From Actinomycetota bacterium (GTDB lineage: Bacteria > Actinomycetota > Actinomycetes > Actinomycetales > Dermatophilaceae), in contig JAIUNK010000017.1 in assembly GCA_020161845.1 (NCBI GenBank), positions 29,474-93,473 of the forward strand: DNA of 64,000 nt, read 5' to 3'. Below, piece by piece: positions 1-64,000 of the stretch. The notes under the pieces are model-generated. The model saw only the letters and a program-made list of their open reading frames with translations, had not been told where the DNA came from and searched no databases. A program made the translations under genes and the position numbers. Numbering within the stretch: position 1 is the stretch's first letter; the number at the start of each line of letters is the position of its first letter.

Positions 1-405
1 GGCCTGGTCGGCGAAGGCCTGTTCGGTGCCGGCCAGGTAGGTGTCCCAGGCGCCGCTGTCCCACACCTCGACGTGGCTGCCCTGGCCGATGACGGTGACC
101 TCGCGGTCCAGCCCGGCGTACTCGCGCAGCGCGGCAGGGATGGTGACCCGGCCCTGCTTGTCGGGGATCTCGTCGGAGGCCCCGGACAGGAGCACGCGCA
201 GGTAATCCCGGACCGCCTTGTTGGTCACGGGTGCGGCGCGCAGCCCCTCGGCGTACCGGACGAACTCATCCATCGGGAAGACATAGAGGCAGCGCTCCTG
301 ACCCCGGGTGACGACCAGGCCGGACGCGAGCCGATCGCGGAACTTGGCGGGCAGGATCAGGCGGCCCTTCTCATCGAGCCGGGGCGTGTGCGTGCCCAGG
401 AACAT
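1..405 (-). CDS. mraZ: Transcriptional regulator MraZ (partial, C-terminus cut by window edge)
   Basis: MraZ is a SpoVT/AbrB-fold DNA-binding protein that normally heads the division and cell-wall (dcw) cluster and binds repeats upstream of its own gene. The visible 135 residues start [22 protein letters not shown] and carry the duplicated MraZ/AbrB module: the first [16 protein letters not shown], the second [16 protein letters not shown] near residue 85. The ATG at 405 is preceded on the minus strand by a GGGAGG ribosome site. Members are about 143 residues, so only a few C-terminal residues lie outside the window. It diverges from moxR; the dcw genes should continue to the left of this window. 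Confidence 0.96.
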
Positions 406-502
406 CGGTGGCCACCTCCCTCCCGGAAGCGGGGACCGCGCATCGCGCGGACCCCGCGGTCGTCGTTCGTGATCGCGAGGGATGCCACACCGCCCCCCAC
501 TC

Positions 503-528
503 CTCCACGATACTCCACTTCCCTCCAC
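503..528 (-). promoter_or_regulatory. Putative MraZ box: three GTGGAG repeats at 10-bp spacing
   Basis: On the minus strand the hexamer GTGGAG occurs three times with identical 10-bp spacing (plus-strand CTCCAC at 503, 513 and 523). This lies about 100 bp upstream of the mraZ start. MraZ of E. coli is known to bind direct TGGGN repeats with 10-bp periodicity upstream of mraZ; the periodicity and position match, but the repeat unit differs (TGGAG). Autoregulation is inferred. Confidence 0.65.
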
Positions 529-589
529 GGTCAACGTCCCCATCGTTCACCAGCCGATCAATCTGAGGTATTCGACCAGCTCAGCAACG

Positions 590-605
590 GTGGAGCGCAG
601 TGGAG
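590..605 (+). promoter_or_regulatory. Second GTGGAG pair, 10-bp spacing, facing moxR
   Basis: GTGGAG occurs at 590 and 600 on the plus strand, the same hexamer and 10-bp spacing as the three-repeat array at 503-528 but in the opposite orientation, towards moxR. The rest of the 317-bp intergenic region (406-722) holds no recognisable gene. The arrangement suggests one regulator, probably MraZ, acting on both divergent transcription units. This is inference from the repeat pattern. Confidence 0.45.
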
Positions 606-722
606 GGAGATTCGCCCCCCCGGCGCCGCGGGGATTCCCTGCGACAGGCGCGGAACCGGGGGTGCGCGGGCAGGCGTTGCGGATCTGGGGGAAGATATCG
701 CCACCCCATCTCAGGAGGATTC

Positions 723-1691
723 GTGGATGTGAGCGAAGTCGGCGTGGCGACCCCCGCGCAGGTCGCCGAGCTGACCGCCACCCTGCGCCGGTCCATCGGC
801 AGCGTCATCGAGGGCAAGCAGGAGGTCATCGACACCGCCCTGATCGTGCTGCTCGCGGGCGGTCACCTGTTGCTGGAGGATGTGCCGGGCGTCGGCAAGA
901 CCACCCTGGCCAAGGCGCTGGCCGCCTCGATCGACTGCCCCATGCGGCGGATCCAGTTCACGCCGGACCTGCTCCCCTCGGACATCACCGGCGTGAGCAT
1001 CTTCAACACGCAGACGCATCGCTTCGACTTCCGGCCGGGCGCGATCTTCGCCAACGTGGTGGTCTGCGACGAGATCAACCGCGCCTCGCCGAAGACCCAG
1101 TCCGCCGTCCTGGAGTGCATGGAGGAGGGCCAGGTGAGCGTCGACGGCACGACGTACGCCCTGGACTCCCCCTTCCTGGTCGTCGCCACGCAGAACCCGC
1201 TGGAGATGGAGGGCACCTACCCGCTGCCGGAGGCCCAGCGCGACCGGTTCATGGCGCGGCTGTCGATGGGCTATCCGGCCCGGGCGGCCGAGCTGGAGAT
1301 GCTGGACGTGCACGGCGGTACGTCGCCGCTGAGCCGGCTTCGGCCGGTGACCGACGCGGCCGGGGTGCAGGCGGCCATCCTCGCCGCGCGAGGCGTGTAC
1401 GCGAGCGCGGCCCTGAAGGGCTACGTGGTCGACCTCGTCGCCGCCACCCGCACCGACCAGGGCCTGCGGCTGGGCGCCTCCCCGCGCGCCGCGCTGCACC
1501 TGCTGCGCGCGGCCCGGGCCCGGGCGGCGCTGCACGGCCGCGACCATGTCCTGCCGGACGACGTCCAGGCCTTGTTCAGCCCGGTTGTCGAGCATCGCGT
1601 GCTGCCCTCCGGGCAGGCCCAGCTCGCCGGTCGGGGACCGCGCGAGATCCTGGCCGACCTGGTGCACCGGGTGCCGGTGCACGGGGCCTGA
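723..1691 (+). CDS. MoxR-family AAA+ ATPase
   Basis: MoxR ATPases act as chaperones or activators, often for partners encoded next door with DUF58 or von Willebrand domains. The 322-residue product has Walker A (DVPGVGKTT, about residues 53-61), Walker B (VVVCDEINRA), the sensor motif VVATQNPLEMEGTYPLPEAQ and the C-terminal lid with HRVLPS. The GTG at 723 follows AGGAGG (713-718) by 4 bases; a second in-frame GTG at 729 has a 10-base spacing and is an alternative start. It is followed after 3 bases by the DUF58 gene. The real substrate is unknown. Confidence 0.92.
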   Translation: MDVSEVGVATPAQVAELTATLRRSIGSVIEGKQEVIDTALIVLLAGGHLLLEDVPGVGKTTLAKALAASIDCPMRRIQFTPDLLPSDITGVSIFNTQTHRFDFRPGAIFANVVVCDEINRASPKTQSAVLECMEEGQVSVDGTTYALDSPFLVVATQNPLEMEGTYPLPEAQRDRFMARLSMGYPARAAELEMLDVHGGTSPLSRLRPVTDAAGVQAAILAARGVYASAALKGYVVDLVAATRTDQGLRLGASPRAALHLLRAARARAALHGRDHVLPDDVQALFSPVVEHRVLPSGQAQLAGRGPREILADLVHRVPVHGA

Positions 1692-1694
1692 GTC

Positions 1695-3317
1695 GTGGCC
1701 AGGCTCGGCGCCCGCCGCCCCGACGGTCCGGGCCCTGCGCGGCTGGCGCGGATGCGCGGCTTCACCGATCGGGGCCGAGCCGTGCTCGGCGCCGGTCTCC
1801 TGCTCGCCTGCGTCGGCCTGCTGCTCGGCTTCGCCGACCTGACCCGGGTCGGCGTGTTCTGCGCCGCTCTGGTGCTCCTCGCCCGCCTGGTGGCCTGGCG
1901 GCGTCGGCCGCGCCTGGAGGTGATCCGTGCCGTGGAACCGGCGCCGCTGGTGTCCGGGCGGCCGGGACGGATCCGGGTGCAGGTCCGCAACACCGGGCCG
2001 CGCGGGTGCGATCCGCTCGCTGCCGCCGAGCACGTCTCGCCGTGGTTGGGGGCGACGGCCCGCCTCGTGCTGCCGCCGTTGCGTCCCGGGGAGGAGACCT
2101 CCGGCACGTACGACGTCCGGCCGGTCCGGCGAGGCCGTCATCTGGCCGGCCCGCTGCGGGTGGTGAGCCGCGACCCGCTCGGTCTGACCCATCTGGGGAC
2201 GGCGATCGGCACGCCATTGGAGGTGCTGGTCCTGCCCCCGGTGCACGACTTGGCGGGGGGCGACCCGGCGGGCCTCGGGATGGGCCATGAGGGCGAGGCG
2301 CCGGCCAGCGTGCTGGCGGGCACCGAGCACGATGTGTCGGTGCGGGAGTACCGGCAGGGCGATGACCTGCGGCGGGTGCACTGGGGCGTGACCGCGCACC
2401 GGGGCCGGCTGATGGTGCGCCACGAGGCGCTGCCGAGGCTGCGCCGCGCGGTCCTTCTGTTGGACGCCTCCGCGTCGTCCTGGGGCGTCCAGGAGGACGG
2501 CGACGCGCAGTCGCGGTCGGCCCGGCCGGACACCGTCGAGACCACCGCCAGCGCCGCAGTTGCCAGCGCTGCCGGCGCGGCCGGCGCCTCCGGCGCATCG
2601 GCCGGATTCCTGCAGGCCGCCGGCGAGCCGGGCAGCGACCGGCTCGACGGCGGCCCGGGGTTCGAGTGGGCGGTGGAGACCCTGGCGTCCGTGGCGGCGC
2701 ACCTGTCCGGGCTGGGCTTCACGCTGCATCTGCTGGTGTCGGGGGCGGCCCCCACCGGGGCGGGTGCTGCGGACGACCCCGCCCGGCCGTTGCTCGTCGA
2801 CGACGTCCTGCAACGTCTCGCCCTCGTGACGCCGGGCATCGGCGGGAGCACGGACCGCGCCGGTTCGCTGCCCGCGACGGCCCGCGAGGTCGCCGGCGCC
2901 GGTGGCCTGGTGGTGCTGATGACCGGCGATCGCGCCCCGGCCGCGGCCCACGAGACGTTCGGGGTCCTGCGCACCGGACTGACCGGCCTGGCGATGGTCA
3001 TCGACACCGCCGCTTTCGCCGCCGCGGCGGATCGGGACTGGTGGATCCCGCAGGGTCATCCGGCCGCGGCCCGGGCCGGGGCACCCGTGCCGGGCGACGC
3101 CGCGAGCACCGCCCGGATGACGGCCCCGGCCGCCGGCGTGTCCAGCGCCGCCGCTCCGGAGGGCGCGGGGGCGGACGCCGTACGGCTGTGCGCCTATGCC
3201 CGATCCGGCGGCTGGCGCGCGGCCTGCGCCCTGCCGGCCATGTCGCCGGCGCACGCCTGGTCGGAGCTGATCGGTACGCCGCGGGCGTGGGCGCCGACCC
3301 CGGAGCCGGTCCGATGA
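1695..3317 (+). CDS. DUF58 domain protein
   Basis: This 540-residue protein is the usual partner of a MoxR ATPase and a TgpA-type transglutaminase. Two hydrophobic segments near residues 30-65 anchor it in the membrane; the family motif YRQGDDLRRVHW (about residues 218-230) marks the DUF58 core, followed by a vWA-like LLLDASAS stretch. An Ala/Ser/Gly-rich insertion lies near residues 270-300. The gene begins with GTG 3 bases after moxR and its stop overlaps the next ATG (ATGA), so the three genes are translationally coupled. The molecular role of DUF58 proteins is not established. Confidence 0.9.
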   Translation: MARLGARRPDGPGPARLARMRGFTDRGRAVLGAGLLLACVGLLLGFADLTRVGVFCAALVLLARLVAWRRRPRLEVIRAVEPAPLVSGRPGRIRVQVRNTGPRGCDPLAAAEHVSPWLGATARLVLPPLRPGEETSGTYDVRPVRRGRHLAGPLRVVSRDPLGLTHLGTAIGTPLEVLVLPPVHDLAGGDPAGLGMGHEGEAPASVLAGTEHDVSVREYRQGDDLRRVHWGVTAHRGRLMVRHEALPRLRRAVLLLDASASSWGVQEDGDAQSRSARPDTVETTASAAVASAAGAAGASGASAGFLQAAGEPGSDRLDGGPGFEWAVETLASVAAHLSGLGFTLHLLVSGAAPTGAGAADDPARPLLVDDVLQRLALVTPGIGGSTDRAGSLPATAREVAGAGGLVVLMTGDRAPAAAHETFGVLRTGLTGLAMVIDTAAFAAAADRDWWIPQGHPAAARAGAPVPGDAASTARMTAPAAGVSSAAAPEGAGADAVRLCAYARSGGWRAACALPAMSPAHAWSELIGTPRAWAPTPEPVR

Positions 3318-5689
3318 CCGCGGCGCAGCCCGACCTGCGCGGCGGCGCCCAGCCGGTGGCGACGCTGCTCGCCGCGGCGGCGGTCGTCGCGGCCACCCTC
3401 CCGCTGGGCCGGCTCTTCGCGGCATCCCCCTGGTGGCCCACCGCGCTGGTCTCGATCGCGGTCGTCGCGGGGCTCGGTCTGGTGCTGCGGGCCCGGCGGA
3501 TCGGTCCGACGACGACCGCGCTGGGGCAACTCCTCGGCGTCGTGATCGTGCATTCGGTGGCCTTCGGGCCCGCGGACCGCCCGCTCGGCGGATGGGTCCC
3601 GACGTGGTCGACCGTGCTGCACTGGCGCACCCTGACCGAGCAGGCCGGGCGCACGATCATGGAGAATGCGGCGCCCGCCCCCGCCCCGGTGGGGATCGCC
3701 TTCGTCATCTCGGCCGCGGTGGCGCTCGTCGCGTGGGCGACCGATGTGGTGGCGGTGGGCTCGCGGATGCCGGCGGTGGCCGGGCTACCGTTGCTCACCC
3801 CGCTGCTGACCGCCGTGGCGAACGGCTCGGCGAGCCTGGCCGTGGGCGACATCGTCCCGCCGCTGCTGCTGTGGGGCGCCATGCTGGTGGAGCAGGAACG
3901 CGACTGGCTGGCGTCCTGGCGTCCCGACCTGGCGGGCGCGCATCGGTTGCCGGCGCGCGGGCGGCGGCTCGGCGCGGGAGCGGCGCTCGTGGTCGCCGGT
4001 CTGGTCCTCGGCCTGGCGGGCGCGGCGACGATCCCGCACCTGCCGCAGCGCTACATCGCGGACGGCCTAGGTCGCGGCGACTTGGCGGCCGGCAACCGGG
4101 TCGGCTTCTCCCCCGACACCGACCTGCTGCAGGACCTGCGCAGTGGGGACCGGACCCCGATCCTGACCTACACCTCCGACGACGCCGAGGCCCCACCCCT
4201 GCGCGTCACGGTCTCCAGCGCCTACGGCGAGGCGCACTGGACGCCCCGCACGACCACGGCGATCCCCTCCCAGTCGCCCGTGTTGCCGCGACCACCCGGC
4301 CTCTCCGATCAGGTCCCGCGGGTGGAGTCGCACCTGTCGGTGTCGCAGACCTCCCTCGGCAAGCCCTACGTGGCCAGCCCCGTCCCCGTGGTGTGGGGCA
4401 CCGTGGTCGGGGCCCGGTGGAATGTCGACGAGGCCAGCGGCGTCCCGGTCGTCGACGTGGTCCCGCGCTCCTACGACCTGACCTATCTCTCCTTGAACCC
4501 GACCCCCGAGTTCCTGGCGGCCATCCCCCCGACCGGTCGCGGGTTCCGGGAGAACCTGGTGGTTCCGGCCGAGGTGCGCACCCCGCGGTTCCAGGCGGCC
4601 ACCGACGCGGCGATCGGGGCCGCGCGCACGCCGTACGAGCAGGCCGTGAACATCCAACAATGGCTGCGCGAGTCCGGCGGCTTCAGCTACTCCCTGGAGC
4701 TGGCGCCCGTGCCGACCGGGATGAGCGAGACCGTCGCCAAACGCACGGCTCTCGACCGGTTCCTGGAGACCAAGAAGGGCTACTGCGTCCAGTTCGCCAC
4801 CGCGATGGTGATGATGGCGCGCTCGGAGGGCATCCCGGCGCGGCTGGCCACCGGCTTCCTGCCCGGCAGCCTGGTCGGGTCCGCGCGTACCGTCGTGGCC
4901 AGCGATGCGCATGCGTGGCCGGAACTGTACTTCGAGGGCGTCGGCTGGCTCCGGTTCGAACCCACGCCGTCGGTGCGTAGCGGGCCGGTGCCCCGGTACG
5001 CCGGGGGGCTCACCCCGGCCACCCCGACCGCGCCGACCCCGTCCGCGCTCACCCCCACGACCACGGTGACCCCCACCCCGAGTGCGCCCACGGACCGCCG
5101 GGACACCGACACCGGCACCGACGCGGGGGCGCTGGCCCAGGAGTCGGTGTGGACGCCGTGGCTGCGCATCGCCGGAGGGCTGGCGATCCTGCTCTCGATC
5201 GTCCCGGCCGCCGCCGCGGCGGTGCGAGCGCGGCGCCGCGCCCGGGCGCAGGATGCCGCCGCCGTCGCCGAGGCGGAGTGGCTGATCCTGGCCGAACGCC
5301 TGGCGGATCTCGGCCTGGAGGTGCCGGTCGCCGCCACGCCCCGGCAACTGCACGCGCGGATGACGGACACGGCCGTGCTGGACCGGGAGTCCTCGGATGC
5401 ACTGCGGCGGGTGCTGCTGGCGGTGGAGGACGCCCGGTACGCCGTGCCGGTGGTCGTCCCTGCCGCCCCGCAGGCCTCGCACGCCTCAGGCGCCTCGCAC
5501 GCCTCTGCCGCCTCGAATGCCGCTCCTGCCTGGGAACCCGACCTGCGGGCCGATGCGCGCACTGTCCTGCGGGGGGCGGTGTCGCTGCGGTCCGGCGGGA
5601 TGCGGGCGCGGGCGGTGCTGCTGCCGCGGGCCGGGCTGCGGGCGCTACGGTTGCCCGTCCCGACGCGTCGCTCCGGCCCCGGCGAATGA
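3314..5689 (+). CDS. TgpA-like membrane transglutaminase-like protein
   Basis: This 791-residue protein has five or six N-terminal membrane helices (about residues 10-260), an extracytoplasmic transglutaminase core, a Thr/Pro-rich linker, one more helix near residue 625 and a cytoplasmic tail. The thiol-protease-like triad is visible: Cys near 491 in KKGYCVQFATAMV, His near 532 in DAHAWPELYFEG, and the Asp/Glu region WLRFEPTPS. Such proteins form a unit with MoxR and DUF58 and are thought to modify the cell envelope. The 3' end overlaps the convergent glycerate kinase gene by 45 bases. The tail contains a repeated HASGASHASAAS stretch. Confidence 0.9.
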   Translation: MTAAQPDLRGGAQPVATLLAAAAVVAATLPLGRLFAASPWWPTALVSIAVVAGLGLVLRARRIGPTTTALGQLLGVVIVHSVAFGPADRPLGGWVPTWSTVLHWRTLTEQAGRTIMENAAPAPAPVGIAFVISAAVALVAWATDVVAVGSRMPAVAGLPLLTPLLTAVANGSASLAVGDIVPPLLLWGAMLVEQERDWLASWRPDLAGAHRLPARGRRLGAGAALVVAGLVLGLAGAATIPHLPQRYIADGLGRGDLAAGNRVGFSPDTDLLQDLRSGDRTPILTYTSDDAEAPPLRVTVSSAYGEAHWTPRTTTAIPSQSPVLPRPPGLSDQVPRVESHLSVSQTSLGKPYVASPVPVVWGTVVGARWNVDEASGVPVVDVVPRSYDLTYLSLNPTPEFLAAIPPTGRGFRENLVVPAEVRTPRFQAATDAAIGAARTPYEQAVNIQQWLRESGGFSYSLELAPVPTGMSETVAKRTALDRFLETKKGYCVQFATAMVMMARSEGIPARLATGFLPGSLVGSARTVVASDAHAWPELYFEGVGWLRFEPTPSVRSGPVPRYAGGLTPATPTAPTPSALTPTTTVTPTPSAPTDRRDTDTGTDAGALAQESVWTPWLRIAGGLAILLSIVPAAAAAVRARRRARAQDAAAVAEAEWLILAERLADLGLEVPVAATPRQLHARMTDTAVLDRESSDALRRVLLAVEDARYAVPVVVPAAPQASHASGASHASAASNAAPAWEPDLRADARTVLRGAVSLRSGGMRARAVLLPRAGLRALRLPVPTRRSGPGE

Positions 5690-6876
5690 GACGCCGAGCA
5701 GGAACAGGCGCAGCGTGCGCTCGACGGCGTCGGCCACGAGTGCGTCCGCCCGGTCGACGGCGGTGGCGAGGTCCACGGGGATGGGGATGATCCCCGCGAT
5801 GGCGTCGATGCCGATGTCGTGGACGGCATGGGCACCCTCGCCGATGCTGCCTGCCAGGGCGATCACCGGCTTGCTGTGCCGCTTCGCCCGCCGGGCTACC
5901 TCAGCAGGCACCTTGCCGTGCGGCGTCTGGGCGTCGACCGCGCCTTCGGCCGTGATGACGAGATCCGCGCGGGCGACCGCAGTGGTCAAGTCGATGCCAC
6001 TGAGACCATCATCGAGCAGCACCTCGAAGCGGGGTCGAAGGACCGCACCGCAGACGGCGGCCAGACCTGCTCCCAGCCCGCCCGAGGCGCCGGTGCCAGG
6101 TCCGGTGCGTAGATCGATGCCCAACCGATCCAGGGTGGCTTGGCAGGTCTGGGTCAGCACGTCGGCCCAGCGCTCCAGCGCGGATGCGAGCACCTCCACC
6201 TGATCGGGAGTGGCGCCCTTTGCGGGCCGAACACGCGGGCCACCCCGCGCGGCCCGGTGAGGACGTTGTGGATGTTGCAGGCCACATCGATCCGGGTCGC
6301 GGCCAACCGGGGGTCCACGGCGGACAGTTCGACGCGGGCAAGCTCGCTGAGCGCCGCGCCGCCGAGGGGCAGATCCCGTCCCTCGTGGTCCAGCAGGCGC
6401 CCGCCGATCGCCTGCACCAGGCCGGCGCCGCCGTCGGAGGTGCCCGAGTCGCCGCAGCCGATGATGACGCGCTGAGCACCCTCGTCCAGGGCGGCGACGA
6501 GCAGCTCGCCGACACCGAATGTCGTCGTCCGCGTCGGGTCGCGATGCTCATGAGGGACCAGCCGCAGCCCCGCCGCGGCGGCCATCTCCACCACTGCGGT
6601 GTCGCTGCGGGCGCCGCCGAGCATGGCGAAGTGCGCCGTCACCGGCTCACCGACCGGGCCGGTGACCATTCGGGTAACGATGCGCCCCCCGGTGGCCGCC
6701 GCGAGGTCCGCAGCCGTGCCCTCGCCCCCGTCGACGACCGGTAGGGAGTCGATGACGGCGCCCGGCAGCACCCGCCGCACCCCGGCGGCGACGGCCTCGG
6801 CGACCTCCGTCGAGCTGAGGCTCTCCTTGAAGCCGCTCGGGGCGACCAGGACGCGGTGGGGAACGAGGATGGGCAT
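5645..6876 (-). pseudogene. Glycerate 2-kinase (GarK/GlxK type), single-base frameshift
   Basis: The N-terminal part starts MPILVPHRVLVAPSGFKESL at 6876 (AGGAG upstream) and runs to VARVFGPQ. The reading frame then changes near 6216-6221, where the coding strand has AAAGGG. Adding one A there gives ...FGPQKGATPDQVEVLASALE and a continuous protein of about 410 residues, close to the family's usual 380. Motifs DGGEGTA, GCGDSGTSDGGAG and TAEGAVDAQTPHGKVP are intact across both halves. Glycerate kinase phosphorylates D-glycerate for entry into glycolysis. The gene follows an anion permease and a two-component system. Either it is a recent pseudogene or the base is missing from the assembly. Confidence 0.88.
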
Positions 6877-6920
6877 GCGGGCTCCTGATGAACGAGAGGG
6901 GATCCGTGCGGCCGGGCGGC

Positions 6921-8491
6921 TCACAGCGGCAGGCCCAGGCGGGGCCAGACGAACAGGGCGAACAGCACGACCAGGACGGCCGTGAGGGGTCCCAACAGCA
7001 CCGATAGGCGGCGCAGGTGGGCCGGCTCATAGGTGCGCACTCCGGCGACGTCGGCGAACATCGCGACGGGCTTGGCCGAGCTGGGCAGGGTATGGCAGAA
7101 CCCGGCGGCCGCCGTCGAGGCGAATGTCGCCGCGGCCGGCGACATCCCGACGGCCGGTGCGATGGCCACGACGATGGGCACGAGCACGGCGGACCGGGCG
7201 GATCTCGACTGGATCACCAGGTGGGCGAGGGTCGACAGCGCGACGCTGGCTACCAGAAACGGCACGGGGGAGGTGATCCCGAGCGAGCTGAACGCGGCGT
7301 GCGAGAGCCACCGGGCCGCCCCCGAGGTGATGAGGGCATCCCCCAGCGCCAGGGTCGCGGCCATGAACAGCAACAACGACCACGGCACCTTGGCCAGCGA
7401 CGTCTTCAGGCTCACGGACCCGTACCGCGGCGAGGTCGTGATCAGCGCGCCGATCACCGCGACCACGGCTGGGGGAATGCCGTGGAGGGCCTCGGTGCAC
7501 CACAGGGTGATGACGACCGCCAGGAGCAGGGCCGCGCGTCCCTCCGCCACGGTGAGCGGCCCGCTGACCGGCGTCGGCACGTGCGCTTGGACGTCCGCGA
7601 CCGTGACGCGCAGCCGCCTGCGCCGATCCTGCGACGTGCAGAAGAGCCAGAGGATGAGCTCCGCTGCCAGGTGTGCCGAGACGAAGGCGAGGGGGAGGCC
7701 GAGCAGCAGCCAGCCGGCGAAGTCGAACCCCGTGCCCGTGGCGGTCTCCACCACCCTGGAGGTGATGAGGTAGCGCCGGCGCCGACGAGGGAACCGACGG
7801 CCGACAGCAGGATGACGGTGGGGAAGAGCAGCGACAGGGCCCGCACGACGCGGGTCGACTCCGGCCCGGGGGTGGGCTCGCCGCGCGTCAGGACGGCGGC
7901 GAGCGCAACGAAGACCGGCAGGGCCAGGGCGGCGCGGCCGGACGTCGCCGGCACGGCGTACGTCGTCACCACCAGCGCGGTCGTCGTGAGATGCACCAGC
8001 TGACGGGTCGTCGCGGCGCCGCTGACGAGCCACGCCGCCCCGCGGCTGGCCAGCCCGGACGAGGTGACCCCGGTGGCGATGACGAAGGCGCCGACCAGCA
8101 GCCAGATCGTGTCGTCGCCGAGGGTTCCGAACAGCCCCGTGGTGTCGATCACGCGCATCAGCACCAGGGCGACGCCGGCGCCGAGGGCGGTGTAGGTGTC
8201 GTCGAGATCGGTGAACGCCCACACCCAGACGGCCGTCAGGAACACGGCCAGGGTGGCGCGGCCATGGCCGGAGAGGTCGATCGGCTCCCCGGTGCCGACG
8301 TCCGCGGTCGCCGGGAGAGCGCCCAGAGCCAGCGCGACCAAGGCGATGAGCACCAGGGTTCCGGACAGTAGCCGCGGCAGGTGGCGGCGGGCCTCGGCCC
8401 ACCGAGGCCGCCTGGTCGGTGTCTCGGATGCCGGGACAGAGCGACTGGGGGGGCGTGTCCGGTACGCCGTGTGCCGCGTCCCCACGGTCAT
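6921..8491 (-). pseudogene. DASS/SLC13-type anion permease, single-base frameshift
   Basis: A polytopic membrane protein of the divalent anion:Na+ symporter superfamily. The first part (ATG at 8491) contains TDLDDTYTALGAG, TIWLLVGAFVIATGVTSSGL and ALSLLFPTVILLSAVGSLVGAGA. Near 7770-7780 the frame shifts; one extra C would give GAYLITSRVVETATGTGFDF and about 523 residues ending WPRLGLPL. The second part carries the usual SLAKVPWSLLLFMAATLALG and SAKPVAMF segments. The start overlaps the response-regulator stop (ATGA), and the glycerate kinase follows after 44 bases. Substrate is unknown; a glycerate-like acid is suggested only by the neighbour. Confidence 0.85.
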
Positions 8492-9168
8492 GGTGTGGCT
8501 CGCAGCCGATAACCCATGCCGCGCACGGTCTCGATGCGGTCCGACCCGATCTTGGCCCGCAGGGATTTCACGAAAACGTCGACGACGTTGGAGGAGGCAT
8601 CGACGTCCCAGCCCCAGACCTGGCCGATGATCTGCTCCCGGGACAGCACGTGGTCCGGATGCCGCAGGAACATCTCGAGCAGCCCGAACTCACGAGCGGT
8701 CAGGTCGGCCACGTCGGCGTCGGGAGCGGTGCCGATGGTGACGCGACGAGTGCGCAGGTCCAGGGTCAACCCCGCGGCCGCCACGGTCATGCTTGCGCCG
8801 CTGGTTGGGACGTCCCCGAGCCGCAGGCGGATGCGGGCCAGCAGCTCCCCGAACGCGAACGGCTTGGTCATGTAGTCGTTGGCGCCGCCCTCCAGCCCGG
8901 TGATCTTGTCGTCGATGCCGTCGCGCGCTGTGAGCAGAATGACCGGAAGCACGTGGCCCTCCTCGCGAAGGCGCGTCAGCACCGCCAGTCCGTCCAACCG
9001 CGGCAGCCCGATGTCGAGAACGACCATGTCCACGGCGCCGGACCTGGCCAGCAACAGGGCGGTCTCGCCGTCGGCGGCAATCGTGGTCAGGTGCCCGGCA
9101 GCGCGCAGTCCGCTCTCGACGAACTGGGCGATCCGAGGCTCGTCCTCGGCGATCAGGATGTGGCTCAT
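8488..9168 (-). CDS. OmpR/PhoB-family response regulator
   Basis: A 226-residue two-domain regulator. The receiver domain shows the acidic pair (AEDEPR), the phosphorylated Asp in VVLDIGLP near residue 52, the conserved Thr in LLTARD and Lys in MTKPFAFGEL. The C-terminal winged helix carries LTAREFGLLEMFLRHPDHVLSREQI and ends SDRIETVRGMGYRL. Its ATG overlaps the kinase stop and its stop overlaps the permease start, so the kinase, regulator and permease are one unit. It probably controls this operon and could bind the palindrome at 11257-11296 (inference). Confidence 0.95.
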   Translation of the reverse strand: MSHILIAEDEPRIAQFVESGLRAAGHLTTIAADGETALLLARSGAVDMVVLDIGLPRLDGLAVLTRLREEGHVLPVILLTARDGIDDKITGLEGGANDYMTKPFAFGELLARIRLRLGDVPTSGASMTVAAAGLTLDLRTRRVTIGTAPDADVADLTAREFGLLEMFLRHPDHVLSREQIIGQVWGWDVDASSNVVDVFVKSLRAKIGSDRIETVRGMGYRLRATP

Positions 9169-10784
9169 CGGGTGCTCCCTCGCAAGTCGTCGACGGGGTT
9201 GGGTGCTTCGTCCGAGGCCGCGTCGTAGGGCGCAGCGGTGGGCGGGTCGGCCGGCACGCCGAGGTGGAACGTGGCCCCTTGCCCGGGAACGGAGTCGACG
9301 CCGACCCAGCCGTCGTGCGCGTCCGCGATGGCGCGGACGATCGATAGGCCCAGGCCGGCACCGGGCCCGGAGCGTGGGCCGTCGCCGCCGCGGCCGAAGC
9401 GCTCGAAGATGCGCTCGGCGTCCTCGGGCGGCACGCCCGGACCCTGGTCGGAGACGGAGAAGACCAGGTAGCGGCGGTGATCGTCGTACGTGAAGTGACT
9501 CGCCAGGCGGATGGGTGAGGCGGGCCCGGTGTGCTCGACGGCGTTCTGGGCGAGCTGGAGGACCGCCTGGGTGAGCCGTTGCGGATCGACCCAGGATCGT
9601 CCCTCCGCGATGTGCCCGAGCTCCCAGCGTCGCTCGCCGAGAGCCTGGGCCTTGGCGTCGATGTCGAGCGTGAGGACGGCGGCGTCGACCCCGTGACGAC
9701 GCTGGACGAAGTCGGGTCGCTCGGACTTCGCGAGCGCGAGAAGGTCGGTGACGATCCGGGACATCCGGTCCAGCTCCTGGGTCACCAGGTGCAGGGTGGC
9801 TCGGCGGTCGTCGGGGTCGTCCGGCAACAGCTCGAGATGACCGCGGATGATGGTGATCGGCGTGCGCAGTTCGTGGCCGGCGTCGTCGACGAAGCGCTGC
9901 TCGGCGACGAAGGCGTCCTGCAGCCGGTCGAGCATGGCGTTGAACTGCACCGCGAGTTCGGCGACGTCGTCCTGCCCGCGGACCGGGATGCGCCGGGACA
10001 GGTCCTCCTGGGAGATCTGTTCCGCCGCCTGCCGGATCTCCTTCACGGGACGCAGAATCTGACCGGCCGCCACGGAGGCGATGACTGTCGTCAGCAGGAG
10101 GCTGCCGAGGCCCACCCAGGTCATGAGACGCGTCGTCTCGCGGGCGTCCTGCGCCAGCGGCTCGAGGAAGACCACGACCGCGATGTCCCCGCTCGGCCCC
10201 GTCTGCGGCGCCACGTGCTGCCGCCCCCAGCGGATCTCGCCGACAGGGGTCTGGGCAACTCCGCTGGTTTCGCCGAGGACCCGGTCGAGCATCTCCCGGT
10301 CGGCGGCGAGGTCGTAGCCGTCGCTGGGCACCCTCGACCCGCGGACCTCCAGGAGTCCGGGCTCGTCGGCCGCGCGGGTGAGCAGCACCTCGGTGCTCTC
10401 GGGGCGCTGGCGGGAGAGGTAGACCTCGAACAGCCGGCCCGTGCCGACGAAGGACGCCGCCGTCTGTGGGTCGCGACCGTCGGCCGCGAACTTGGCGAAC
10501 TCCTCAACCTCCTGTTGTACCTGGTCGTTGGCCTCGCGGGCGACGGAGGCCTGCAGCGTGCTGTCGACCGTCACGATGAGGGCCGCGAGGCCGATCGCGA
10601 CCGTTCCGAGGATCCAGCCCAGGATGCGGAGCCGGGCCGGCAGGCGCGATCCCCGCGGAAGGTTCGCCGGCGTCCCGCCGAGGTCGACAGCCGTGCCGCC
10701 GGCCTCCCCGGGCGCTCGATCCCTCGCGGGATCGGACGCTGCGGGTGTGCGCTGCGGAAGCGGTTCAATCGTCGTCATCGTCAT
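9165..10784 (-). CDS. Membrane sensor histidine kinase (HAMP-HisKA-HATPase)
   Basis: This 539-residue kinase has a Pro/Ala-rich N-terminus, a membrane helix near residues 60-85, an extracytoplasmic sensor region, a second helix near 215-240, a HAMP linker, the phospho-acceptor His in DAGHELRTPITIIRGHLELL, the N box LAQNAVEHTG, and DQGPGVPPEDAERIFERFGRG with GAGLGLSIV. I placed the start at MTMTTIEPLPQ (10784); ATG 10778 is equally possible, and both lie inside the 3' end of the upstream small gene. It is cognate to the following regulator. The signal sensed is not evident from the sequence. Confidence 0.93.
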   Translation of the reverse strand: MTMTTIEPLPQRTPAASDPARDRAPGEAGGTAVDLGGTPANLPRGSRLPARLRILGWILGTVAIGLAALIVTVDSTLQASVAREANDQVQQEVEEFAKFAADGRDPQTAASFVGTGRLFEVYLSRQRPESTEVLLTRAADEPGLLEVRGSRVPSDGYDLAADREMLDRVLGETSGVAQTPVGEIRWGRQHVAPQTGPSGDIAVVVFLEPLAQDARETTRLMTWVGLGSLLLTTVIASVAAGQILRPVKEIRQAAEQISQEDLSRRIPVRGQDDVAELAVQFNAMLDRLQDAFVAEQRFVDDAGHELRTPITIIRGHLELLPDDPDDRRATLHLVTQELDRMSRIVTDLLALAKSERPDFVQRRHGVDAAVLTLDIDAKAQALGERRWELGHIAEGRSWVDPQRLTQAVLQLAQNAVEHTGPASPIRLASHFTYDDHRRYLVFSVSDQGPGVPPEDAERIFERFGRGGDGPRSGPGAGLGLSIVRAIADAHDGWVGVDSVPGQGATFHLGVPADPPTAAPYDAASDEAPNPVDDLRGSTR

Positions 10785-11223
10785 CCCCCGGGCCGTCGTC
10801 GTCGTCGATCGGCGGTGCCGGTCGCGTCCGGACAGGCGCGGGCGGCACCCCGACCGGGGGTCCCTGGGCCGGCGGCGCCGGTGCCGGCGACGGCCCGGCG
10901 GGCGCGGGTGCGGGTGCGGGAGCGGGAGCGGGGGTTGGCCCGGCGGGCGCGGGCGCCGGGGACGGCCCCATCGGTGCGCTCGGGGACGGCCCGGCGGGAG
11001 GGCTCGGCTGCGCCGGCCCGGGAGCGGCCGGGGGGTGCACGGTGGCCTGATCACGCAGGATCACCGGGGGGCCCGGTCGCTGCGCGAGAGCCGTACTGGC
11101 CACGGCAAGCAGGGCCGGGACGAGGAGCAGCCCGAGGATCACCCCCACGCGTCGCCAGGTCGCCGGGACCCGGCCGAAGGTGCCTGCGGCGGCAAACCCC
11201 CAGGCGGGACGTCGTCGTTGCAT
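10765..11223 (-). CDS. Small exported Pro/Ala-rich protein with acidic tail
   Basis: The 152-residue product starts MQRRRPAWGF, has one hydrophobic signal/anchor segment (about residues 25-48, VGVILGLLLVPALLAVASTALAQ, possible cleavage after ALA) and then a low-complexity tail of PAPAPAP repeats ending in a run of aspartates (DDDDGPGDDDDDD). I do not recognise a family. It is the first gene of the two-component/permease/glycerate kinase operon and overlaps the kinase start by about 20 bases. A surface or cell-wall-spanning accessory to the sensor is possible, but the repeats alone support no function. Confidence 0.6.
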   Translation of the reverse strand: MQRRRPAWGFAAAGTFGRVPATWRRVGVILGLLLVPALLAVASTALAQRPGPPVILRDQATVHPPAAPGPAQPSPPAGPSPSAPMGPSPAPAPAGPTPAPAPAPAPAPAGPSPAPAPPAQGPPVGVPPAPVRTRPAPPIDDDDGPGDDDDDD

Positions 11224-11256
11224 GATTCGCAGTCTGAAGGATTGCCCTGAAAGGCG

Positions 11257-11296
11257 CGTGAGCCGACGATGAGGGAACCTTCATCGTCGGCTCACG
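11257..11296. promoter_or_regulatory. Perfect 16-bp inverted repeat upstream of the two-component operon
   Basis: Arms 11257-11272 and 11281-11296 are exact reverse complements (CGTGAGCCGACGATGA) around an 8-base loop. It lies 33 bases upstream of the first gene's start at 11223. There is no T-run, so an intrinsic terminator is unlikely. An operator for the co-encoded OmpR-family regulator, or a leader hairpin, fits the position. Confidence 0.6.
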
Positions 11297-11413
11297 TCAT
11301 GGACGTGACCACGGAATGCCAGGTGCCCCGCCGTCAGGCAGGCACCGCACCGCTGCGCTCGCAGGGGCCTACTGACGGGGGTGGAATCGCGATCCCCCAG
11401 AATGCCGATGAGC

Positions 11414-11428
11414 CGGGCCTGCGGCCCG
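11414..11428. terminator. Short GC hairpin downstream of the tRNA/tmRNA-like 3' end
   Basis: CGGGCC and GGCCCG pair around a 3-base loop about 16 bases beyond the CCA of the RNA-like sequence. No T-run follows, so termination is only a possibility. Confidence 0.3.
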
Positions 11429-11443
11429 CGCTCACTCGAAAAC

Positions 11444-11474
11444 TGGTGGAGCTGAGGGGATTCGATCCCCACCC
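11444..11474 (-). other. tRNA-Ala or tmRNA 3'-end fragment, candidate attachment site
   Basis: On the minus strand the sequence GGGGATCGAATCCCC followed by TCAGCTCCACCA resembles a T-arm plus 3' acceptor strand and CCA. The acceptor strand CAGCTCC would place U at position 70 opposite G3, the alanine identity pair shared by tRNA-Ala and tmRNA. The T-loop begins A instead of T, and no 5' half or anticodon arm is found upstream within the next 170 bases, where an insertion element begins. Such 3' ends are typical integration sites and remain as direct-repeat remnants after island insertion. A chance match cannot be excluded. Confidence 0.45.
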
Positions 11475-11478
11475 GAGA

Positions 11479-11615
11479 TCACGGCCTCTGTGCGAGCACC
11501 ATCTCGACGGTTGACGACGGCGCGAGATGGGTAGCCACATCGGGAGCAATCATGGCCAGGACACGCATGAGGTCTGAGTGAACGCGGTCCGGCTCCTGAT
11601 CGGGTGTCCGGAAGG
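11479..11615 (-). pseudogene. C-terminal remnant of an unrecognised gene cut by the IS element
   Basis: One minus-strand frame runs open from the IS edge to a TGA at 11481-11479 and reads ...PDQEPDRVHSDLMRVLAMIA then PDVATHLAPSSTVEMVLAQRP. The composition looks protein-like, but I recognise no family. It lies directly between the IS3-family element and the tRNA/tmRNA-like 3' end, where an integrase gene would be expected in an island; that identity is not supported by motifs. Confidence 0.3.
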
Positions 11616-11641
11616 TGTCAAGCCGTTTGAGACACGTCTGG

Positions 11642-12643
11642 TCATGCGGTCTGTATGAGGGCCTCCTGTGAGGGCTGGTTGATCCAGGCGGCAGCGGGCA
11701 GTTTCGGTGGTTGTGGTGGGCGGTTGCCGAAGCGCTCGGGGTGGGCGGCGTAGGCCGCGTTCAGGGTCTGCTGTCGTTGGGCCCGGACCTCGGTCGCGGT
11801 GCCGTAGTGGACTGAGGCCGGGGTGTGCAGGCCGATCCCGCAGTGGCGGTGCTCGTGGTTGTAGTAGTTGAAGAACTTCTCCCCGAACGCGCGGGCATCG
11901 GCCAGCGAGCCGAACCGCTCGGGGAAGACCGGGGCGTACTTCATCGTCTTGAACGCGGCCTCGCTGTAGGGGTTGTCGTTGCTGACGTGCGGACGCGAGT
12001 GGGAGCGGGCGACGCCAAGGTCGACTAGGAGCTGGGCAACCGGCTTAGAGGTCATTGAGGTGCCCCGGTCGGCGTGGACCGCCTGGGGGATGCCGTGCAC
12101 TCCCATCGCCTGCTCGAGCATGGTCTTGGCGATCTCGCTGTCTTCACAGGCGGCGATCGTCCAGGCCACGACGAAGCGGGAGAAGATGTCGAGCACCACG
12201 TAGAGGTCGTAGTAGACCCCGCGGTCTGGGCCACGGAGTTTGGTGATGTCCCAGGACCAGACTTGCCCCGGCTCGGTGGCCACCAACTCGGGCTTGGACT
12301 TGGCTGGGTGCGTGGCCTGGGCACGACGCTCACCTGCAGCGCCGTGGGCGCGCAAGATCCGATGCATCGTCGACATCGAGCACAGGTAGGTGCCCTCGTC
12401 CAGCAGCGTGGCCCAGGTCTGGGCCACCGACTTGTCGATGAACCGGTCACTGGTCAACACACCCAGGACCTGGGCGCGTTCGTCGTCGCTGAGCGCGTTC
12501 GGCGGCGCCGGCCGAGGCCCCACCGGACCGACCCGTTGGGGTGCCTTGGCCCGGTAGTGACTGCCCCGCGGTCGGCCCAGCAGGTCGCACGCCGTCTTGA
12601 CGGTGGTGTACGAGGCGAGCTCTTCGACCAGCGGGTTGATCAC
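11642..12643 (-). CDS. IS3-family transposase OrfB (DDE integrase core)
   Basis: This 333-residue protein has the N-terminal HTH_21 region (ACDLLGRPRGSHYR) and an rve integrase core with all three catalytic acids: Asp in WSWDITKLRGP, Asp in VHADRGTSMTSKPV and Glu in NPYSEAAFKTMKY. It starts with GTG at 12643, overlapping the stop of spliced OrfA (GTGA). It looks intact. Transposition would need OrfA, whose frame is restored only when the intron is removed. Confidence 0.93.
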   Translation of the reverse strand: MINPLVEELASYTTVKTACDLLGRPRGSHYRAKAPQRVGPVGPRPAPPNALSDDERAQVLGVLTSDRFIDKSVAQTWATLLDEGTYLCSMSTMHRILRAHGAAGERRAQATHPAKSKPELVATEPGQVWSWDITKLRGPDRGVYYDLYVVLDIFSRFVVAWTIAACEDSEIAKTMLEQAMGVHGIPQAVHADRGTSMTSKPVAQLLVDLGVARSHSRPHVSNDNPYSEAAFKTMKYAPVFPERFGSLADARAFGEKFFNYYNHEHRHCGIGLHTPASVHYGTATEVRAQRQQTLNAAYAAHPERFGNRPPQPPKLPAAAWINQPSQEALIQTA

Positions 12644-12729
12644 CGCGGCGACCGCTTGGGCTGCTCCGCGCTCTCGGAGAGCATCTCCAAGTCGGGTGGC
12701 CGGGGGCCCGCGGGCCCCCGGCTCCCACA

Positions 12730-12763
12730 GAACCGTACGTGACAGTCTCCCGTCATACGGCTC
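12730..12763 (-). ncRNA. Group II intron domain V
   Basis: The 34-base catalytic hairpin starts GAGCCGTATGA and ends ACGTACGGTTC on the minus strand; the two arms pair as expected around the loop-proximal CGGGAGACTGTC. It lies 13 bases after the maturase stop. A GC-rich domain VI stem (12695-12727) with an unpaired A near the end follows. Domain V is the most conserved part of group II ribozymes, and this copy looks functional. Confidence 0.93.
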
Positions 12764-12775
12764 TTGTTGTTCTGG

Positions 12776-14035
12776 TCACCACAGGAATTCTGGTTCGCTG
12801 GTCCACGCCCAGTGGGCGAAATACCGTGGGCTTGCTTTCACGGCGTCCCTCCAGGTGGTCATGGTCTCTTTCCAGCTGTGCCGTAGTCGTCGATATTTCC
12901 CGCGTAGCCACCGGATCATGTAGGAGTTGATCCGTCTCAGCAGCGGATACAGAACATGCCGATTGAATCGGCCATAGTACTGCATCCAGCCTCGCACGAC
13001 AGGATTAATCCAGTCGGCGAGGTCGCGTGCAGTCGCCGTGACCCACCGGTGCAACCGCCAAGCCCGGAGCTGGGCACCCATCCGCTTTCGGGCCGACTTC
13101 GAAACTGCCGGAGAAAAGCTCCGGAACAGCCCGTAGCGGCCCTTGACGGTACGGTCACGAAAGTCATACCCCAGGAACGTGAACTGCGTGAGCTCATAGG
13201 AGCCCGTGCGGTTCGCGTCCCGGCAGTACACAATCCGTGTCTTGTCCGGGTGCAGTTCCAGACCGACCTCGTTCATCCGTGCTGACACCGCGGCGAGCAC
13301 TCGGCGAGCCTGATCCAGGCTGGCGCAGTGGATCACCGCATCATCGGCGTACCGCTCGAACACGACTGAGTCGTGATGACGGGCTAGCCAGGTGTCAAAC
13401 GCGTAGTGCATGAACAGGTTCGCCAACACCGGCGACAGCGGAGACCCTTGCGGGGTTCCCACCGTCCGCGCCACGACGGCACCGTCGGGATGTTGCAGCG
13501 GCGCCGCAAGCCAGCGCCGCACATACAGCTTCACCCACGGCAGATCGCACACCGTGACCAGCGCCTTGCCGATGAGATCCCAGGGCACGCTGTCGAAGAA
13601 CGCCTTGATGTCGAGATCGATCACCCAGTCATACCGCCAACAACGTGCCCGGCAGACGGCCACGGCGTCGAGCGCCCCCCGATCGGGGCGATACCCGTAA
13701 GAATCACGGTGGAACACCGGCTCACACCGCTGTTCCAGCACCATAGCTACCGCCGTCTGGGCGACCCGGTCCCCGATCGTGGGCACCCCCAGAACTCTGA
13801 CCCCACCAGCGGCCTTCGGGATCTGGACCATCCGCACCGGCGGCGGAACGTAGCTGCCCGAGGACATCCGATTCCAGATCTTGTACAAGTTACCTTGCAG
13901 ATCCTTCTCGAACTCCTCGATAGCGACTCCATCCACCCCCGGCGCACCTTTATTGGCCCGAACCTTCGACCACGCCTGCAAAATCAGCACTTTCGGGATA
14001 TCGAACGATTTCCCAGATGATGTCAACGCGTCCAC
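12776..14035 (-). CDS. ltrA: Group II intron reverse transcriptase/maturase
   Basis: This intron-encoded protein of about 419 residues has reverse transcriptase blocks (KVRANKGAPGVDG, RPLGVPT-like RVLGVPTIGDRVAQ, YGYRPDRGALDAV, the active site FERYADDAVIH and GTPQGSPLSPVLANL) and a C-terminal maturase domain (ADWINPVVRGWMQYYGRFN). There is no HNH endonuclease domain. I chose GTG at 14035 (MDALTSSGKSFDIPK) because GGGAGG lies 6 bases upstream and homologues begin near this point; the frame stays open further upstream. The maturase assists splicing and retrohoming of the surrounding intron. Confidence 0.92.
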   Translation of the reverse strand: MDALTSSGKSFDIPKVLILQAWSKVRANKGAPGVDGVAIEEFEKDLQGNLYKIWNRMSSGSYVPPPVRMVQIPKAAGGVRVLGVPTIGDRVAQTAVAMVLEQRCEPVFHRDSYGYRPDRGALDAVAVCRARCWRYDWVIDLDIKAFFDSVPWDLIGKALVTVCDLPWVKLYVRRWLAAPLQHPDGAVVARTVGTPQGSPLSPVLANLFMHYAFDTWLARHHDSVVFERYADDAVIHCASLDQARRVLAAVSARMNEVGLELHPDKTRIVYCRDANRTGSYELTQFTFLGYDFRDRTVKGRYGLFRSFSPAVSKSARKRMGAQLRAWRLHRWVTATARDLADWINPVVRGWMQYYGRFNRHVLYPLLRRINSYMIRWLRGKYRRLRHSWKETMTTWRDAVKASPRYFAHWAWTSEPEFLW

Positions 14036-14576
14036 TCCATTCCTCCCACCACCAGCGCAACACGCGGCGGCGGTTGATCGAATCAACCCGTCACGAACAA
14101 CCCAGCCCCTTCGCTCCCGACCCATTACAGGCCCTTCACCGCTACTACGAGCCGGTCCGCCAGCATCCGAACAGCAACCCACAAACCACCCTCCGGACAC
14201 CTTCTCCTGTTCCATGCAGACGCTGCAGACCGGGTTCCTGCCACCTTCACGCCGGACGCCACCTGGCCAATAAGCGGACACCCGCCAGGCTCATCCCGGG
14301 ACGCCCTCATATCCCGGTTTCGACGTCACCCAAGCATTTCGACGCGTCATCAGTGATTCACTCGCGTTCAGCTCCCCGGTCCCCACCTGACACCCGGCCG
14401 TACCAGGCGCCTTTTCCTTCTCGCTCACCACGACAGTCTTCAGCTAACGCAGCAGAAGGCGGTTTGAAGCCTCCCTCCGCAGGGCGACTCCGAGGGGCCA
14501 ATAACCCTCATCATCTACACAGCACCATCAGGACGTCTGTCGCCTACACCACAGACCCCTTCCGTTCAGGACACAC

Positions 14577-14888
14577 GAGCGCGTGTGCTTTTCCCACCAG
14601 GTCCAACGCCGCGCGGGTCCGGGCCAGCTCGGCCTCGGCCCTGTGCGCCCTGGCCCGCAACGCCTCGACTTCGCGGTCACGTCGATCCCGGGTGGCCGGG
14701 GCCAGCCCGGAACGGGCGCCGGCATCAGCGGCCTTGCGCCACTCGATGATGTGCGAGGAGTACAGGCCCTCGCGGCGCAAGATCGCGCCACGCTCACCCC
14801 GCTCCGCTGCCTCGTACTCGGCCAGCAGGTTCGCCTTGTACTCCGCGCTGAACGTGCGGCGCTTGGGCCGATCAGCACGAGGTCCCAT
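14577..14888 (-). CDS. IS3-family transposase OrfA, 5' exon (3' exon at 12640-12690)
   Basis: The first 104 codons of OrfA, from ATG 14888 (MGPRADRPKRRTFSAEYKAN), encode an HTH_Tnp_1 helix-turn-helix (REGLYSSHIIEWRK) and a leucine-zipper-like stretch (REVEALRARAHRAEAEL) ending at GKAHAL. The intron begins at the next base. The 3' exon, 12690-12640, adds LEMLSESAEQPKRSPR and a stop, giving 120 residues, normal for IS3 OrfA. Read without splicing, the frame would end SVV after 12 intron-derived residues. Confidence 0.88.
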
Positions 14889-15003
14889 ACCCCCATCATC
14901 AACGCAGGAATCGGCCAGGGTCATCGTCATCGGTAGCAACTCGCTTCTCGCCCCGTGCAAGGGAAGGAACTCAGCGGATGTGTCTCACCTCAGCCTGACG
15001 CAC

Positions 15004-15229
15004 AGGGCCTCGGCACCCCAGAGATCACCGTGGGGAGTCGCAACCCACGATCCGCCAACCCGACCTCACCGTGATTGGCGCCGACATCGACCCCGGCGCC
15101 TGGCTCAACGCCCCCACCGACGTGCCCACAGCCACCCTGGGCACGGGGATCCACACCCTCACCCTGCCCGCCAACGACTTGACCTGGCCCACTGCCCCGT
15201 GACTTGCAAACAGGCGGCGGGCTCACGGG
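15004..15229. other. Unassigned region right of the IS element
   Basis: No confident gene. One plus-strand frame reads RQPDLTVIGADIDPGAWLNA and continues to a TGA near 15202 (..LPANDLTWPTAP); it could be the tail of a protein truncated by the IS insertion, but I do not recognise it and no start is present. Confidence 0.3.
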
Positions 15230-15350
15230 CTCCACGGTCTGACAGCGTCACGTCGAACCGCGCGAAGTCGGCCAGATTGTGGGTCGCGACCACCATTCCA
15301 TGTACCTGCGTGTCGCCGCGATGAACGAATCGCGGTCCTCAGGGAGCGAA
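15230..15350 (-). pseudogene. Frameshifted C-terminal fragment of a PIN-domain (VapC) toxin
   Basis: On the minus strand one frame reads LPEDRDSFIAATRRY; after a one-base shift near 15300 another continues VHGMVVATHNLADFARFDVTL. Together they match the C-terminal PIN signature of FitB-like VapC toxins (compare the remnant at 17602-17932, with DRDAFIAATAQVHGLVVATRN). The N-terminal two thirds are missing. It directly abuts the 3' end of the intact vapC at 15339-15740, whose stop lies within it in another frame. Confidence 0.6.
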
Positions 15351-15740
15351 GCCGGGACAAACGACGGAACAACCGATGCGCGCGGCCACCGCGGCCAGCT
15401 CGCGGTCGTACGTCACGAGTTCGTCGGCCTCCACTCGAAGAGCCACCGCCAGATGAATCGCGTCCGCGCTGCGCAGCCTCCATGCGGAACTGGCCGCCCG
15501 GAGCAGATCGACGCGCTCGACATCGACCAACGTCAAACCGTCGAGCACGGCACGCACGGCCCCCGGATCGAGAGCCGACCGTCGCTGCGCAGCGCAGTGC
15601 AGCTCTGTGTGCAGGAGCCATGACGCGACCAGCCGGTCGCCGTTCGCGGCGGAGAGGGTCAGGTCCGCCGCCAACGCCTCCGACTCCGCCTCCTCGACGA
15701 GCAACTTCAACGCCGCCGACGTGTCGATGTAGCGAATCAT
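15339..15740 (-). CDS. VapC-type PIN-domain toxin
   Basis: This 133-residue PIN ribonuclease has the N-terminal Asp in MIRYIDTSAALKLL, an internal Glu (HTELHCAA), the Asp of RLRSADAIHLAVAL and the last Asp in VTYDREL: the four-acid metal site of VapC toxins. The ATG overlaps the stop of the Phd-type antitoxin gene (ATGA), the standard antitoxin-toxin order. VapC toxins cleave tRNA or rRNA when the antitoxin is lost. Its 3' end runs into an older vapC remnant. Confidence 0.92.
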   Translation of the reverse strand: MIRYIDTSAALKLLVEEAESEALAADLTLSAANGDRLVASWLLHTELHCAAQRRSALDPGAVRAVLDGLTLVDVERVDLLRAASSAWRLRSADAIHLAVALRVEADELVTYDRELAAVAARIGCSVVCPGFAP

Positions 15741-16000
15741 CGATCCCCACGCAGGTCATCAAGGACCACGCGCGAGACAACACCGCTGACCCGGGGCACC
15801 GCCGAGAAGTCGGGACGCGCCACGCGCGGCGGACGCGACCGCCCAGCCTCCTCGATCCGAGCCAACTCACTGCGCGCAGGCGGCACCAAGATCGCGGCGG
15901 GCGTGCCGTGGTTCGTGACGAGGAGGGTCTCCCCAGAACTCACCCGCGCAAGGACCGCACTGCTGTTGTTGCGCAGCTCACGATGCGCGATGGTCTCCAC
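15737..16000 (-). CDS. Phd/YefM-type antitoxin
   Basis: The 87-residue product (GTG 16000, AAGGAG six bases upstream) begins METIAHRELRNNSSAVLARV and contains SGETLLVTNHGTPAAILVPP, the classical Phd/YefM fold that binds operator DNA and, through its tail, neutralises the partner toxin. The tail ...SRVVLDDLRGDR overlaps the vapC start. A longer open frame upstream lacks a good ribosome site. Confidence 0.9.
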   Translation of the reverse strand: METIAHRELRNNSSAVLARVSSGETLLVTNHGTPAAILVPPARSELARIEEAGRSRPPRVARPDFSAVPRVSGVVSRVVLDDLRGDR

Positions 16001-16181
16001 GTCGTACTCCTTGCCGCGACAGCAACGCCCGGAGGAACCGGCAGGGCGGACGCCTGACGCGCGTCGTCTCAGGACTGCTAAGAGGTAGCAATCGTAGCAC
16101 TCGACCCTTGCAGTGCCCTTGGCAGCAGCCGCACGTGCGTGCCGGCGCCGACGATGTCGCTGATGGCCCACTTCTCCCTCG

Positions 16182-16217
16182 AGAGATATGCACATGCTAA
16201 TGTATGTGCATATCTCT
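16182..16217. promoter_or_regulatory. Perfect 14-bp palindromic operator over the vapB start
   Basis: Arms AGAGATATGCACAT (16182-16195) and its exact reverse complement (16204-16217) flank GCTAATGT. The right arm includes the ATG of the antitoxin gene. Ribbon-helix-helix antitoxins autorepress by binding such palindromes. A diverged copy precedes the second module at 17956-17987. Confidence 0.75.
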
Positions 16218-16476
16218 GTTGGAGCGGCGGCTGCAGATCCTGCTCGATGGCGCGCGCTACGAGCGGCTGGCGCGCGAGGCCGAGGCCACCGGGCACAGCG
16301 TGGCGGCAATCGTGCGTGAGGCCATCGACCTGCGCCTCCCCCCGGATCTGGACAAGCGGGCGGAGGCGGGCCGTCGCCTCCTGGAACTCGCGGACCGCAC
16401 AGGCCAGAGGCCCGAGCCGGACTGGGCAGAGATCAAGGCGGACATCGAGGCCGACATCGAAGCCCGCCTCCCGTGA
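16204..16476 (+). CDS. VapB-like ribbon-helix-helix antitoxin (copy 1)
   Basis: The 90-residue protein starts MCISLLERRLQILLDGARYE and has an RHH-like N-terminal half (RLAREAEATGHSVAAIVREAID) and an acidic C-terminus (EPDWAEIKADIEADIEARLP) of the kind that wraps the toxin. The start lies within a perfect palindrome, suggesting autoregulation. The stop overlaps the toxin GTG. It is nearly identical to the copy at 17976-18248, so the module was duplicated recently. Confidence 0.88.
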   Translation: MCISLLERRLQILLDGARYERLAREAEATGHSVAAIVREAIDLRLPPDLDKRAEAGRRLLELADRTGQRPEPDWAEIKADIEADIEARLP

Positions 16477-16898
16477 CCGGCGTGACTGCCCTCTTCATCG
16501 ACAGCAACATTGCCCTGTACGCCGTCGGCGGCCCCCACCGGCACAAGGCGGCCTGCCGAGGCATCCTCGAGGCGGCCACCACGGGAACGGTGACGCTGCA
16601 CGCCAGCGTAGAGCTGATCCAGGAGGTCCTGCACCACCGCCTCCGGATCGACCACCGCGAGACCGCGATAGCAGCCGCACGATGGCTCACCGACCTGTGC
16701 ACGGTCCACCCGTTCACCAAGGACGTGGCACGGTCGATGCTCAACCTCGTGGCCACCACCAGCATCCGCGACCGCGACGCCGTCCACGCCGCCACCGCCC
16801 TCGCCGCCGGCTTCGACCAGATCGTGACCGTCGACCCCAACCTCGCCGTGCCCGGCCTCGACGTCCTCACACCAGAGCAAGCCTTACCCAGCAACTAA
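16473..16898 (+). CDS. VapC PIN-domain toxin (copy 1)
   Basis: This 141-residue PIN toxin shows Asp in ALFIDSNIALYAVGG, Glu in ASVELIQEVLHHR, Asp in RDRDAVHAATALA and Asp in VTVDPNLAV. It begins with GTG overlapping the antitoxin stop. It differs from copy 2 (18245-18754) by scattered substitutions and a different C-terminus (VLTPEQALPSN). Ribonuclease activity is inferred from the family. Confidence 0.92.
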   Translation: MTGVTALFIDSNIALYAVGGPHRHKAACRGILEAATTGTVTLHASVELIQEVLHHRLRIDHRETAIAAARWLTDLCTVHPFTKDVARSMLNLVATTSIRDRDAVHAATALAAGFDQIVTVDPNLAVPGLDVLTPEQALPSN

Positions 16899-16943
16899 AC
16901 CGAGCAGCCCACGGCTGGTGCAGCTCCGGTGTTACACTTACTC

Positions 16944-17207
16944 ATGCCCACCACCAAACCGCGCGTCATGGTGACCGAGACCGCCGCCCTCACGGCCGCG
17001 CTCGATGCGGCCGCCACAACCTGGCCGGGCGTGCCCCGCTCGGAACTCCTGGCGCGGCTGGCCCTCGCCGGGGCCGACGCCCACCGGCATGCGGAGCTCG
17101 ACGCCCAGGCCAATCGCCGTGCAGCCGTCGCGCGCCTGGCAGGGTCGATGACCGGCCGCTTTGGCCAGACGTACCTCGACGATCTGCGCCAGGAGTGGCC
17201 ACCGTGA
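16944..17207 (+). CDS. Small VapB-type antitoxin
   Basis: An 87-residue protein starting MPTTKPRVMVTETAALTAAL, of the small antitoxin type found before FitB-like VapC genes; the middle (VPRSELLARLALAGADAHRH) could form the DNA-binding helices. A TACACT element ends only five bases before the ATG, so the transcript may be leaderless. An in-frame GTG at 16929 is less likely as start. The stop overlaps the vapC GTG. Confidence 0.8.
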   Translation: MPTTKPRVMVTETAALTAALDAAATTWPGVPRSELLARLALAGADAHRHAELDAQANRRAAVARLAGSMTGRFGQTYLDDLRQEWPP

Positions 17208-17584
17208 TCCTGGATGCGTGCGTGGTCATCGCGGCCCTGGACGCCGGCGACCCCCACCACACCGCCGCTGCGGCCCTTCTCGCCGAGCCCGGCGCGTTGC
17301 GCATCCACGAGGTCAACCTCGGCGAAGCTCTGGTGGCCGCCGCCAACGCCGGCCTGCTCGACCAAGTGCGGCGCGACCTGGCGGACGCCGGGATCGAAGA
17401 GGTCCACGGCCCCGGCCACTCGCTGGCGCGGATTCGGGCAGAGACCCGCCTGCGCATGCCGGACTGCTGCGTCCTGCTCGCCGCGGAATCAACCGGCGAC
17501 GACACGATCGCCACCTTCGACCACCGGCTCGCCTCGGTCGCACTCCGCCGCGGACTTCGTGTCCTCCCCGCGAGTGACACGTGA
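17204..17584 (+). CDS. VapC-type PIN-domain toxin
   Basis: The 126-residue product begins MILDACVVIAALDAGDPHH and has the PIN acids: Asp 4, Glu in HEVNLGEALVAA, Asp in RLRMPDCCVLLAA and Asp in IATFDHRLA. GTG start overlaps the antitoxin stop. It is a different lineage from the neighbouring vapC genes. Expected to be a metal-dependent ribonuclease. Confidence 0.9.
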   Translation: MILDACVVIAALDAGDPHHTAAAALLAEPGALRIHEVNLGEALVAAANAGLLDQVRRDLADAGIEEVHGPGHSLARIRAETRLRMPDCCVLLAAESTGDDTIATFDHRLASVALRRGLRVLPASDT

Positions 17585-17601
17585 GCACGGACGACGTACA
17601 G

Positions 17602-17932
17602 TCACCCGCTCCACGGGTTGACCAGCGCCACGCCGTACGGCGCGCAGTCGGCCACATTTCGGGTCGCCACCACCAGTCCATGCACCTGCGCGGTCGCCGC
17701 GATGAACGCATCGCGGTCCGGCGCGGGGCCGGGCACGTGCCGGCCGGCGGCAAGCACGGCCACCCGAGCATCCACCGGGAGCGTCGCGCCCTCAAACGCC
17801 TCGGCCACGCGGGTCAGCCAACGCCGCACGTGCCGGCCCGCGTCATGGTCCCGCCGTTCCACCCGACGTACGCCGATCTCCAACTCGAACAGCGTGATCG
17901 CGCGGATCCGAGCCCGGCTAGCCGCCTATTGG
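17602..17932 (-). pseudogene. N-terminally truncated VapC (PIN) remnant
   Basis: About 105 C-terminal residues of a FitB-like VapC remain: ITLFELEIGVRRVERRD, VLPVDARVA-like LPVDARVAVLAAG, DRDAFIAATAQVHGLVVATR and a normal end VALVNPW. The reading frame is closed by a TAG near 17937, and the N-terminal segment with the first catalytic Asp is gone, replaced by the upstream region of the second RHH/VapC module. This suggests that insertion of the duplicated module deleted it. A shorter ORF starting at 17883 exists but would lack an active site. Confidence 0.75.
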
Positions 17933-17955
17933 GGTGATGGCCGACTTCTCCAGGA

Positions 17956-17987
17956 GGATATGCACATGCTAATGTATGTGCATGTCC
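17956..17987. promoter_or_regulatory. Palindromic operator of the second RHH/VapC module
   Basis: Arms GGATATGCACAT (17956-17967) and ATGTGCATGTCC (17976-17987) pair with one mismatch around GCTAATGT, the same loop as in copy 1. The ATG of the antitoxin is the start of the right arm. Confidence 0.7.
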
Positions 17988-18248
17988 CTGTTGGAACGGC
18001 GGCTGCAGATCCTGCTCGATGGCGCGCGCTACGAGCGGCTGGCGCGCGAGGCCGAGGCCACCGGGCACAGCGTGGCGGCGATCGTGCGCGAGGCCATCGA
18101 CCTGCGCCTCCCCCCGGATCTGGACAAGCGGGCCGAAGCGGGCCGTCGCCTCCTGGAACTCGCGGACCGCACAGGCCAGAGGCCCGAGCCGGACTGGGCA
18201 GAGATCAAGGCGGACATCGAGGCCGACATCACCGCCCGACTTCCGTGA
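17976..18248 (+). CDS. VapB-like ribbon-helix-helix antitoxin (copy 2)
   Basis: The 90-residue product begins MCMSLLERRLQILLDGARYE and differs from copy 1 (16204-16476) at only a few residues (for example ADITARLP instead of ADIEARLP). A second in-frame ATG two codons in could also serve as start. The stop overlaps the toxin GTG. Two almost identical antitoxins 1.8 kb apart could cross-regulate both operators and cross-neutralise both toxins (inference). Confidence 0.88.
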   Translation: MCMSLLERRLQILLDGARYERLAREAEATGHSVAAIVREAIDLRLPPDLDKRAEAGRRLLELADRTGQRPEPDWAEIKADIEADITARLP

Positions 18249-18754
18249 CCGCAGTGACCGCCCTCTTCATCGACAGCAACATTGCCCTGTACGCCGTCGG
18301 CGGCCCCCATCGGCACAAGGCGGCCTGCCGCGACATCCTCGAAGCGGCGACCGCGGGCACGGTGACGCTGCACGCCAGCGTCGAGCTCATCCAGGAAGTC
18401 CTGCACCACCGCCTCCGGATCGATGACCGCGAGACCGCGGTAGCAGCCGCACGATGGCTTACCGACCTGTGCACGGTCCACCCGTTCACCGAGGACGTGG
18501 CCCGGCAGATGCTCGAGCTGGTGGCCACGATGAACATCCGCGGCCGCGACGCCGTACACGCCGCCACCGCCCTCGCCGCCGGCTTCGACCAGATCGTGAC
18601 CGTCGACCCCAACCTCGCCGTACCGGGCTTGACGATCTACCCCTCCCGAGACAGCCTTGCCACGCACCTGACGCGACGACGCCCGCGCCGGCGATCACCT
18701 CCCCCGACGGGTCCGCCGATGACGGACCGCCTCCATCACCGACGTCGTCACTGA
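18245..18754 (+). CDS. VapC PIN-domain toxin (copy 2, extended C-terminus)
   Basis: This 169-residue paralogue of 16473-16898 keeps the four PIN acids (FIDSNIALY, SVELIQEVL, GRDAVHAATAL, VTVDPNLAV) but diverges after VPGL. It then carries about 35 extra basic and proline-rich residues (THLTRRRPRRRSPPPTGPP) before a stop that overlaps the convergent fic gene by 7 bases. The extension probably reflects read-on into flanking DNA after the duplication ended. Confidence 0.88.
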   Translation: MTAVTALFIDSNIALYAVGGPHRHKAACRDILEAATAGTVTLHASVELIQEVLHHRLRIDDRETAVAAARWLTDLCTVHPFTEDVARQMLELVATMNIRGRDAVHAATALAAGFDQIVTVDPNLAVPGLTIYPSRDSLATHLTRRRPRRRSPPPTGPPMTDRLHHRRRH

Positions 18755-19647
18755 GGTCGCAGATGGTCCGGCAGAGGTGGGGTACGACGCCGTGCAGCCG
18801 GACGCAGCGGCGCGGCCACGGTGTCCAGCAGATCGGAGCCCAACCGGCGTTCCGACAGCAGCAGCAGATCGACGATCTCCTGGGCGGCGAACACGACGCT
18901 ACCCCGATCCCGGACCGCGACTCGTCGAACGATGCCGCGCCGCTCCAGCTCCGCAAGGGCGTTGCCGATGGCGACGCGCGAATACGGCCGTTCCTCGCCT
19001 CGACGATCCACGTATCGGATGTGCTTGCGCGCATAGGTCACCGTCAGCACCGGTCGGTCCGCGAGCAGCGCGAGAAGACGTCGCTGCGCCGAATGCGCCC
19101 GTACGCCCTTGGTCCGTTCCGCCCACGACGCCGCGACCGCACCCACCTGGTCCAGCAGATCCGAGGCGACGGTCACCGCGTCCCTTGTCGCGCCGAGGAA
19201 GAACCTCACGAATGACTCGCGGGCGGCCACCGCGTTGCCGCCCTCCCGCGGGTCGTAGCGGTAGGCATTCAGGGCGCGGACGTAGCCGGAGTCCCGATGT
19301 CCCAGGACCACCGAGATGGGCAGCACTCCCCCGCGGACGATCCCTGACCGACCCAGAACGGCCTGAATGAGAGCTCTCCCGGAGCGGCCGTTGCCATCGG
19401 ACCACGGGTGGATCGTCTCGAGCTGTGCATGCGAGAGAGCGGCCTTGACGAGGACCGGATCCGTGCTGGTCTCCAGGTAGGCCACCAGGTCCTCCATGAG
19501 AGCCGGCACATGCTCGGGCAGCGGCGCCACGTAGGCGGCCCGAACCGGACTGCTGCCACCGATCCAGACCAGCCCCCGGCGAAAGCCCGGACGCTCGTGC
19601 GGCAGGAGGGTGGAGTGGAGCGCGTCCACATTGCGGTTGATGAGCAC
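18748..19647 (-). CDS. Fic-family AMP transferase, N-terminally truncated
   Basis: The 299-residue frame has the Fic active-site motif HPWSDGNGRSGR (fits HPFx(D/E)GNGRxxR) and a C-terminal winged helix (SRVAIGNALAELERRGIVRRV). It starts GTG 19647 (MLINRNVDALHSTLLPHERP); a TGA closes the frame about 20 bases further upstream. Usual Fic proteins of this layout have about 80-100 more N-terminal residues, the Fic_N domain, which often holds the inhibitory helix with S/TxxxE(G/N). Loss of that segment would give an unregulated enzyme or a dead gene. Known Fic enzymes transfer AMP to target proteins. Confidence 0.75.
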   Translation of the reverse strand: MLINRNVDALHSTLLPHERPGFRRGLVWIGGSSPVRAAYVAPLPEHVPALMEDLVAYLETSTDPVLVKAALSHAQLETIHPWSDGNGRSGRALIQAVLGRSGIVRGGVLPISVVLGHRDSGYVRALNAYRYDPREGGNAVAARESFVRFFLGATRDAVTVASDLLDQVGAVAASWAERTKGVRAHSAQRRLLALLADRPVLTVTYARKHIRYVDRRGEERPYSRVAIGNALAELERRGIVRRVAVRDRGSVVFAAQEIVDLLLLSERRLGSDLLDTVAAPLRPAARRRTPPLPDHLRPQ

Positions 19648-19754
19648 GGCCGCCGATCTGTCGCCGAAAGTTCAACCTGACCGGGCCAGTGTGAACTTTT
19701 CCGCCGATGGCGCCGCTGGCGGCGGGCGGGAAGCCCGGCGCAGCTCCTGACGCG

Positions 19755-19792
19755 CGAAGGCCCCGCGCGCTGGGCTGCACGCGGGGCCTTCG
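19755..19792. terminator. 13-bp perfect stem-loop between fic and the sigma gene
   Basis: CGAAGGCCCCGCG (19755-19767) pairs exactly with 19780-19792 around a 12-base loop. It lies just beyond the 3' end of the minus-strand sigma gene (stop at 19894) and may terminate that transcript, although no T-run follows. It may also mark the right border of the accessory island. Confidence 0.5.
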
Positions 19793-19893
19793 CCGTACCG
19801 ATGAAACTGTGACCGCGGGAGGGCGCGGGATGTGGGTGGAGCAGGTGGTGCCCGCCGAACGCGGCGTACGCGAACGAACGGCGGAAGAAGGGG

Positions 19894-20808
19894 TCAGGCA
19901 GTCCGGGCCGAGCGCTCGCCGCCGTTGTCCGTGCGCACCCGCGAGGGCGCCTCGGTGGAGGTCGGCATGGAGAGCCGGTCCTTGTACGTCGAGCGGGCCG
20001 CGATCTGGGCGTAGTAGGCCGCCTTGCGACGCGCCACGGCACCACCGGTGTTGACCGGCTCATCGACCATCGCCGGGTCGAGCTGGGCATTCATGCCCTC
20101 GCGCAGCATCTTCAGCGCCTCGGCGCGCATCTGGGAGATCCGGGACTCCGTCACGCCGAGGTCCTCGGCCAGCTCGCGCATCGGCCGGTCCTCGAAGAAG
20201 CAGCCCCGAATGACGACCTGCAGCCGCTCGGGCAGCACCTCGATCGCGTCGCGCAGATAGGCCTGCCGCTCCCGGGCGATCAGCGCCGCCTCCGGGGTGT
20301 CGGCGGTGGACGGCAGCACCGAGTCGGCGCCGACGGTGTCGGTGATGACATCGAGGCGCAGCACCACCGAGGAGTGCAGGTCGGCGTCCAGGCGCTCGAG
20401 ATCAGAGACATCCACGCCCATCGCGGCCGCGGTCTCGGAGTCCGAGGGCCGGCGGCCCAGCTGAGCGGCGAGCTCGTCGTGGACCGCGTCGCGCTTGCGC
20501 ACCTTCGCGCGCAGCGACCGGGTGGCCCAGTCGGCCGAGCGCAGCTCGTCCAGGAGCGCGCCGCGAATACGGCGTACCGCGTAGCGGCCGAAGGGAACCC
20601 CCAACGAGGCGTCGAAAGAACGCGCGGCCATCGCCAGCGCGGCCATTCCGGCGGAGATCAGGTCGTCCGTGTAAACGTGGCCCGGGAGCCGGGAAGAAAT
20701 AGCGCGAACCTCGAAGTACACCAGCGGCAGGTGCTCACGGCACAGATCGTCGACGCCGACCGAAGCGGGAGCGTCCTTGATGGCGGGGATCTCAACAGAA
20801 GCGGTCAC
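19894..20808 (-). CDS. fliA: FliA/WhiG-type flagellar sigma factor (paralogue 1)
   Basis: This 304-residue sigma factor has region 2 (VYTDDLISAGMAALAMAARSF, then VPFGRYAVRRIRGALLDELRSADW), region 3 (RSLRAKVRKRDAVHDELAAQLGRRP) and region 4 (LPERLQVVIRGCFFEDRPMRELAEDLGVTESRISQMRAEAL), the layout of FliA. After region 4 there is a 60-residue extension, AMVDEPVNTGGAVARRKAAYYAQIAARS, shared with the second copy. FliA directs late flagellar genes. The ATG at 20808 is followed by MTASVEIPAIKD. It is about 70-75% identical by eye to the gene at 21922-22809. Confidence 0.92.
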   Translation of the reverse strand: MTASVEIPAIKDAPASVGVDDLCREHLPLVYFEVRAISSRLPGHVYTDDLISAGMAALAMAARSFDASLGVPFGRYAVRRIRGALLDELRSADWATRSLRAKVRKRDAVHDELAAQLGRRPSDSETAAAMGVDVSDLERLDADLHSSVVLRLDVITDTVGADSVLPSTADTPEAALIARERQAYLRDAIEVLPERLQVVIRGCFFEDRPMRELAEDLGVTESRISQMRAEALKMLREGMNAQLDPAMVDEPVNTGGAVARRKAAYYAQIAARSTYKDRLSMPTSTEAPSRVRTDNGGERSARTA

Positions 20809-20906
20809 GAATCAAAGGTAAGGAGGAGGTGAAGAGAGGTTCAAAGCCGGTCCGCATGGTGAGATTCTTCCTAAATCCGCAGGTCACAGCCTCGGGCTTT
20901 GCCAAA

Positions 20907-20938
20907 ACTATACCTCCTTGGACATGCGCTTAGATGCA
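20907..20938 (-). promoter_or_regulatory. Upstream module shared by both sigma genes (copy 1)
   Basis: On the minus strand TGCATCTA, eight bases, GTCCAA, two bases, AGGTATAGT are found with exactly the same spacing as upstream of the second sigma gene (22899-22930). TATAGT is a plausible -10. The module lies about 100 bases upstream of the start codon. Conservation inside otherwise diverged leaders implies a common promoter or regulator site. Confidence 0.6.
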
Positions 20939-21333
20939 TTGCCAGGCCCTGCAAGCCCCCGTCATCGACTATCCACCTGGCCTTTTCATCACCGCGCGCC
21001 CCGACCGGCCCCGGTGGCACTCGGACGTCCAACCGTAAAGCCCACGCCAGGCTCCGCCCCTACCGCGACAGATCCGGGGGAAATCGACCGCTCGCCGCTC
21101 ACCCAATCCGCACGCAAAGAGACTGACGGCGGCCCGGCACGAGCCGAGGCGCGGGCGCAGCGCGACCGGGAATGCCCGAACGGGGCCAAACGAAGAATTC
21201 CGGGGAGACGCCAAGGCCGTCGGGTCGCCCCACGCGACCCGACGGCCTGGCAATCCTGCAACCCGTCGACCTGGCACTGGTTCACCGCACCACACGCCCC
21301 ACGCGTGCGCCAGGTTCGTCGAGGAGGAAGAGC

Positions 21334-21432
21334 GTGACCACTTCGGATCTCGCCGACACCCCCCCATCGTCAGAGCCGGCGGGCCGCTTCAGCGGCTTTA
21401 CTCAAACTTTGCCTTGGCTAACCAACGTTTGA
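21334..21432 (+). CDS. Putative 32-residue peptide between the sigma genes
   Basis: A GTG start preceded by GGAGGAAGAGC (GGAGG six bases upstream) opens a short frame beginning MTTSDLADTPPSSEPAGRFS and ending FTQTLPWLTNV. A long perfect hairpin follows 60 bases after the stop. Polar N-terminal half and aromatic C-terminal half; no family recognised and no obvious modifying enzyme nearby. Strong ribosome site and terminator-like hairpin are the only support. Confidence 0.4.
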   Translation: MTTSDLADTPPSSEPAGRFSGFTQTLPWLTNV

Positions 21433-21492
21433 CCTGCACGGCACCCCGCGGACCGCCCTGTTCCGCCTGTCGACATCTGCCCCCAAACACGA

Positions 21493-21545
21493 CGAGAGCC
21501 TCCTGGTGACGGGGCATCCGCTCGCTCATCACCAGGAGGCTCTCG
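21493..21545. terminator. 17-bp perfect stem-loop
   Basis: CGAGAGCCTCCTGGTGA (21493-21509) pairs exactly with 21529-21545 around a 19-base loop. It lies downstream of the 32-residue ORF. No T-run, so it could be a terminator, an RNA-stabilising hairpin or a protein-binding palindrome. Confidence 0.5.
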
Positions 21546-21604
21546 GTAAGCCAGTCGGGGGGCCTGGCCGGGCGCGTACGCCCTTTCCGTGAACCACGGA
21601 GCGG

Positions 21605-21677
21605 TGGGGACCACTCCGGTCCAACTTGTCGGGACGGCTGGGGACCATCCCTGTGGCGCCTCGGCGGCTGGGGACCA
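21605..21677 (+). repeat. Three TGGGGACCA repeats in the sigma intergenic region
   Basis: TGGGGACCA occurs at 21605, 21639 and 21669, the last two as GGCTGGGGACCA, with a weaker fourth (GGCTGGGGAACCT) near 21767. The stretch 21546-21921 has no convincing gene. The repeats could be binding sites, but this is not shown by anything else. Confidence 0.4.
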
Positions 21678-21921
21678 CCTCCGCGCCGGTGCCGGATCCC
21701 GTCCTGGGAGAGACGGTGTTCCGGCGTTCGCGACCGGTGGGGGCCGGTCGCTGCTGGGCCGTCCGAGGCTGGGGAACCTCAGTGGGCCCGGGCCGCCGGC
21801 CGGAGCCGGTGGCCGTCGGCGGCACCGCGTATCAGCGGCGCGCCGGGATAGAAGCCTGTTCTGTTCTTATGTTCTTTATCGGCGGAGGGGGCGGCAATGT
21901 GAGTTTTTCCCGGACGATAGT

Positions 21922-22809
21922 TCAAGCCGTACGACCGACTCGGCGCTGCTCCGGATCGTCCTCGGGGATTGCGGTCAGCCGGTCCCGGTACGACGAGCGC
22001 GCGGCGATCTGGGCGTAATAGGCGGCCTTGCGCCGAGCCACGGCGCCCCCGGTGTTGTCCGGCTCGTCGACCATCGCGGGATCCAGCTGGCTGTTGAGCC
22101 CCTCCCGCAGCATGCGCAGGGCCTCGGCCCGCATCTGGCTGATCCGGGACTCCGTGACCCCGAGGCGGTCCGCGAGCTCGCGCATCGGACGGTCGTCGAA
22201 GAAGCAGCCCCGGACCACCGCCCGCAGCCGCTCCGGCAGCGCGTCGACGGCATCGCGCAGGTAGGCCTGACGCTCCCGGAGCACCATCTGGGCCTCGGGG
22301 GTGTCGTCCGTGGCCGGCAGCACGGCGTCGGCGCCGACGGCATCGGTGATGACGTCCAGGCGCAGCACCACCGAGGCGTGCAGGTCGACCTCCAGGCGGC
22401 TGAGCTCGCCGACCTCGACGCCCATCGCCGCGGCGGTCTCGGCATCCGTCGGGCGCCGACCCAGCCGCGCGGCCAGCTCGTCGTGGATCGCGTCGCGGCG
22501 GCGCACCTTCGCGCGCAGCGAGCGCGTGGCCCAGTCCGCGCTGCGCAGCTCGTCCAGGAGGGCGCCGCGAATGCGCCGTACGGCGTAGCGGCCGAACGGC
22601 ACACCCACCCCCGGATCGAAGCTGCGCGCTGCCAGCACGAGCGCCGCCATCCCGGCCGACACCAGATCGTCGGTATATACGTGGCCGGGTAGCCGCGCGG
22701 AGATGGCGCGAACTTCGAAGTGCACCAACGGAAGATGCGCGCGGCACAACTCGTCGATGGAAGTCGTCGAGTCGTTCGCGGGCGCGCTGGAGTCGATTGA
22801 AGCGGTCAC
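21922..22809 (-). CDS. fliA: FliA/WhiG-type flagellar sigma factor (paralogue 2)
   Basis: This 295-residue paralogue starts MTASIDSSAPANDSTTSIDE and carries the same regions: HVYTDDLVSAGMAALVLAAR, GRYAVRRIRGALLDELRSADW, RSLRAKVRRRDAIHDELAAR and LPERLRAVVRGCFFDDRPMR with GVTESRISQMRAEALRML. It shares the AVARRKAAYYAQIAARS extension with paralogue 1. The start lies 295 bases from the divergent flgN gene. The two paralogues differ mainly at the extreme ends and in region 3; they may recognise overlapping flagellar promoters at different times (inference). Confidence 0.92.
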   Translation of the reverse strand: MTASIDSSAPANDSTTSIDELCRAHLPLVHFEVRAISARLPGHVYTDDLVSAGMAALVLAARSFDPGVGVPFGRYAVRRIRGALLDELRSADWATRSLRAKVRRRDAIHDELAARLGRRPTDAETAAAMGVEVGELSRLEVDLHASVVLRLDVITDAVGADAVLPATDDTPEAQMVLRERQAYLRDAVDALPERLRAVVRGCFFDDRPMRELADRLGVTESRISQMRAEALRMLREGLNSQLDPAMVDEPDNTGGAVARRKAAYYAQIAARSSYRDRLTAIPEDDPEQRRVGRTA

Positions 22810-22898
22810 ATGTCCACGTTAAGCAACGACGTGGAATGTCCGAACTGTGTCGCCCACAGTCTGAGAATGCGCAGGTCAGAGCGCTCTTCTTTACCTTC

Positions 22899-22930
22899 AC
22901 TATACCTATTTGGACGGTCGTCTAGATGCA
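22899..22930 (-). promoter_or_regulatory. Upstream module shared by both sigma genes (copy 2)
   Basis: Minus strand TGCATCTA, eight bases, GTCCAA, two bases, AGGTATAGT, identical in spacing to 20907-20938. A further short match, GCAGGTCA, lies between the module and both genes. The 295-bp region 22810-23104 also has to contain the flgN promoter on the other strand. Confidence 0.6.
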
Positions 22931-23104
22931 ACGCGGACGATCGACCGACCAGCTCTCGTGGCCACCAAGAATTCCGCCGACCGGGCCGACACGAATCAGC
23001 CGAGAACCCTGCGTTCTGGCGCAGATCGGCCAATCCCGCACGAAAGCAGCTCAGTTCCGCCGCGGCCGAGACGATTGGGCACCCGTGATGGAGAGGAGTC
23101 CTGT

Positions 23105-23620
23105 GTGACCGACCCCAAAAACGACAGAGCTCAGCTCGCCCTGTCGAATCTGTCGACCGGCCTCTGGCGCATTCAGGAACTTCTCGAGACGCTGCTCTAC
23201 CAGCTGGAGGTGCAGAGCGTGCTCATCGAGACCGGCCGGTCCCGCTGGCTCGGCCGCTCCACCAGCGACATCGAGACGGTGATCGAGTCCCTGCGGGAGA
23301 CCGAGCTGCTGCGGGCCGTCGACGCCACCCCCGTCTGCGACCTCCTCGGGCTCCCGGCGGACACCCCGCTGAGCGAGATCGCGAAGGCCGCCCCGGCTCC
23401 CTGGGATCACGTCCTGGAGGAACACCGCGTGGCGCTGTCCAATGCCACCCACGAACTCTCCCAGCTCTCGCGCACCAACGGCGAAATGCTGGAGATCTCC
23501 TACCGGGCGGTGCAGGACACCCTGGACCGGTTCAACCACGCCCCGGAGGGCGCGACCTATACCGCGCGCGGGTCCCGCGAGAACGCCCGCGGCCACCACC
23601 TCATCGACCACGTCGGCTGA
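23105..23620 (+). CDS. flgN: FlgN-family flagellar chaperone
   Basis: The 171-residue, mostly helical protein starts MTDPKNDRAQLALSNLSTGL (GTG 23105, AGGAG six bases upstream) and shows the FlgN pattern: a long amphipathic helix LWRIQELLETLLYQLEVQSVL, then TGRSRWLGRSTSDIETVIESL and a C-terminal helix SYRAVQDTLDRFN. FlgN protects the hook-junction proteins FlgK and FlgL before export. It heads flgN-fliW-csrA on the plus strand. The family is weakly conserved in sequence, so assignment rests partly on context. Confidence 0.8.
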   Translation: MTDPKNDRAQLALSNLSTGLWRIQELLETLLYQLEVQSVLIETGRSRWLGRSTSDIETVIESLRETELLRAVDATPVCDLLGLPADTPLSEIAKAAPAPWDHVLEEHRVALSNATHELSQLSRTNGEMLEISYRAVQDTLDRFNHAPEGATYTARGSRENARGHHLIDHVG

Positions 23621-23692
23621 CCAGCCGCACCTGTTGCACTGTTCGCCCCCGGTGCGCCAGCCGCGCCGGGCCCGACCCGAGGGAGAAAGTCC

Positions 23693-24097
23693 ATGACCAT
23701 GACCGCCGAGCCCACCACCTCCTCCGTCACCCTGCACCTGCCCACCGGCATGGTCGGATTCCCCGAGTCCACCGAGTTCTCGCTGTCCGAGATCGAGTCC
23801 GGGGTCTACGAGATGCTCAGCGTGGCCGACCAGGAGTTCGGCTTCGTCGTGATCGAGCCCGACACCTACTTCCCGGACTACAGCCCGGTGATCGACCCGG
23901 CCACGGCCCAGCGCTTGGGCATCGCCTCGGCGGACGACGCGCTGATGCTGCTGGTCGTCAACATCGGCACCGATGGCGAGCCGCCGGTGGCCAACCTGCT
24001 GGCACCGATCGTCGTCAACCGGGCCACGAAGACCGCGACACAGGTCGTGTTGGCCGACCAGGACTACCCCCTCCGTGGGACGATTCCCCTGCGCTGA
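23693..24097 (+). CDS. fliW: Flagellar assembly factor FliW
   Basis: This 134-residue FliW has the family pattern LPTGMVGFPESTEFSLSEI, FGFVVIEPDTYFPDYSPVID, LMLLVVNIG and ANLLAPIVVNRATKTATQVV. FliW binds flagellin and, when released by secretion, binds CsrA and relieves its repression of flagellin mRNA. The gene has a GAGGGAGAAAG ribosome site before the ATG. csrA follows after 60 bases, the classical gene pair. Confidence 0.96.
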   Translation: MTMTAEPTTSSVTLHLPTGMVGFPESTEFSLSEIESGVYEMLSVADQEFGFVVIEPDTYFPDYSPVIDPATAQRLGIASADDALMLLVVNIGTDGEPPVANLLAPIVVNRATKTATQVVLADQDYPLRGTIPLR

Positions 24098-24157
24098 CAT
24101 AGGATTTCAGCTCACGCACGTGCGCGTGCGGCGTCCCTCGACGTAAAGGAGCACCCC

Positions 24158-24490
24158 GTGCTCGTGCTCAGCCGCAGACCTCAGCAGTCCCTGCTGATCG
24201 GCAACGACGTCGTCGTGACGGTGCTCGAAGTCAACGGCGACACGGTGCGCATCGGCATCTCCGCGCCGCCCGAGGTGGACATCCACCGCGAAGAGGTCTA
24301 CCTCGACCTGAAGAAGTCGAATGCCGCCGCGGCGGCCACCCCCGGCGCCGCGGCCGCCTTGTCGAGGCGCATCCGCGGCACCAAGCCGGACGCCAAGGAC
24401 GCCAAGGCTCCGGTGGACGCCGCGGCGGCCAAGACCGGCCGGAGCCGCGCGCAGGCCGACCCGGAGCCGGGCGACTCGACGGCGGACTGA
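24158..24490 (+). CDS. csrA: Translational regulator CsrA with Ala-rich C-terminal extension
   Basis: The first 50 residues are canonical CsrA: MLVLSRRPQQSLLIGNDVVV, VLEVNGDTVRIGISAPPEVD and IHREEVYLDL. CsrA binds GGA motifs in mRNA leaders. At 110 residues it is longer than the usual 60-80 because of an extension of Ala/Lys/Asp (AAAATPGAAAALSRRIRGTK onward) with no recognised fold. GTG start 24158 with AAAGGAG upstream; the GGA of that site and a CGCACGTGCG palindrome at 24115-24124 could mediate autoregulation. Confidence 0.95.
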   Translation: MLVLSRRPQQSLLIGNDVVVTVLEVNGDTVRIGISAPPEVDIHREEVYLDLKKSNAAAAATPGAAAALSRRIRGTKPDAKDAKAPVDAAAAKTGRSRAQADPEPGDSTAD

Positions 24491-24501
24491 GGGCAGCCGC
24501 C

Positions 24502-24723
24502 TCAGATCTCCGGCTCAATCGGCGCACGGCCCCCGGCGGCGTCGAGCAGGGCATACACCTCGTCCGCTCGATAGCGGCGGTGTCCCCCCAACGTCCGCAG
24601 CGACGTGAGCTTCCCCGAGACCGCCCATCGAGTCACGGTCTTGGGATCGACGCGAAAGAGCGCAGCGACCTCTGCCGGGGTCAGCAGCTCCACCCGTGAC
24701 GTGGCGGGTTCGGTTCTCGGCAT
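24502..24723 (-). CDS. bldC: BldC-like MerR-type DNA-binding protein
   Basis: The 73-residue protein has the BldC helix-turn-helix core TPAEVAALFRVDPKTVTRWA followed by SGKLTSLRTLGGHRRYRADEV, essentially the Streptomyces sequence (68 residues). BldC proteins bind DNA cooperatively at direct repeats and control development. ATG 24723 with AGGAGGG nine bases upstream. It is convergent with csrA, 11 bases apart. In a non-Streptomyces host its targets are unknown. Confidence 0.95.
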   Translation of the reverse strand: MPRTEPATSRVELLTPAEVAALFRVDPKTVTRWAVSGKLTSLRTLGGHRRYRADEVYALLDAAGGRAPIEPEI

Positions 24724-25070
24724 CGGAAGGTGCCCTCCTACGCGTGTGGATTCAGCGCATGCAAGGTTCGAGTCGATGGTAATCGACGTCGATAAGTGCG
24801 CTGTTCGAGACGCGCCCGAGGCCCAACTCGGCCGGGCCGCCGGCGGCCTGCCGCCGGGCTGCGGCCAGGCTGTGGCCGGGCTGCCGGCGGGCGCCCGCCG
24901 CGTCGGCAGGACGTGGCCGCTCGGGCCCGCCATCGGTTCCGGCGATTCGCCCGCACCATGTACGGTAGGCACCACGAGAAGAAGATTCCTGGAGCCGCTC
25001 CGTGCCGACCGTCTGTCCCATGATGGCCGGCGCGATGCACCTCCGGCAGACGCGTGAGGGGGTCGACGCC
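24724..25070. other. bldC/DUF3073 intergenic region
   Basis: No gene is supported in these 347 bases. The part next to bldC has a lower GC content, with TCGATGGTAATCGACGTCGA near 24772, which could belong to the bldC promoter. The rest is a GC-rich stretch (24825-24930) followed by the leader of the DUF3073 gene. Confidence 0.4.
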
Positions 25071-25259
25071 ATGGGGCGCGGCCGTGCAAAGGCCAAGCAG
25101 ACGAAGGTCGCTCGTGAGCTGAAGTACTACAGCCCCGACACCGACTTCAGCTCGCTTGAGCGAGAGCTCCATGGGGCTCAGTCGAAGGACGTCGAACCGG
25201 ACCCTCACGACGACGCCGACGACGACGAGTACGAGGCCTGGGGCAACCGACGTCGCTGA
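25071..25259 (+). CDS. DUF3073 small actinobacterial protein
   Basis: The 62-residue protein starts MGRGRAKAKQTKVARELKYY, has SPDTDFSSLERELHG and an acidic tail (DPHDDADDDEYEAW). This is the DUF3073 pattern, conserved across actinobacteria next to purM, as here. Function unknown. ATG 25071 after a GAGGGGG site. The stop lies within the first unit of a 25-bp tandem repeat. Confidence 0.93.
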   Translation: MGRGRAKAKQTKVARELKYYSPDTDFSSLERELHGAQSKDVEPDPHDDADDDEYEAWGNRRR

Positions 25260-25327
25260 CGCCGGACCGACCCTGGCTCGCTGACGCCGCACCACCTCTG
25301 GTTCGCTGACGCCGCATCGACCGGGTC
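25253..25327. repeat. Three 25-bp tandem repeats between DUF3073 and purM
   Basis: Units starting TCGCTGACGCCG lie at 25253, 25278 and 25303. The first includes the DUF3073 stop and the third touches the purM stop. Units diverge after base 12. The repeats occupy the whole convergent gap. Confidence 0.75.
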
Positions 25328-26468
25328 ACTCGGCTCGCTGGGCTCCCGGGTGGCTGCCGACCAGCTGGACCGCTCCCCCGTCGACACCTTTGGCGCCGCG
25401 GGTCACCTCGTGCCCGGGGTCCGGGCGGTACGCCGACTCCTCCAGCACCTCACCGAGCACCCAGGCACCCAAGCCCAGCGCGTCCAACTCGGCCAGGGCC
25501 CGCTCGACGCAGTCGCGGTCGACCAGCACGACGAACCCGACCCCCTGGTTGAGGGTGCGCTCGATGTCGTGCTGCGGGACCCGACCGAGCCGCTGCACGA
25601 CCTGGAACACCGGCGGCGGGGTCCAGGTGGCCCGGTCGATCCGCGCGATCAGGCCCGGCGGCAGCACCCTGGCCAGGTTCGCCACGAGACCCCCACCGGT
25701 GACATGGGACATCGCGTGGACGTCGACCCCATCCGCCCGGATCAGGGACAGCAGCGGTGCCGCATAGACCTGGGTCGGAGTGAGCAACTCCTCGCCCAGC
25801 GGCCGGCCGAACTCCGCCACGTGCCGGTCATAGCCCCACCCCGCGTCGGCCACCACCCGACGTACCAGCGAGAACCCGTTGCTGTGCAGCCCCGAACTCG
25901 CGACGCCGAGGACCACGTCGCCGGCGCGGACGCGCTGTGGGCCGAGGATCGCGTCGTGCTCGACGACCCCCGTGACCGCCCCCGCCACGTCGTACTCCTC
26001 CGCGCCCAGCAGCCCGGGGTGCTCCGCGGTCTCCCCGCCGACGAGGGCGCAGCCGGCGGTCGCGCAGGCCGCGGCGATGCCGCCGACGATCGCCGCGATC
26101 CGCTCCGGGACGACCTTGCCGCACGCGATGTAGTCGGTCATGAACAGCGGCTCGGCCCCGCACACGACGATGTCGTCGACCACCATCCCGACCAGGTCGA
26201 ACCCGATGGTGTCGTGCTTGTCCAGCGCCTGGGCGATGGCGACCTTCGTGCCGACCCCGTCCGTCGACGTGGCCAGGACCGGACGGCGCATCCCGGCCAG
26301 GGCACTCGCGTCGAACAGCCCGGCGAACCCGCCAAGTCCGCCGAGGACCTCCGGACGCTGGGCCCGGGCGACGTGCTCCTTCATCAGCGCGACGGCCTTG
26401 TCACCGGCCTCGACGTCGACGCCGGCGCTCGCGTAGGTGGTGGGCGATCCGCCCGGGGCGGCGCTCAC
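25326..26468 (-). CDS. purM: Phosphoribosylformylglycinamidine cyclo-ligase (AIR synthetase)
   Basis: PurM closes FGAM to AIR with ATP, step five of purine synthesis. The 380-residue product has YASAGVDVEAGDKAV near the N-terminus, STDGVGTKVAIA, FDLVGMVVDDIVVCGAEPL, ALVGGETAEHPG and MSHVTGGGLVANL, all family signatures. GTG 26468 overlaps the purF stop (GTGA), so the two enzymes are coupled. It ends at the 25-bp repeat region. Length is slightly above the usual 345-360. Confidence 0.96.
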   Translation of the reverse strand: MSAAPGGSPTTYASAGVDVEAGDKAVALMKEHVARAQRPEVLGGLGGFAGLFDASALAGMRRPVLATSTDGVGTKVAIAQALDKHDTIGFDLVGMVVDDIVVCGAEPLFMTDYIACGKVVPERIAAIVGGIAAACATAGCALVGGETAEHPGLLGAEEYDVAGAVTGVVEHDAILGPQRVRAGDVVLGVASSGLHSNGFSLVRRVVADAGWGYDRHVAEFGRPLGEELLTPTQVYAAPLLSLIRADGVDVHAMSHVTGGGLVANLARVLPPGLIARIDRATWTPPPVFQVVQRLGRVPQHDIERTLNQGVGFVVLVDRDCVERALAELDALGLGAWVLGEVLEESAYRPDPGHEVTRGAKGVDGGAVQLVGSHPGAQRAE

Positions 26469-28126
26469 AACACGCCCCCGGCGGGGACGACCGGGCGGGC
26501 GGGCGGGGTTGCGGAGGCGTCCGGATTGCCGGGCAGGAAACCGTGCTCGACGGGATCGGCGGGATCGGCGGGATCGGCGGGATCGGCGGGAATCGGTACG
26601 CCGGAGGGGGTGGCGGCCACGGCGTTCTCCAGAATCTCCTTGCCCAGCTGCGATTCGTCCAGGTCCATCGGGTATTCGCCGGTGAAGCAGGCCAGGCACA
26701 GCTCGCTGCTGTCCTGACGGGTGGCGGCGACCATGCCCGCCTCGCTGATGTAGCCCAGGCTGTCCGCGCCGATGCTGCGGCAGATGCCGTCGATGTCGAC
26801 GCCGTTGGCGATCAGTTCCGCCCGGGAGGCGAAGTCGATGCCGAAGAAGCACGGCCAGCGCACCGGCGGGGAGGAGATCCGCACGTGCACCTCGACCGCG
26901 CCGGCCTCCCGCAACATGCGCACGAGCGCCCGCTGGGTGTTGCCGCGCACGATCGAGTCGTCGACGACGATCAGGCGTTTGCCGTGGATGACCTCGCGCA
27001 GCGGGTTGAGCTTCAACCGGATCCCGAGCTGCCGGATCGTGGTGCTCGGGGCGATGAAGGTGCGCCCGACGTAGGCGTTCTTCACCAGGCCGTGGCCGAA
27101 CGGGATGCCGGAGGCCTCGGCGTAACCGATCGCGGCCGGCACTCCCGACTCCGGGGTGGGCATCACCATGTCGGCGGGCACGGGATGTTCCCGAGCCAGG
27201 GTTCGGCCCATCTCGACGCGGGCGGCGTAGATGCCGCGGTCCCGGATCGCCGTGTCCGGGCGGGCCAGGTAGACGTATTCGAACACGCAGCCCCGCGGCT
27301 TGGGCTCGGCGAACCGGCGGCTGCGCAGGCCGTCGGCGCCGATCGCGACGAGTTCGCCCGGCTGGATCTCGCGGACGAAGCTCGCGCCCACGATGTCGAG
27401 TGCGGCGGTCTCGCTGGCCACGACCCAGCCGCGGTCCAGGCGGCCGAGCACGAGCGGGCGGAAGCCGTGCGGGTCGCGCGCGGCATACAGGGTCTGCTCG
27501 TCCATCCAGACGAAGCAGAACGCGCCCTCGACCTTGGGCAGGACGGCGGCCGCGCGGTCCTCCAGGCAGGGCGCCGGGTGGTCCGCCATGAGGGCCGTGA
27601 CGATGGCGGTGTCGGAGGTGGCACCGCGCCGAATCTCGGTGTGGCCGTGCGCGCCCCGTTCACTGGCCTCCAGCTCGGCGCGCAATTCGGCGGAGTTGAC
27701 CAGGTTGCCGTTGTGGGCCAGCGCGATGGTGCCGAGATCACTGTCCGAGAGAGTCGGCTGGGCGTTCTCCCAGGTTGAGGATCCGGTTGTGGAGTAGCGC
27801 GCGTGGCCGATCGCGAGATGGCCGACCAGCGGGCTCAGCGCCCGCTCGTCGAAGACCTGGCTGACCAGGCCCATGTCCTTGTAGACGAGCACCCGGTGGC
27901 CGTCGCTGGCGGCGATCCCCGCCGACTCCTGCCCGCGGTGCTGCAGCGCGTAGAGGCCGTAGTAGGTGAGCTTGGCGACCTCCTCGCCCGGGGCGTAGAC
28001 ACCGAAGACGCCGCAGGCGTCCTGGGGGCCCTTCTCACCGGGCAGAAGAGCGTGGCTCAGTTGTCCGTCACCACCTGGCACGTGGTCAGTCTCGCATACG
28101 CCATGGTCGGGCTGGAGCGCGGTCAC
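26465..28126 (-). CDS. purF: Amidophosphoribosyltransferase
   Basis: PurF makes phosphoribosylamine from PRPP and glutamine, the committed step. The 553-residue protein has the N-terminal glutamine amidotransferase with the nucleophile Cys in DACGVFGVYAPG (after a propeptide of about 37 residues), RYSTTGSSTWENAQP and AHNGNLVNSAELR, then the PRPP-binding VVDDSIVRGNTQR. Three Fe-S type cysteines may be CRSIGAD, CLAC-like positions near the end. The tail has a DPADPADPADP repeat encoded by 9-bp repeats. GTG 28126 start; coupled to purM. Confidence 0.96.
   Translation of the reverse strand: MTALQPDHGVCETDHVPGGDGQLSHALLPGEKGPQDACGVFGVYAPGEEVAKLTYYGLYALQHRGQESAGIAASDGHRVLVYKDMGLVSQVFDERALSPLVGHLAIGHARYSTTGSSTWENAQPTLSDSDLGTIALAHNGNLVNSAELRAELEASERGAHGHTEIRRGATSDTAIVTALMADHPAPCLEDRAAAVLPKVEGAFCFVWMDEQTLYAARDPHGFRPLVLGRLDRGWVVASETAALDIVGASFVREIQPGELVAIGADGLRSRRFAEPKPRGCVFEYVYLARPDTAIRDRGIYAARVEMGRTLAREHPVPADMVMPTPESGVPAAIGYAEASGIPFGHGLVKNAYVGRTFIAPSTTIRQLGIRLKLNPLREVIHGKRLIVVDDSIVRGNTQRALVRMLREAGAVEVHVRISSPPVRWPCFFGIDFASRAELIANGVDIDGICRSIGADSLGYISEAGMVAATRQDSSELCLACFTGEYPMDLDESQLGKEILENAVAATPSGVPIPADPADPADPADPVEHGFLPGNPDASATPPARPVVPAGGVL
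26552..26587. repeat. Four perfect 9-bp repeats in the purF 3' end
   Basis: GGGATCGGC is repeated four times without change, encoding the repeated Ala-Asp-Pro triplets of the PurF tail. It is in frame and therefore tolerated; copy number is likely to vary between strains. Confidence 0.9.
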
Positions 28127-28162
28127 GCACCGGTCGGTCGAACGGCGGCCGGGACGCGGGGC

Positions 28163-28582
28163 TCACCGCTTGGCGAGGAACCGGTCCACGGCGACGACGA
28201 CCGTGGCGGCCACCGCGATCCCCGCGAGGGCCCCGAGGACCAGGAAGTAGGCCAGGGTGACGCCCGGGGAGTACGCCGCGGTGCAGCGTTCGACCACCGA
28301 TCCCAGGCCGCCCTGACCCGGCTCCCGGGGCGCGCAGCCGTCGGGGCCGAGATAGTCCAGCACGAACCCGACGATCATCCCCAGCAGCGCACCGGTCCCC
28401 AGGAACGCCCAGATGTTCGGGGCCCGCCGGATGCGGTAGCGATACACCGACCCTGCGGCGGGGACTGCAGGGTCTGCGGGGACTGCCGGGTCTGCGGGGT
28501 CTGCAGGGACTGCGGCGCCTGCGGGCCGCTGCGGGGGCGCGCCCGCCGCGGCGGTGGGGCTGGTGTCGTCGGCCACGGTCAC
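28163..28582 (-). CDS. Conserved two-helix membrane protein
   Basis: The 139-residue product has a Pro/Ala-rich cytoplasmic N-terminus with PADPAVPADPAVPAAG repeats, then two membrane helices: IWAFLGTGALLGMIVGFVLDY and VTLAYFLVLGALAGIAVAATVV, separated by a loop with two cysteines (GPDGCAPREPG, VVERCTAAYSPG). I recognise it as a small actinobacterial protein found next to purF; its function is unknown. GTG 28582 chosen; GTG 28576 is possible. Confidence 0.75.
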   Translation of the reverse strand: MTVADDTSPTAAAGAPPQRPAGAAVPADPADPAVPADPAVPAAGSVYRYRIRRAPNIWAFLGTGALLGMIVGFVLDYLGPDGCAPREPGQGGLGSVVERCTAAYSPGVTLAYFLVLGALAGIAVAATVVVAVDRFLAKR

Positions 28583-28640
28583 CAGCCTAATGCGGGGGTG
28601 CGGCCCACGTTCGCCACGAGGGTTGGTGCCGCACCCCCGG

Positions 28641-29519
28641 TCAGGTCTGCACCCGCGGCAGAACCTCCGCCGCCACGCGCTCCAGGACCGCGAGCGTGCC
28701 GGCGTACGGTCCCTCGGGGCGCGGCCAATGCGTCACGACGTCGGTGAAACCCAGCTCCGTCGCCATCCCGACCGCGTCTTCGAAAGCACCTACGGACTCC
28801 AGCGCGAACTGCGGCCCCGCGTCGAGCGAGAGGTAGCTGGTGAAGCCCTCCGCACGGGTCCGGCCGTGGGCGCCCAGCACGTCGTCGAGGCGCACGGTGA
28901 GCTCGCGCACCCCCGCCCACCAGGCCCCGGCATCGTCGCCACCCGACCCGGTGGTGATCCAGCCCTGACCGTGCCGGGCCGCCACGGCCATCGCGCGCGG
29001 TCCGTTCGCGGCGATCAGGAACGGCAGCCGGGGACGCTGCACACAGCCGGGCAGCGTGCGGACGTCATCCGCCGAGAACCAGCGGCCCTGCCCGCTCACG
29101 TGGTCCTGCATCAGCAGCGCGTCGAGCAGAGCGACGAACTCCTCCAGGCGGTCGACCTTCTCGCGCGGGCTGAGGGCGGGGGTGCCGCAGATCGTGGAAT
29201 CCAGGCTGCCGCCCGAGCCGACGCCGAGCAGGAACCGGCCACCGCTGATGTCGTCGAGCGCGAGCAGGTCGCGCATGAACGGCACCGGGTGCCGGTAGTT
29301 CGGACTCGACACGAAGGTGCCGAGCCGGATCGACTCGGTCACCGTGGCGGCCGCGGCGAGGGTGGGCGTGGTGCCATACCAGGGCGCATCCGGCAGGCCC
29401 GACCAGACGATGTGGTCGTAGGTCCAGGCGTGCGCGAAGCCCAACTCCTCGGCGCGGCGCCACAATCCGGCGGCGGTGGACCAGGGGTGTTCGGGCAGGA
29501 TCACGATGCCGACGCGCAT
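28641..29519 (-). CDS. LLM-class (luciferase-like) F420-dependent oxidoreductase
   Basis: The 292-residue TIM-barrel protein starts MRVGIVILPEHPWSTAAGLW and has the family patterns AEELGFAHAWTYDH, IRLGTFVSSPNYRHP, LDDISGGRFLLGVGSGG and FLIAANGPRAMAVAARHGQGW. Such enzymes use F420 or FMN; the actinobacterial host makes F420 likely. Substrate unknown. It lies between the SCP2-like gene and the small membrane protein, all on the minus strand. Confidence 0.9.
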   Translation of the reverse strand: MRVGIVILPEHPWSTAAGLWRRAEELGFAHAWTYDHIVWSGLPDAPWYGTTPTLAAAATVTESIRLGTFVSSPNYRHPVPFMRDLLALDDISGGRFLLGVGSGGSLDSTICGTPALSPREKVDRLEEFVALLDALLMQDHVSGQGRWFSADDVRTLPGCVQRPRLPFLIAANGPRAMAVAARHGQGWITTGSGGDDAGAWWAGVRELTVRLDDVLGAHGRTRAEGFTSYLSLDAGPQFALESVGAFEDAVGMATELGFTDVVTHWPRPEGPYAGTLAVLERVAAEVLPRVQT

Positions 29520-29607
29520 GGTCGCCAGCCTAAGCCGCCGAGCGCGGGCCGGGCCGGGCTGCGCGGACTGACGGGGCCGGGCGGAGGCGGGCGGAGGCGG
29601 GCGGCGG

Positions 29608-30000
29608 TCAGCCGGGCTCTGCCCCGCGAAGCAGGGGCAGGTACGCCGAGAGGTCCGCGCGCTGGCCACTGGCGCGCATCCGGCCCGTTTCGAGGGCCGC
29701 CGCCCACGTCGTACGGCCCGTCGCCAACGCCAGCCAGGTCGGCGCGTCGACCTCGACCACGTTCGGCGGGGTGCCCCGGGTGTGGCGCGGACCGGGGAGG
29801 CACTGCACGGCCCCGTACGGCGGGACGCGCACCTCGACGCTGCGCCCGGGCGCTCGGGCCCCGAGTTCTTCCAGCGTGTAGCGGACGGCGGTGGCGAGCG
29901 CGGCCCGGTCGATACCGGGTCCCGACTGCTCCAGGTCCGTCAGCCACGCCCGGACGGCGGTCGATCCGGCCGTGGGGTCGATCCGTCGACGAGGGGGCAT
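29608..30000 (-). CDS. SCP2-like sterol carrier family protein
   Basis: The 130-residue protein (MPPRRRIDPTAGSTAVRAWL) has the short SCP2-like core: SVEVRVPPYGAVQCL, VVEVDAPTWLALATGRTTWA and GRMRASGQRADLSAYLPLL. Members of this actinobacterial type sit near purF, as here. They are assumed to bind hydrophobic ligands; no ligand can be deduced. The ATG at 30000 follows a GGGGG-poor leader in which a lower GC stretch (TATATCAACC on the coding strand) could be the -10 region. Confidence 0.82.
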   Translation of the reverse strand: MPPRRRIDPTAGSTAVRAWLTDLEQSGPGIDRAALATAVRYTLEELGARAPGRSVEVRVPPYGAVQCLPGPRHTRGTPPNVVEVDAPTWLALATGRTTWAAALETGRMRASGQRADLSAYLPLLRGAEPG

Positions 30001-30226
30001 GGTTGATATACTAAGCGCGAACGGCGGTCTGTCTCCGCGACGTCCGGACGTCCCCATCAGGGGAAGAGACGCACGTCACGTCGGGGTGAACGGACGTGAT
30101 CTTCGCCCCACTGCGTGGCGATTCCGAAACCTCGGGGTCGTTTCGCCGATCGTATCGACGACAACACCAAGCACCGTCCGGCCGCCGCACCCGGCGACCA
30201 GGCGCCGATCTGACCCGGAGAACCCG

Positions 30227-30406
30227 ATGACCCAGCTGACCACTCCTCCCGCGGCGCCGCGCGTCATCCCCGCGCGGCTGCGCGTGGTCACCCACGAGCG
30301 GCCGCTGCACCTGCGTTCGCTGTCGCACCCGTTGTCTCGCGCCGAGGCCGAGGCCATGTTCGCCCGGCACCAGCTGGCCGAGGCCTTCGCCATCCAGTGC
30401 GCCTGA
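30227..30406 (+). CDS. Small hypothetical protein (59 residues)
   Basis: ATG 30227 with GGAG nine bases upstream opens MTQLTTPPAAPRVIPARLRV and ends AEAMFARHQLAEAFAIQCA. The C-terminal half (LSRAEAEAMFARHQLAEAF) is predicted to be one amphipathic helix. I do not recognise a family. The long upstream leader (30001-30226) has no other gene. Confidence 0.5.
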   Translation: MTQLTTPPAAPRVIPARLRVVTHERPLHLRSLSHPLSRAEAEAMFARHQLAEAFAIQCA

Positions 30407-30474
30407 GCGCGCGGCCTGCCGCCTGACGGCCACCTGCCCGCGACGTACCGGCAGGCCGGTGGGAAGATGCCGCC

Positions 30475-31521
30475 ATGAAGGCGACCATCCTGCACGCACC
30501 CCGAGACATCCGCCTCGACGAGGTGACCGACCCGACGATCCTGGCCCCGACCGACGCCATCGTGCGCGTCGTCGCCGCCTGCGTGTGCGGCTCGGACCTG
30601 TGGAACTACCGGGGCATCAACGACGTGACCGGGCCGACCGCGATCGGCCACGAGCTCGTCGGTGTCGTCGAGGCGGTCGGCCCGGACGTCCGCAGCCTGC
30701 GCGCCGGTGACTTCGTCATCAGCCCCTTCACCATCAGCGACAACACCTGCCCGCACTGCCGGGTCGGCATGCAGACCGCGTGCGACAACCTCGCCTACTT
30801 CGGCACCGCCGACCGCCAGGGGCGGCCGTTCGGGGCGGCGCAGGCCGAATACGTGCGCATCCCGCTCGCCGACGGCACCTTGGTGGCGCTGCGCGACCAG
30901 CCCGACGAGGCGATGATCCCGAGCCTGCTTGCCCTGGCCGACGTCATGGGCACCGGCTGGCACGCCGCGGTCTCGGCGAACGTCCGCGAGGGTGACACGG
31001 TCGCCGTCGTCGGGGACGGTGCCGTCGGGCTGCTGGGGATCCTCGCGGCGGCCCGGATGGGTGCGGAGCGGATCATCGCGATGTCCCGGCACGCCGACCG
31101 TCAGGCGCTGGCCCGCCGATTCGGCGCGACCGACGTGGTGGCCGAGCGCGGCGCGGACGGGGCGGCGCGGGTCCATGACCTCACGGACGGGATCGGGGCG
31201 GATGCGGTGCTGGAGTGCGTCGGCACCGGCGACTCCATCGACCAGGCCTTCGCCTGCGCGCGGCCCGGGGCGATGGTGGGCTTCGTCGGCGTCCCGCACG
31301 GCGTGCAGCCGCCCGTGGAGCGGATGTTCCGCAAGAACATCGGGCTGGCCGGCGGGATGGCGCCGGTGCGGCAATACCTGCCGCAGCTGCGCGATGAGGT
31401 GCTTGCTGGAGTTATCGAGCCGGGTCTGGTCTTCGACCTGACGTTGCCGCTGGCAGAGGTGGCGCAGGGGTACGCCGCGATGGACGAGCGCCGCGCGATC
31501 AAGTCGCTGCTGCGGCCCTGA
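30475..31521 (+). CDS. Zinc-dependent MDR alcohol dehydrogenase
   Basis: The 348-residue enzyme has the zinc-ADH signature: Cys in VCGSDLWNYRG, GHELVGVVEAVG, a structural zinc site (CPHCRVGMQTACD) and the Rossmann motif VAVVGDGAVGLLGI. The order fits class III-like or threonine dehydrogenase-type MDR enzymes acting on alcohols or aldehydes with NAD(P). Substrate is not evident. Ends 28 bases before the molybdoenzyme gene. Confidence 0.92.
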   Translation: MKATILHAPRDIRLDEVTDPTILAPTDAIVRVVAACVCGSDLWNYRGINDVTGPTAIGHELVGVVEAVGPDVRSLRAGDFVISPFTISDNTCPHCRVGMQTACDNLAYFGTADRQGRPFGAAQAEYVRIPLADGTLVALRDQPDEAMIPSLLALADVMGTGWHAAVSANVREGDTVAVVGDGAVGLLGILAAARMGAERIIAMSRHADRQALARRFGATDVVAERGADGAARVHDLTDGIGADAVLECVGTGDSIDQAFACARPGAMVGFVGVPHGVQPPVERMFRKNIGLAGGMAPVRQYLPQLRDEVLAGVIEPGLVFDLTLPLAEVAQGYAAMDERRAIKSLLRP

Positions 31522-31549
31522 CGGCCCGCCGACTCAGGAGGTGTCGCCG

Positions 31550-34024
31550 ATGACGACGTACCAGCAGGCGAGCCACTGGGGCACGTACGCCGTCCGTCCC
31601 GACCCCTCCGGCGCCGACATCGCCGAGGTTCTGCCGTGGTCCGGCGACCGGGACCCGGCGCCGCAACTGGCCAATCTGCCCGGGTCGATCACCCACCGCA
31701 GCCGGGTCACCGCTCCCGCCGTACGTCGTGGCTGGTGGGAGAACGGGCCCGGGCCGAGCCGGGACCGCGGCACCGGCCGGCCCCCCGGCGACCCGCGCGG
31801 GCCCGGGCCGGGCGACTACCTGTCCGTCGGCTGGGACGAGCTGCTCGATCGGCTCGCCGCCGAGCTGCGGCGGGTCGTCGACGAGCACGGCAACCAGGCG
31901 ATCTTCGGGGGCAGCTACGGCTGGGGGTCGGCCGGTCGGTTCCACCACGCGCAGAGTCAGGTGCATCGCTTCCTCAACGGCCTGGGCGGCTACACGGCCA
32001 GCGTCAACACCTATTCGACGGGCGCGTTGGAGGTGTTCCTGCCGCGGGTGGCCTGCCCGGAGGTCATCGCCAGTCAGCGGTCCACGCCGTGGGCCGAGAT
32101 CGTCGAGCACACCCAGGTCTGGCTGGCCCTGGGCGGCGTGCCGGCCAAGAACACCGCGATCAATCACGGCGGCACCGGCGATCATCCGACGCGGTCCGCC
32201 CTGTCGGCGTACCTGGCCCGCGGCGGCCACCTGATCGGCGTCACCCCGCTGCGCGACGACCTGCACGACCTGCCCGACCTGCCCGACCTGCCCGACCTGA
32301 CCAGCCACGCCGGGGCCCGCTGGTTGCCGATCCGGCCCGGGTCCGACACCGCGCTGCTGCTGGCGCTGTGCCACACCCTGCTGGTCCGGGGGCTGGCCGA
32401 CGAGGCGTTCCTGGCGACCCACACGGTGGGCCGCGACGAGCTGGCCGCCTATCTGACCGGCGAGCGCGACGGCATCGTCAAGGATGCCCGCTGGGCCGCC
32501 CCGATCTGCGAGCTGCCCGCGGGCGCGATCGAGGACCTCGCGCTGGAGCTGGCCGGGCAGCGCTCGCTGGTCACCGCGACCTGGTCGCTGCAGCGCCAGC
32601 ACCACGGCGAGATGGCGATCTGGGCGGTCGTCGCCCTGGGGGCGCTGCTGGGCCAGGTGGGGCTGCCCGGCGGCGGGTTCGGGTTCGGCTACGGCTCGAT
32701 GAACTCCCCGGGGCTACCCGCCGTACCCTTCCGGCTGCCGACGCTGCCGCAGGGCAGCAACCCGGTGCGCCCGCGGATCCCGGTGGCGGCCATCGCGGAC
32801 CTGTTGCTGCACCCGGGGGCGACCGTCCCGTACGACGGCGGCGCGGTCACCTTCCCGGACATCCGACTGGTGTATTGGGCCGGCGGCAATCCGTTCCATC
32901 ACCACCAGGATCTGAACCGGCTGCGGCGGGCCATGGCCCGGCCGGACACGATCGTGGTGCACGACCCCTACTGGACGCCGATGGCCCGGCACGCCGACAT
33001 CGTGATCCCCTCCACGACCGCCGCGGAGCGCGACGACCTGACCGGGAGCCGCAACGGCGCTCTACTGGTGGCGATGCACGCGGCCGTGCCCCGGCACGCA
33101 CAGTCCCGCGACGACTACGACACCTTCGCGGCGCTAGCGGAGCGGCTGGGCTTCGCCGCCGAGTTCACGGCCGGCCGCACGAGCGAGCAGTGGCTGCGGC
33201 ACCTCTACGAGGAGTGGCGCGCGGACCTCGCGGCGGGGCGGATCGTGCCGGCGGGGGCGCTGCCGGACCCCGAGTGGCCGGCCTCGCTGCCGACGTACGA
33301 GCAGTTCCGCGATCGCGGCGTGCTGAAGCTGCCGACGGCCGCCGGGCAGCGCCTGCTCGCGGACTTTCGCGCGGACCCCACGGCGCATCGGCTCGGCACG
33401 CCCAGCGGGCGCATCGAACTGGCCTCCCCGACGATCGCCGCGCTCGGGCTGCCGGACTGCCCGGGCGTCCCCACGTGGCTCGAACCCGCGGAATGGGCTG
33501 CGGCGCAGCGGTATCCGCTGCATCTGATCGCGAACCAGCCGAAGACCCGGCTGCACAGCCAGCTGGACCACGGCGGGGCGAGCCAGGCCAGCAAGGTCGC
33601 CGGTCGGGAGCCGATCCGGCTGCACCCCGCGGACGCGGCGGCGCGGGGCATCGGTGCCGGGGATCTGGTGCGGGTGTTCAACGACCGGGGGCACGTTCTG
33701 GCCGGGGCCGTGCTCGACGACGGGCTGCGGCACGGGGTGGTGCAGCTGTCGACGGGGGCCTGGTACGACCCCGCCGACCCCGGTCCGGTGCCGCTGGCCG
33801 GCGACGGCGACGGCGCCGGCGATCCCGACGCGCCTCGTGACGATCCGCTCGCCCCCGGCGCCCTCGACGTGCACGGCAACCCGAACGTGCTCACGGCGGA
33901 CCGGCCCACCTCGGGCCTGGCCCGGGCCACGACGGGGCAGCTGGCGATGGTGCAGGTGGAGCGGTACGACGAGGGCCGGCACGGGGTGGCTCGCCCGGTC
34001 CGCGCGCACGATCCGGCGTGCTGA
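31550..34024 (+). CDS. BisC/TorA-type molybdopterin oxidoreductase
   Basis: The 824-residue protein belongs to the DMSO reductase family subgroup with biotin sulfoxide and TMAO reductases: FGGSYGWGSAGRFHHAQSQV, the likely Mo-ligand Ser in TYSTGALEV, PWAEIVEHTQVWLALGG, GNPFHHHQDLNRLRRA and HDPYWTPMARHADIVIPSTT. No Tat signal and no N-terminal 4Fe-4S cysteines are seen, as in cytoplasmic BisC. ATG 31550 follows AGGAGGT by seven bases. It probably reduces S- or N-oxides (for example methionine or biotin sulfoxide). A DLPDLPDLPDL repeat lies near residue 240. Confidence 0.88.
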   Translation: MTTYQQASHWGTYAVRPDPSGADIAEVLPWSGDRDPAPQLANLPGSITHRSRVTAPAVRRGWWENGPGPSRDRGTGRPPGDPRGPGPGDYLSVGWDELLDRLAAELRRVVDEHGNQAIFGGSYGWGSAGRFHHAQSQVHRFLNGLGGYTASVNTYSTGALEVFLPRVACPEVIASQRSTPWAEIVEHTQVWLALGGVPAKNTAINHGGTGDHPTRSALSAYLARGGHLIGVTPLRDDLHDLPDLPDLPDLTSHAGARWLPIRPGSDTALLLALCHTLLVRGLADEAFLATHTVGRDELAAYLTGERDGIVKDARWAAPICELPAGAIEDLALELAGQRSLVTATWSLQRQHHGEMAIWAVVALGALLGQVGLPGGGFGFGYGSMNSPGLPAVPFRLPTLPQGSNPVRPRIPVAAIADLLLHPGATVPYDGGAVTFPDIRLVYWAGGNPFHHHQDLNRLRRAMARPDTIVVHDPYWTPMARHADIVIPSTTAAERDDLTGSRNGALLVAMHAAVPRHAQSRDDYDTFAALAERLGFAAEFTAGRTSEQWLRHLYEEWRADLAAGRIVPAGALPDPEWPASLPTYEQFRDRGVLKLPTAAGQRLLADFRADPTAHRLGTPSGRIELASPTIAALGLPDCPGVPTWLEPAEWAAAQRYPLHLIANQPKTRLHSQLDHGGASQASKVAGREPIRLHPADAAARGIGAGDLVRVFNDRGHVLAGAVLDDGLRHGVVQLSTGAWYDPADPGPVPLAGDGDGAGDPDAPRDDPLAPGALDVHGNPNVLTADRPTSGLARATTGQLAMVQVERYDEGRHGVARPVRAHDPAC

Positions 34025-34096
34025 CCCGCGGCCCGGCCCGCTGACCCGCGGCCCGGCCCGCTGACCCGCGGCCCGGCCCGCTGACCTGCGGCCCCG
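34021..34096. repeat. 20-bp tandem repeat, three copies plus a partial
   Basis: CTGACCCGCGGCCCGGCCCG is repeated exactly at 34021, 34041 and 34061, with a diverged partial at 34081. It starts at the molybdoenzyme stop and fills the convergent gap to the POT gene. The GC-rich units can pair with each other and may act as a terminator region. Confidence 0.9.
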
Positions 34097-34108
34097 TCGG
34101 CTCCGACG

Positions 34109-35659
34109 TCAGTGCGCGTGGCTGCGGCTGTCCCGGTCCGCGTCGACGCCGGCGCGCTGGGCCTCCTCCACGTCGGCCATCTTCCGGCGCGTCCAGGGCA
34201 CGAGCGCGAAGAGCAGCCCCGAGACGACCAGGGTCATCGCGGCGTTCACCAGGTAGTACTGGCTGTCGGGCACATTCTTCATCGCGGTGATGAGCTGGGC
34301 CGCGAGCGCTTGGCCCGCGGAGGAGGCGAGGAACCAGAGGGCCATCGCCTGGCTGGCGAACGCCGCCGGGGCGAGCAGCGTCGTGGCCGACAGGCCCACC
34401 GGAGACAGGCACAGCTCGCCGAGGGTCTGGATGATGAAGCACGCGGCGAGCAGGAACACCGGCGCCTTGTGCTCGGGGGTGTACGAAGCGAACATCCAGG
34501 CCAACATCAGCGCCGAGATGCCGACCAGGGTCACGCCGAGGGCGAACTTGGCCGGCAGCGACGGGAACTTGCCGGCTCGGTAGCGCCACAGGACCGCGAA
34601 GAGTGGGGCCAGGATCACGATCGTCAACGGGTTGATCGACTGGAACCACTCGGCCTGAAACCCGATCGGCCCGAGCTCGCCGACGGTGCGCTGCTCGGCG
34701 AAGACGGCCATCTTGCCGGCGGCCTGCTCGAACACCATGAAGAAGAGCATCGCGCCGACCCACAGCGGCACGTAGGCCAGCAGATGACTGCGCTCCTGAG
34801 CGCTGACCTTCGGACTGCGGAACATCACGACGAAGTAGGCGATCGGTGCCCCGAAGGCGAAGAAGGACACGGCGTCGATGAACTGCCCCACGACGCTGCC
34901 GCGCCACAGGCCGGCGAGCAGGTAGCAGCCGGCGAAGACGGCGAGCGCCGCCAGCCCCCACAGGGCGACCTTGCCGCGCTCCTGCCGCGGCAACGGGTTG
35001 TGCACGGCCCTGCCGGCGCCCCGCAGGGTGCCGGAACGCCACACGAACAGCGCGACCGCGATGGCCATGCCGACGGCCGCCACCGAGAAGCCGGCGTGGA
35101 ACCCCCACCGCTCGCGCACGGTCCCGACGATGAGCGGCGAGAAGAACGAGCCGATGTTGATGGACATGTAGAAGATCGAGAAGCCGCTGTCGCGGCGGGG
35201 GTCGCCCCGGTCGTACAGCTCGCCGACCATCGTCGAGATGTTGGGCTTGAGCAGGCCGGTCCCGATCGCGACGAGGACGATCCCGGTCCACGACGCGAGC
35301 ACCGCAGGGATCGCAAGACTGATGTGGCCGGCCATGATGACGATCCCGCCGTACAGCGTCGCGCGCCAGGCCCCCATCACCCGGTCGGCGAGGAAGCCGC
35401 CGACCACGCCGAGCAGGTATACGGACGCGCCGTAGATCGACACGATGGCGACCGCGGAGGGCTCGGCCAGGCCGAGCCCGCCGTCGACGATCGCGAAGTA
35501 CAGGTAGTACGCGAGGATCGCACGCATCCCGTAGTAGGAGAACCGCTCCCACAACTCGACGAAGAAGAGGGTGGACAGGCCGGCGGGCTGCCCGAAGAAC
35601 GCGCGGTCGGTCATCGAGGTCTGGCCGCGATCGGTCCCCTCGGAGATGGGCTGGGCCAT
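34109..35659 (-). CDS. POT/PTR-family peptide:proton symporter
   Basis: The 516-residue polytopic protein has the POT signatures LSTLFFVELWERFSYYGMRA (first helix) and GFSIFYMSINIGSFFSPLI (PTR2 motif), GLLKPNISTMVGELYD and a C-terminal FLASSAGQALAAQLI. It has about 14 helices, typical of bacterial DtpT. It would import di- and tripeptides. Start MAQPISEGTD at 35659; a later ATG (MTDRAFFG) is a plausible alternative. It diverges from the spermidine synthase-like gene. Confidence 0.93.
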   Translation of the reverse strand: MAQPISEGTDRGQTSMTDRAFFGQPAGLSTLFFVELWERFSYYGMRAILAYYLYFAIVDGGLGLAEPSAVAIVSIYGASVYLLGVVGGFLADRVMGAWRATLYGGIVIMAGHISLAIPAVLASWTGIVLVAIGTGLLKPNISTMVGELYDRGDPRRDSGFSIFYMSINIGSFFSPLIVGTVRERWGFHAGFSVAAVGMAIAVALFVWRSGTLRGAGRAVHNPLPRQERGKVALWGLAALAVFAGCYLLAGLWRGSVVGQFIDAVSFFAFGAPIAYFVVMFRSPKVSAQERSHLLAYVPLWVGAMLFFMVFEQAAGKMAVFAEQRTVGELGPIGFQAEWFQSINPLTIVILAPLFAVLWRYRAGKFPSLPAKFALGVTLVGISALMLAWMFASYTPEHKAPVFLLAACFIIQTLGELCLSPVGLSATTLLAPAAFASQAMALWFLASSAGQALAAQLITAMKNVPDSQYYLVNAAMTLVVSGLLFALVPWTRRKMADVEEAQRAGVDADRDSRSHAH

Positions 35660-35816
35660 GCGAACCGCCTCTCTGGTGGGGCCGCCGAGTGAGCGACGGC
35701 GCAGAGGCGACAGTACGCGCGAGCTAGCCTCGGGCACAGTCGGTTCCGGCGAATCCAGGGCATTCCTTGGACCTTCGCGGGAGGACCGGGGCGGCGACGC
35801 GACGTACGGTCGAGGC

Positions 35817-36635
35817 ATGGACCCGGTGCCCGTGACCTTCGTGCGGGACGAGCGCGGCGGGGTGCTGGTCTACCGGGACGGGCATCAACAGTCGTACGTC
35901 GACGTGGCCGACCCCACGAACCTGGCCTTCGAATACGTCGCTCAGATGGGGCTGGCGCTTGATGCCCTCGCGCCGGCGACGCCGCAGCCGCTGGCGGTCA
36001 CGCACGTCGGCGGGGCCGGGCTGACGCTGGCGCGCTATGTGGCGCACACCCGGCCAGGGTCGCCGCAGATCGTGCTCGAACCCGACGAGTCGACCACGGC
36101 CGCCGTACGCCGCGAGCTGCCCCTGCCCCGAGGCCACCGGATCCGAGTCCGCGCCGTCGACGGGGCGACCGGGGTCCGAGCGCTTGCTTCAGCAAGCGCC
36201 GAGGCGGTGTTGCTCGACGCGTACGCCGCGGGCCGAGTGCCACCCGAGCTCGGCACGGTGGAGTTCCTGACGGAGGTGGCGCGCGTGCTCGACCGGTGCG
36301 GCCTGCTCGTGGCGAACCTGGCGGATGCCCCGGACCGCCGCTACCTGGTCCGGGTCGCGGCCGGCTGCGTCGCCGCGGGCCTGCCGAACCTCGCGGTGCT
36401 CGCCACGCACGACATCCTCAAGGGCCGCCGGTTCGGCAACAGCGTGCTGGTCGCCTCGCCCACGGCGTACGACGTCGGCGCCCTCCGCCGTGCCGCCGCG
36501 CGATGCCCCATCCCCACCGGCGTCCGCGCGGAGCGCGAGCTGGCGTCCTGGTTGCGGTCCGCGCGACCGTTCACCGCCGCGGACGCCGAGCCGTCTCCGC
36601 AGCCGCCGATCCCCTCGGCCTGGCGGGCGACGTGA
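35817..36635 (+). CDS. Spermidine synthase-like protein
   Basis: The 272-residue protein has a spermine/spermidine synthase-type Rossmann fold: SYVDVADPTNLAFEYVAQMG, VTHVGGAGLTLARYVAHTRPG, IVLEPDESTTAAVRREL, AVLLDAYAAGRVPPEL and LVANLADAPD. The catalytic Asp pair of true spermidine synthases is replaced (GGAG instead of GGGDG), as in actinobacterial homologues of unknown function. It carries a 16-base palindrome, GCTTGCTTCAGCAAGC, at 36182-36197. The iron box follows its stop. Confidence 0.8.
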   Translation: MDPVPVTFVRDERGGVLVYRDGHQQSYVDVADPTNLAFEYVAQMGLALDALAPATPQPLAVTHVGGAGLTLARYVAHTRPGSPQIVLEPDESTTAAVRRELPLPRGHRIRVRAVDGATGVRALASASAEAVLLDAYAAGRVPPELGTVEFLTEVARVLDRCGLLVANLADAPDRRYLVRVAAGCVAAGLPNLAVLATHDILKGRRFGNSVLVASPTAYDVGALRRAAARCPIPTGVRAERELASWLRSARPFTAADAEPSPQPPIPSAWRAT

Positions 36636-36651
36636 CAGGCGCCTTGCAAGT

Positions 36652-36670
36652 TAGGTAAGCCTTACCTAAG
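36652..36670. promoter_or_regulatory. DtxR/IdeR iron box upstream of efeUOB
   Basis: TTAGGTAAGCCTTACCTAA is a perfect 19-bp palindrome matching the DtxR/IdeR consensus (TTAGGTTAGCCTAACCTAA) except at a symmetric pair. It lies 38 bases before the efeU start. Known IdeR/DtxR with Fe2+ represses such promoters, so the operon should be induced by iron limitation. Confidence 0.92.
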
Positions 36671-36708
36671 CTCTGCAGGGTCGTGCCGCCCACCCCGGAG
36701 GAGCCTGC

Positions 36709-37578
36709 GTGTTCGCGAACTACCTGATCGGGCTCCGCGAGGGCCTAGAGGCCAGCCTCGTGGTGGTCATCCTGGTCGCCTACCTCGTCCGCTCCGACCG
36801 CCGCCAGCTCCTCCCCGCCATCTGGACCGGCGTGGCCGCCGCCGTCGCGATCTCGCTCGGCTTCGGGGCGCTGCTGACGTTCGGTCCGCAAGGGCTGACC
36901 TTCGAGGCCCAGGAGGCCATCGGCGGCGGGCTGTCGATCGTCGCCGTCGGCTTCGTGACCTGGATGATCTTCTGGATGGCCCGGTCGGCCCGCGGCCTGT
37001 CCAGCCAGCTGCGCGGTGCGCTCGACGCGGCGGCGCAGACGGGTCGGCGCAGCCTCGTCGTGGTGGCGATGCTCGCCGTCGGACGCGAAGGCCTGGAGAC
37101 CGCCCTCTTCCTGTGGGCCGCGACCAAGGCCGCCGCGCGCGACAACGCCTCCACCACGGCGCCGCTGATCGGGGCGCTCCTCGGCCTGCTGACCGCGGTC
37201 GTGCTCGGCGTACTCGTCTACCGCGGCGCGCTCAAGCTCGACCTGGCCGCGTTTTTCCGGTGGACCGGCGTCTTCCTGATCTTCGTGGCCGCGGGTGTGC
37301 TCGCGTACGGCGTGCACGACCTCCAAGAAGCCGGGATCCTGCCCGGCCTGCACAGCCTCGCGTTCGACGTCAGCCACGTGATCGAGCCCGGTTCGCTGGT
37401 CGGCGCGCTGCTCAAGGGCGTCTTCAACTTCTCCCCCGCGACGACCTGGCTCGAAGCGATCGCCTGGTGGGCCTACGTCGTCCCCGTCCTCACCCTCTTC
37501 GTCCGGGCGGTCCGTCGCCCGGCGACCACCGCGCCCGCGCCGCAGCGCGGCCGCACCACCGAAGGAGCCACCGCGTGA
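36709..37578 (+). CDS. efeU: Iron permease EfeU (FTR1 family)
   Basis: The 289-residue membrane protein has seven helices and the two FTR1 iron motifs REGLEAS (residue 11) and REGLETA (near 127). It imports ferric iron produced by the partner peroxidase and delivered by EfeO. GTG start at 36709 after GGAGG. The stop overlaps the efeO start (GTGA). Operon under the iron box at 36652-36670. Confidence 0.94.
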   Translation: MFANYLIGLREGLEASLVVVILVAYLVRSDRRQLLPAIWTGVAAAVAISLGFGALLTFGPQGLTFEAQEAIGGGLSIVAVGFVTWMIFWMARSARGLSSQLRGALDAAAQTGRRSLVVVAMLAVGREGLETALFLWAATKAAARDNASTTAPLIGALLGLLTAVVLGVLVYRGALKLDLAAFFRWTGVFLIFVAAGVLAYGVHDLQEAGILPGLHSLAFDVSHVIEPGSLVGALLKGVFNFSPATTWLEAIAWWAYVVPVLTLFVRAVRRPATTAPAPQRGRTTEGATA

Positions 37579-38798
37579 CCCGCCGTACGACGACCCGCCC
37601 GCTCACCTCCCCGCGCACCCCCGGGCGGGCTCGCGCGACCGCCCCCGCCCTGCTGACGGTCGCAGCCCTGGCCCTCGCGGGCTGCACGAGCAACTCCCCG
37701 ACCCAGAGCGCCGGCGCGACGTCCGGGGCCAAGACCGGACAGCTCACGGTCAGCTCCACCGACGGCGAATGCAGGGTCTCCGCGGGCGAGGCCCCCTCGG
37801 GCAACCTGACCTTCACGGTCACCAACGACGGCGGCAAGGTCACCGAGTTCTACCTGCTCGGCGAGGACGGGCTGCGGATCATCGGCGAGGTCGAGAACAT
37901 CGGACCCGGCCTGACCCGCGACCTCGTGCTGCGAGCGGCACCCGGCAAGTACTTCACCGCCTGCAAGCCGGGCATGATCGGCGAGGGCATTCGGGCCGCC
38001 TTCACCGTGACCGACTCGGGTCAGGACGTCGGTCCTGCGGGGGCCGACAAGGAGCTGGTGGCCGCGGCGAACACGCAGTACGCCGCCTATGTGAAGGACC
38101 AGACGGAGCAGCTGAAGGCACAGACCGCGCGGTTCGTCGAGCTGTACAAGGGCGGCAAGGACGATGACGCCCGCGCGCTCTATCCGCGAGCCCGCCAGCA
38201 CTGGGAGCGCATCGAGCCCGTCGCGGAGAGCTTCGGCGACCTCGACCCGAAGATGGACCTGCGCGAGGCCGACCTGGAGAAGGGCCAGATCTGGACCGGC
38301 TGGCACGTGATGGAGAAGGACCTGTGGCCGCCGGCGAGCGGCTACACGCCGCTGACGTCGGCGCAGCGTGCGTCGATGGCCGACCAGCTCGTCAAGGACA
38401 CCGACGAGCTCTATACCCGCACCCGCACGATCACCTTCACCGCCGACCAGATCGGCAACGGCGCCAAGTCGCTGCTCGACGAGGTCGCCACCGGCAAGGT
38501 CACCGGCGAGGAGGAAATCTGGTCGCACACGGACCTCTACGACTTCCAGGCCAATGTTGACGGCGCCCGGGTCGCCTGGGAGGGGCTGCGGCCGCTCCTG
38601 AAGAAGAAGGACGCCATGCTCGACTCCCGCATCCAGCTTCGCTTCTCGGAGTTGCAGAAGCTGCTGGACCAACACAAGAGCGGCGACGGCTTCGTCACCT
38701 ACGACAAGCTCGACAAGACCCAGGTCAAGGCGCTCTCCGATGCGGTCAACGCCTTGTCGGAGCCGCTGTCCAAGCTCACGGCGGCGGTGCTGGCGTGA
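37575..38798 (+). CDS. efeO: Iron-uptake lipoprotein EfeO
   Basis: The 407-residue protein has a lipobox (LALAGC, Cys near residue 36), a cupredoxin-like N-terminal domain and the M75-type C-terminal domain with the HxxxE-like motif GWHVMEKDLW and WSHTDLYDFQANVDGARVAW. EfeO binds iron outside the membrane. The start and stop overlap both neighbours (GTGA), giving the canonical efeU-efeO-efeB operon. Confidence 0.94.
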   Translation: MTRRTTTRPLTSPRTPGRARATAPALLTVAALALAGCTSNSPTQSAGATSGAKTGQLTVSSTDGECRVSAGEAPSGNLTFTVTNDGGKVTEFYLLGEDGLRIIGEVENIGPGLTRDLVLRAAPGKYFTACKPGMIGEGIRAAFTVTDSGQDVGPAGADKELVAAANTQYAAYVKDQTEQLKAQTARFVELYKGGKDDDARALYPRARQHWERIEPVAESFGDLDPKMDLREADLEKGQIWTGWHVMEKDLWPPASGYTPLTSAQRASMADQLVKDTDELYTRTRTITFTADQIGNGAKSLLDEVATGKVTGEEEIWSHTDLYDFQANVDGARVAWEGLRPLLKKKDAMLDSRIQLRFSELQKLLDQHKSGDGFVTYDKLDKTQVKALSDAVNALSEPLSKLTAAVLA

Positions 38799-39888
38799 CC
38801 TCGGCCGGGGTGAGTCGGCGCGGCCTGCTCGGGCTCGCGGGCGCCGGGTTGGCCGTCGGCGCCGCGGGCTTCGCGGGTGGCCGAGCCGTGGCGGACCCGG
38901 CGGACGGTACGCCGGGGCCGGTGGGCCCACCGCCCACGACGTACCCCTTTCACGGCGAACACCAGGCGGGCATCGTCACCCCGGCCCAGGACCGGCTGCA
39001 CTTCGCGGCGTTCGACCTGACGACCACCTCCTGCGAGGACCTGGTGGCGCTGCTGCGGGCCTGGACCGCTGCGGCGGCCGAGCTGACCGCGGGGCGCCCG
39101 GTCGGCGGGGCACCCACGTCGTACGACGCACCGCCCAACGACTCCGGCGAGGCCGACGGGCTGCCCGCCGCCAAGCTGACGCTGACGTTCGGCTTCGGGC
39201 CGAGCCTGTTCCGCGACGCGGCGGGCACGGACCGGTTCGGGCTCGCCGCGCGGCAGCCCAAGGCGCTGCAGCCGCTGCCCCATTTCCCGGCGGACAAGCT
39301 CGACCCAGCCCGCAGCGATGGGGACCTGTGCGTGCAGGCCTGCGCGGACGACCCGCAGGTGGCGGTCCACGCCGTGCGGAATCTGGCCAGGATCGCATTC
39401 GGGACGGCGGCGCTGCGGTGGAGCCAGCTCGGTTTTGGCCGTACTTCCTCGACGTCCACCTCGCAGGCGACCCCGCGCAACCTGTTCGGCTTCAAGGACG
39501 GCACCGCGAACGTCAAGGCCGAGGACGCCGAACTGCTGCGCGAGCACGTCTGGGTGTCCCGCGGCGACGACCCGACGGCCGATTGGCTCGCAGGCGGGTC
39601 GTATCTCGTGGCGCGGCGCACGCGCATCCGAGCCAGAACGGCGGCGTCCACATGTTGCGACGGGGCTACAACTACACGGACGGCAGCGACGGGCTGGGGC
39701 GGATGGACGCCGGGCTGTTCTTCATCGCCTATGTCCGCAATCCGCTGACGCAGTACGTGCCGATGCAGACGAAGATGTCGCGGGATGACCTGATGATGGA
39801 GTACCTGCAGCACCGCGCCTCGGGGTTGTACGCGGTCCCGCCGGGGGTCCGCCCCGGCGACTATGTCGGCCAGGCACTGCTGTCCTGA
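38795..39888 (+). pseudogene. efeB: Dyp-type peroxidase EfeB, internal deletion and frame change
   Basis: The first part starts MTSAGVSRRGLLGLAGAGLA (twin-arginine signal) and reaches GFKDGTANVKAED (the GxxDG distal Asp) and GSYLVARRTRI. In another frame the C-terminal part then reads HPSQNGGVHMLRRGYNYTDG and ends GDYVGQALLS. Homologues have about 50 residues between these points, including WDRTSL..EQ and the segment holding the proximal haem His. These bases are absent, and the join near 39610-39630 is out of frame. EfeB normally oxidises ferrous to ferric iron for EfeU. Unless the gap is an assembly error, the operon lacks a working peroxidase. Confidence 0.88.
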
Positions 39889-39890
39889 CC

Positions 39891-39922
39891 GGCGCCCTCA
39901 AGACCGGCGGTCAAGGGGCGCC
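39891..39922. terminator. Hairpin between efeB and the convergent kinase gene
   Basis: GGCGCCC (39891-39897) pairs with GGGCGCC (39916-39922), with additional pairing in the loop (GACCG/CGGTC). It sits 3 bases after the efeB stop. No T-run. Confidence 0.4.
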
Positions 39923-39957
39923 GCTCGGCGCACCCCCTCCATACCGTGGTACGAGGA

Positions 39958-42069
39958 TCAGTGCGCCAGGGCGGGTTCGGCGCACGGCGTACGGACCGGG
40001 CGCGCTGCCGCCGCGGGCAGGCTGAACCGGAACACCGTGCCGCCGCCGGGGCGCCGGCGGGCGGAGATCGTGCCACCGTGCCGTTCGATCACCTGCCGGC
40101 AGATGGCCAGGCCGAGGCCGGTCCCGGCGTACGCCGTCGCGTGCTGCGGCGCCCGATGGAACGCCTCGAAGATCCGCTGCTCCTGGCCGTCAGGCACGCC
40201 GATGCCGCGATCCGCCACCACCACGGCCACGCGACCGTCGTCGGTCTCCCGGGCGACGATCTCGACCTGCGCGAGAGTTCCCGGGGCGCAGTATTTGACC
40301 GCGTTGCCCAGCAGGTTGTCCACCACCCGCGCCAGCAGCCGCGCGTCGGCCTGCGCCCACACGTCCGCATCGATGGTCAGCTCGGGGCTGCTCGTGGTCG
40401 GGTCGGCGGCCCGCTGGCGCGCGATCCGGGCCACGAACTCGGACAGCAGCAGCGGCTCGCTGGCCAGCTCGGCATCGCCGGCGAGGGAGTAGTCGGCAAC
40501 GTCACGCAGGATCTGTGCGGCCCGGTCCCCGGTCGCGGCGATGGCCGCCATCATGGCCGCCGCCTCGTCGGTGTCCCCGACGTCCAGGGCGCTGGCCGCC
40601 AACTCCGAGGAGAGCCGGATCCCGCTCAACGGGTTGCGCAGGTCGTGCGCGACGGTGCGGGCGAACGAGCGCAACCCCTCGGTACGGCGCCGCTCGGTCG
40701 TCACGTCCGCCAGGAAGACCACCGCACCGGCGACCCCGTGGTGCCGCATCGGATAGGCCCGCAGCGCGAGCACCCGCTGCGCTCCCCCGACGGCGGCCGG
40801 AACCGTGATGTCGGTGACGACGCTCTCGCCCGCCGTCAACACCGCGGCCAGCCGGTCCTCGCCCGCGACCTCGACCAACGCCTCGACGGTGCTGCCGCAC
40901 TGATCCGCCAGGGCGCGCGCGGCGTCGTTGACGACGACCGCGCGGGCGGCGTCGTCCAGGGTCACGACGGCCTCCTGGGTGGCGGCGATCATGGTGGTGA
41001 AGAGATGCGCCTGCTCCACCGCCTCCCGCGATCGCGCGGTCACTTCGGCCAGCAGCACCGCCCGCTCCGCGCGGGTCCGTGCCAGGGTCATGGCCACGCC
41101 GACCAGCACCAAGGCCACGGTGTTGACAGTGAGCGTGCGGTCCGTCATCCCGCCCAGCGCGAACGGCCCGGCATCTCCCGCGGCGCCGCGCAGCACGACG
41201 GCGAGCGCCACCAGGGCGTACGCCGCAGCGCCTCGCTCCGTCAACGCGGCGGCCGCCCACACCACGAGGGGAATCATGAGGTAGAGACGCTGGTCGGCGA
41301 GCACCTCCACGCCACCGCCGACGGCGGTCGCCGCGAGCAGCGGCAGCAGCTGGGACAGCCGGGCCCGCCGCAGCACCCCGGAAGCGGGCGCGAGCAGCGC
41401 GTGGCCGATCAGGACCGGAACGAAGACACCGGCGGTCGCCCGGATCAGCCAGGCCAGCCAGACCGGCGGGAGCCCGCCGGGGCCGGCCGGGGCCACGAGC
41501 GGTACGACGAACAGCGTCAGCCCGCCAGCCGCGCCGGCGGTGAGCAACAGCCGCCAGATGCCGGCCATGGCGCCCCGGCCGGGCCGCAGCAGCAGGGTCC
41601 AGATCGCGATCGTGGTGGCGGCGACGGCGAGGGTGGTCGGTCCGTGGCTGAGCGCCAGGACGGGGTCGGCGCCCGCACCGGCGAACAGCGCGGGGCCCGC
41701 GAGCAGGATCGTGGCCGCCGCGGCGCGCGCGGCGGAGTCCCGCCACCAGCGGGGCTGGTGGGAGTAGCTCGACAGCCACAGGGCCGCGACGCCCGGCGCC
41801 GGGTCGGCGAGGGGATAGGGCGCCCCGGTCGGCGTCAGGGCGAGCCCGACGAGCAGGGCCAGGACGTACGTCGTGGCCGCCGCCGCCCAGAATCCCCACG
41901 GGCTGGCGGCGCGGAGCCGGAGCAAGATCGTCGACCACGGCGTACCGTCATCCCCGCCACGGCCCTGCCGCGTGTCCCCCGTCGGGGAGATGGTCCACAT
42001 CCCGACGTCCCCCTTCGTCAGCTGACTGCGCGAATCCCCCAGTGCGTCAGGGCTTCCCATGCCCTGCAC
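39958..42069 (-). CDS. Orphan membrane histidine kinase with MASE1-like sensor and PAS
   Basis: The 703-residue protein has about eight N-terminal membrane helices (residues 50-330, MASE1-like), a PAS-type domain (AATQEAVVTLDDAARAVVVNDAARAL), and a kinase core with the His in SFARTVAHDLRNPLSGIRLS, N box VVDNLLGNAVKY, VADRGIGVPDGQEQRIFEAF and GTGLGLAICRQVIERHGG. No response regulator gene lies nearby. Internal ATGs (MGSPDA, MWTISP) are alternative starts. The signal is unknown. Confidence 0.88.
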   Translation of the reverse strand: MQGMGSPDALGDSRSQLTKGDVGMWTISPTGDTRQGRGGDDGTPWSTILLRLRAASPWGFWAAAATTYVLALLVGLALTPTGAPYPLADPAPGVAALWLSSYSHQPRWWRDSAARAAAATILLAGPALFAGAGADPVLALSHGPTTLAVAATTIAIWTLLLRPGRGAMAGIWRLLLTAGAAGGLTLFVVPLVAPAGPGGLPPVWLAWLIRATAGVFVPVLIGHALLAPASGVLRRARLSQLLPLLAATAVGGGVEVLADQRLYLMIPLVVWAAAALTERGAAAYALVALAVVLRGAAGDAGPFALGGMTDRTLTVNTVALVLVGVAMTLARTRAERAVLLAEVTARSREAVEQAHLFTTMIAATQEAVVTLDDAARAVVVNDAARALADQCGSTVEALVEVAGEDRLAAVLTAGESVVTDITVPAAVGGAQRVLALRAYPMRHHGVAGAVVFLADVTTERRRTEGLRSFARTVAHDLRNPLSGIRLSSELAASALDVGDTDEAAAMMAAIAATGDRAAQILRDVADYSLAGDAELASEPLLLSEFVARIARQRAADPTTSSPELTIDADVWAQADARLLARVVDNLLGNAVKYCAPGTLAQVEIVARETDDGRVAVVVADRGIGVPDGQEQRIFEAFHRAPQHATAYAGTGLGLAICRQVIERHGGTISARRRPGGGTVFRFSLPAAAARPVRTPCAEPALAH

Positions 42070-42155
42070 GAACTACATCGGCGGAACTCACACCGTTGTG
42101 AGTCTTCGCAGCAACGGGTTGGGACACGGAAGCGCGTCATGGCGCCTGCCGCGGC

Positions 42156-42674
42156 TCAGGCGAACAGGTCGCGATAGGCCTGCGCCTGCGCCGGGTAGTA
42201 GTCGTCGAAGTCGATCGCGGCGACGTCGGTGCCGGACTCGGCCGCGACGAGGCGGTCCAGGTAGTACTCCCAGCCGGGCCCGATGTTCTCCGCGCCCGCG
42301 GGGTCGTCGATCCGCTGCGCGAAGACGAGCCGAGGGCCGTGGTCAGCCCCGGCGGGAGTCTCGACGACGTCGAGCTCCAGGTGCCACACAGGGCCGTCGC
42401 CGGACTCCACCACGAGGCGTCGCGGCGGGTCGCAGGCCAGGATGCGATAACGCTCGGTCGGGCAGTCCTCGCCCTCGGCGGTCATCCGGAAGTCGACCGC
42501 GCCGTCGCCCGGATCGCCCTCCCACGTGCCGATCCAGCGCGCCAGCCGTGCCGGCTCGGTGACCGCCGCCCAGACCTGCTCCGGCGACTGCGCGAACGTC
42601 CGCTCCCACACCAGGTACGTCGCGCCACCGCGCTCCTCGCGCCGCCCCGTGATCTGAGTTGCGCTGCTGCTCAT
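42156..42674 (-). CDS. SRPBCC/AHSA1-domain protein
   Basis: The 172-residue protein shows the AHSA1 pattern: VWERTFAQSPEQVWAAVTEP, ARWIGTWEGDP, LACDPPRRLVVE, WHLELDVVETPAG and GWEYYLDRLVAAE. These START-like folds bind hydrophobic ligands or partner proteins. Single gene, no clear operon. Function unknown. Confidence 0.88.
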   Translation of the reverse strand: MSSSATQITGRREERGGATYLVWERTFAQSPEQVWAAVTEPARLARWIGTWEGDPGDGAVDFRMTAEGEDCPTERYRILACDPPRRLVVESGDGPVWHLELDVVETPAGADHGPRLVFAQRIDDPAGAENIGPGWEYYLDRLVAAESGTDVAAIDFDDYYPAQAQAYRDLFA

Positions 42675-42796
42675 GCCGTCTCCCCGAACTCGGCGGATCC
42701 GGGGCGAGCCTGCGTGGGGCCCCGGGTGTGACGCCGCCGACCCTAGCGGGGGACCATCCCGCAGGACTAGCCTGGGCGGCGACGAAGGAGGGCGCC

Positions 42797-43036
42797 ATGG
42801 CCGCCGATCCGAAGTTCAAAGTTCTCCGCCGCACCCGCGACCGGCTGCGCCTGACCGACCGCGGCCGGGGACGGCCGGTTCCCCCGCCACGAGACCTGTG
42901 GGGCCGAGACGAGTTCGGCGACGACGGCTCGGCCGGCGTCCGCGAACCCCGCCGCCCCAGCCCGCGCCCGCCGATGCTGTCCACCGCCGAGGCTCTGCCC
43001 CGCGAGACCCAACTGCTCGAACTGGTCGCGGGCTAG
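42797..43036 (+). CDS. Small basic hypothetical protein (79 residues)
   Basis: ATG 42797 with GAAGGAGGGCGCC upstream opens MAADPKFKVLRRTRDRLRLT; the C-terminal half is Arg/Pro-rich and ends PRETQLLELVAG. No family recognised. A good ribosome site and separate position between two genes support it. It is convergent with purL, 10 bases apart. Confidence 0.6.
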   Translation: MAADPKFKVLRRTRDRLRLTDRGRGRPVPPPRDLWGRDEFGDDGSAGVREPRRPSPRPPMLSTAEALPRETQLLELVAG

Positions 43037-43046
43037 CCGGAGCCGA

Positions 43047-45377
43047 TCAGGCCTCGAGCGCGGCCGGGATAGTGGCCCGGTGGATGGCGGCCAGTTCGGC
43101 CACCGGAATCGCGAATTCGCCCGCCACGGCCAGGTTTTCGCCGCCGGTCTCGCCGACCACGACCGCCGGTACGCCGTGCTCGGCCGCCAACGCCCGCACC
43201 GCCTCGACCTGCTCGGGCCGCACCGCGACCAGAGCCCGGGCCGCGCTCTCGGCGTACAGCACCTCGAAGGCACCCAACCCACTCGCGGCGCACACCTCGG
43301 CCAAACCAAGGCTCGCCCCGACGCCGTACCGCATCGCGCCCTCGGCCACCGCCACGGCCAGGCCCCCGTCGGACAGATCGTGCGCCGCCGCGAACAGGCC
43401 TCGCTGCGCGCCCCCGACCAGCACCTCCATCAGCGCCTTCTCAGCGGCCAAATCAACCTTCGGCGGCAGCCCACCGAGGTGCCCGTGCAGCTGCCACGCC
43501 CAACTGGACCCGCCGAACTCCGCCCGCGAGGTCCCCAGCTGCAGCAACGTCAGGCCGGGTTCGCGCCAGGACGACGGGGTCCGCCGCGCCACGTCCTCGA
43601 TCACGCCCAGCACCCCGACGACCGGCGTGGGGTGAATCGCCACGTCGCCGGTCTGGTTGTAGAACGACACATTCCCGCCCGTCACCGGGATGCCCAGCGC
43701 CTTGCACCCCTGCGCCAAACCACGCACGGCCTGCTCGAACTGCCACATCACCCCCGGGTCCTCCGGCGACCCGAAATTCAAGCAGTCGGTCACCGCCAAG
43801 GGCCGAGCCCCCGCGACGGCGACATTACGGTGCGCCTCGGCGAGGGCGAGCTGCGCCCCGGCGTATGGGTCGAGCTTGCAATACCGCCCATTGCAGTCCG
43901 TCGCGAGCGCCACGCCACGCCCGGTGGTCTCGTCGATCCGGATGACGCCGGCGTCGTCGGGCTGGGCCAGGGCGGTGTTGCCCATCACGTAACGGTCGTA
44001 CTGGTCCGTGACCCAGCTCTTGTCGGCCAGATCGGGGCTCGCCACGAGACGCCGCAGAACCTCGCCGAGCTCGGCCCCGGACGTCGGGCGCGGCAGCGCG
44101 TCCGGCGAATCCGCCTGCAGCCCATCAAGATAGGTCGGACGCACGATCGGCCGGTGATAGACCGGACCGTCGTGCGCCACCGACCGCGGCGGCACGTCGA
44201 CGATGACCTCGCCGCGGTAGTACACCCGCAGCCGGTCGCCGGGCACGACCTCCCCACACACTGTCGCCTCGATGTCCCACTTCGCGGTGATGGCCAGGAA
44301 CTCCTCGAGCCGCCCCGGCTCGACGACCGCCATCATCCGTTCCTGGGACTCGCTCATGAGGATCTCCTCAGGAGCCAGGGTCGGGTCGCGCAGCGGTACG
44401 TCGTCCAGCCACACGTCCATGCCCCCGTCGCCGGCGCTGGCCAATTCGCTCCAGGCACACGACAATCCGGCCGCGCCCAGGTCCTGGATGCCGTCGACCA
44501 CGCCCGCGGCGTACAGCTCCAGGCAGCACTCGATCAGGGTCTTCTCCTTGAACGGGTCCCCCACCTGCACCGATGGCCGCTTGGTGGGGCCATCGGCGTC
44601 GAACGTCGCCGACGCCAGCACCGAGGCACCACCGATGCCGTCGCCGCCGGTCCGCGCCCCGAAGAGCACGACCTTGTTCCCCGCACCGGAGGCGTGCGCC
44701 GTGTGGATGTCCTCGATCCGCATCTTGCCCACGCACAACGCGTTGACCAGCGGGTTGCCCTGATAGCAGGGGTCGAAGACGACCTCGCCGCCGATATTGG
44801 GCAGGCCCAGGCAGTTGCCGTAGCCGCCGATCCCCCCGACGATCCCCGGCAACACCCGGTGGGTGTCCGGGTGGTCCAGCGCCCCGAACCGCAGCGGGTC
44901 CATCACCGCGATCGGCCGCGCGCCCATCGCCATGATGTCCCGGACGATCCCGCCGACGCCGGTGGCGGCGCCCTGATAGGGCTCCACGTACGACGGGTGG
45001 TTGTGCGACTCGACCTTGAACGTCACGGCCCAGCCGTCGCCGATGTCGACGACCCCGGCGTTCTCGCCGATGCCGACGAGCATCTTGGCGCGCATCTCGT
45101 CGGTGAGGTTCTCTGAGAAGTGGCGAAAGTGCACCTTGGAGGACTTGTAGGAGCAGTGCTCGGACCACATCACCGAATACATCGCCAGCTCCCCGCCCGT
45201 CGGCCGGCGCCCGAGGATCTCGCGGATCCGCGCGTATTCGTCGTCGGCCACCCCGAGCTCGCGATAGGGCAGGACCCGGTCGGGGGTGGCGCGAGCGTTC
45301 TCGACGGTGTCGAGTTGGGCAGACGTCGGCGCGGCGATGATGCTCGCCTGCTGGTCGGTCACGGGTTCAGGCTCCAC
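43047..45377 (-). CDS. purL: Phosphoribosylformylglycinamidine synthase subunit PurL
   Basis: The 776-residue small PurL has the family signatures [55 protein letters not shown] and [14 protein letters not shown], and lacks the glutaminase domain carried here by PurQ. With PurQ and PurS it makes FGAM from FGAR. GTG 45377 start, 17 bases after the purQ stop. Confidence 0.97.
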
Positions 45378-45394
45378 ATGAGGTCAGGCGCCGG

Positions 45395-46069
45395 TCAGGC
45401 GCTCACAAGCGTGTGCAGGATCGAGGTGAAGAAGGCGATGCCGTCGCGCGACGGGCCGAACAGGTCGTCGATGCAGTGCTCGGGGTGCGGCATCAGCCCG
45501 ACCACGTTGCCGCGCTCGTTGCAGATCCCGGCGATGTCGGCGTAGCTGCCGTTGGGGTTGCCGCCGACATATCGGAAGACCACCCGCCCCTCGCCCTCGA
45601 TCCGGGCGACCGTCTCCGGGTCGGCCACGAAGCAGCCTTCGCCGTTCTTCAGGACGATCACGATCTCCTGGCCGGCCGTGAAGTCGCGGGTCCAGGCCGT
45701 CTCGACGTTTTCGACCCGCAGCCGTTGGTCGCGGCACACGAACTGCCGCCCGGCGTTGCGGGACAACGCGCCCGGCAGCAGGTGCGACTCGCACAACACC
45801 TGGAAGCCGTTGCAGATGCCCAGCACCGGCAGTCCGCCCCGAGCCGCCTCGATGATCGGCGTCATCACCGGCGCGAACCGCGCGATCGCCCCGGCCCGCA
45901 GGTAGTCCCCATAGCTGAACCCGCCCGGCAGCACGACCGCGTCGACACCGTGCAGGTCGGCGTCGGCGTGCCAGAGCGGCACCGGCGCGCCGCCAGCGGC
46001 TCGAACGGCGCGCTGCGCGTCCAGATCGTCGAGCGTCCCCGGGAAGGTGACGACGCCGATCCGCATCAC
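45395..46069 (-). CDS. purQ: Phosphoribosylformylglycinamidine synthase subunit PurQ
   Basis: The glutaminase subunit (224 residues) has the nucleophile Cys in [13 protein letters not shown], the His/Glu pair MPHPEHC and the N-terminal [20 protein letters not shown]. It supplies ammonia to PurL. The GTG at 46069 overlaps the purS stop; the adjacent ATG at 46066 is equally likely. Confidence 0.97.
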
Positions 46070-46524
46070 TCGTCGTCCTCCATGTGGTAAAGGCCAGTGC
46101 CGGGGAGGGCGTCCAAGACTTCGATAGACACGGGACGACGGTACGCCGGGACGGGCCGCGCCTCGCGCCGCACCTCACCCTCGGCCACATGGTCGTTGGC
46201 GCCCCAGGTGTCGGGCAGCTCATCGTCGTCCCAGTCATAACCCGCCAGCGTCGCCGCCGACGGCAGCACCTCCGGGGCATCCTCCGCCCGCACCGAGACG
46301 ATGTCCTCGATCACCGGGTTGGACAGCAGCACCTCGGCGGCCCTGCGAGCCGCGTCCAGGACCTCCAGCGTCACCTCGCCGTCGACGGTCAGGGCGAAGC
46401 GTTTGCCCTGGCGCACGGCCGTGAACTGGCCGAACCCCAGGCGCGGCAGGGCGCCCGCGACGGCCTGTCCCTGCGGGTCAAGGATCTCGGGCTTGAGCAT
46501 CACGTCCACGACGACGGTTCCCAT
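46066..46524 (-). CDS. purS: PurS subunit with long C-terminal extension
   Basis: The first 85 residues are PurS ([50 protein letters not shown]). Most PurS proteins end there; this one continues for about 65 residues ([32 protein letters not shown]) to 152 in total. The extension is acidic then basic, without known fold. The stop is coupled to purQ. PurS holds PurL and PurQ together. Confidence 0.93.
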
Positions 46525-46641
46525 GAGGCGTCTCCTGTGCGGGCGGGGCAATGGGCTCCAGCCTATCGGTGTGGGGACCGCCGGGACGGGCCCGCGCGCC
46601 CACCGTCTCCCGCCCAGGAGAAGCTGCGAGGATTCGCAGTC

Positions 46642-48734
46642 GTGACCCCCGAAGTGGAAGACGTGGGCCCGGTCGAAGACCGCCCGGACGCCCAGGAGCA
46701 CAACGTCGCAGCCCCGGAAGCGGACGTCGCAGCCCAGGAACAGGACGTCCCAGCCCAGGAACAGGACGTCCCAGCCCAGGAACAGGACGTCGTACCGAAG
46801 GTCGCGGCCGGCGGCCTCAGTCACCCCACCAGCTCCCCCGACGACACCCCGAGCCACTCCGGCCGGCGCCTGGCCCCACTGATGCTCGGCGCCTTGGGCA
46901 TCGTGTTCGGGGACATCGGCACCAGCCCCCTGTATTCGATGCAGACCGTCTTCTCCATCGACCAGCACGCGGTCGCGGCGACGCCCGCGAACGTGTACGG
47001 CGTGATCTCGCTGGCCTTCTGGTCGATCACGATGATCGTCTCGATCAAGTACGTCGTCCGGTCATGCGGGCCGACAACCACGGCGAGGGGGGCATCCTCG
47101 CCCTGACCGCCCTGTTGCGCGACTCGTTCCGCAGCAAGCGCGCCGTGCACGCCATCACCCTGCTCGGCATCGTCGGCGCCGCCTTGTTCTACGGGGATTC
47201 GGTGATCACCCCGGCCATCTCGGTCATGTCCGCCGTGGAGGGCCTTAACGTCGCCAATCCGGCGATGGAGGACTGGATCCTGCCGATCTCCGTGGCCATC
47301 CTGACCATGCTCTTCCTCGTGCAGCGCTTCGGCACCGCCGTGGTGGGCCGGGCGTTCGGTCCGGTCATGGTGCTGTGGTTCGGGACGCTGGCCGTGCTCG
47401 GGATCCCGCAGATCCTGGCCCGACCGGAGATTGTCGGCGCCCTCTCGCCGACCCACGCGCTGGCTTTCGCCGTCGAAGAACCGTTCATCGCGTTCGTCGC
47501 GATGGGCGCGGTGGTGTTGACGATCACGGGGGCCGAGGCGCTGTACGCCGACATGGGGCACTTCGGGGCTCGACCGATCAGGCTGGCCTGGTTCGCCGTC
47601 GTCTTCCCCTGCCTGGTGCTGAACTACCTCGGCCAGGGCGCGGAAATCCTCGCCGACCCCACCGCCATCGACAATCCGTTCTTCCGGATGGCCCCGAACT
47701 GGGCGGTTCTGCCGCTGGTCGGGCTGGCCACACTGGCGACGGTGATCGCCTCCCAGGCGGTCATCTCCGGGGCCTTCTCGGTGTCCCATCAGGCCGTGCA
47801 CATGAGCCTGATCCCGCGCGTCGCCGTCAAGCACACCTCGCGATCCGAGGGTGGCCAGATCTACGTGCCGACCATCAACTGGCTGCTCTACTTCGGGGTG
47901 TTGCTGCTCATCGCGGGCTTCCCGAACGCCAACCACCTCGCCAACGCCTACGGGCTGGCAGTGACGGGCACCCTCGTGCTGACCACCGTGCTGTTCCTCG
48001 GCCTCGCGGACAAGGTCTGGCATTGGCCGATGTGGCTGCTGGTCCTCATCGCCGTCGTGGTCGGCGGCCTGGAGGCGACCTTCTTCGGTGCCAACCTGAC
48101 AAAACTGTTGCACGGTGGCTGGCTGCCGGTGCTCATCGCCGGGGCCATCGTCTTCCTGATGACCACCTGGCTGCGCGGCCGCGAGCTGGTCCGCCAGAAG
48201 CGTGCCGAGCTGGAGGAGCCGATCCGGCCGTGGATCGAGCGGCTGCGGGACCGCGAGGTTCAGCGGGTCCCCGGCACGGCGGTGTTCCTGCACGCCAACC
48301 CCGAGACGGTCCCCCTCGCGCTGAAGGAGAACCTGCGCTTCAACCAGATCATCCACGAGCAGATCGCGATCGTCACGGTCGTGGTGCAGAACATCCCGCA
48401 CGTGCGCCACCGCGACCGGGTCACCTACGACAACCTCGGCTACGACGACGACGGCATCTGCCACATCCAGATCCGGCTGGGCTTCAACGATTCCCAGAAC
48501 GTGCCGGTCGGCCTGTCCTGGGGCCGCGGCAAGAGCACGGCCTTCGACATCGACCCCGACCAGGCCCGCTACTTCGTCTCCGTGCTGAAGATCCAGGCCG
48601 AGAGTGGGTCCGGCCTGGCCCGGTGGCGCCGCAAGATCTTCGTCTGGATGACCAACAACGAAGGCGACCGGTCGACGTCGTTCCACCTGCCGCCGGGCCG
48701 GACCGCGGTGATGGGCGGCTCACTCAAGATCTGA
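46642..48734 (+). pseudogene. kup: Kup-type potassium transporter, single-base frameshift
   Basis: GTG 46642 opens a 60-residue hydrophilic leader with three AQEQDVP repeats, then LMLGALGIVFGDIGTSPLYS and TMIVSIKYVV. The frame then shifts near 47056-47062; one added base gives YVV-x-VMRADNHGEGGILALTA and a continuous protein of about 697 residues. The remainder (LFYGDSVITPAISVMSAVEG, ALYADMGHFGARPIRLAW) is intact. Kup imports K+ with protons. As written it would give a 155-residue fragment. Either a recent mutation or a sequencing error. Confidence 0.9.
46727..46795 (+). repeat. 21-bp tandem repeat in the Kup leader
   Basis: GACGTCCCAGCCCAGGAACAG-like units repeat three times in frame, encoding AQEQDVP. 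They lie in the hydrophilic N-terminal leader, outside the transport domain. Confidence 0.85.
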
Positions 48735-48740
48735 GCCGGT

Positions 48741-49673
48741 TCAGGCGTCGAAGCGGCGGCCGGTCAGGGTCTCGTAGGCCGCGACGTACGTCTCCCGGGT
48801 GCGCTCCACGACCTCCGCCGGCAGCGGCGGCGGCGCCGTACCGGAGCGCGGGTCCCAGCCGCTGGCCGGCGAGGTGAGCCAGTTGCGGACGTACTGCTTG
48901 TCATAACTGACCTGCGTGCGCCCCGGTTCGTACGCCGCAGCGGGCCAGAACCGGGAGCTGTCCGGGGTGAGCACCTCGTCGGCGAGCACCAGATCCCCCG
49001 CCTCGGACAGTCCGTATTCGACCTTGGTGTCCGCGATGAGGATGCCCCGCGGCTCGGCGATCTGCCCGGCCCGCGCCAGGATCGTCGTGGTCAGCTCGCC
49101 GGCGCGCGCGGTCAGGTCGGCCCCGATGAGCTCCGCCACCTGCGGATGGGTCAGTTGCTCGTCGTGCTCGCCGAGCGGCGCCTTGGACGTCGGGGTGAAG
49201 ATCGGCCGGGCCAGCCGGCTGGCCTCGACCAGCCCGGGGGGCAGCGGTACGCCGCAGACGGCGCCGGTGGCCTGATAGTCGGCCAACCCGTGGCCGGTCA
49301 GGTAGGCGCGCGCGATGCATTCGACCGGCAGCATCCGCAGCCGGCGGACCAGCACCGCTCGCCCGGCCACCCGCTCGGGGATCGTGGGGCCGTCGGCGGC
49401 CAGCACGTGGTGCGGCACGAGGTCGGCCAGCTGCTCGAACCACCACAGGCTCAGCTGGGTGAGCACCCGGCCCTTGTCCGGAATGAGGGAGTCGAGCACG
49501 TAGTCGTACGCCGAGATGCGGTCGCTCGCCACCAGCAGCAACTGCTCCTCGTTGGCTCGCCCGGTGGCCGGGTCCAGGGGGGCGTAGAGGTCGCGGACCT
49601 TGCCGGAGTAGACGTGCCGGTAGCCGGGCAGCTCGGGCGCCTGGGCTTGGGTCTCGGCGCGGGGTTCGGTCAC
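48741..49673 (-). CDS. purC: SAICAR synthetase
   Basis: The 310-residue enzyme has YRHVYSGKVRDLYAPL, VASDRISAYDYVL, IPDKGRVLTQLSLWWFEQ, LPVECIARAYLTGHG and DTKVEYGLSEAGDLVLADEVLTPD-type signatures. It joins CAIR and aspartate. GTG 49673 overlaps the purD stop. Convergent with kup. Confidence 0.96.
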   Translation of the reverse strand: MTEPRAETQAQAPELPGYRHVYSGKVRDLYAPLDPATGRANEEQLLLVASDRISAYDYVLDSLIPDKGRVLTQLSLWWFEQLADLVPHHVLAADGPTIPERVAGRAVLVRRLRMLPVECIARAYLTGHGLADYQATGAVCGVPLPPGLVEASRLARPIFTPTSKAPLGEHDEQLTHPQVAELIGADLTARAGELTTTILARAGQIAEPRGILIADTKVEYGLSEAGDLVLADEVLTPDSSRFWPAAAYEPGRTQVSYDKQYVRNWLTSPASGWDPRSGTAPPPLPAEVVERTRETYVAAYETLTGRRFDA

Positions 49674-50959
49674 GGCGCGCCGACCCCGGGCAGCTGGATG
49701 CGGCCCTGCGCGGCAGCGAGGGCGATGTCGGTGCGGTGGTGGCTGCCGCGCAGGCGGATCCGCCCGACCGCGGCGTACGCGCGCTCCCGCGCCTGGCCAA
49801 GATCGGCGCCCCGCGCGACGACGGAGAGCACCCGCCCGCCCGCGCTGACGAGTTGACCGGTGGCCGCCGTGGTGCCGGCATGCAGCACGGCCGCGTCGGC
49901 ACCGACCTCGTCCAGCCCCTCGATGGGGTCGCCCTTGTGCGGGCCCTCCGGATAGCCCTTGGCGGCGACCACAACGGTGACGGCGTAGTCGTGGCTCCAC
50001 CGCAGTGGCGCCAGCTCGTCGAGGCGACCGGTCGCCGCGGCCATCAGCAGGCCGCCGAGCGGGCTTTCCAACCGGGCGAGGACCACCTGGGTCTCGGGGT
50101 CGCCGAACCGAGCGTTGAACTCCACCACCCGGGTGCCGCGGGAGGTCAACGCCAGCCCGACGTAGAGGATCCCGACGAACGGCGTGCCCCGATGCCGCAT
50201 CTCGTCGACGGTGGGCTGGGCAACCCGGGTCAGGACCTCCTCGACCAGCCCCGGCGGTGCCCAGTCGAGCGGCGAATAGGCGCCCATGCCACCGGTGTTC
50301 GGTCCCTGATCGCCGTCCAGGGCGCGCTTGAAGTCCTGCGCGGGCGCCAACGGCAGCACGGTGTGGCCGTCGGTCACGCAGAACAGCGAGACCTCCGGGC
50401 CGTCCAGGAACTCCTCGACGACGACCGTCGCACCGGGCCCCCGGTTGAGGCAGTGCGCCGCGTGCGCCAGGGCGGTCATGCGGTTGCCCGTGACGACGAC
50501 GCCTTTGCCGGCGGCCAGGCCGTCGTCCTTGACGACATAGGGCGCGCCGAGGGCGTCCAGCGCGTCGGCGACCTCGTCGGGCGAGGTGCAGACGTGCGCG
50601 AGCGCGGTCGGGACCCCGGCGGCCGCCATGACCTCCTTCGCGAACGACTTGCTGCCCTCGAGCCGGGCGGCCGCTGCAGACGGGCCGAAGCAGGCGATGC
50701 CGCGCTGGCGGACCGCGTCGGCGACGCCCTCGACCAGCGGCGCTTCGGGGCCGATCACGACCAGGTCGACGCCGAGGGACTCGGCCAGTCGGGCGATCTC
50801 CGACCCGGCGGTCAGGGAGGAGACCTCGTGGCGGGTGGCCTGCGCGCCGATGCCGGGGTTGCCCGGCGCCGCGTGCAGCTCCTCGACCTCTGGGTCCGCT
50901 GCCAGGGCGTGGACAAGGGCATGTTCGCGGGCACCGGAGCCGACGACGAGGACCTTCAC
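49670..50959 (-). CDS. purD: Phosphoribosylamine-glycine ligase (GAR synthetase)
   Basis: The 429-residue ATP-grasp enzyme starts MKVLVVGSGAREHALVHALA and has LAAGKGVVV, LDGPEVSLFCVTDG, QDFKRALDGDQGPNTGGMGAY and EFNARFGDPETQVVL. It makes GAR, the second step of purine synthesis. GTG 50959 start. Coupled to purC by GTGA. Confidence 0.97.
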   Translation of the reverse strand: MKVLVVGSGAREHALVHALAADPEVEELHAAPGNPGIGAQATRHEVSSLTAGSEIARLAESLGVDLVVIGPEAPLVEGVADAVRQRGIACFGPSAAAARLEGSKSFAKEVMAAAGVPTALAHVCTSPDEVADALDALGAPYVVKDDGLAAGKGVVVTGNRMTALAHAAHCLNRGPGATVVVEEFLDGPEVSLFCVTDGHTVLPLAPAQDFKRALDGDQGPNTGGMGAYSPLDWAPPGLVEEVLTRVAQPTVDEMRHRGTPFVGILYVGLALTSRGTRVVEFNARFGDPETQVVLARLESPLGGLLMAAATGRLDELAPLRWSHDYAVTVVVAAKGYPEGPHKGDPIEGLDEVGADAAVLHAGTTAATGQLVSAGGRVLSVVARGADLGQARERAYAAVGRIRLRGSHHRTDIALAAAQGRIQLPGVGAP

Positions 50960-51427
50960 GCGTCCACCCTAGCGGCGCCGCGGAATCGGCACTGCGGGAC
51001 CATCCGCGCGGTTCCCAGCGCCTCCCAGCGCCGAGGTTCCCTGCGCCGCAGACGCCCCCGAGGAACAGGGGGGTCCTCCCCGGGGTGCGCCCGCGGCTCC
51101 TCGGCCCGTCAGGGGGTTTCGGGCCGAGGCGTCGGGAGCCTGAGACTCCGCGACACGATCAGCCTCGCAAAACTGAGCCGACAGGTAAAGCGCCCAGGCG
51201 GCGGCTCAGGGCATCTCCATGCAAATGAGACCCTTTGCAGGACAACGGGATTCACAATCCTGACGGGTCTTCGCGCGGTCCCGGCCGGGTCCCACCTCAG
51301 GCCCGTCGCGGGCTCGTCGCGGTCCCACCCGAGCGTCGCCTGGGGGTGCGGGGGCCCGCGGACCGGGCGCCGCCGGGCCGGATTAGACTGTTCCACTCAA
51401 CGTCAGCCGGGCACGTCAAGGGGTGGG
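50960..51427. other. purD/helR intergenic region (468 bases)
   Basis: No gene is supported. A TAGACT element at 51384-51389 is a possible -10 for the helicase gene, without a clear -35. TGCAAA/TTTGCA (51220-51239) forms a short inverted repeat in the least GC-rich part. Confidence 0.35.
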
Positions 51428-53734
51428 ATGGGGTACGTCGAGGGCGACCGGGACCTCCTGGCCACGGAGCTCGCGATCGAACAGGCTCACGTCGACCGCG
51501 TCTACGCCGAACTCGTCGCCGCCGGCGAGCGGGCCGCCCTGGTGCAGGCCGACGGGCTCGCCCGCGGCCGCACCGACCGCACCGGCGACGTCCGCGACGA
51601 GGAGATGACCGGCCTGTTCGAGCGGGACGCCCTGGTTTACAGCGCCGCCCGTCGCCGCGCCGACCTCGACCGGGAGCACGAGGGCCTGGTGTTCGGCCGA
51701 CTGGATCTCGACCATGACGACGGCCGGCCGGCCCGGGAAGTCCGATACGTCGGGCGTCTCGGGGTCCGCGACGACGACTACGAACCGCTCGTCATCGACT
51801 GGCGCGCCCCGGCGGCCGAGCCGTTCTACCGGGCCACCCCCGCTGCGCCGATGAACGTGCTCCGCCGCCGCGTCCTGCGCTGCCGCGGGCAGGTCGTGAT
51901 CGGCGCCGAAGACGATCTGATGGTCCCCGAGGCGCCCGAGGACCTCGTCGTCCTCGGCGAGGGTGCACTGCTGGCCGCCCTGTCCCGAAGCCGATCCGGG
52001 CGGATGCGCGACATCGTCGCCACGATCCAGGCCGACCAGGACGAGGCGATCCGGGCGCCCGCCACCGGAGTCGTCGAGATCACCGGCGGACCCGGCACCG
52101 GCAAGACCGTCGTGGCGCTGCATCGCGCGGCGTACCTGCTCTATTCCGACCGGCGCCGCTTCGAGCGCGGCGGGGTGCTCGTGGTGGGGCCGAGCGCGGC
52201 GTACACGGCGTACATCGAGCGCGTCCTGCCCTCCCTCGGCGAGGACTCCGTCGTGCTGCGCTCCGTCGGCGACGTCGTCGACGCCGTGACGGGGACGCGC
52301 TTCGACCCACCCGCGGTGGCCAGGGTGAAGGGATCGGCGCGGATCCGGCGCGTCCTGGCCCGCGCGGCCCGCGACGTCATCCCCGGCTCCCCGGACGCGC
52401 TGCGGGTGATGGTCACCGGGCGACCGGTGCACCTGGACCGGCGGACCTTGGACAAGCTGCGCGCGCAGGTGCTGCGGCATCACCATCGCAACTCCTCGCG
52501 GGAGGCGATGGCCTCGGCGCTGGCCCAGGCGGCGTGGCGGCAGGTGGGCGAGGGCGACCGCGACGAATTCCTCGACGTGTTCGCCGACCACCGCGATGTC
52601 GAGCGCTTCCTCGCCGAGTGGTGGCGGCCCGTCGACCCCCGCGAGGTGCTGCTGTGGCTGGCCGATCCCGGCCGCGCCGGGCGTTACGTCGCCGGCGTCT
52701 TCCCGGCGGCGGACGGAGCGGCGCTGGGGGCGTCGTACCGTCTGGCCCTCGACACCGGCACCTGGAGCGTCGCCGACGCCGCCCTGGTCGACGACCTGTC
52801 GGCGCGGCTGGGCCTGGTCCCGGAGAAGACCGACCCCGAGCGAGGGTTCTACGAGGTCGAACTCCTCGACGACGTCGAAGCCGAGGCGGTCGCGCTCGGT
52901 TCGCTGCGCGGCGGGGGCGGCGGGCGCGGCGGGGGCGGCGGCGGTGGGGGTGGCGGTGAGTCCGCGGCGGGCGGGCAGGGCTACCGGCAGCGGGCCGCCA
53001 ACGGCGCCGCGCCGGGCGGTGGGCTGGACGCCGAGGGCCGTCGCGACCTGCTGCTCTGGGGTCGGATCGACCGGCCGGGCGATTATGCGCATGTGCTGGT
53101 CGACGAGGCCCAGGACCTCTCCCCGATGCAGTGGCGGATGCTGGCCCGGCGGGGTCGCTCGGCGTCGTGGACCGTGGTGGGGGACGCGGCGCAGGCGTCC
53201 TGGGGCGGGGCCGCCGAGGCGGCCGCCGCGCGCGACGAGGCGTTCGGGCGGCACCGCCGGCGGACCTTCCACATGGCGACGAACTACCGCAACGCGCGGG
53301 AGATCTTCGACTACGCGGCCTCGGTGATCCTGCCGCTGGTGCCGGATGCGGACATTCCGGCGGCCGTGCGAGAGGTGGGCGTCGACCCGGTGGTCCGCCG
53401 CGTGGCGCCCGATCAGGTGGCGAGCGCCGTCGAACAGGCCGTTGCAGCCTTGCGCACCGAGGTCGAGGGGGCGATCGCGGTGATCGTCCCGGCCCGCTGG
53501 GCGGCGGCCGTCGCCGGGTTGTTGGGCTCCGAGGACTCCGGGGGCTCCGGGGGCCCCGACGGCCGGGTCGTCGTGGCCGATCCGCTGAGTGTCAAGGGCC
53601 TGGAGTACGACGCGACCGTGGTCGTCGACCCCGACGAGATCGTGGCGGAGTCCCCCGGCGGCGTGCGGGTGCTCTATGTCGCGCTGACCCGGGCGGCGCA
53701 CCGCATGCACGTGCTCTCGATCGAGTCTGGCTGA
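51428..53734 (+). CDS. HelR/HelD-like superfamily 1 ATPase
   Basis: The 768-residue protein has an N-terminal coiled coil (LLATELAIEQAHVDRVYAEL), Walker A ITGGPGTGKTVVALHRAAYL near residue 220, Walker B HVLVDEAQDLSPMQWRML, TNYRNAREIFDYA and LYVALTRAAHRMHVLSI. The layout is HelD/HelR, which removes stalled RNA polymerase from DNA; actinobacterial HelR also protects against rifamycins. A glycine run (about 17 Gly near residue 495-510, 52910-52960) is an unusual insertion before the second ATPase half. No rifamycin-associated element was found upstream. Confidence 0.88.
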   Translation: MGYVEGDRDLLATELAIEQAHVDRVYAELVAAGERAALVQADGLARGRTDRTGDVRDEEMTGLFERDALVYSAARRRADLDREHEGLVFGRLDLDHDDGRPAREVRYVGRLGVRDDDYEPLVIDWRAPAAEPFYRATPAAPMNVLRRRVLRCRGQVVIGAEDDLMVPEAPEDLVVLGEGALLAALSRSRSGRMRDIVATIQADQDEAIRAPATGVVEITGGPGTGKTVVALHRAAYLLYSDRRRFERGGVLVVGPSAAYTAYIERVLPSLGEDSVVLRSVGDVVDAVTGTRFDPPAVARVKGSARIRRVLARAARDVIPGSPDALRVMVTGRPVHLDRRTLDKLRAQVLRHHHRNSSREAMASALAQAAWRQVGEGDRDEFLDVFADHRDVERFLAEWWRPVDPREVLLWLADPGRAGRYVAGVFPAADGAALGASYRLALDTGTWSVADAALVDDLSARLGLVPEKTDPERGFYEVELLDDVEAEAVALGSLRGGGGGRGGGGGGGGGGESAAGGQGYRQRAANGAAPGGGLDAEGRRDLLLWGRIDRPGDYAHVLVDEAQDLSPMQWRMLARRGRSASWTVVGDAAQASWGGAAEAAAARDEAFGRHRRRTFHMATNYRNAREIFDYAASVILPLVPDADIPAAVREVGVDPVVRRVAPDQVASAVEQAVAALRTEVEGAIAVIVPARWAAAVAGLLGSEDSGGSGGPDGRVVVADPLSVKGLEYDATVVVDPDEIVAESPGGVRVLYVALTRAAHRMHVLSIESG

Positions 53735-53775
53735 CCACAGCCCGGATCAGCCTGGCCCCCGCGCTTTCCACAGGC

Positions 53776-53837
53776 CGACCGTTCGTGACCAGCCATTTTG
53801 GCACCATGGTGCCAAATGCCCAGGTGACGAACGGTCG
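53776..53837. repeat. 62-bp palindromic repeat, family 1 copy 1
   Basis: Near-palindrome centred on GGCACCATGGTGCC, with arms CGACCGTTCGT and ACGAACGGTCG. Same length (62) as the copies at 55691 and 56804. Here the arms extend outward by TTTCCACAGGC and its exact complement, to 53765-53848. It lies between the helicase and acyl-CoA ligase genes and has no DUF559 gene beside it. Confidence 0.92.
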
Positions 53838-53960
53838 GCCTGTGGAAATCTGCGCTGACCGGCTTCGGGTACGAGGCTTGTCGGTGGGTCGAGGCCTTGA
53901 CGGTGCACCGCCCGCCGCGATAGGCCGGGACATCCGCAGCAGAGGCGAAAGGCCATCCCC

Positions 53961-55592
53961 GTGTCGAATGCCGTGTACTTCACCCCGCTGACCCCGCTGT
54001 CCTTCCTCGACCGCTCCGCCCGCGTCTTCCCCGACAAGACCGCGATCGTCTACGGCGCGCGACGCCGTACCTATGCGCAGTTCGCCGCGGACGCGACCCG
54101 CCTGGCCCGGGCGCTCCAGGCGAACGGCGTCGCGCCCGGCGACCGGGTGGCCTACCTGCTCCCGAATCTGCCCGAAATGCTGGTCGCGCACTTCGGCGTG
54201 CCGCTCGCCGGCGGGGTGCTGCTGGCGCTGAACACGCGGCTGTCGGCCCTGGAGATCGGCTACATTCTGGACCACTCGGCGGCGCAGGTCCTCGTCGTCG
54301 ATTCCGGGTTCCTGCCGATCGTGCCGGCGGCCCTGGCGGACGCCCCCGGGGTCCGCCAGGTGGTCGTGCTCGAGGACGACCAGGCCGCCGTACCGTTCCC
54401 GCAGGACGCCTGGGATGCCCTCGGCGACAAGGCGATTCGTTACGCCGACTACCTGGCGACCGGCTCGGACGAGCCGCTGCCGTGGGCCGTCGAGGACGAG
54501 ATGGCGCCGCTCGCGCTCAACTACACCTCCGGCACGACCGGCAAGCCCAAGGGCGTCGTTTATCACCACCGCGGGGCGTACCTGAACAGCTTCGGCGAGA
54601 TCATCCACTCGGCGCACACGTCGTCGAGCGTCTACCTGTGGACGCTGCCGATGTTCCACTGCAACGGATGGTGTACGCCGTGGGCCGTGACCGCCATCGG
54701 CGGCACCCACGTCTGCCTGCGCGAGGTACGCGGCGACGTGATCTGGCAGCTCATCGACGAGCACGGGATCACCCACCTGAACGGCGCACCGACCGTGGTC
54801 TCGGCGATCATGTTCGCGCCGGAGCGGCGGGAGCTGGCCGAGCCGGTCATCATCACGACGGCGGGCGCGCCGCCGGCGCCGACGACGATCCTGCAGATGG
54901 AGCAGATGGGTTTTGGGATCCGGCACGTCTATGGGCTGACCGAGGTGTACGGGCCCTACACCGTGTGCGAGCCGCAGGAGTCGTGGGCGAGCCTCGAGCC
55001 CGCCGAGCGGGCGCGGGTGCAGTCCCGGCAGGGCGTCGGCATGATCCAGACCGACCCGGTCCGGGTGGTGGACGCCGCCATGAACGACGTACCCGCCGAC
55101 GGCGAGACCATGGGCGAGATCGTGATGCGGGGCAACAACGTGATGCTGGGGTATTACCTGGACGAGCAAGGCACGCGTACGGCGTTCGAGGGCGGCTGGT
55201 TCCACTCCGGGGACCTCGGGGTGATGCACCCGGACGGTTACATCGAGCTGCGCGACCGGGCCAAGGACGTGGTGATTTCGGGTGGGGAGAACATCTCCAC
55301 GGTCGAGGTCGAGCAGGCCCTGATGAGCCACCCGGCGGTGCTGGAGGTGGCGGTCGTCGGGGTGCCGGACGAGAAGTGGGGCGAGCGACCCAAGGCGTTC
55401 GTGGTGACCCACGCGGACAAGACGGCCACCGTGGCGGAGCTGATCGAGCACGTCCGGACGCAGATCGCGCATTACAAGGCGCCACGGGACATCGACTTCC
55501 TGGTCGAGCTGCCGAAGACCTCGACGGGCAAGATCCAGAAGTTCCAGCTCCGCGAGGCTGAATGGGCGGGCCGAGAGAAGCTGATCCACTGA
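53961..55592 (+). CDS. Acyl-CoA synthetase (AMP-binding)
   Basis: The 543-residue ligase starts MSNAVYFTPLTPLSFLDRSA and has the AMP-binding motif LNYTSGTTGKPKGVVYHHRG, VYGLTEVYGP, GWFHSGDLGVMHPDGYIEL and the C-terminal Lys in KTSTGKIQKFQLRE. Similar ligases activate short/medium-chain or aromatic acids to CoA thioesters. The substrate is not evident. GTG 53961 start. It lies between two copies of the 62-bp palindrome. Confidence 0.92.
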   Translation: MSNAVYFTPLTPLSFLDRSARVFPDKTAIVYGARRRTYAQFAADATRLARALQANGVAPGDRVAYLLPNLPEMLVAHFGVPLAGGVLLALNTRLSALEIGYILDHSAAQVLVVDSGFLPIVPAALADAPGVRQVVVLEDDQAAVPFPQDAWDALGDKAIRYADYLATGSDEPLPWAVEDEMAPLALNYTSGTTGKPKGVVYHHRGAYLNSFGEIIHSAHTSSSVYLWTLPMFHCNGWCTPWAVTAIGGTHVCLREVRGDVIWQLIDEHGITHLNGAPTVVSAIMFAPERRELAEPVIITTAGAPPAPTTILQMEQMGFGIRHVYGLTEVYGPYTVCEPQESWASLEPAERARVQSRQGVGMIQTDPVRVVDAAMNDVPADGETMGEIVMRGNNVMLGYYLDEQGTRTAFEGGWFHSGDLGVMHPDGYIELRDRAKDVVISGGENISTVEVEQALMSHPAVLEVAVVGVPDEKWGERPKAFVVTHADKTATVAELIEHVRTQIAHYKAPRDIDFLVELPKTSTGKIQKFQLREAEWAGREKLIH

Positions 55593-55690
55593 GGTCGTGC
55601 GAGCGCGCTGTCATCCGCGGGCCTGCCTGATCGCCAACCGCGAGTTATCCACAGGCGCGTAGGCGCCAACTCCCCGAGTTATCCACAACC

Positions 55691-55752
55691 CGACCGTTCG
55701 TCACCTGCATCTTTAGCACCATGGTGCCAAAAGCGCAGGTCACGAACGGTCG
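55691..55752. repeat. 62-bp palindromic repeat, family 1 copy 2
   Basis: Same core and ends as 53776-53837 (CGACCGTTCGTCACCTGC ... GCAGGTCACGAACGGTCG, centre AGCACCATGGTGCC). It is preceded by two TTATCCACA sequences (55645-55653 and 55679-55687). It lies 48 bases beyond the 3' end of the DUF559 gene. Confidence 0.93.
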
Positions 55753-55800
55753 CCGAGTGACGCTGGGTCGTTCATCACGCGGGTGGCCCTCGGTCGCCAT

Positions 55801-56688
55801 CTACGCGGATGGCTGTGGCGATTCCGGGGACCAGTGCCGGCTAGCGTGCTCGGTGAAGTAGTCGCGCCACGCTGGGTCGAGGCGGGGTGCCACGCCGCTC
55901 TGATCATTGATGGCGAGCGCCGCCCGGGACAGCACATCACCCGGCGCGCCGTACAGCTCCTCGGCATTGACCACGACGAATCGCCAGCCGAGCAGTTCGC
56001 TGATCCGGCCGCGGCGTACCTCGTCAGCGGCGCGCTGCTCCGGCAGCAAGTGGTGCTTGCCGTCGTATTCCACCGCGACGCGCCACCTTGGGAAGGCGAG
56101 GTCGAGCAGGTACGTGGCGCCCGTCAGCGGGTCCTTCACCGGATGCTGAACCACGAAATCGCGCAGCCCCGCCAGCACCAGCAGCACCCGGACCAGGCTC
56201 TCCGGAAGGGATTGCACGCCGGGGACGGCCAGGGCCAAGGCATCCTCGAAGCGACGCAACCGACCGGGGCGCAGGTCGTACGCCGTAGCCAGATCCGCCC
56301 GTGTGACGGAGCCCTCCTCGACGATGCTGTCGAAAAGGCCGACGAGGTGAGGCAGACGCAGCGTGCGCGCAAGCTCGAGCGCCACCTGCACCGGGTCGGA
56401 CACGCGAAGCCCGGCCAGCCGCCGGACCCGCGCGTCCGGGTGCCCGCGATGCATGGCCAACGGGGCACCCAAGACGCGGCAGCGGCCCGGCAAAACGCTC
56501 ACGTCGATCGCCGCGGAATCGGGCACGCGCAACCCTTGCAGTCGGGCGGCGGTGAAGTGGCTGATGTACGAGCCGGCCGGCGCGATGAGCAGCGCGGCCT
56601 GACAGCGAGTGAGCAGGTCACCGGCGTCCAACGCCGAGGCGTACAGGTCCTGGTGGTAGCGGGCAAGCTCCGGGTCGACGTGACGCAT
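55801..56688 (-). CDS. DUF559 (Vsr-like) nuclease-domain protein
   Basis: The 295-residue protein starts MRHVDPELARYHQDLYASAL, has an N-terminal winged-helix/AbiEi-like region (SHFTAARLQGLRVPDS) and a C-terminal DUF559 domain with LPESLVRVLL, YLLDLAFPRWRVAVEYDGKH and WRFVVVNAEELYG. The D-x8-E-Y-D pattern resembles the PD-(D/E)xK/Vsr nuclease site. It is bracketed by two copies of the 62-bp palindrome (55691-55752 and 56804-56865). Its function is unknown. Confidence 0.85.
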   Translation of the reverse strand: MRHVDPELARYHQDLYASALDAGDLLTRCQAALLIAPAGSYISHFTAARLQGLRVPDSAAIDVSVLPGRCRVLGAPLAMHRGHPDARVRRLAGLRVSDPVQVALELARTLRLPHLVGLFDSIVEEGSVTRADLATAYDLRPGRLRRFEDALALAVPGVQSLPESLVRVLLVLAGLRDFVVQHPVKDPLTGATYLLDLAFPRWRVAVEYDGKHHLLPEQRAADEVRRGRISELLGWRFVVVNAEELYGAPGDVLSRAALAINDQSGVAPRLDPAWRDYFTEHASRHWSPESPQPSA

Positions 56689-56803
56689 GACCCCGACTGT
56701 GGCGTCTCGGCTGCTCGGGTGCGGCGCGACCCGACGCGGCCTGTGGACAACTGCCCGGCCGCGCGGTCGCGCAGGCCTCCTGGCCGCGCGACTATCCACA
56801 GGA

Positions 56804-56865
56804 CGACCGTTCGTCACCTGCCCTTTTGGCACCATGGTGCTATAAGTGCAGGTCGTGAGCGGTCG
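56804..56865. repeat. 62-bp palindromic repeat, family 1 copy 3
   Basis: Same ends and centre (TTTTGGCACCATGGTGC), more diverged in the right arm. It lies 116 bases upstream of the DUF559 start and is preceded by CTATCCACA (56792-56800). The stretch 56866-56946 after it contains short repeats of TCGTTGGGG and no gene. Confidence 0.92.
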
Positions 56866-56946
56866 CTGGGCCTCAGCACATAGTTGGGGTCAGCAGGTTG
56901 GTGGGCCGGCAGATCGTTGGGGCCTGCAGATCGTTGGGGAAAGCGG

Positions 56947-58712
56947 TCAGTGGGCCAGCAGCGCGCGGGTTCGCGCCGGGCCGATGCACAGCATGAGCGT
57001 CGGCAGGCGGGGGCCGGTGTCGGCGCCCAGCAGCAGGCGGTAGAGCAGCGCGAAGAGCGCCCGCTGGTCCGCCTTCACGGCCGGGGGCAGCTTCTTGTCC
57101 CGTACGTCGAGGCCGGCCTGGATCTTGGGTACGCCATAGACCAGAGTGGTCAGCCCCTCAAGCGTCCAGTCGACCTCGAGGTCCCGCAGCAGCAGGTCCA
57201 GGGCCTCCCGCTGGTGCTCGCTCAGCCCGGCGAGCGCCGCCGCGTCCGGCTCGGCGCGCACCACGGTCCGATCCTCGGGATCGGCTTGGGTGGCCACCCA
57301 GGTCGCGGCCTTGTCCAGCCGCGGCCGGGCGTCGTCCAGCGTCGCGATCGAGCCGTCCATCGCCTGCAGAATCCGCAGCTCCTGGTCCGCCGCGCCGCCG
57401 GTCAGGTCCGCCACCGAGCAGAGGGCCCGGTAGGCCACCGGCACCGGCGTGCCGGTCAATTCGCCCTCGGCCGTCGTCACCGACCGCAGGTGAGCGGCCT
57501 GATCCCCCGGCTGCCCCGTGCCGCCGGACACCTTGCGCCGCAACGCATCCCACTCGTCGTAGAGCCGATGGATCTCGTTGTTGAACGCCACCGAAAACGC
57601 CTGGTTGGGCCGCCGCCGCACATACAGCCAGCGCAGCACGTGCGGCTCCATGATCGCCAGGGCGTCCGCCGGCGTCGGCACCCCGCCGCGGCTGGACGAC
57701 ATCTTGGCCATGCCCGCGATCCCGACGAACGCATACATCGGCCCGATCGGCCGTTCCCACCCGAAGATCGGCGCCAAGAACTCGCCGACCGCAAAACTCG
57801 ACCCCGGGCTCTGGTGATCCACGCCTGACGGCTCGAAAAGCACCCGCTCGTAGGCCCACCGCATCGGCCAGTCGACCTTCCACACCAGCTTGCCGTGGTC
57901 CTCGCGCGACAGGTCCATCGACTGCTCGTGGCCGCAGGCGGTGCACCGGTAGGTCAGCGTGTTGGCCGCCTCGTCGTACGCCGTGACCTGCGTGAAGTCC
58001 TTGCCGCAGGCGTGGCAATAGGGCTTGTAGGGGTAGTAGTCGCCCACCGTCGAGGCCCCGTCGTCCTCCCCCGCCGCGCCGGATCCCTCGGCCGCGACGG
58101 CTTCGGCGAGCTCGTCGCCGGGCTTGTCGCCGACCTCGTCCGTGGCCTCGTCGCCGTTGCTTGCTGGAGCAAGCGAGTCCCCAGGCGCCTGGTCGATCTT
58201 GGTCCGGTGCCGCCCCAGGATCTCATCGATCGCGGCACGCTCCCGCATCGCCAACAGGATCTGCCCGCGGTAGGCGCCGCTGGCGTACATCTGCGTCTGG
58301 CTGATCCCGCGATAGTCCACACCCAGCTGCCCGAGCGCCTCCGCCATGGCGCCCTTGAAGTGCTCCGCCCAGCTCGGGTACGACGACCCGCGCGGCGCCG
58401 GCACCGCCGACAGGGGCCTGCCGATGTGCTCCGACCACGACTCGTCGATCCCCTGCACCCCCTGCGGAACCTTGCGGAACCGGTCGTAATCGTCCCAGCT
58501 CAGCACGTGTTCGCAGGACCGGCCCCGGCGCTTGATCTCGTCCGCGACAAAGTGCGGCACCATCACCTCGCGCAGGTTGCCCAGGTGGATCGGCCCCGAC
58601 GGCGACAGGCCGGACGCGCACACGATGTGGTCGATCCCGCGCGCGTCCGCGGCGGCGATGACCTCATCGGCCAACCGGCTCACCCAGTCCTCGGGGCGAG
58701 GCGACGTACCGC

Positions 58713-58716
<4 letters not shown>
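56947..58716 (-). CDS. lysK: Class I lysyl-tRNA synthetase
   Basis: The 589-residue enzyme is the archaeal-type class I LysRS: HIGH-like [25 protein letters not shown]-like [15 protein letters not shown] and a zinc-ribbon CHACGKDF...CTACGHE. An acidic linker of about 45 residues (after KIDQAPGDS) is inserted before the zinc ribbon; it contains the 16-base palindrome GCTTGCTGGAGCAAGC (58159-58174). GTG 58716 overlaps the purA stop, an unusual coupling of translation and purine genes. Most bacteria use class II LysRS. Confidence 0.94.
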
Positions 58717-60008
<1,292 letters not shown>

Positions 60009-60164
60009 CGCCGTCACCTTCCCTCGTCGTGGCGGGCGCCGTCACGCGGGCGCACGCGTCGAGCCCGCGACATACGGCGACGTCGGGGCTCGTACTAGGA
60101 GAGTCTACCGGGCAGCCCGCTCGGCTGCCCTCGAGGCCGATGTCGCGGCCGGGAGCCCGGCGCC

Positions 60165-60204
60165 GTGTCGAGTTATCCACCGACTTCGGTGGGGAACTCG
60201 ACAC
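60165..60204. repeat. 40-bp palindromic repeat, family 2 copy A
   Basis: GTGTCGAGTTATCCACCG pairs with CGGTGGGGAACTCGACAC, with two mismatches, around CTTC-type centre bases. TTATCCACA lies just beyond it at 60211-60219. It is 57 bases upstream of the DUF559-type gene. Same length as 61033-61072. Confidence 0.93.
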
Positions 60205-60261
60205 GACGAGTTATCCACAGCCACTTCTGCAGCCGACGCCCGCCCGGACCACCATCGACAG

Positions 60262-61005
60262 ATGCACGCCCGACACCGATTGACCGATGCGGGGCGGGCC
60301 TTGGCCCGGATGCAGGCCGGCGTGCTGTCCACGCCACAGCTCCTGCGACTCGGCTACACCGAGCGCAGCCTGGAGCGGGCGAGCCGCGATTGGACGCGCC
60401 TCGCCCGGGGCGTGTACCTGCTCACCGACCTCACCGGGAAGCCGGCCTGGGAAGCGCTGGTCTGGGCGGGTGTGCTCCTCGGGGGCGAGGGCGCGTGCGC
60501 CGCCGGAACTGCGGCGGAGGCGGTCACCTGGCTCAGCCGCGCCTGTCAGCGCCGCCTCACCACCGAGAAGCGCCTGGTCGCACGGCTTCATGACCGGCCC
60601 ACGGTGCGGCACGCCGCCCTCCTGCGCACGGTGCTGGGGGACATCGGCGCGGGTGCGACCACAGAGCTCGAGCGACGGGTCATGCACGACGTCTTCCGGG
60701 CACACGGACTCCCCGAAGGCAAGCGACAGGTGCGGTCCCGCTCCCGCGGGCGCATCGTCGACATCCTCGTGAAGGAGTACGCGCTGGTCGTCGAGCTGGA
60801 CGGGAAGATCGGGCACGTCGAGGAAGGGGCCTTCCGGGATCGACGGCGAGACAACGCGAACACGATCGGTGGCCGCTGGTCGCTCCGTTACGGCTGGCAC
60901 GAGGCCTGCGGATATCCCTGTGAGTGTGCGATCGAGATCGGTCAGGCCCTTCGTGACCGAGGCTGGCGCGGCGAGTTCCGGACCTGCCGCCGGTGCGCGC
61001 TCTGA
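60262..61005 (+). CDS. AbiEi-like/DUF559 nuclease-domain protein
   Basis: The 247-residue protein starts MHARHRLTDAGRALARMQAG, has an AbiEi-like winged helix (VLSTPQLLRLGYTERSLERA, WTRLARGVYLL) and a C-terminal DUF559-like domain (TTELERRVMHDVFRAHGLPE, GRIVDILVKEYALVVELDGK). It keeps the Asp and E-x-D pattern of the other DUF559 protein (55801-56688) but shares little else with it. It is bracketed by the two 40-bp palindromes of family 2. Function unknown; whether it is an antitoxin, a nuclease or part of a mobile unit cannot be decided from the sequence. Confidence 0.85.
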   Translation: MHARHRLTDAGRALARMQAGVLSTPQLLRLGYTERSLERASRDWTRLARGVYLLTDLTGKPAWEALVWAGVLLGGEGACAAGTAAEAVTWLSRACQRRLTTEKRLVARLHDRPTVRHAALLRTVLGDIGAGATTELERRVMHDVFRAHGLPEGKRQVRSRSRGRIVDILVKEYALVVELDGKIGHVEEGAFRDRRRDNANTIGGRWSLRYGWHEACGYPCECAIEIGQALRDRGWRGEFRTCRRCAL

Positions 61006-61032
61006 CGCATCCGTGGGCCCCGCGCCAACACC

Positions 61033-61072
61033 GTGTCGAGTTCCCCACCGAAGACGGTGGGGAACTCGACAC
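61033..61072. repeat. 40-bp palindromic repeat, family 2 copy B
   Basis: A perfect palindrome with 18-bp arms (GTGTCGAGTTCCCCACCG and its complement) around AAGA. It is 27 bases after the DUF559-type gene stop. The right arm is identical to that of copy A. Confidence 0.95.
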
Positions 61073-61227
61073 ACGAACCCCGTGCGGTCTCGGGGTGTTC
61101 TCGGGGTCGGACGCGGGGCTTCCCCGATGGGACGGCGCCTGCCGGAGGCCTAGCGTGAGAAGTGCTCCGCAGGGGCAGCGGCCTCCCGCCGGAAGGCACC
61201 CGCGCGCGGCGCAGGAGGGTCGAGATC

Positions 61228-61572
61228 ATGGTCAGCCATCACGGCGCGGACCACAGACAAGAGGCCGAGCAGTGGCGACGGTCGCGGACCCGCCGAATCG
61301 CGGCGGTGGGCGCCCTGCTTGCCGCCGCCCTGATCACGCTGACGGCCTGTGCCGCCGGCCCCAACACGGTGCCCCCCGGCACGGACGCCCCGGGCTTCTG
61401 GTGGGGGCTGTGGCATGGCTTCATCAGCCCGATCGCGTTCCTCGTGTCGGTGTTCAACGACGACGTCAGCATCTATGCGGTGCGCAACTCGGGGAACTGG
61501 TACAACTTCGGGTTCATGGTCGGGCTCTCGGTGATCTTCGGCGCGACGCGCCCCCGCCGCCGCCGTCACTGA
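61228..61572 (+). CDS. Small conserved membrane/lipoprotein-like protein
   Basis: The 114-residue protein (ATG 61228, GGAGGG nine bases upstream) has a signal-anchor with a possible lipobox (LITLTAC), then PGFWWGLWHGFISPIAFLVS and YAVRNSGNWYNFGFMVG, a pattern I recognise from small widespread membrane proteins of unknown function. Two or three helices are likely. No operon partner. Confidence 0.75.
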   Translation: MVSHHGADHRQEAEQWRRSRTRRIAAVGALLAAALITLTACAAGPNTVPPGTDAPGFWWGLWHGFISPIAFLVSVFNDDVSIYAVRNSGNWYNFGFMVGLSVIFGATRPRRRRH

Positions 61573-61638
61573 CCCGGGGCCCGCCCGGCCGTCATGCCCA
61601 TGACGGCGCATCATTGTGGCGCGCCACCGGCTGCGCGG

Positions 61639-61902
61639 TCAGTAGACACTCGAGCGGTGTCCCATGGTCACCGCGACGATCACCAGTGCGCTGTCACGGA
61701 TCTCGACAATGACTCGATAGTCGCCGATCCGGTAACGCCAGTAGCCGCTCAAGTCCCCACTGAGCGCCTTACCGCGCGATCGCGGGTCCTGCAGCGTGCA
61801 GAGGTCGTCGAGATAGCCCCGGACACGACGAAGCACCTGTCGATCGAGCTTGCGGGCGGCCCTGTCGAACTGGGGGGAGGTCTCTAGACGCCACTGAGTC
61901 AC
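61639..61902 (-). CDS. RelE-family toxin
   Basis: The 87-residue protein (MTQWRLETSPQFDRAARKLD) has the RelE/ParE fold pattern: LDDLCTLQDPRSRGKALSGD, GYWRYRIGDYRVIVEI and VAVTMGHRSSVY with the terminal His-Arg-x-x-x-Tyr. RelE cleaves mRNA at the ribosome. GTG start overlaps the antitoxin stop. Confidence 0.93.
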   Translation of the reverse strand: MTQWRLETSPQFDRAARKLDRQVLRRVRGYLDDLCTLQDPRSRGKALSGDLSGYWRYRIGDYRVIVEIRDSALVIVAVTMGHRSSVY

Positions 61903-62120
61903 ACGCCGAGCTCATCCCAGAGTTGGGTAGCCGGCCGCGACGGCTTGCCCGAGGCCTCCCATTCCCGAACGGCCTCATCGGCCCAGTACCGCTCCTCGAG
62001 CTCGCTGAGATGCAAAGCGATCGCCTGGCGTACGTAGAAGGTCTTCGACCTGCCGGTGCGCGCCGCAAGCGCCGTCAGGCGCGCTTCCTCATCGGCCGTG
62101 AGCCGAACGGATAGTGGCAT
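61899..62120 (-). CDS. RelB-like ribbon-helix-helix antitoxin
   Basis: The 73-residue protein (MPLSVRLTADEEARLTALAA) has an RHH N-terminus (RTGRSKTFYVRQAIALHLSE) and an acidic tail. It precedes and overlaps the relE-like gene. Expected to neutralise the toxin and autorepress. Confidence 0.92.
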   Translation of the reverse strand: MPLSVRLTADEEARLTALAARTGRSKTFYVRQAIALHLSELEERYWADEAVREWEASGKPSRPATQLWDELGV

Positions 62121-62234
62121 GTCCTGGCCCGCCCTCCGGATACGTGTATCGCAAGGCCGAGGGTAGCAGGAGCGACTCCGTGGCAGCTGCCTGGGGATCC
62201 GCTCCCAGGCCAGCGCTGCGGATACCAGGCGGCG

Positions 62235-62669
62235 TCAGAGGCCGAGTGCGTCGGCCCCCTCGGCCGACGAATCCCGCAGGAAGGCGCGGCACCGCTCGTA
62301 CTCGTCCACCTCGCCGATCACCTGCGCCGACCGGGCCAGCGCCGCCAACGCCCGCAGGAAGCCGCGGTTCGGCTCATGCGACCACGGGATCGGGCCTGCG
62401 CCCTTCCACCCGGCCCGGCGCAGGGCATCGAGACCGCGGTGGTAGCCGGTCCTGGCGAAGGCATAGGCCGCCACCGCCCGGGTGGGTTCGCCCACCGCGA
62501 CCAACAGGGCCTGTTCGGCCAGGACCGCCCAGGCCAATGAGCTGCCCGGATGCTGAGCTGCCGCCTCATATGCCGAGGACCCGGCCGCAAGCACGCTTGC
62601 GGCCGGGTCCTGCGGCAAGTGCGTGGCGGGCGGCTGCAACAGGTTGGCCCTGTGCTCGTCGCCAGCCAT
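62235..62669 (-). CDS. DUF3151 protein
   Basis: The 144-residue helical protein contains HPGSSLAWAVLAEQALL, AYAFARTGYHRGLDALRRAG and WKGAGPIPWSHEPNRGFLRA, the DUF3151 pattern. In actinobacteria it is found near fba, as here (4 bases downstream). Function unknown. The downstream gap to relB contains no gene. Confidence 0.93.
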   Translation of the reverse strand: MAGDEHRANLLQPPATHLPQDPAASVLAAGSSAYEAAAQHPGSSLAWAVLAEQALLVAVGEPTRAVAAYAFARTGYHRGLDALRRAGWKGAGPIPWSHEPNRGFLRALAALARSAQVIGEVDEYERCRAFLRDSSAEGADALGL

Positions 62670-62673
62670 CAGA

Positions 62674-63696
62674 TCACTTGTGCGTGCCGGCGGAACGCAG
62701 ATCCTGGCAGGCCTGGATCACGCGGTCGGTCATGCCCTGCTCGGCGGACTTGCCCCAGGCGCGCGGGTCGTATTGCTTCTTGTTGCCGACCTCGCCGTCG
62801 ATCTTCAGGACGCCGTCGAAGTTGCGCATCATGTGCTCCGCGATCGGCCGCGTGAACGCGTACTGGGTGTCCGTGTCGACGTTCATCTTGATGACGCCGT
62901 AGTCGACCGCGTCCGAGATCTCCTGCGGCAGCGAGCCGGAACCACCGTGGAAGACCAGGTCGAGCGGCTTGTCGCCGGTGTTGTACTTCGCCTTGATCGC
63001 GTCCTGGCATTCCTTGAGGATCTCCGGACGCAGCTTGACGTTGCCCGGCTTGTAGACGCCGTGCACGTTGCCGAAGGTCAGCGCGGCCATCCAGCGGCCC
63101 TTCTCGCCCAGGCCCAGAGCCTCGACGGTCTGCAGCGCGTCCTCGGGGGTGGTGTAGAGGTGCTCGTTGATCTCGTTGGCCACGCCGTCCTCTTCGCCGC
63201 CGACGACGCCGATCTCGACCTCAAGGATGATCTTGGCGGCGTGGGCCAGGGCCAGCAGTTCCTGCGCGATCTCCAGGTTCTCCCCCAGCGGCACCGCGGA
63301 ACCGTCCCACATGTGCGACTGGAAGATGGGCAGACCGGTGCGCTCGACGGACTCCTTGGAGGCCTGCAGCAGCGGCCGGACGAACTTGTCCAGCTTGTCC
63401 TTGGGGCAGTGGTCGGTGTGCAGCGCGATGTTGACGTCGTAGTTCTTGGCGACCTCGTGCGCATACGCCGCGAGCGCCAGCGACCCGGTGACCATGTTCT
63501 TGATCGACGGACCGGACAGGTATTCGCCACCACCGGTGGAGACCTGCACGATGCCGTCCGAGCCGGCCTCGGCGAAACCGCGGATGGCGGCGTTCAGCGT
63601 CTGCGAGGAGCTGATGTTGATGGCCGGGTAGGCGAAGGATCCTGCCTTCGCCCGGTCCAGCATGTCGGCGTAGACCTCGGGGGTTGCGATGGGCAC
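62674..63696 (-). CDS. fba: Class II fructose-bisphosphate aldolase
   Basis: The 340-residue zinc aldolase starts MPIATPEVYADMLDRAKAGS and has HTDHCPKDKLDKF with the zinc His, EVEIGVVGGEEDG, TFGNVHGVYKPGN and LDLVFHGGSGSL. GTG 63696 after GAGGAGGAACCACC. It works in glycolysis and gluconeogenesis. In the 80 bases upstream a promoter is expected but not evident. Confidence 0.97.
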   Translation of the reverse strand: MPIATPEVYADMLDRAKAGSFAYPAINISSSQTLNAAIRGFAEAGSDGIVQVSTGGGEYLSGPSIKNMVTGSLALAAYAHEVAKNYDVNIALHTDHCPKDKLDKFVRPLLQASKESVERTGLPIFQSHMWDGSAVPLGENLEIAQELLALAHAAKIILEVEIGVVGGEEDGVANEINEHLYTTPEDALQTVEALGLGEKGRWMAALTFGNVHGVYKPGNVKLRPEILKECQDAIKAKYNTGDKPLDLVFHGGSGSLPQEISDAVDYGVIKMNVDTDTQYAFTRPIAEHMMRNFDGVLKIDGEVGNKKQYDPRAWGKSAEQGMTDRVIQACQDLRSAGTHK

Positions 63697-63889
63697 GGTG
63701 GTTCCTCCTCGTCGTACGGACCTCTGCTCACGCCGGCGGAGGCGCGGAACAGACGCCGCGGCCACGGCCGGTGCTTCCGTCAGCCTAGTGGGAGTCGCTG
63801 CCGGGTCAGCCCTGATCCACCGATGGTGATTTGGGTCTGCCGAGAGTCCGGGTCTGACGGTGGAGGAGGGCTCAGGCGCGTTGTGTGGG

Positions 63890-64000
63890 TTAGTCGCCGG
63901 TCAGGATGGCGGTTCTGAGCGTGTGGGCCGCGATGGTGCTGGCCGTGCGGGTGAGCAGGCCCCATAGGGTGTGCGCGCCGTGGCGGGCGAGTTCCATCTG
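63890..64000 (-). CDS. C-terminal fragment of a possible transposase (cut by window edge)
   Basis: A minus-strand frame open to the right edge gives 36 residues, MELARHGAHTLWGLLTRTAS then TIAAHTLRTAILTGD, ending in TAA at 63892-63890. The basic, helical tail resembles the ends of IS transposases, but no catalytic motif is in the window. The 110 bases after it (63780-63889) have no gene and could include the element's terminal repeat. Confidence 0.35.
   Translation of the reverse strand, partial: QMELARHGAHTLWGLLTRTASTIAAHTLRTAILTGD

Follow-up and report, generated by a model that had tools for sequence, protein, structure and literature searches.

Does a nuclease gene that lies between two copies of the same palindrome reflect a chance arrangement, or are the gene and its palindromes parts of one genomic element? 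The question is raised by a gene at 60262-61005 in a 64,000-nucleotide stretch of DNA (hereafter the window) from an actinobacterium of the Dermatophilaceae (assembly GCA_020161845.1, contig JAIUNK010000017.1, positions 29,474 to 93,473). A preliminary description noted that this gene and a second DUF559 gene within 6 kb are each enclosed by palindromes of unrelated families, and proposed a real, family-specific association. Our analysis confirms the observation and supports this interpretation, with two corrections concerning the proteins. The relevant features are as follows.

60165-60204 (no strand): left palindrome of the 40-bp family, with one internal mismatch
60210-60220 (+): GTTATCCACAG, a DnaA-box-like motif (containing TTATCCACA) between the left palindrome and the gene
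60262-61005 (+): gene for an AbiEi-type winged helix joined to a predicted EDxHD/Vsr-fold (DUF559) nuclease, lacking a middle segment of about 75-82 residues present in relatives, with catalytic-type residues kept
61033-61072 (no strand): right palindrome of the 40-bp family, with perfect 18-bp arms
55678-55688 (+): box GTTATCCACAA, at a fixed 13-bp offset (from which its coordinates were derived) from the 40-bp core of the 62-bp palindrome; a further GTTATCCACAG lies at 55644
55691-55752 (no strand): 62-bp palindrome on the downstream side of the second gene (a parallel unit of a different family)
55801-56688 (-): second DUF559/MTES_1575-type nuclease gene, not significantly similar to the first
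56791-56801 (+): box ACTATCCACAG, at the same 13-bp offset (coordinates likewise derived), between the start of the second gene and its upstream palindrome
56804-56865 (no strand): 62-bp palindrome on the upstream side of the second gene

The left palindrome of the 40-bp family folds with 17 pairs and one internal mismatch (arms extended to 23 nt are 87% complementary), and the right one has perfect 18-bp arms and a 4-nt loop; folded as single strands they give -17.1 and -24.0 kcal/mol (z -7.5 and -9.6), respectively. A scan of the window yields 10 palindromes of score 12 or more, whereas three first-order Markov shuffles give 0, 0, and 2; other strong palindromes lie at 11257-11296, 16182-16217, 21214-21248, and 21493-21545, and a perfect palindrome with 17-bp arms (AGGACCCGGCCGCAAGC), belonging to neither family, lies at 62576-62611. 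The 40-bp family has 9 copies in the 4.39-Mb genome at up to 3 mismatches (0 for a reversed-pattern control), none of them forming a doublet, and the same pattern has no match in 146 related genomes; no copy of the gene lies within 1.5 kb of the seven copies away from the window's pair. The unrelated 62-bp family has 25 copies in this genome and none in three congeneric genomes (G001, G002, and G003; the window's own genome is G000).

The window's protein (247 aa) has an AbiEi_4 winged helix just over the Pfam cut-off (26 versus 25 bits; 1e-5) and a DUF559-like domain under it (17.3 versus 20.6 bits; 20.6 versus 20.6 in the G003 ortholog). The preliminary description assigned the same domain plan to both genes, but this is only partly shown: the 55801-56688 protein has no Pfam AbiEi hit at E 1, only a weak PADLOC AbiEi match (6e-4) beside a methyl-directed-REase match (1e-7), and the two proteins do not align significantly (BLASTP E 0.21). 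Moreover, compared with 35 relatives, the window's protein lacks about 75-82 residues between winged helix and nuclease, so this copy may be a worn or altered member. Residues at catalytic-type positions (E, D, E, D, H, D, D) are nevertheless kept, and are found in 60-63 of 63 aligned rows. AlphaFold2 models were obtained for the G003 ortholog (pLDDT 92.9, pTM 0.87) and for the window's protein (88.6, pTM 0.65). Foldseek places the predicted nuclease of the G003 model with I-Bth0305I (3r3p, TM by target 0.75) and NGO0050 (3hrl, 0.78) at probability 1.0, although E-values are weak (0.05-0.19, with no hit at E 0.001) and the top-ranked hit is an unrelated mitoribosomal chain.

To determine whether the association is general, relatives were collected from 147 genomes (own included), of which 83 have a match. 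Eighty named loci were taken, 79 labeled Actinomycetota and one, a Gemmataceae MAG, Planctomycetota; they come from one query cluster, are the best 80 of 216 confirmed stretches, and include related loci that are not independent. Of the 75 with both flanks available, palindromes of score 12 or more lie within 200 bp on the left in 33, on the right in 32, and on both sides in 20; at 2199 control positions the corresponding rates are 2.2%, 1.8%, and 0. Left and right flanks are alike in 49 of 75, against 4 of 589 mixed pairs. Among 157 neighbor genes (called by codon-position G+C only, with 41 genes at locus ends dropped), 0 have both palindromes and 1 reaches the similarity limit. Even at score 10, 33 of 75 loci lack a left and 35 of 75 a right palindrome, so the bracket is frequent but not universal at this sensitivity. 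The own genome contains two more relatives (43-44% identity over the nuclease part), one of which (on contig C25) has a strong palindrome on each side, and another genome (G120, contig 54) carries two copies of one nuclease gene with the same palindromes, in opposite orientation about 20 kb apart.

Each gene has its own palindrome, which changes fast while left and right stay matched. A palindrome was found on each side at score 8 in 41 of 80 loci, and 32 of these are similar pairs (null 8 of 400). Left-right similarity within a gene is 34-39 at every level of divergence, whereas between genes it is 7-9 below 60% protein identity, 21 at 60-70% (n = 7), and 33 above 70% (n = 2); at 50-60% identity the palindromes of different genes are already mostly unrelated. 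Palindrome similarity follows protein similarity (Mantel r 0.46, reached by 0 of 2000 permutations; Spearman only 0.15), mainly among close relatives. The matches of two loci (L093 and L111) have lengths that are not multiples of three, so their translated rows are partly out of frame in this comparison and in the protein tree (L111 also in A4), and L093 was flagged in tree construction. The window's gene and its G003 ortholog share one chromosomal place, downstream of an adenylosuccinate-synthetase-like gene (named from its protein sequence), with 53% identity over the shared part, yet have different palindromes with a shared CACCGnnnnCGGTG centre.

A further element, not noted previously, is a motif resembling a DnaA box before the gene. 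GTTATCCACAG within 1 mismatch lies upstream in 32 of 80 loci, never within 300 bp downstream, and only twice in the remaining flanks; with 2 mismatches it is found upstream in 51 of 80 loci, against 4 of 600 random segments (TTATCCACA, 11 upstream versus 1 background; TTGTCCACA, 14 versus 0), leaving 29 of 80 with no box. In the 62-bp family, 14 of 17 copies examined (of 25 found) carry the box at one fixed offset, gene or no gene (background 12 of 1000 segments). In contrast, copies of the 40-bp family and of the G003 family away from the gene carry no box within 2 mismatches.

The arrangement also appears to behave as a unit. Over 112 loci, 62 pairs share both flanks and fall into 14 sites; the gene has the same orientation in 47 pairs (and at 9 of 14 sites), which is the rule, but is inverted in 15 pairs, at 5 of 14 sites. 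Flank homology resumes 8-284 bp from the gene match, at or just outside the palindromes where these are visible (L032/L042, L101). At three of the five sites the flipped genes are sisters in the protein tree (L138/L139, 100/95; L032/L042, 100/94) or in one clade (L101/L123, 100/99); however, L088/L109 sit on an open fork, and at the L120 site same-way genes are not all nearest kin and a flipped and an unflipped gene (L120 and L139) are not sisters, so independent insertion competes with in-place flipping. At a site that Terrabacter sp. Ter38 holds filled, two related genomes, G068 (flanks 90-91% identical) and G041 (84-88%), lack the gene and any palindrome of score 8 matching the family, with gaps of 186 and 497 bp instead of 1189-1199. 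Comparison of these genomes revealed no clean empty-site junction or target duplication; the gap in G068 is unrelated sequence, in which a GTGTGCA...TGCGCAC stretch might be a palindrome remnant. At the window's own locus, G002 (about 650-950 of the extracted locus) has no nuclease gene between the adenylosuccinate-synthetase-like gene and the next gene, but several copies of a short repeat with the core CGCCCAYGGGCG, so no junction can be read. For the G003 ortholog, no plasmid match and one partial phage match (36% over 55%) were found.

Palindrome copies without the gene occur in 3 of 7 genomes searched with a fitting pattern, so dispersal is sporadic. In addition to the seven in the own genome, G003 has 28 copies (reversed control 0), 24 of them gene-less, including 9 doublets in all (7 with starts 73 bp apart, 2 with 62; 6 of 9 inverted as judged by their loops), two of which flank the gene; the doublet left of the gene folds as one long hairpin (z -11.1), a REPIN-like geometry. 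The G003 pattern has 2 copies in G001 and none in G000 and G002, and single copies in G001 and G003 have palindromic arms extended by copy-specific bases (8-13 bp), as if sitting inside older inverted repeats. Phycicoccus sp. Soil802 has the flanking pair plus one copy with no gene near; two Humibacillus genomes and one MAG have only the flanking pair, and a Terrabacter genome one copy, beside the gene.

These features suggest, with little more than even confidence, a small chromosomal element consisting of a palindrome, a DnaA-type box, one nuclease gene, and the same palindrome. We infer that the encoded protein binds its own palindrome through the winged helix and nicks or cuts it with the EDxHD nuclease, probably as an extruded or replication-exposed hairpin; cutting at both palindromes followed by repair would lose the unit, flip it, or seed palindromic copies elsewhere, and would keep left and right alike. 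The DnaA-type box may tie either the act or the expression of the gene to replication. Functionally this would be a REPtron-like (REP/RAYT-like) system with an unrelated enzyme. As in RAYT-REP/REPIN systems (PMC3116915; PMC3733652), a single-copy nuclease gene is flanked by its own palindromes, which in some genomes are also dispersed or form doublets of fixed spacing that fold into one hairpin, and the gene is often inherited in place; the enzyme, however, is not an HUH/Y1 transposase, a DnaA-type box and in-place inversion are present, and there are often only two copies. A broader reading, which remains tentative and slightly less likely than not, is that these are an undescribed class of palindrome-bracketed, replication-linked elements of Actinomycetota, in which the nuclease acts on its own hairpin ends, the box recruits or senses the initiator, the gene is flipped or lost in place, and gene-less palindrome (or palindrome plus box) units and REPIN-like doublets spread in some genomes, as a convergent counterpart of REPIN-RAYT built on a homing-type nuclease.

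Among the alternatives, an autoregulated AbiEi-like defense gene, whose palindromes serve as operators for the winged helix (as may be the case for AbiEi antitoxins) while the nuclease acts on invading DNA and nothing moves, is unlikely but the strongest. The N-terminal part matches AbiEi/AbiGI proteins (Pfam; PADLOC; PDB profiles 9hlo and 6y8q, E about 1e-3), some members have the AbiEi_1 middle domain, and a regulator and its operators would co-diverge; AbiEi antitoxins differ in that here a nuclease domain is carried in the same chain and palindromes lie on both sides. A second matching operator after the stop codon would be unusual, and neither inversion between the palindromes nor gene-less copies are explained. 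A homing-type element, copied by repair into empty sites that its enzyme cuts, is less likely still: the predicted fold is that of the homing endonuclease I-Bth0305I, and presence or absence at one site between related genomes would fit, but the gene-less sites examined (G068, G041, and G002) show no clear copy of the palindrome, and gene-less palindrome copies are again unexplained. EDxHD homing and Vsr endonucleases differ in that here the nuclease is fused to an AbiEi-type winged helix and bracketed by palindromes.

Transcription terminators or insulating hairpins that happen to sit on both sides are improbable. Right palindromes do lie at or just after the stop codon, and several copies in G001 and G003 lie between genes called as convergent, but no T-run terminator was found here (terminators without T-runs would be missed), left-right matching and rapid concerted change are not needed for termination, and neighbor genes lack the pattern. 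Ordinary REPs of a RAYT encoded elsewhere, with the nuclease gene as a chance neighbor, would account for the geometry of the G003 doublets, but the Y1 transposase (PF01797) is found in 0 of 4 genomes of the genus (G000-G003) and 3 of 14 other carriers, and the palindromes track this gene; this explanation is very unlikely and already largely refuted for this genus.

DUF559/AbiEi fusion proteins occur across Actinobacteria; the DUF559 and MTES_1575 families, in or near which the nuclease falls, are defined by the domain only, and we found no described role for the fusion proteins and no link to palindromes in the open PMC literature. Tying each of them to a private palindrome and to a DnaA-type box provides a candidate substrate. 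If the inference holds, REP-like genome repeats arose at least twice, from unrelated nucleases, and the inversions and losses give a natural record of how the enzyme works.
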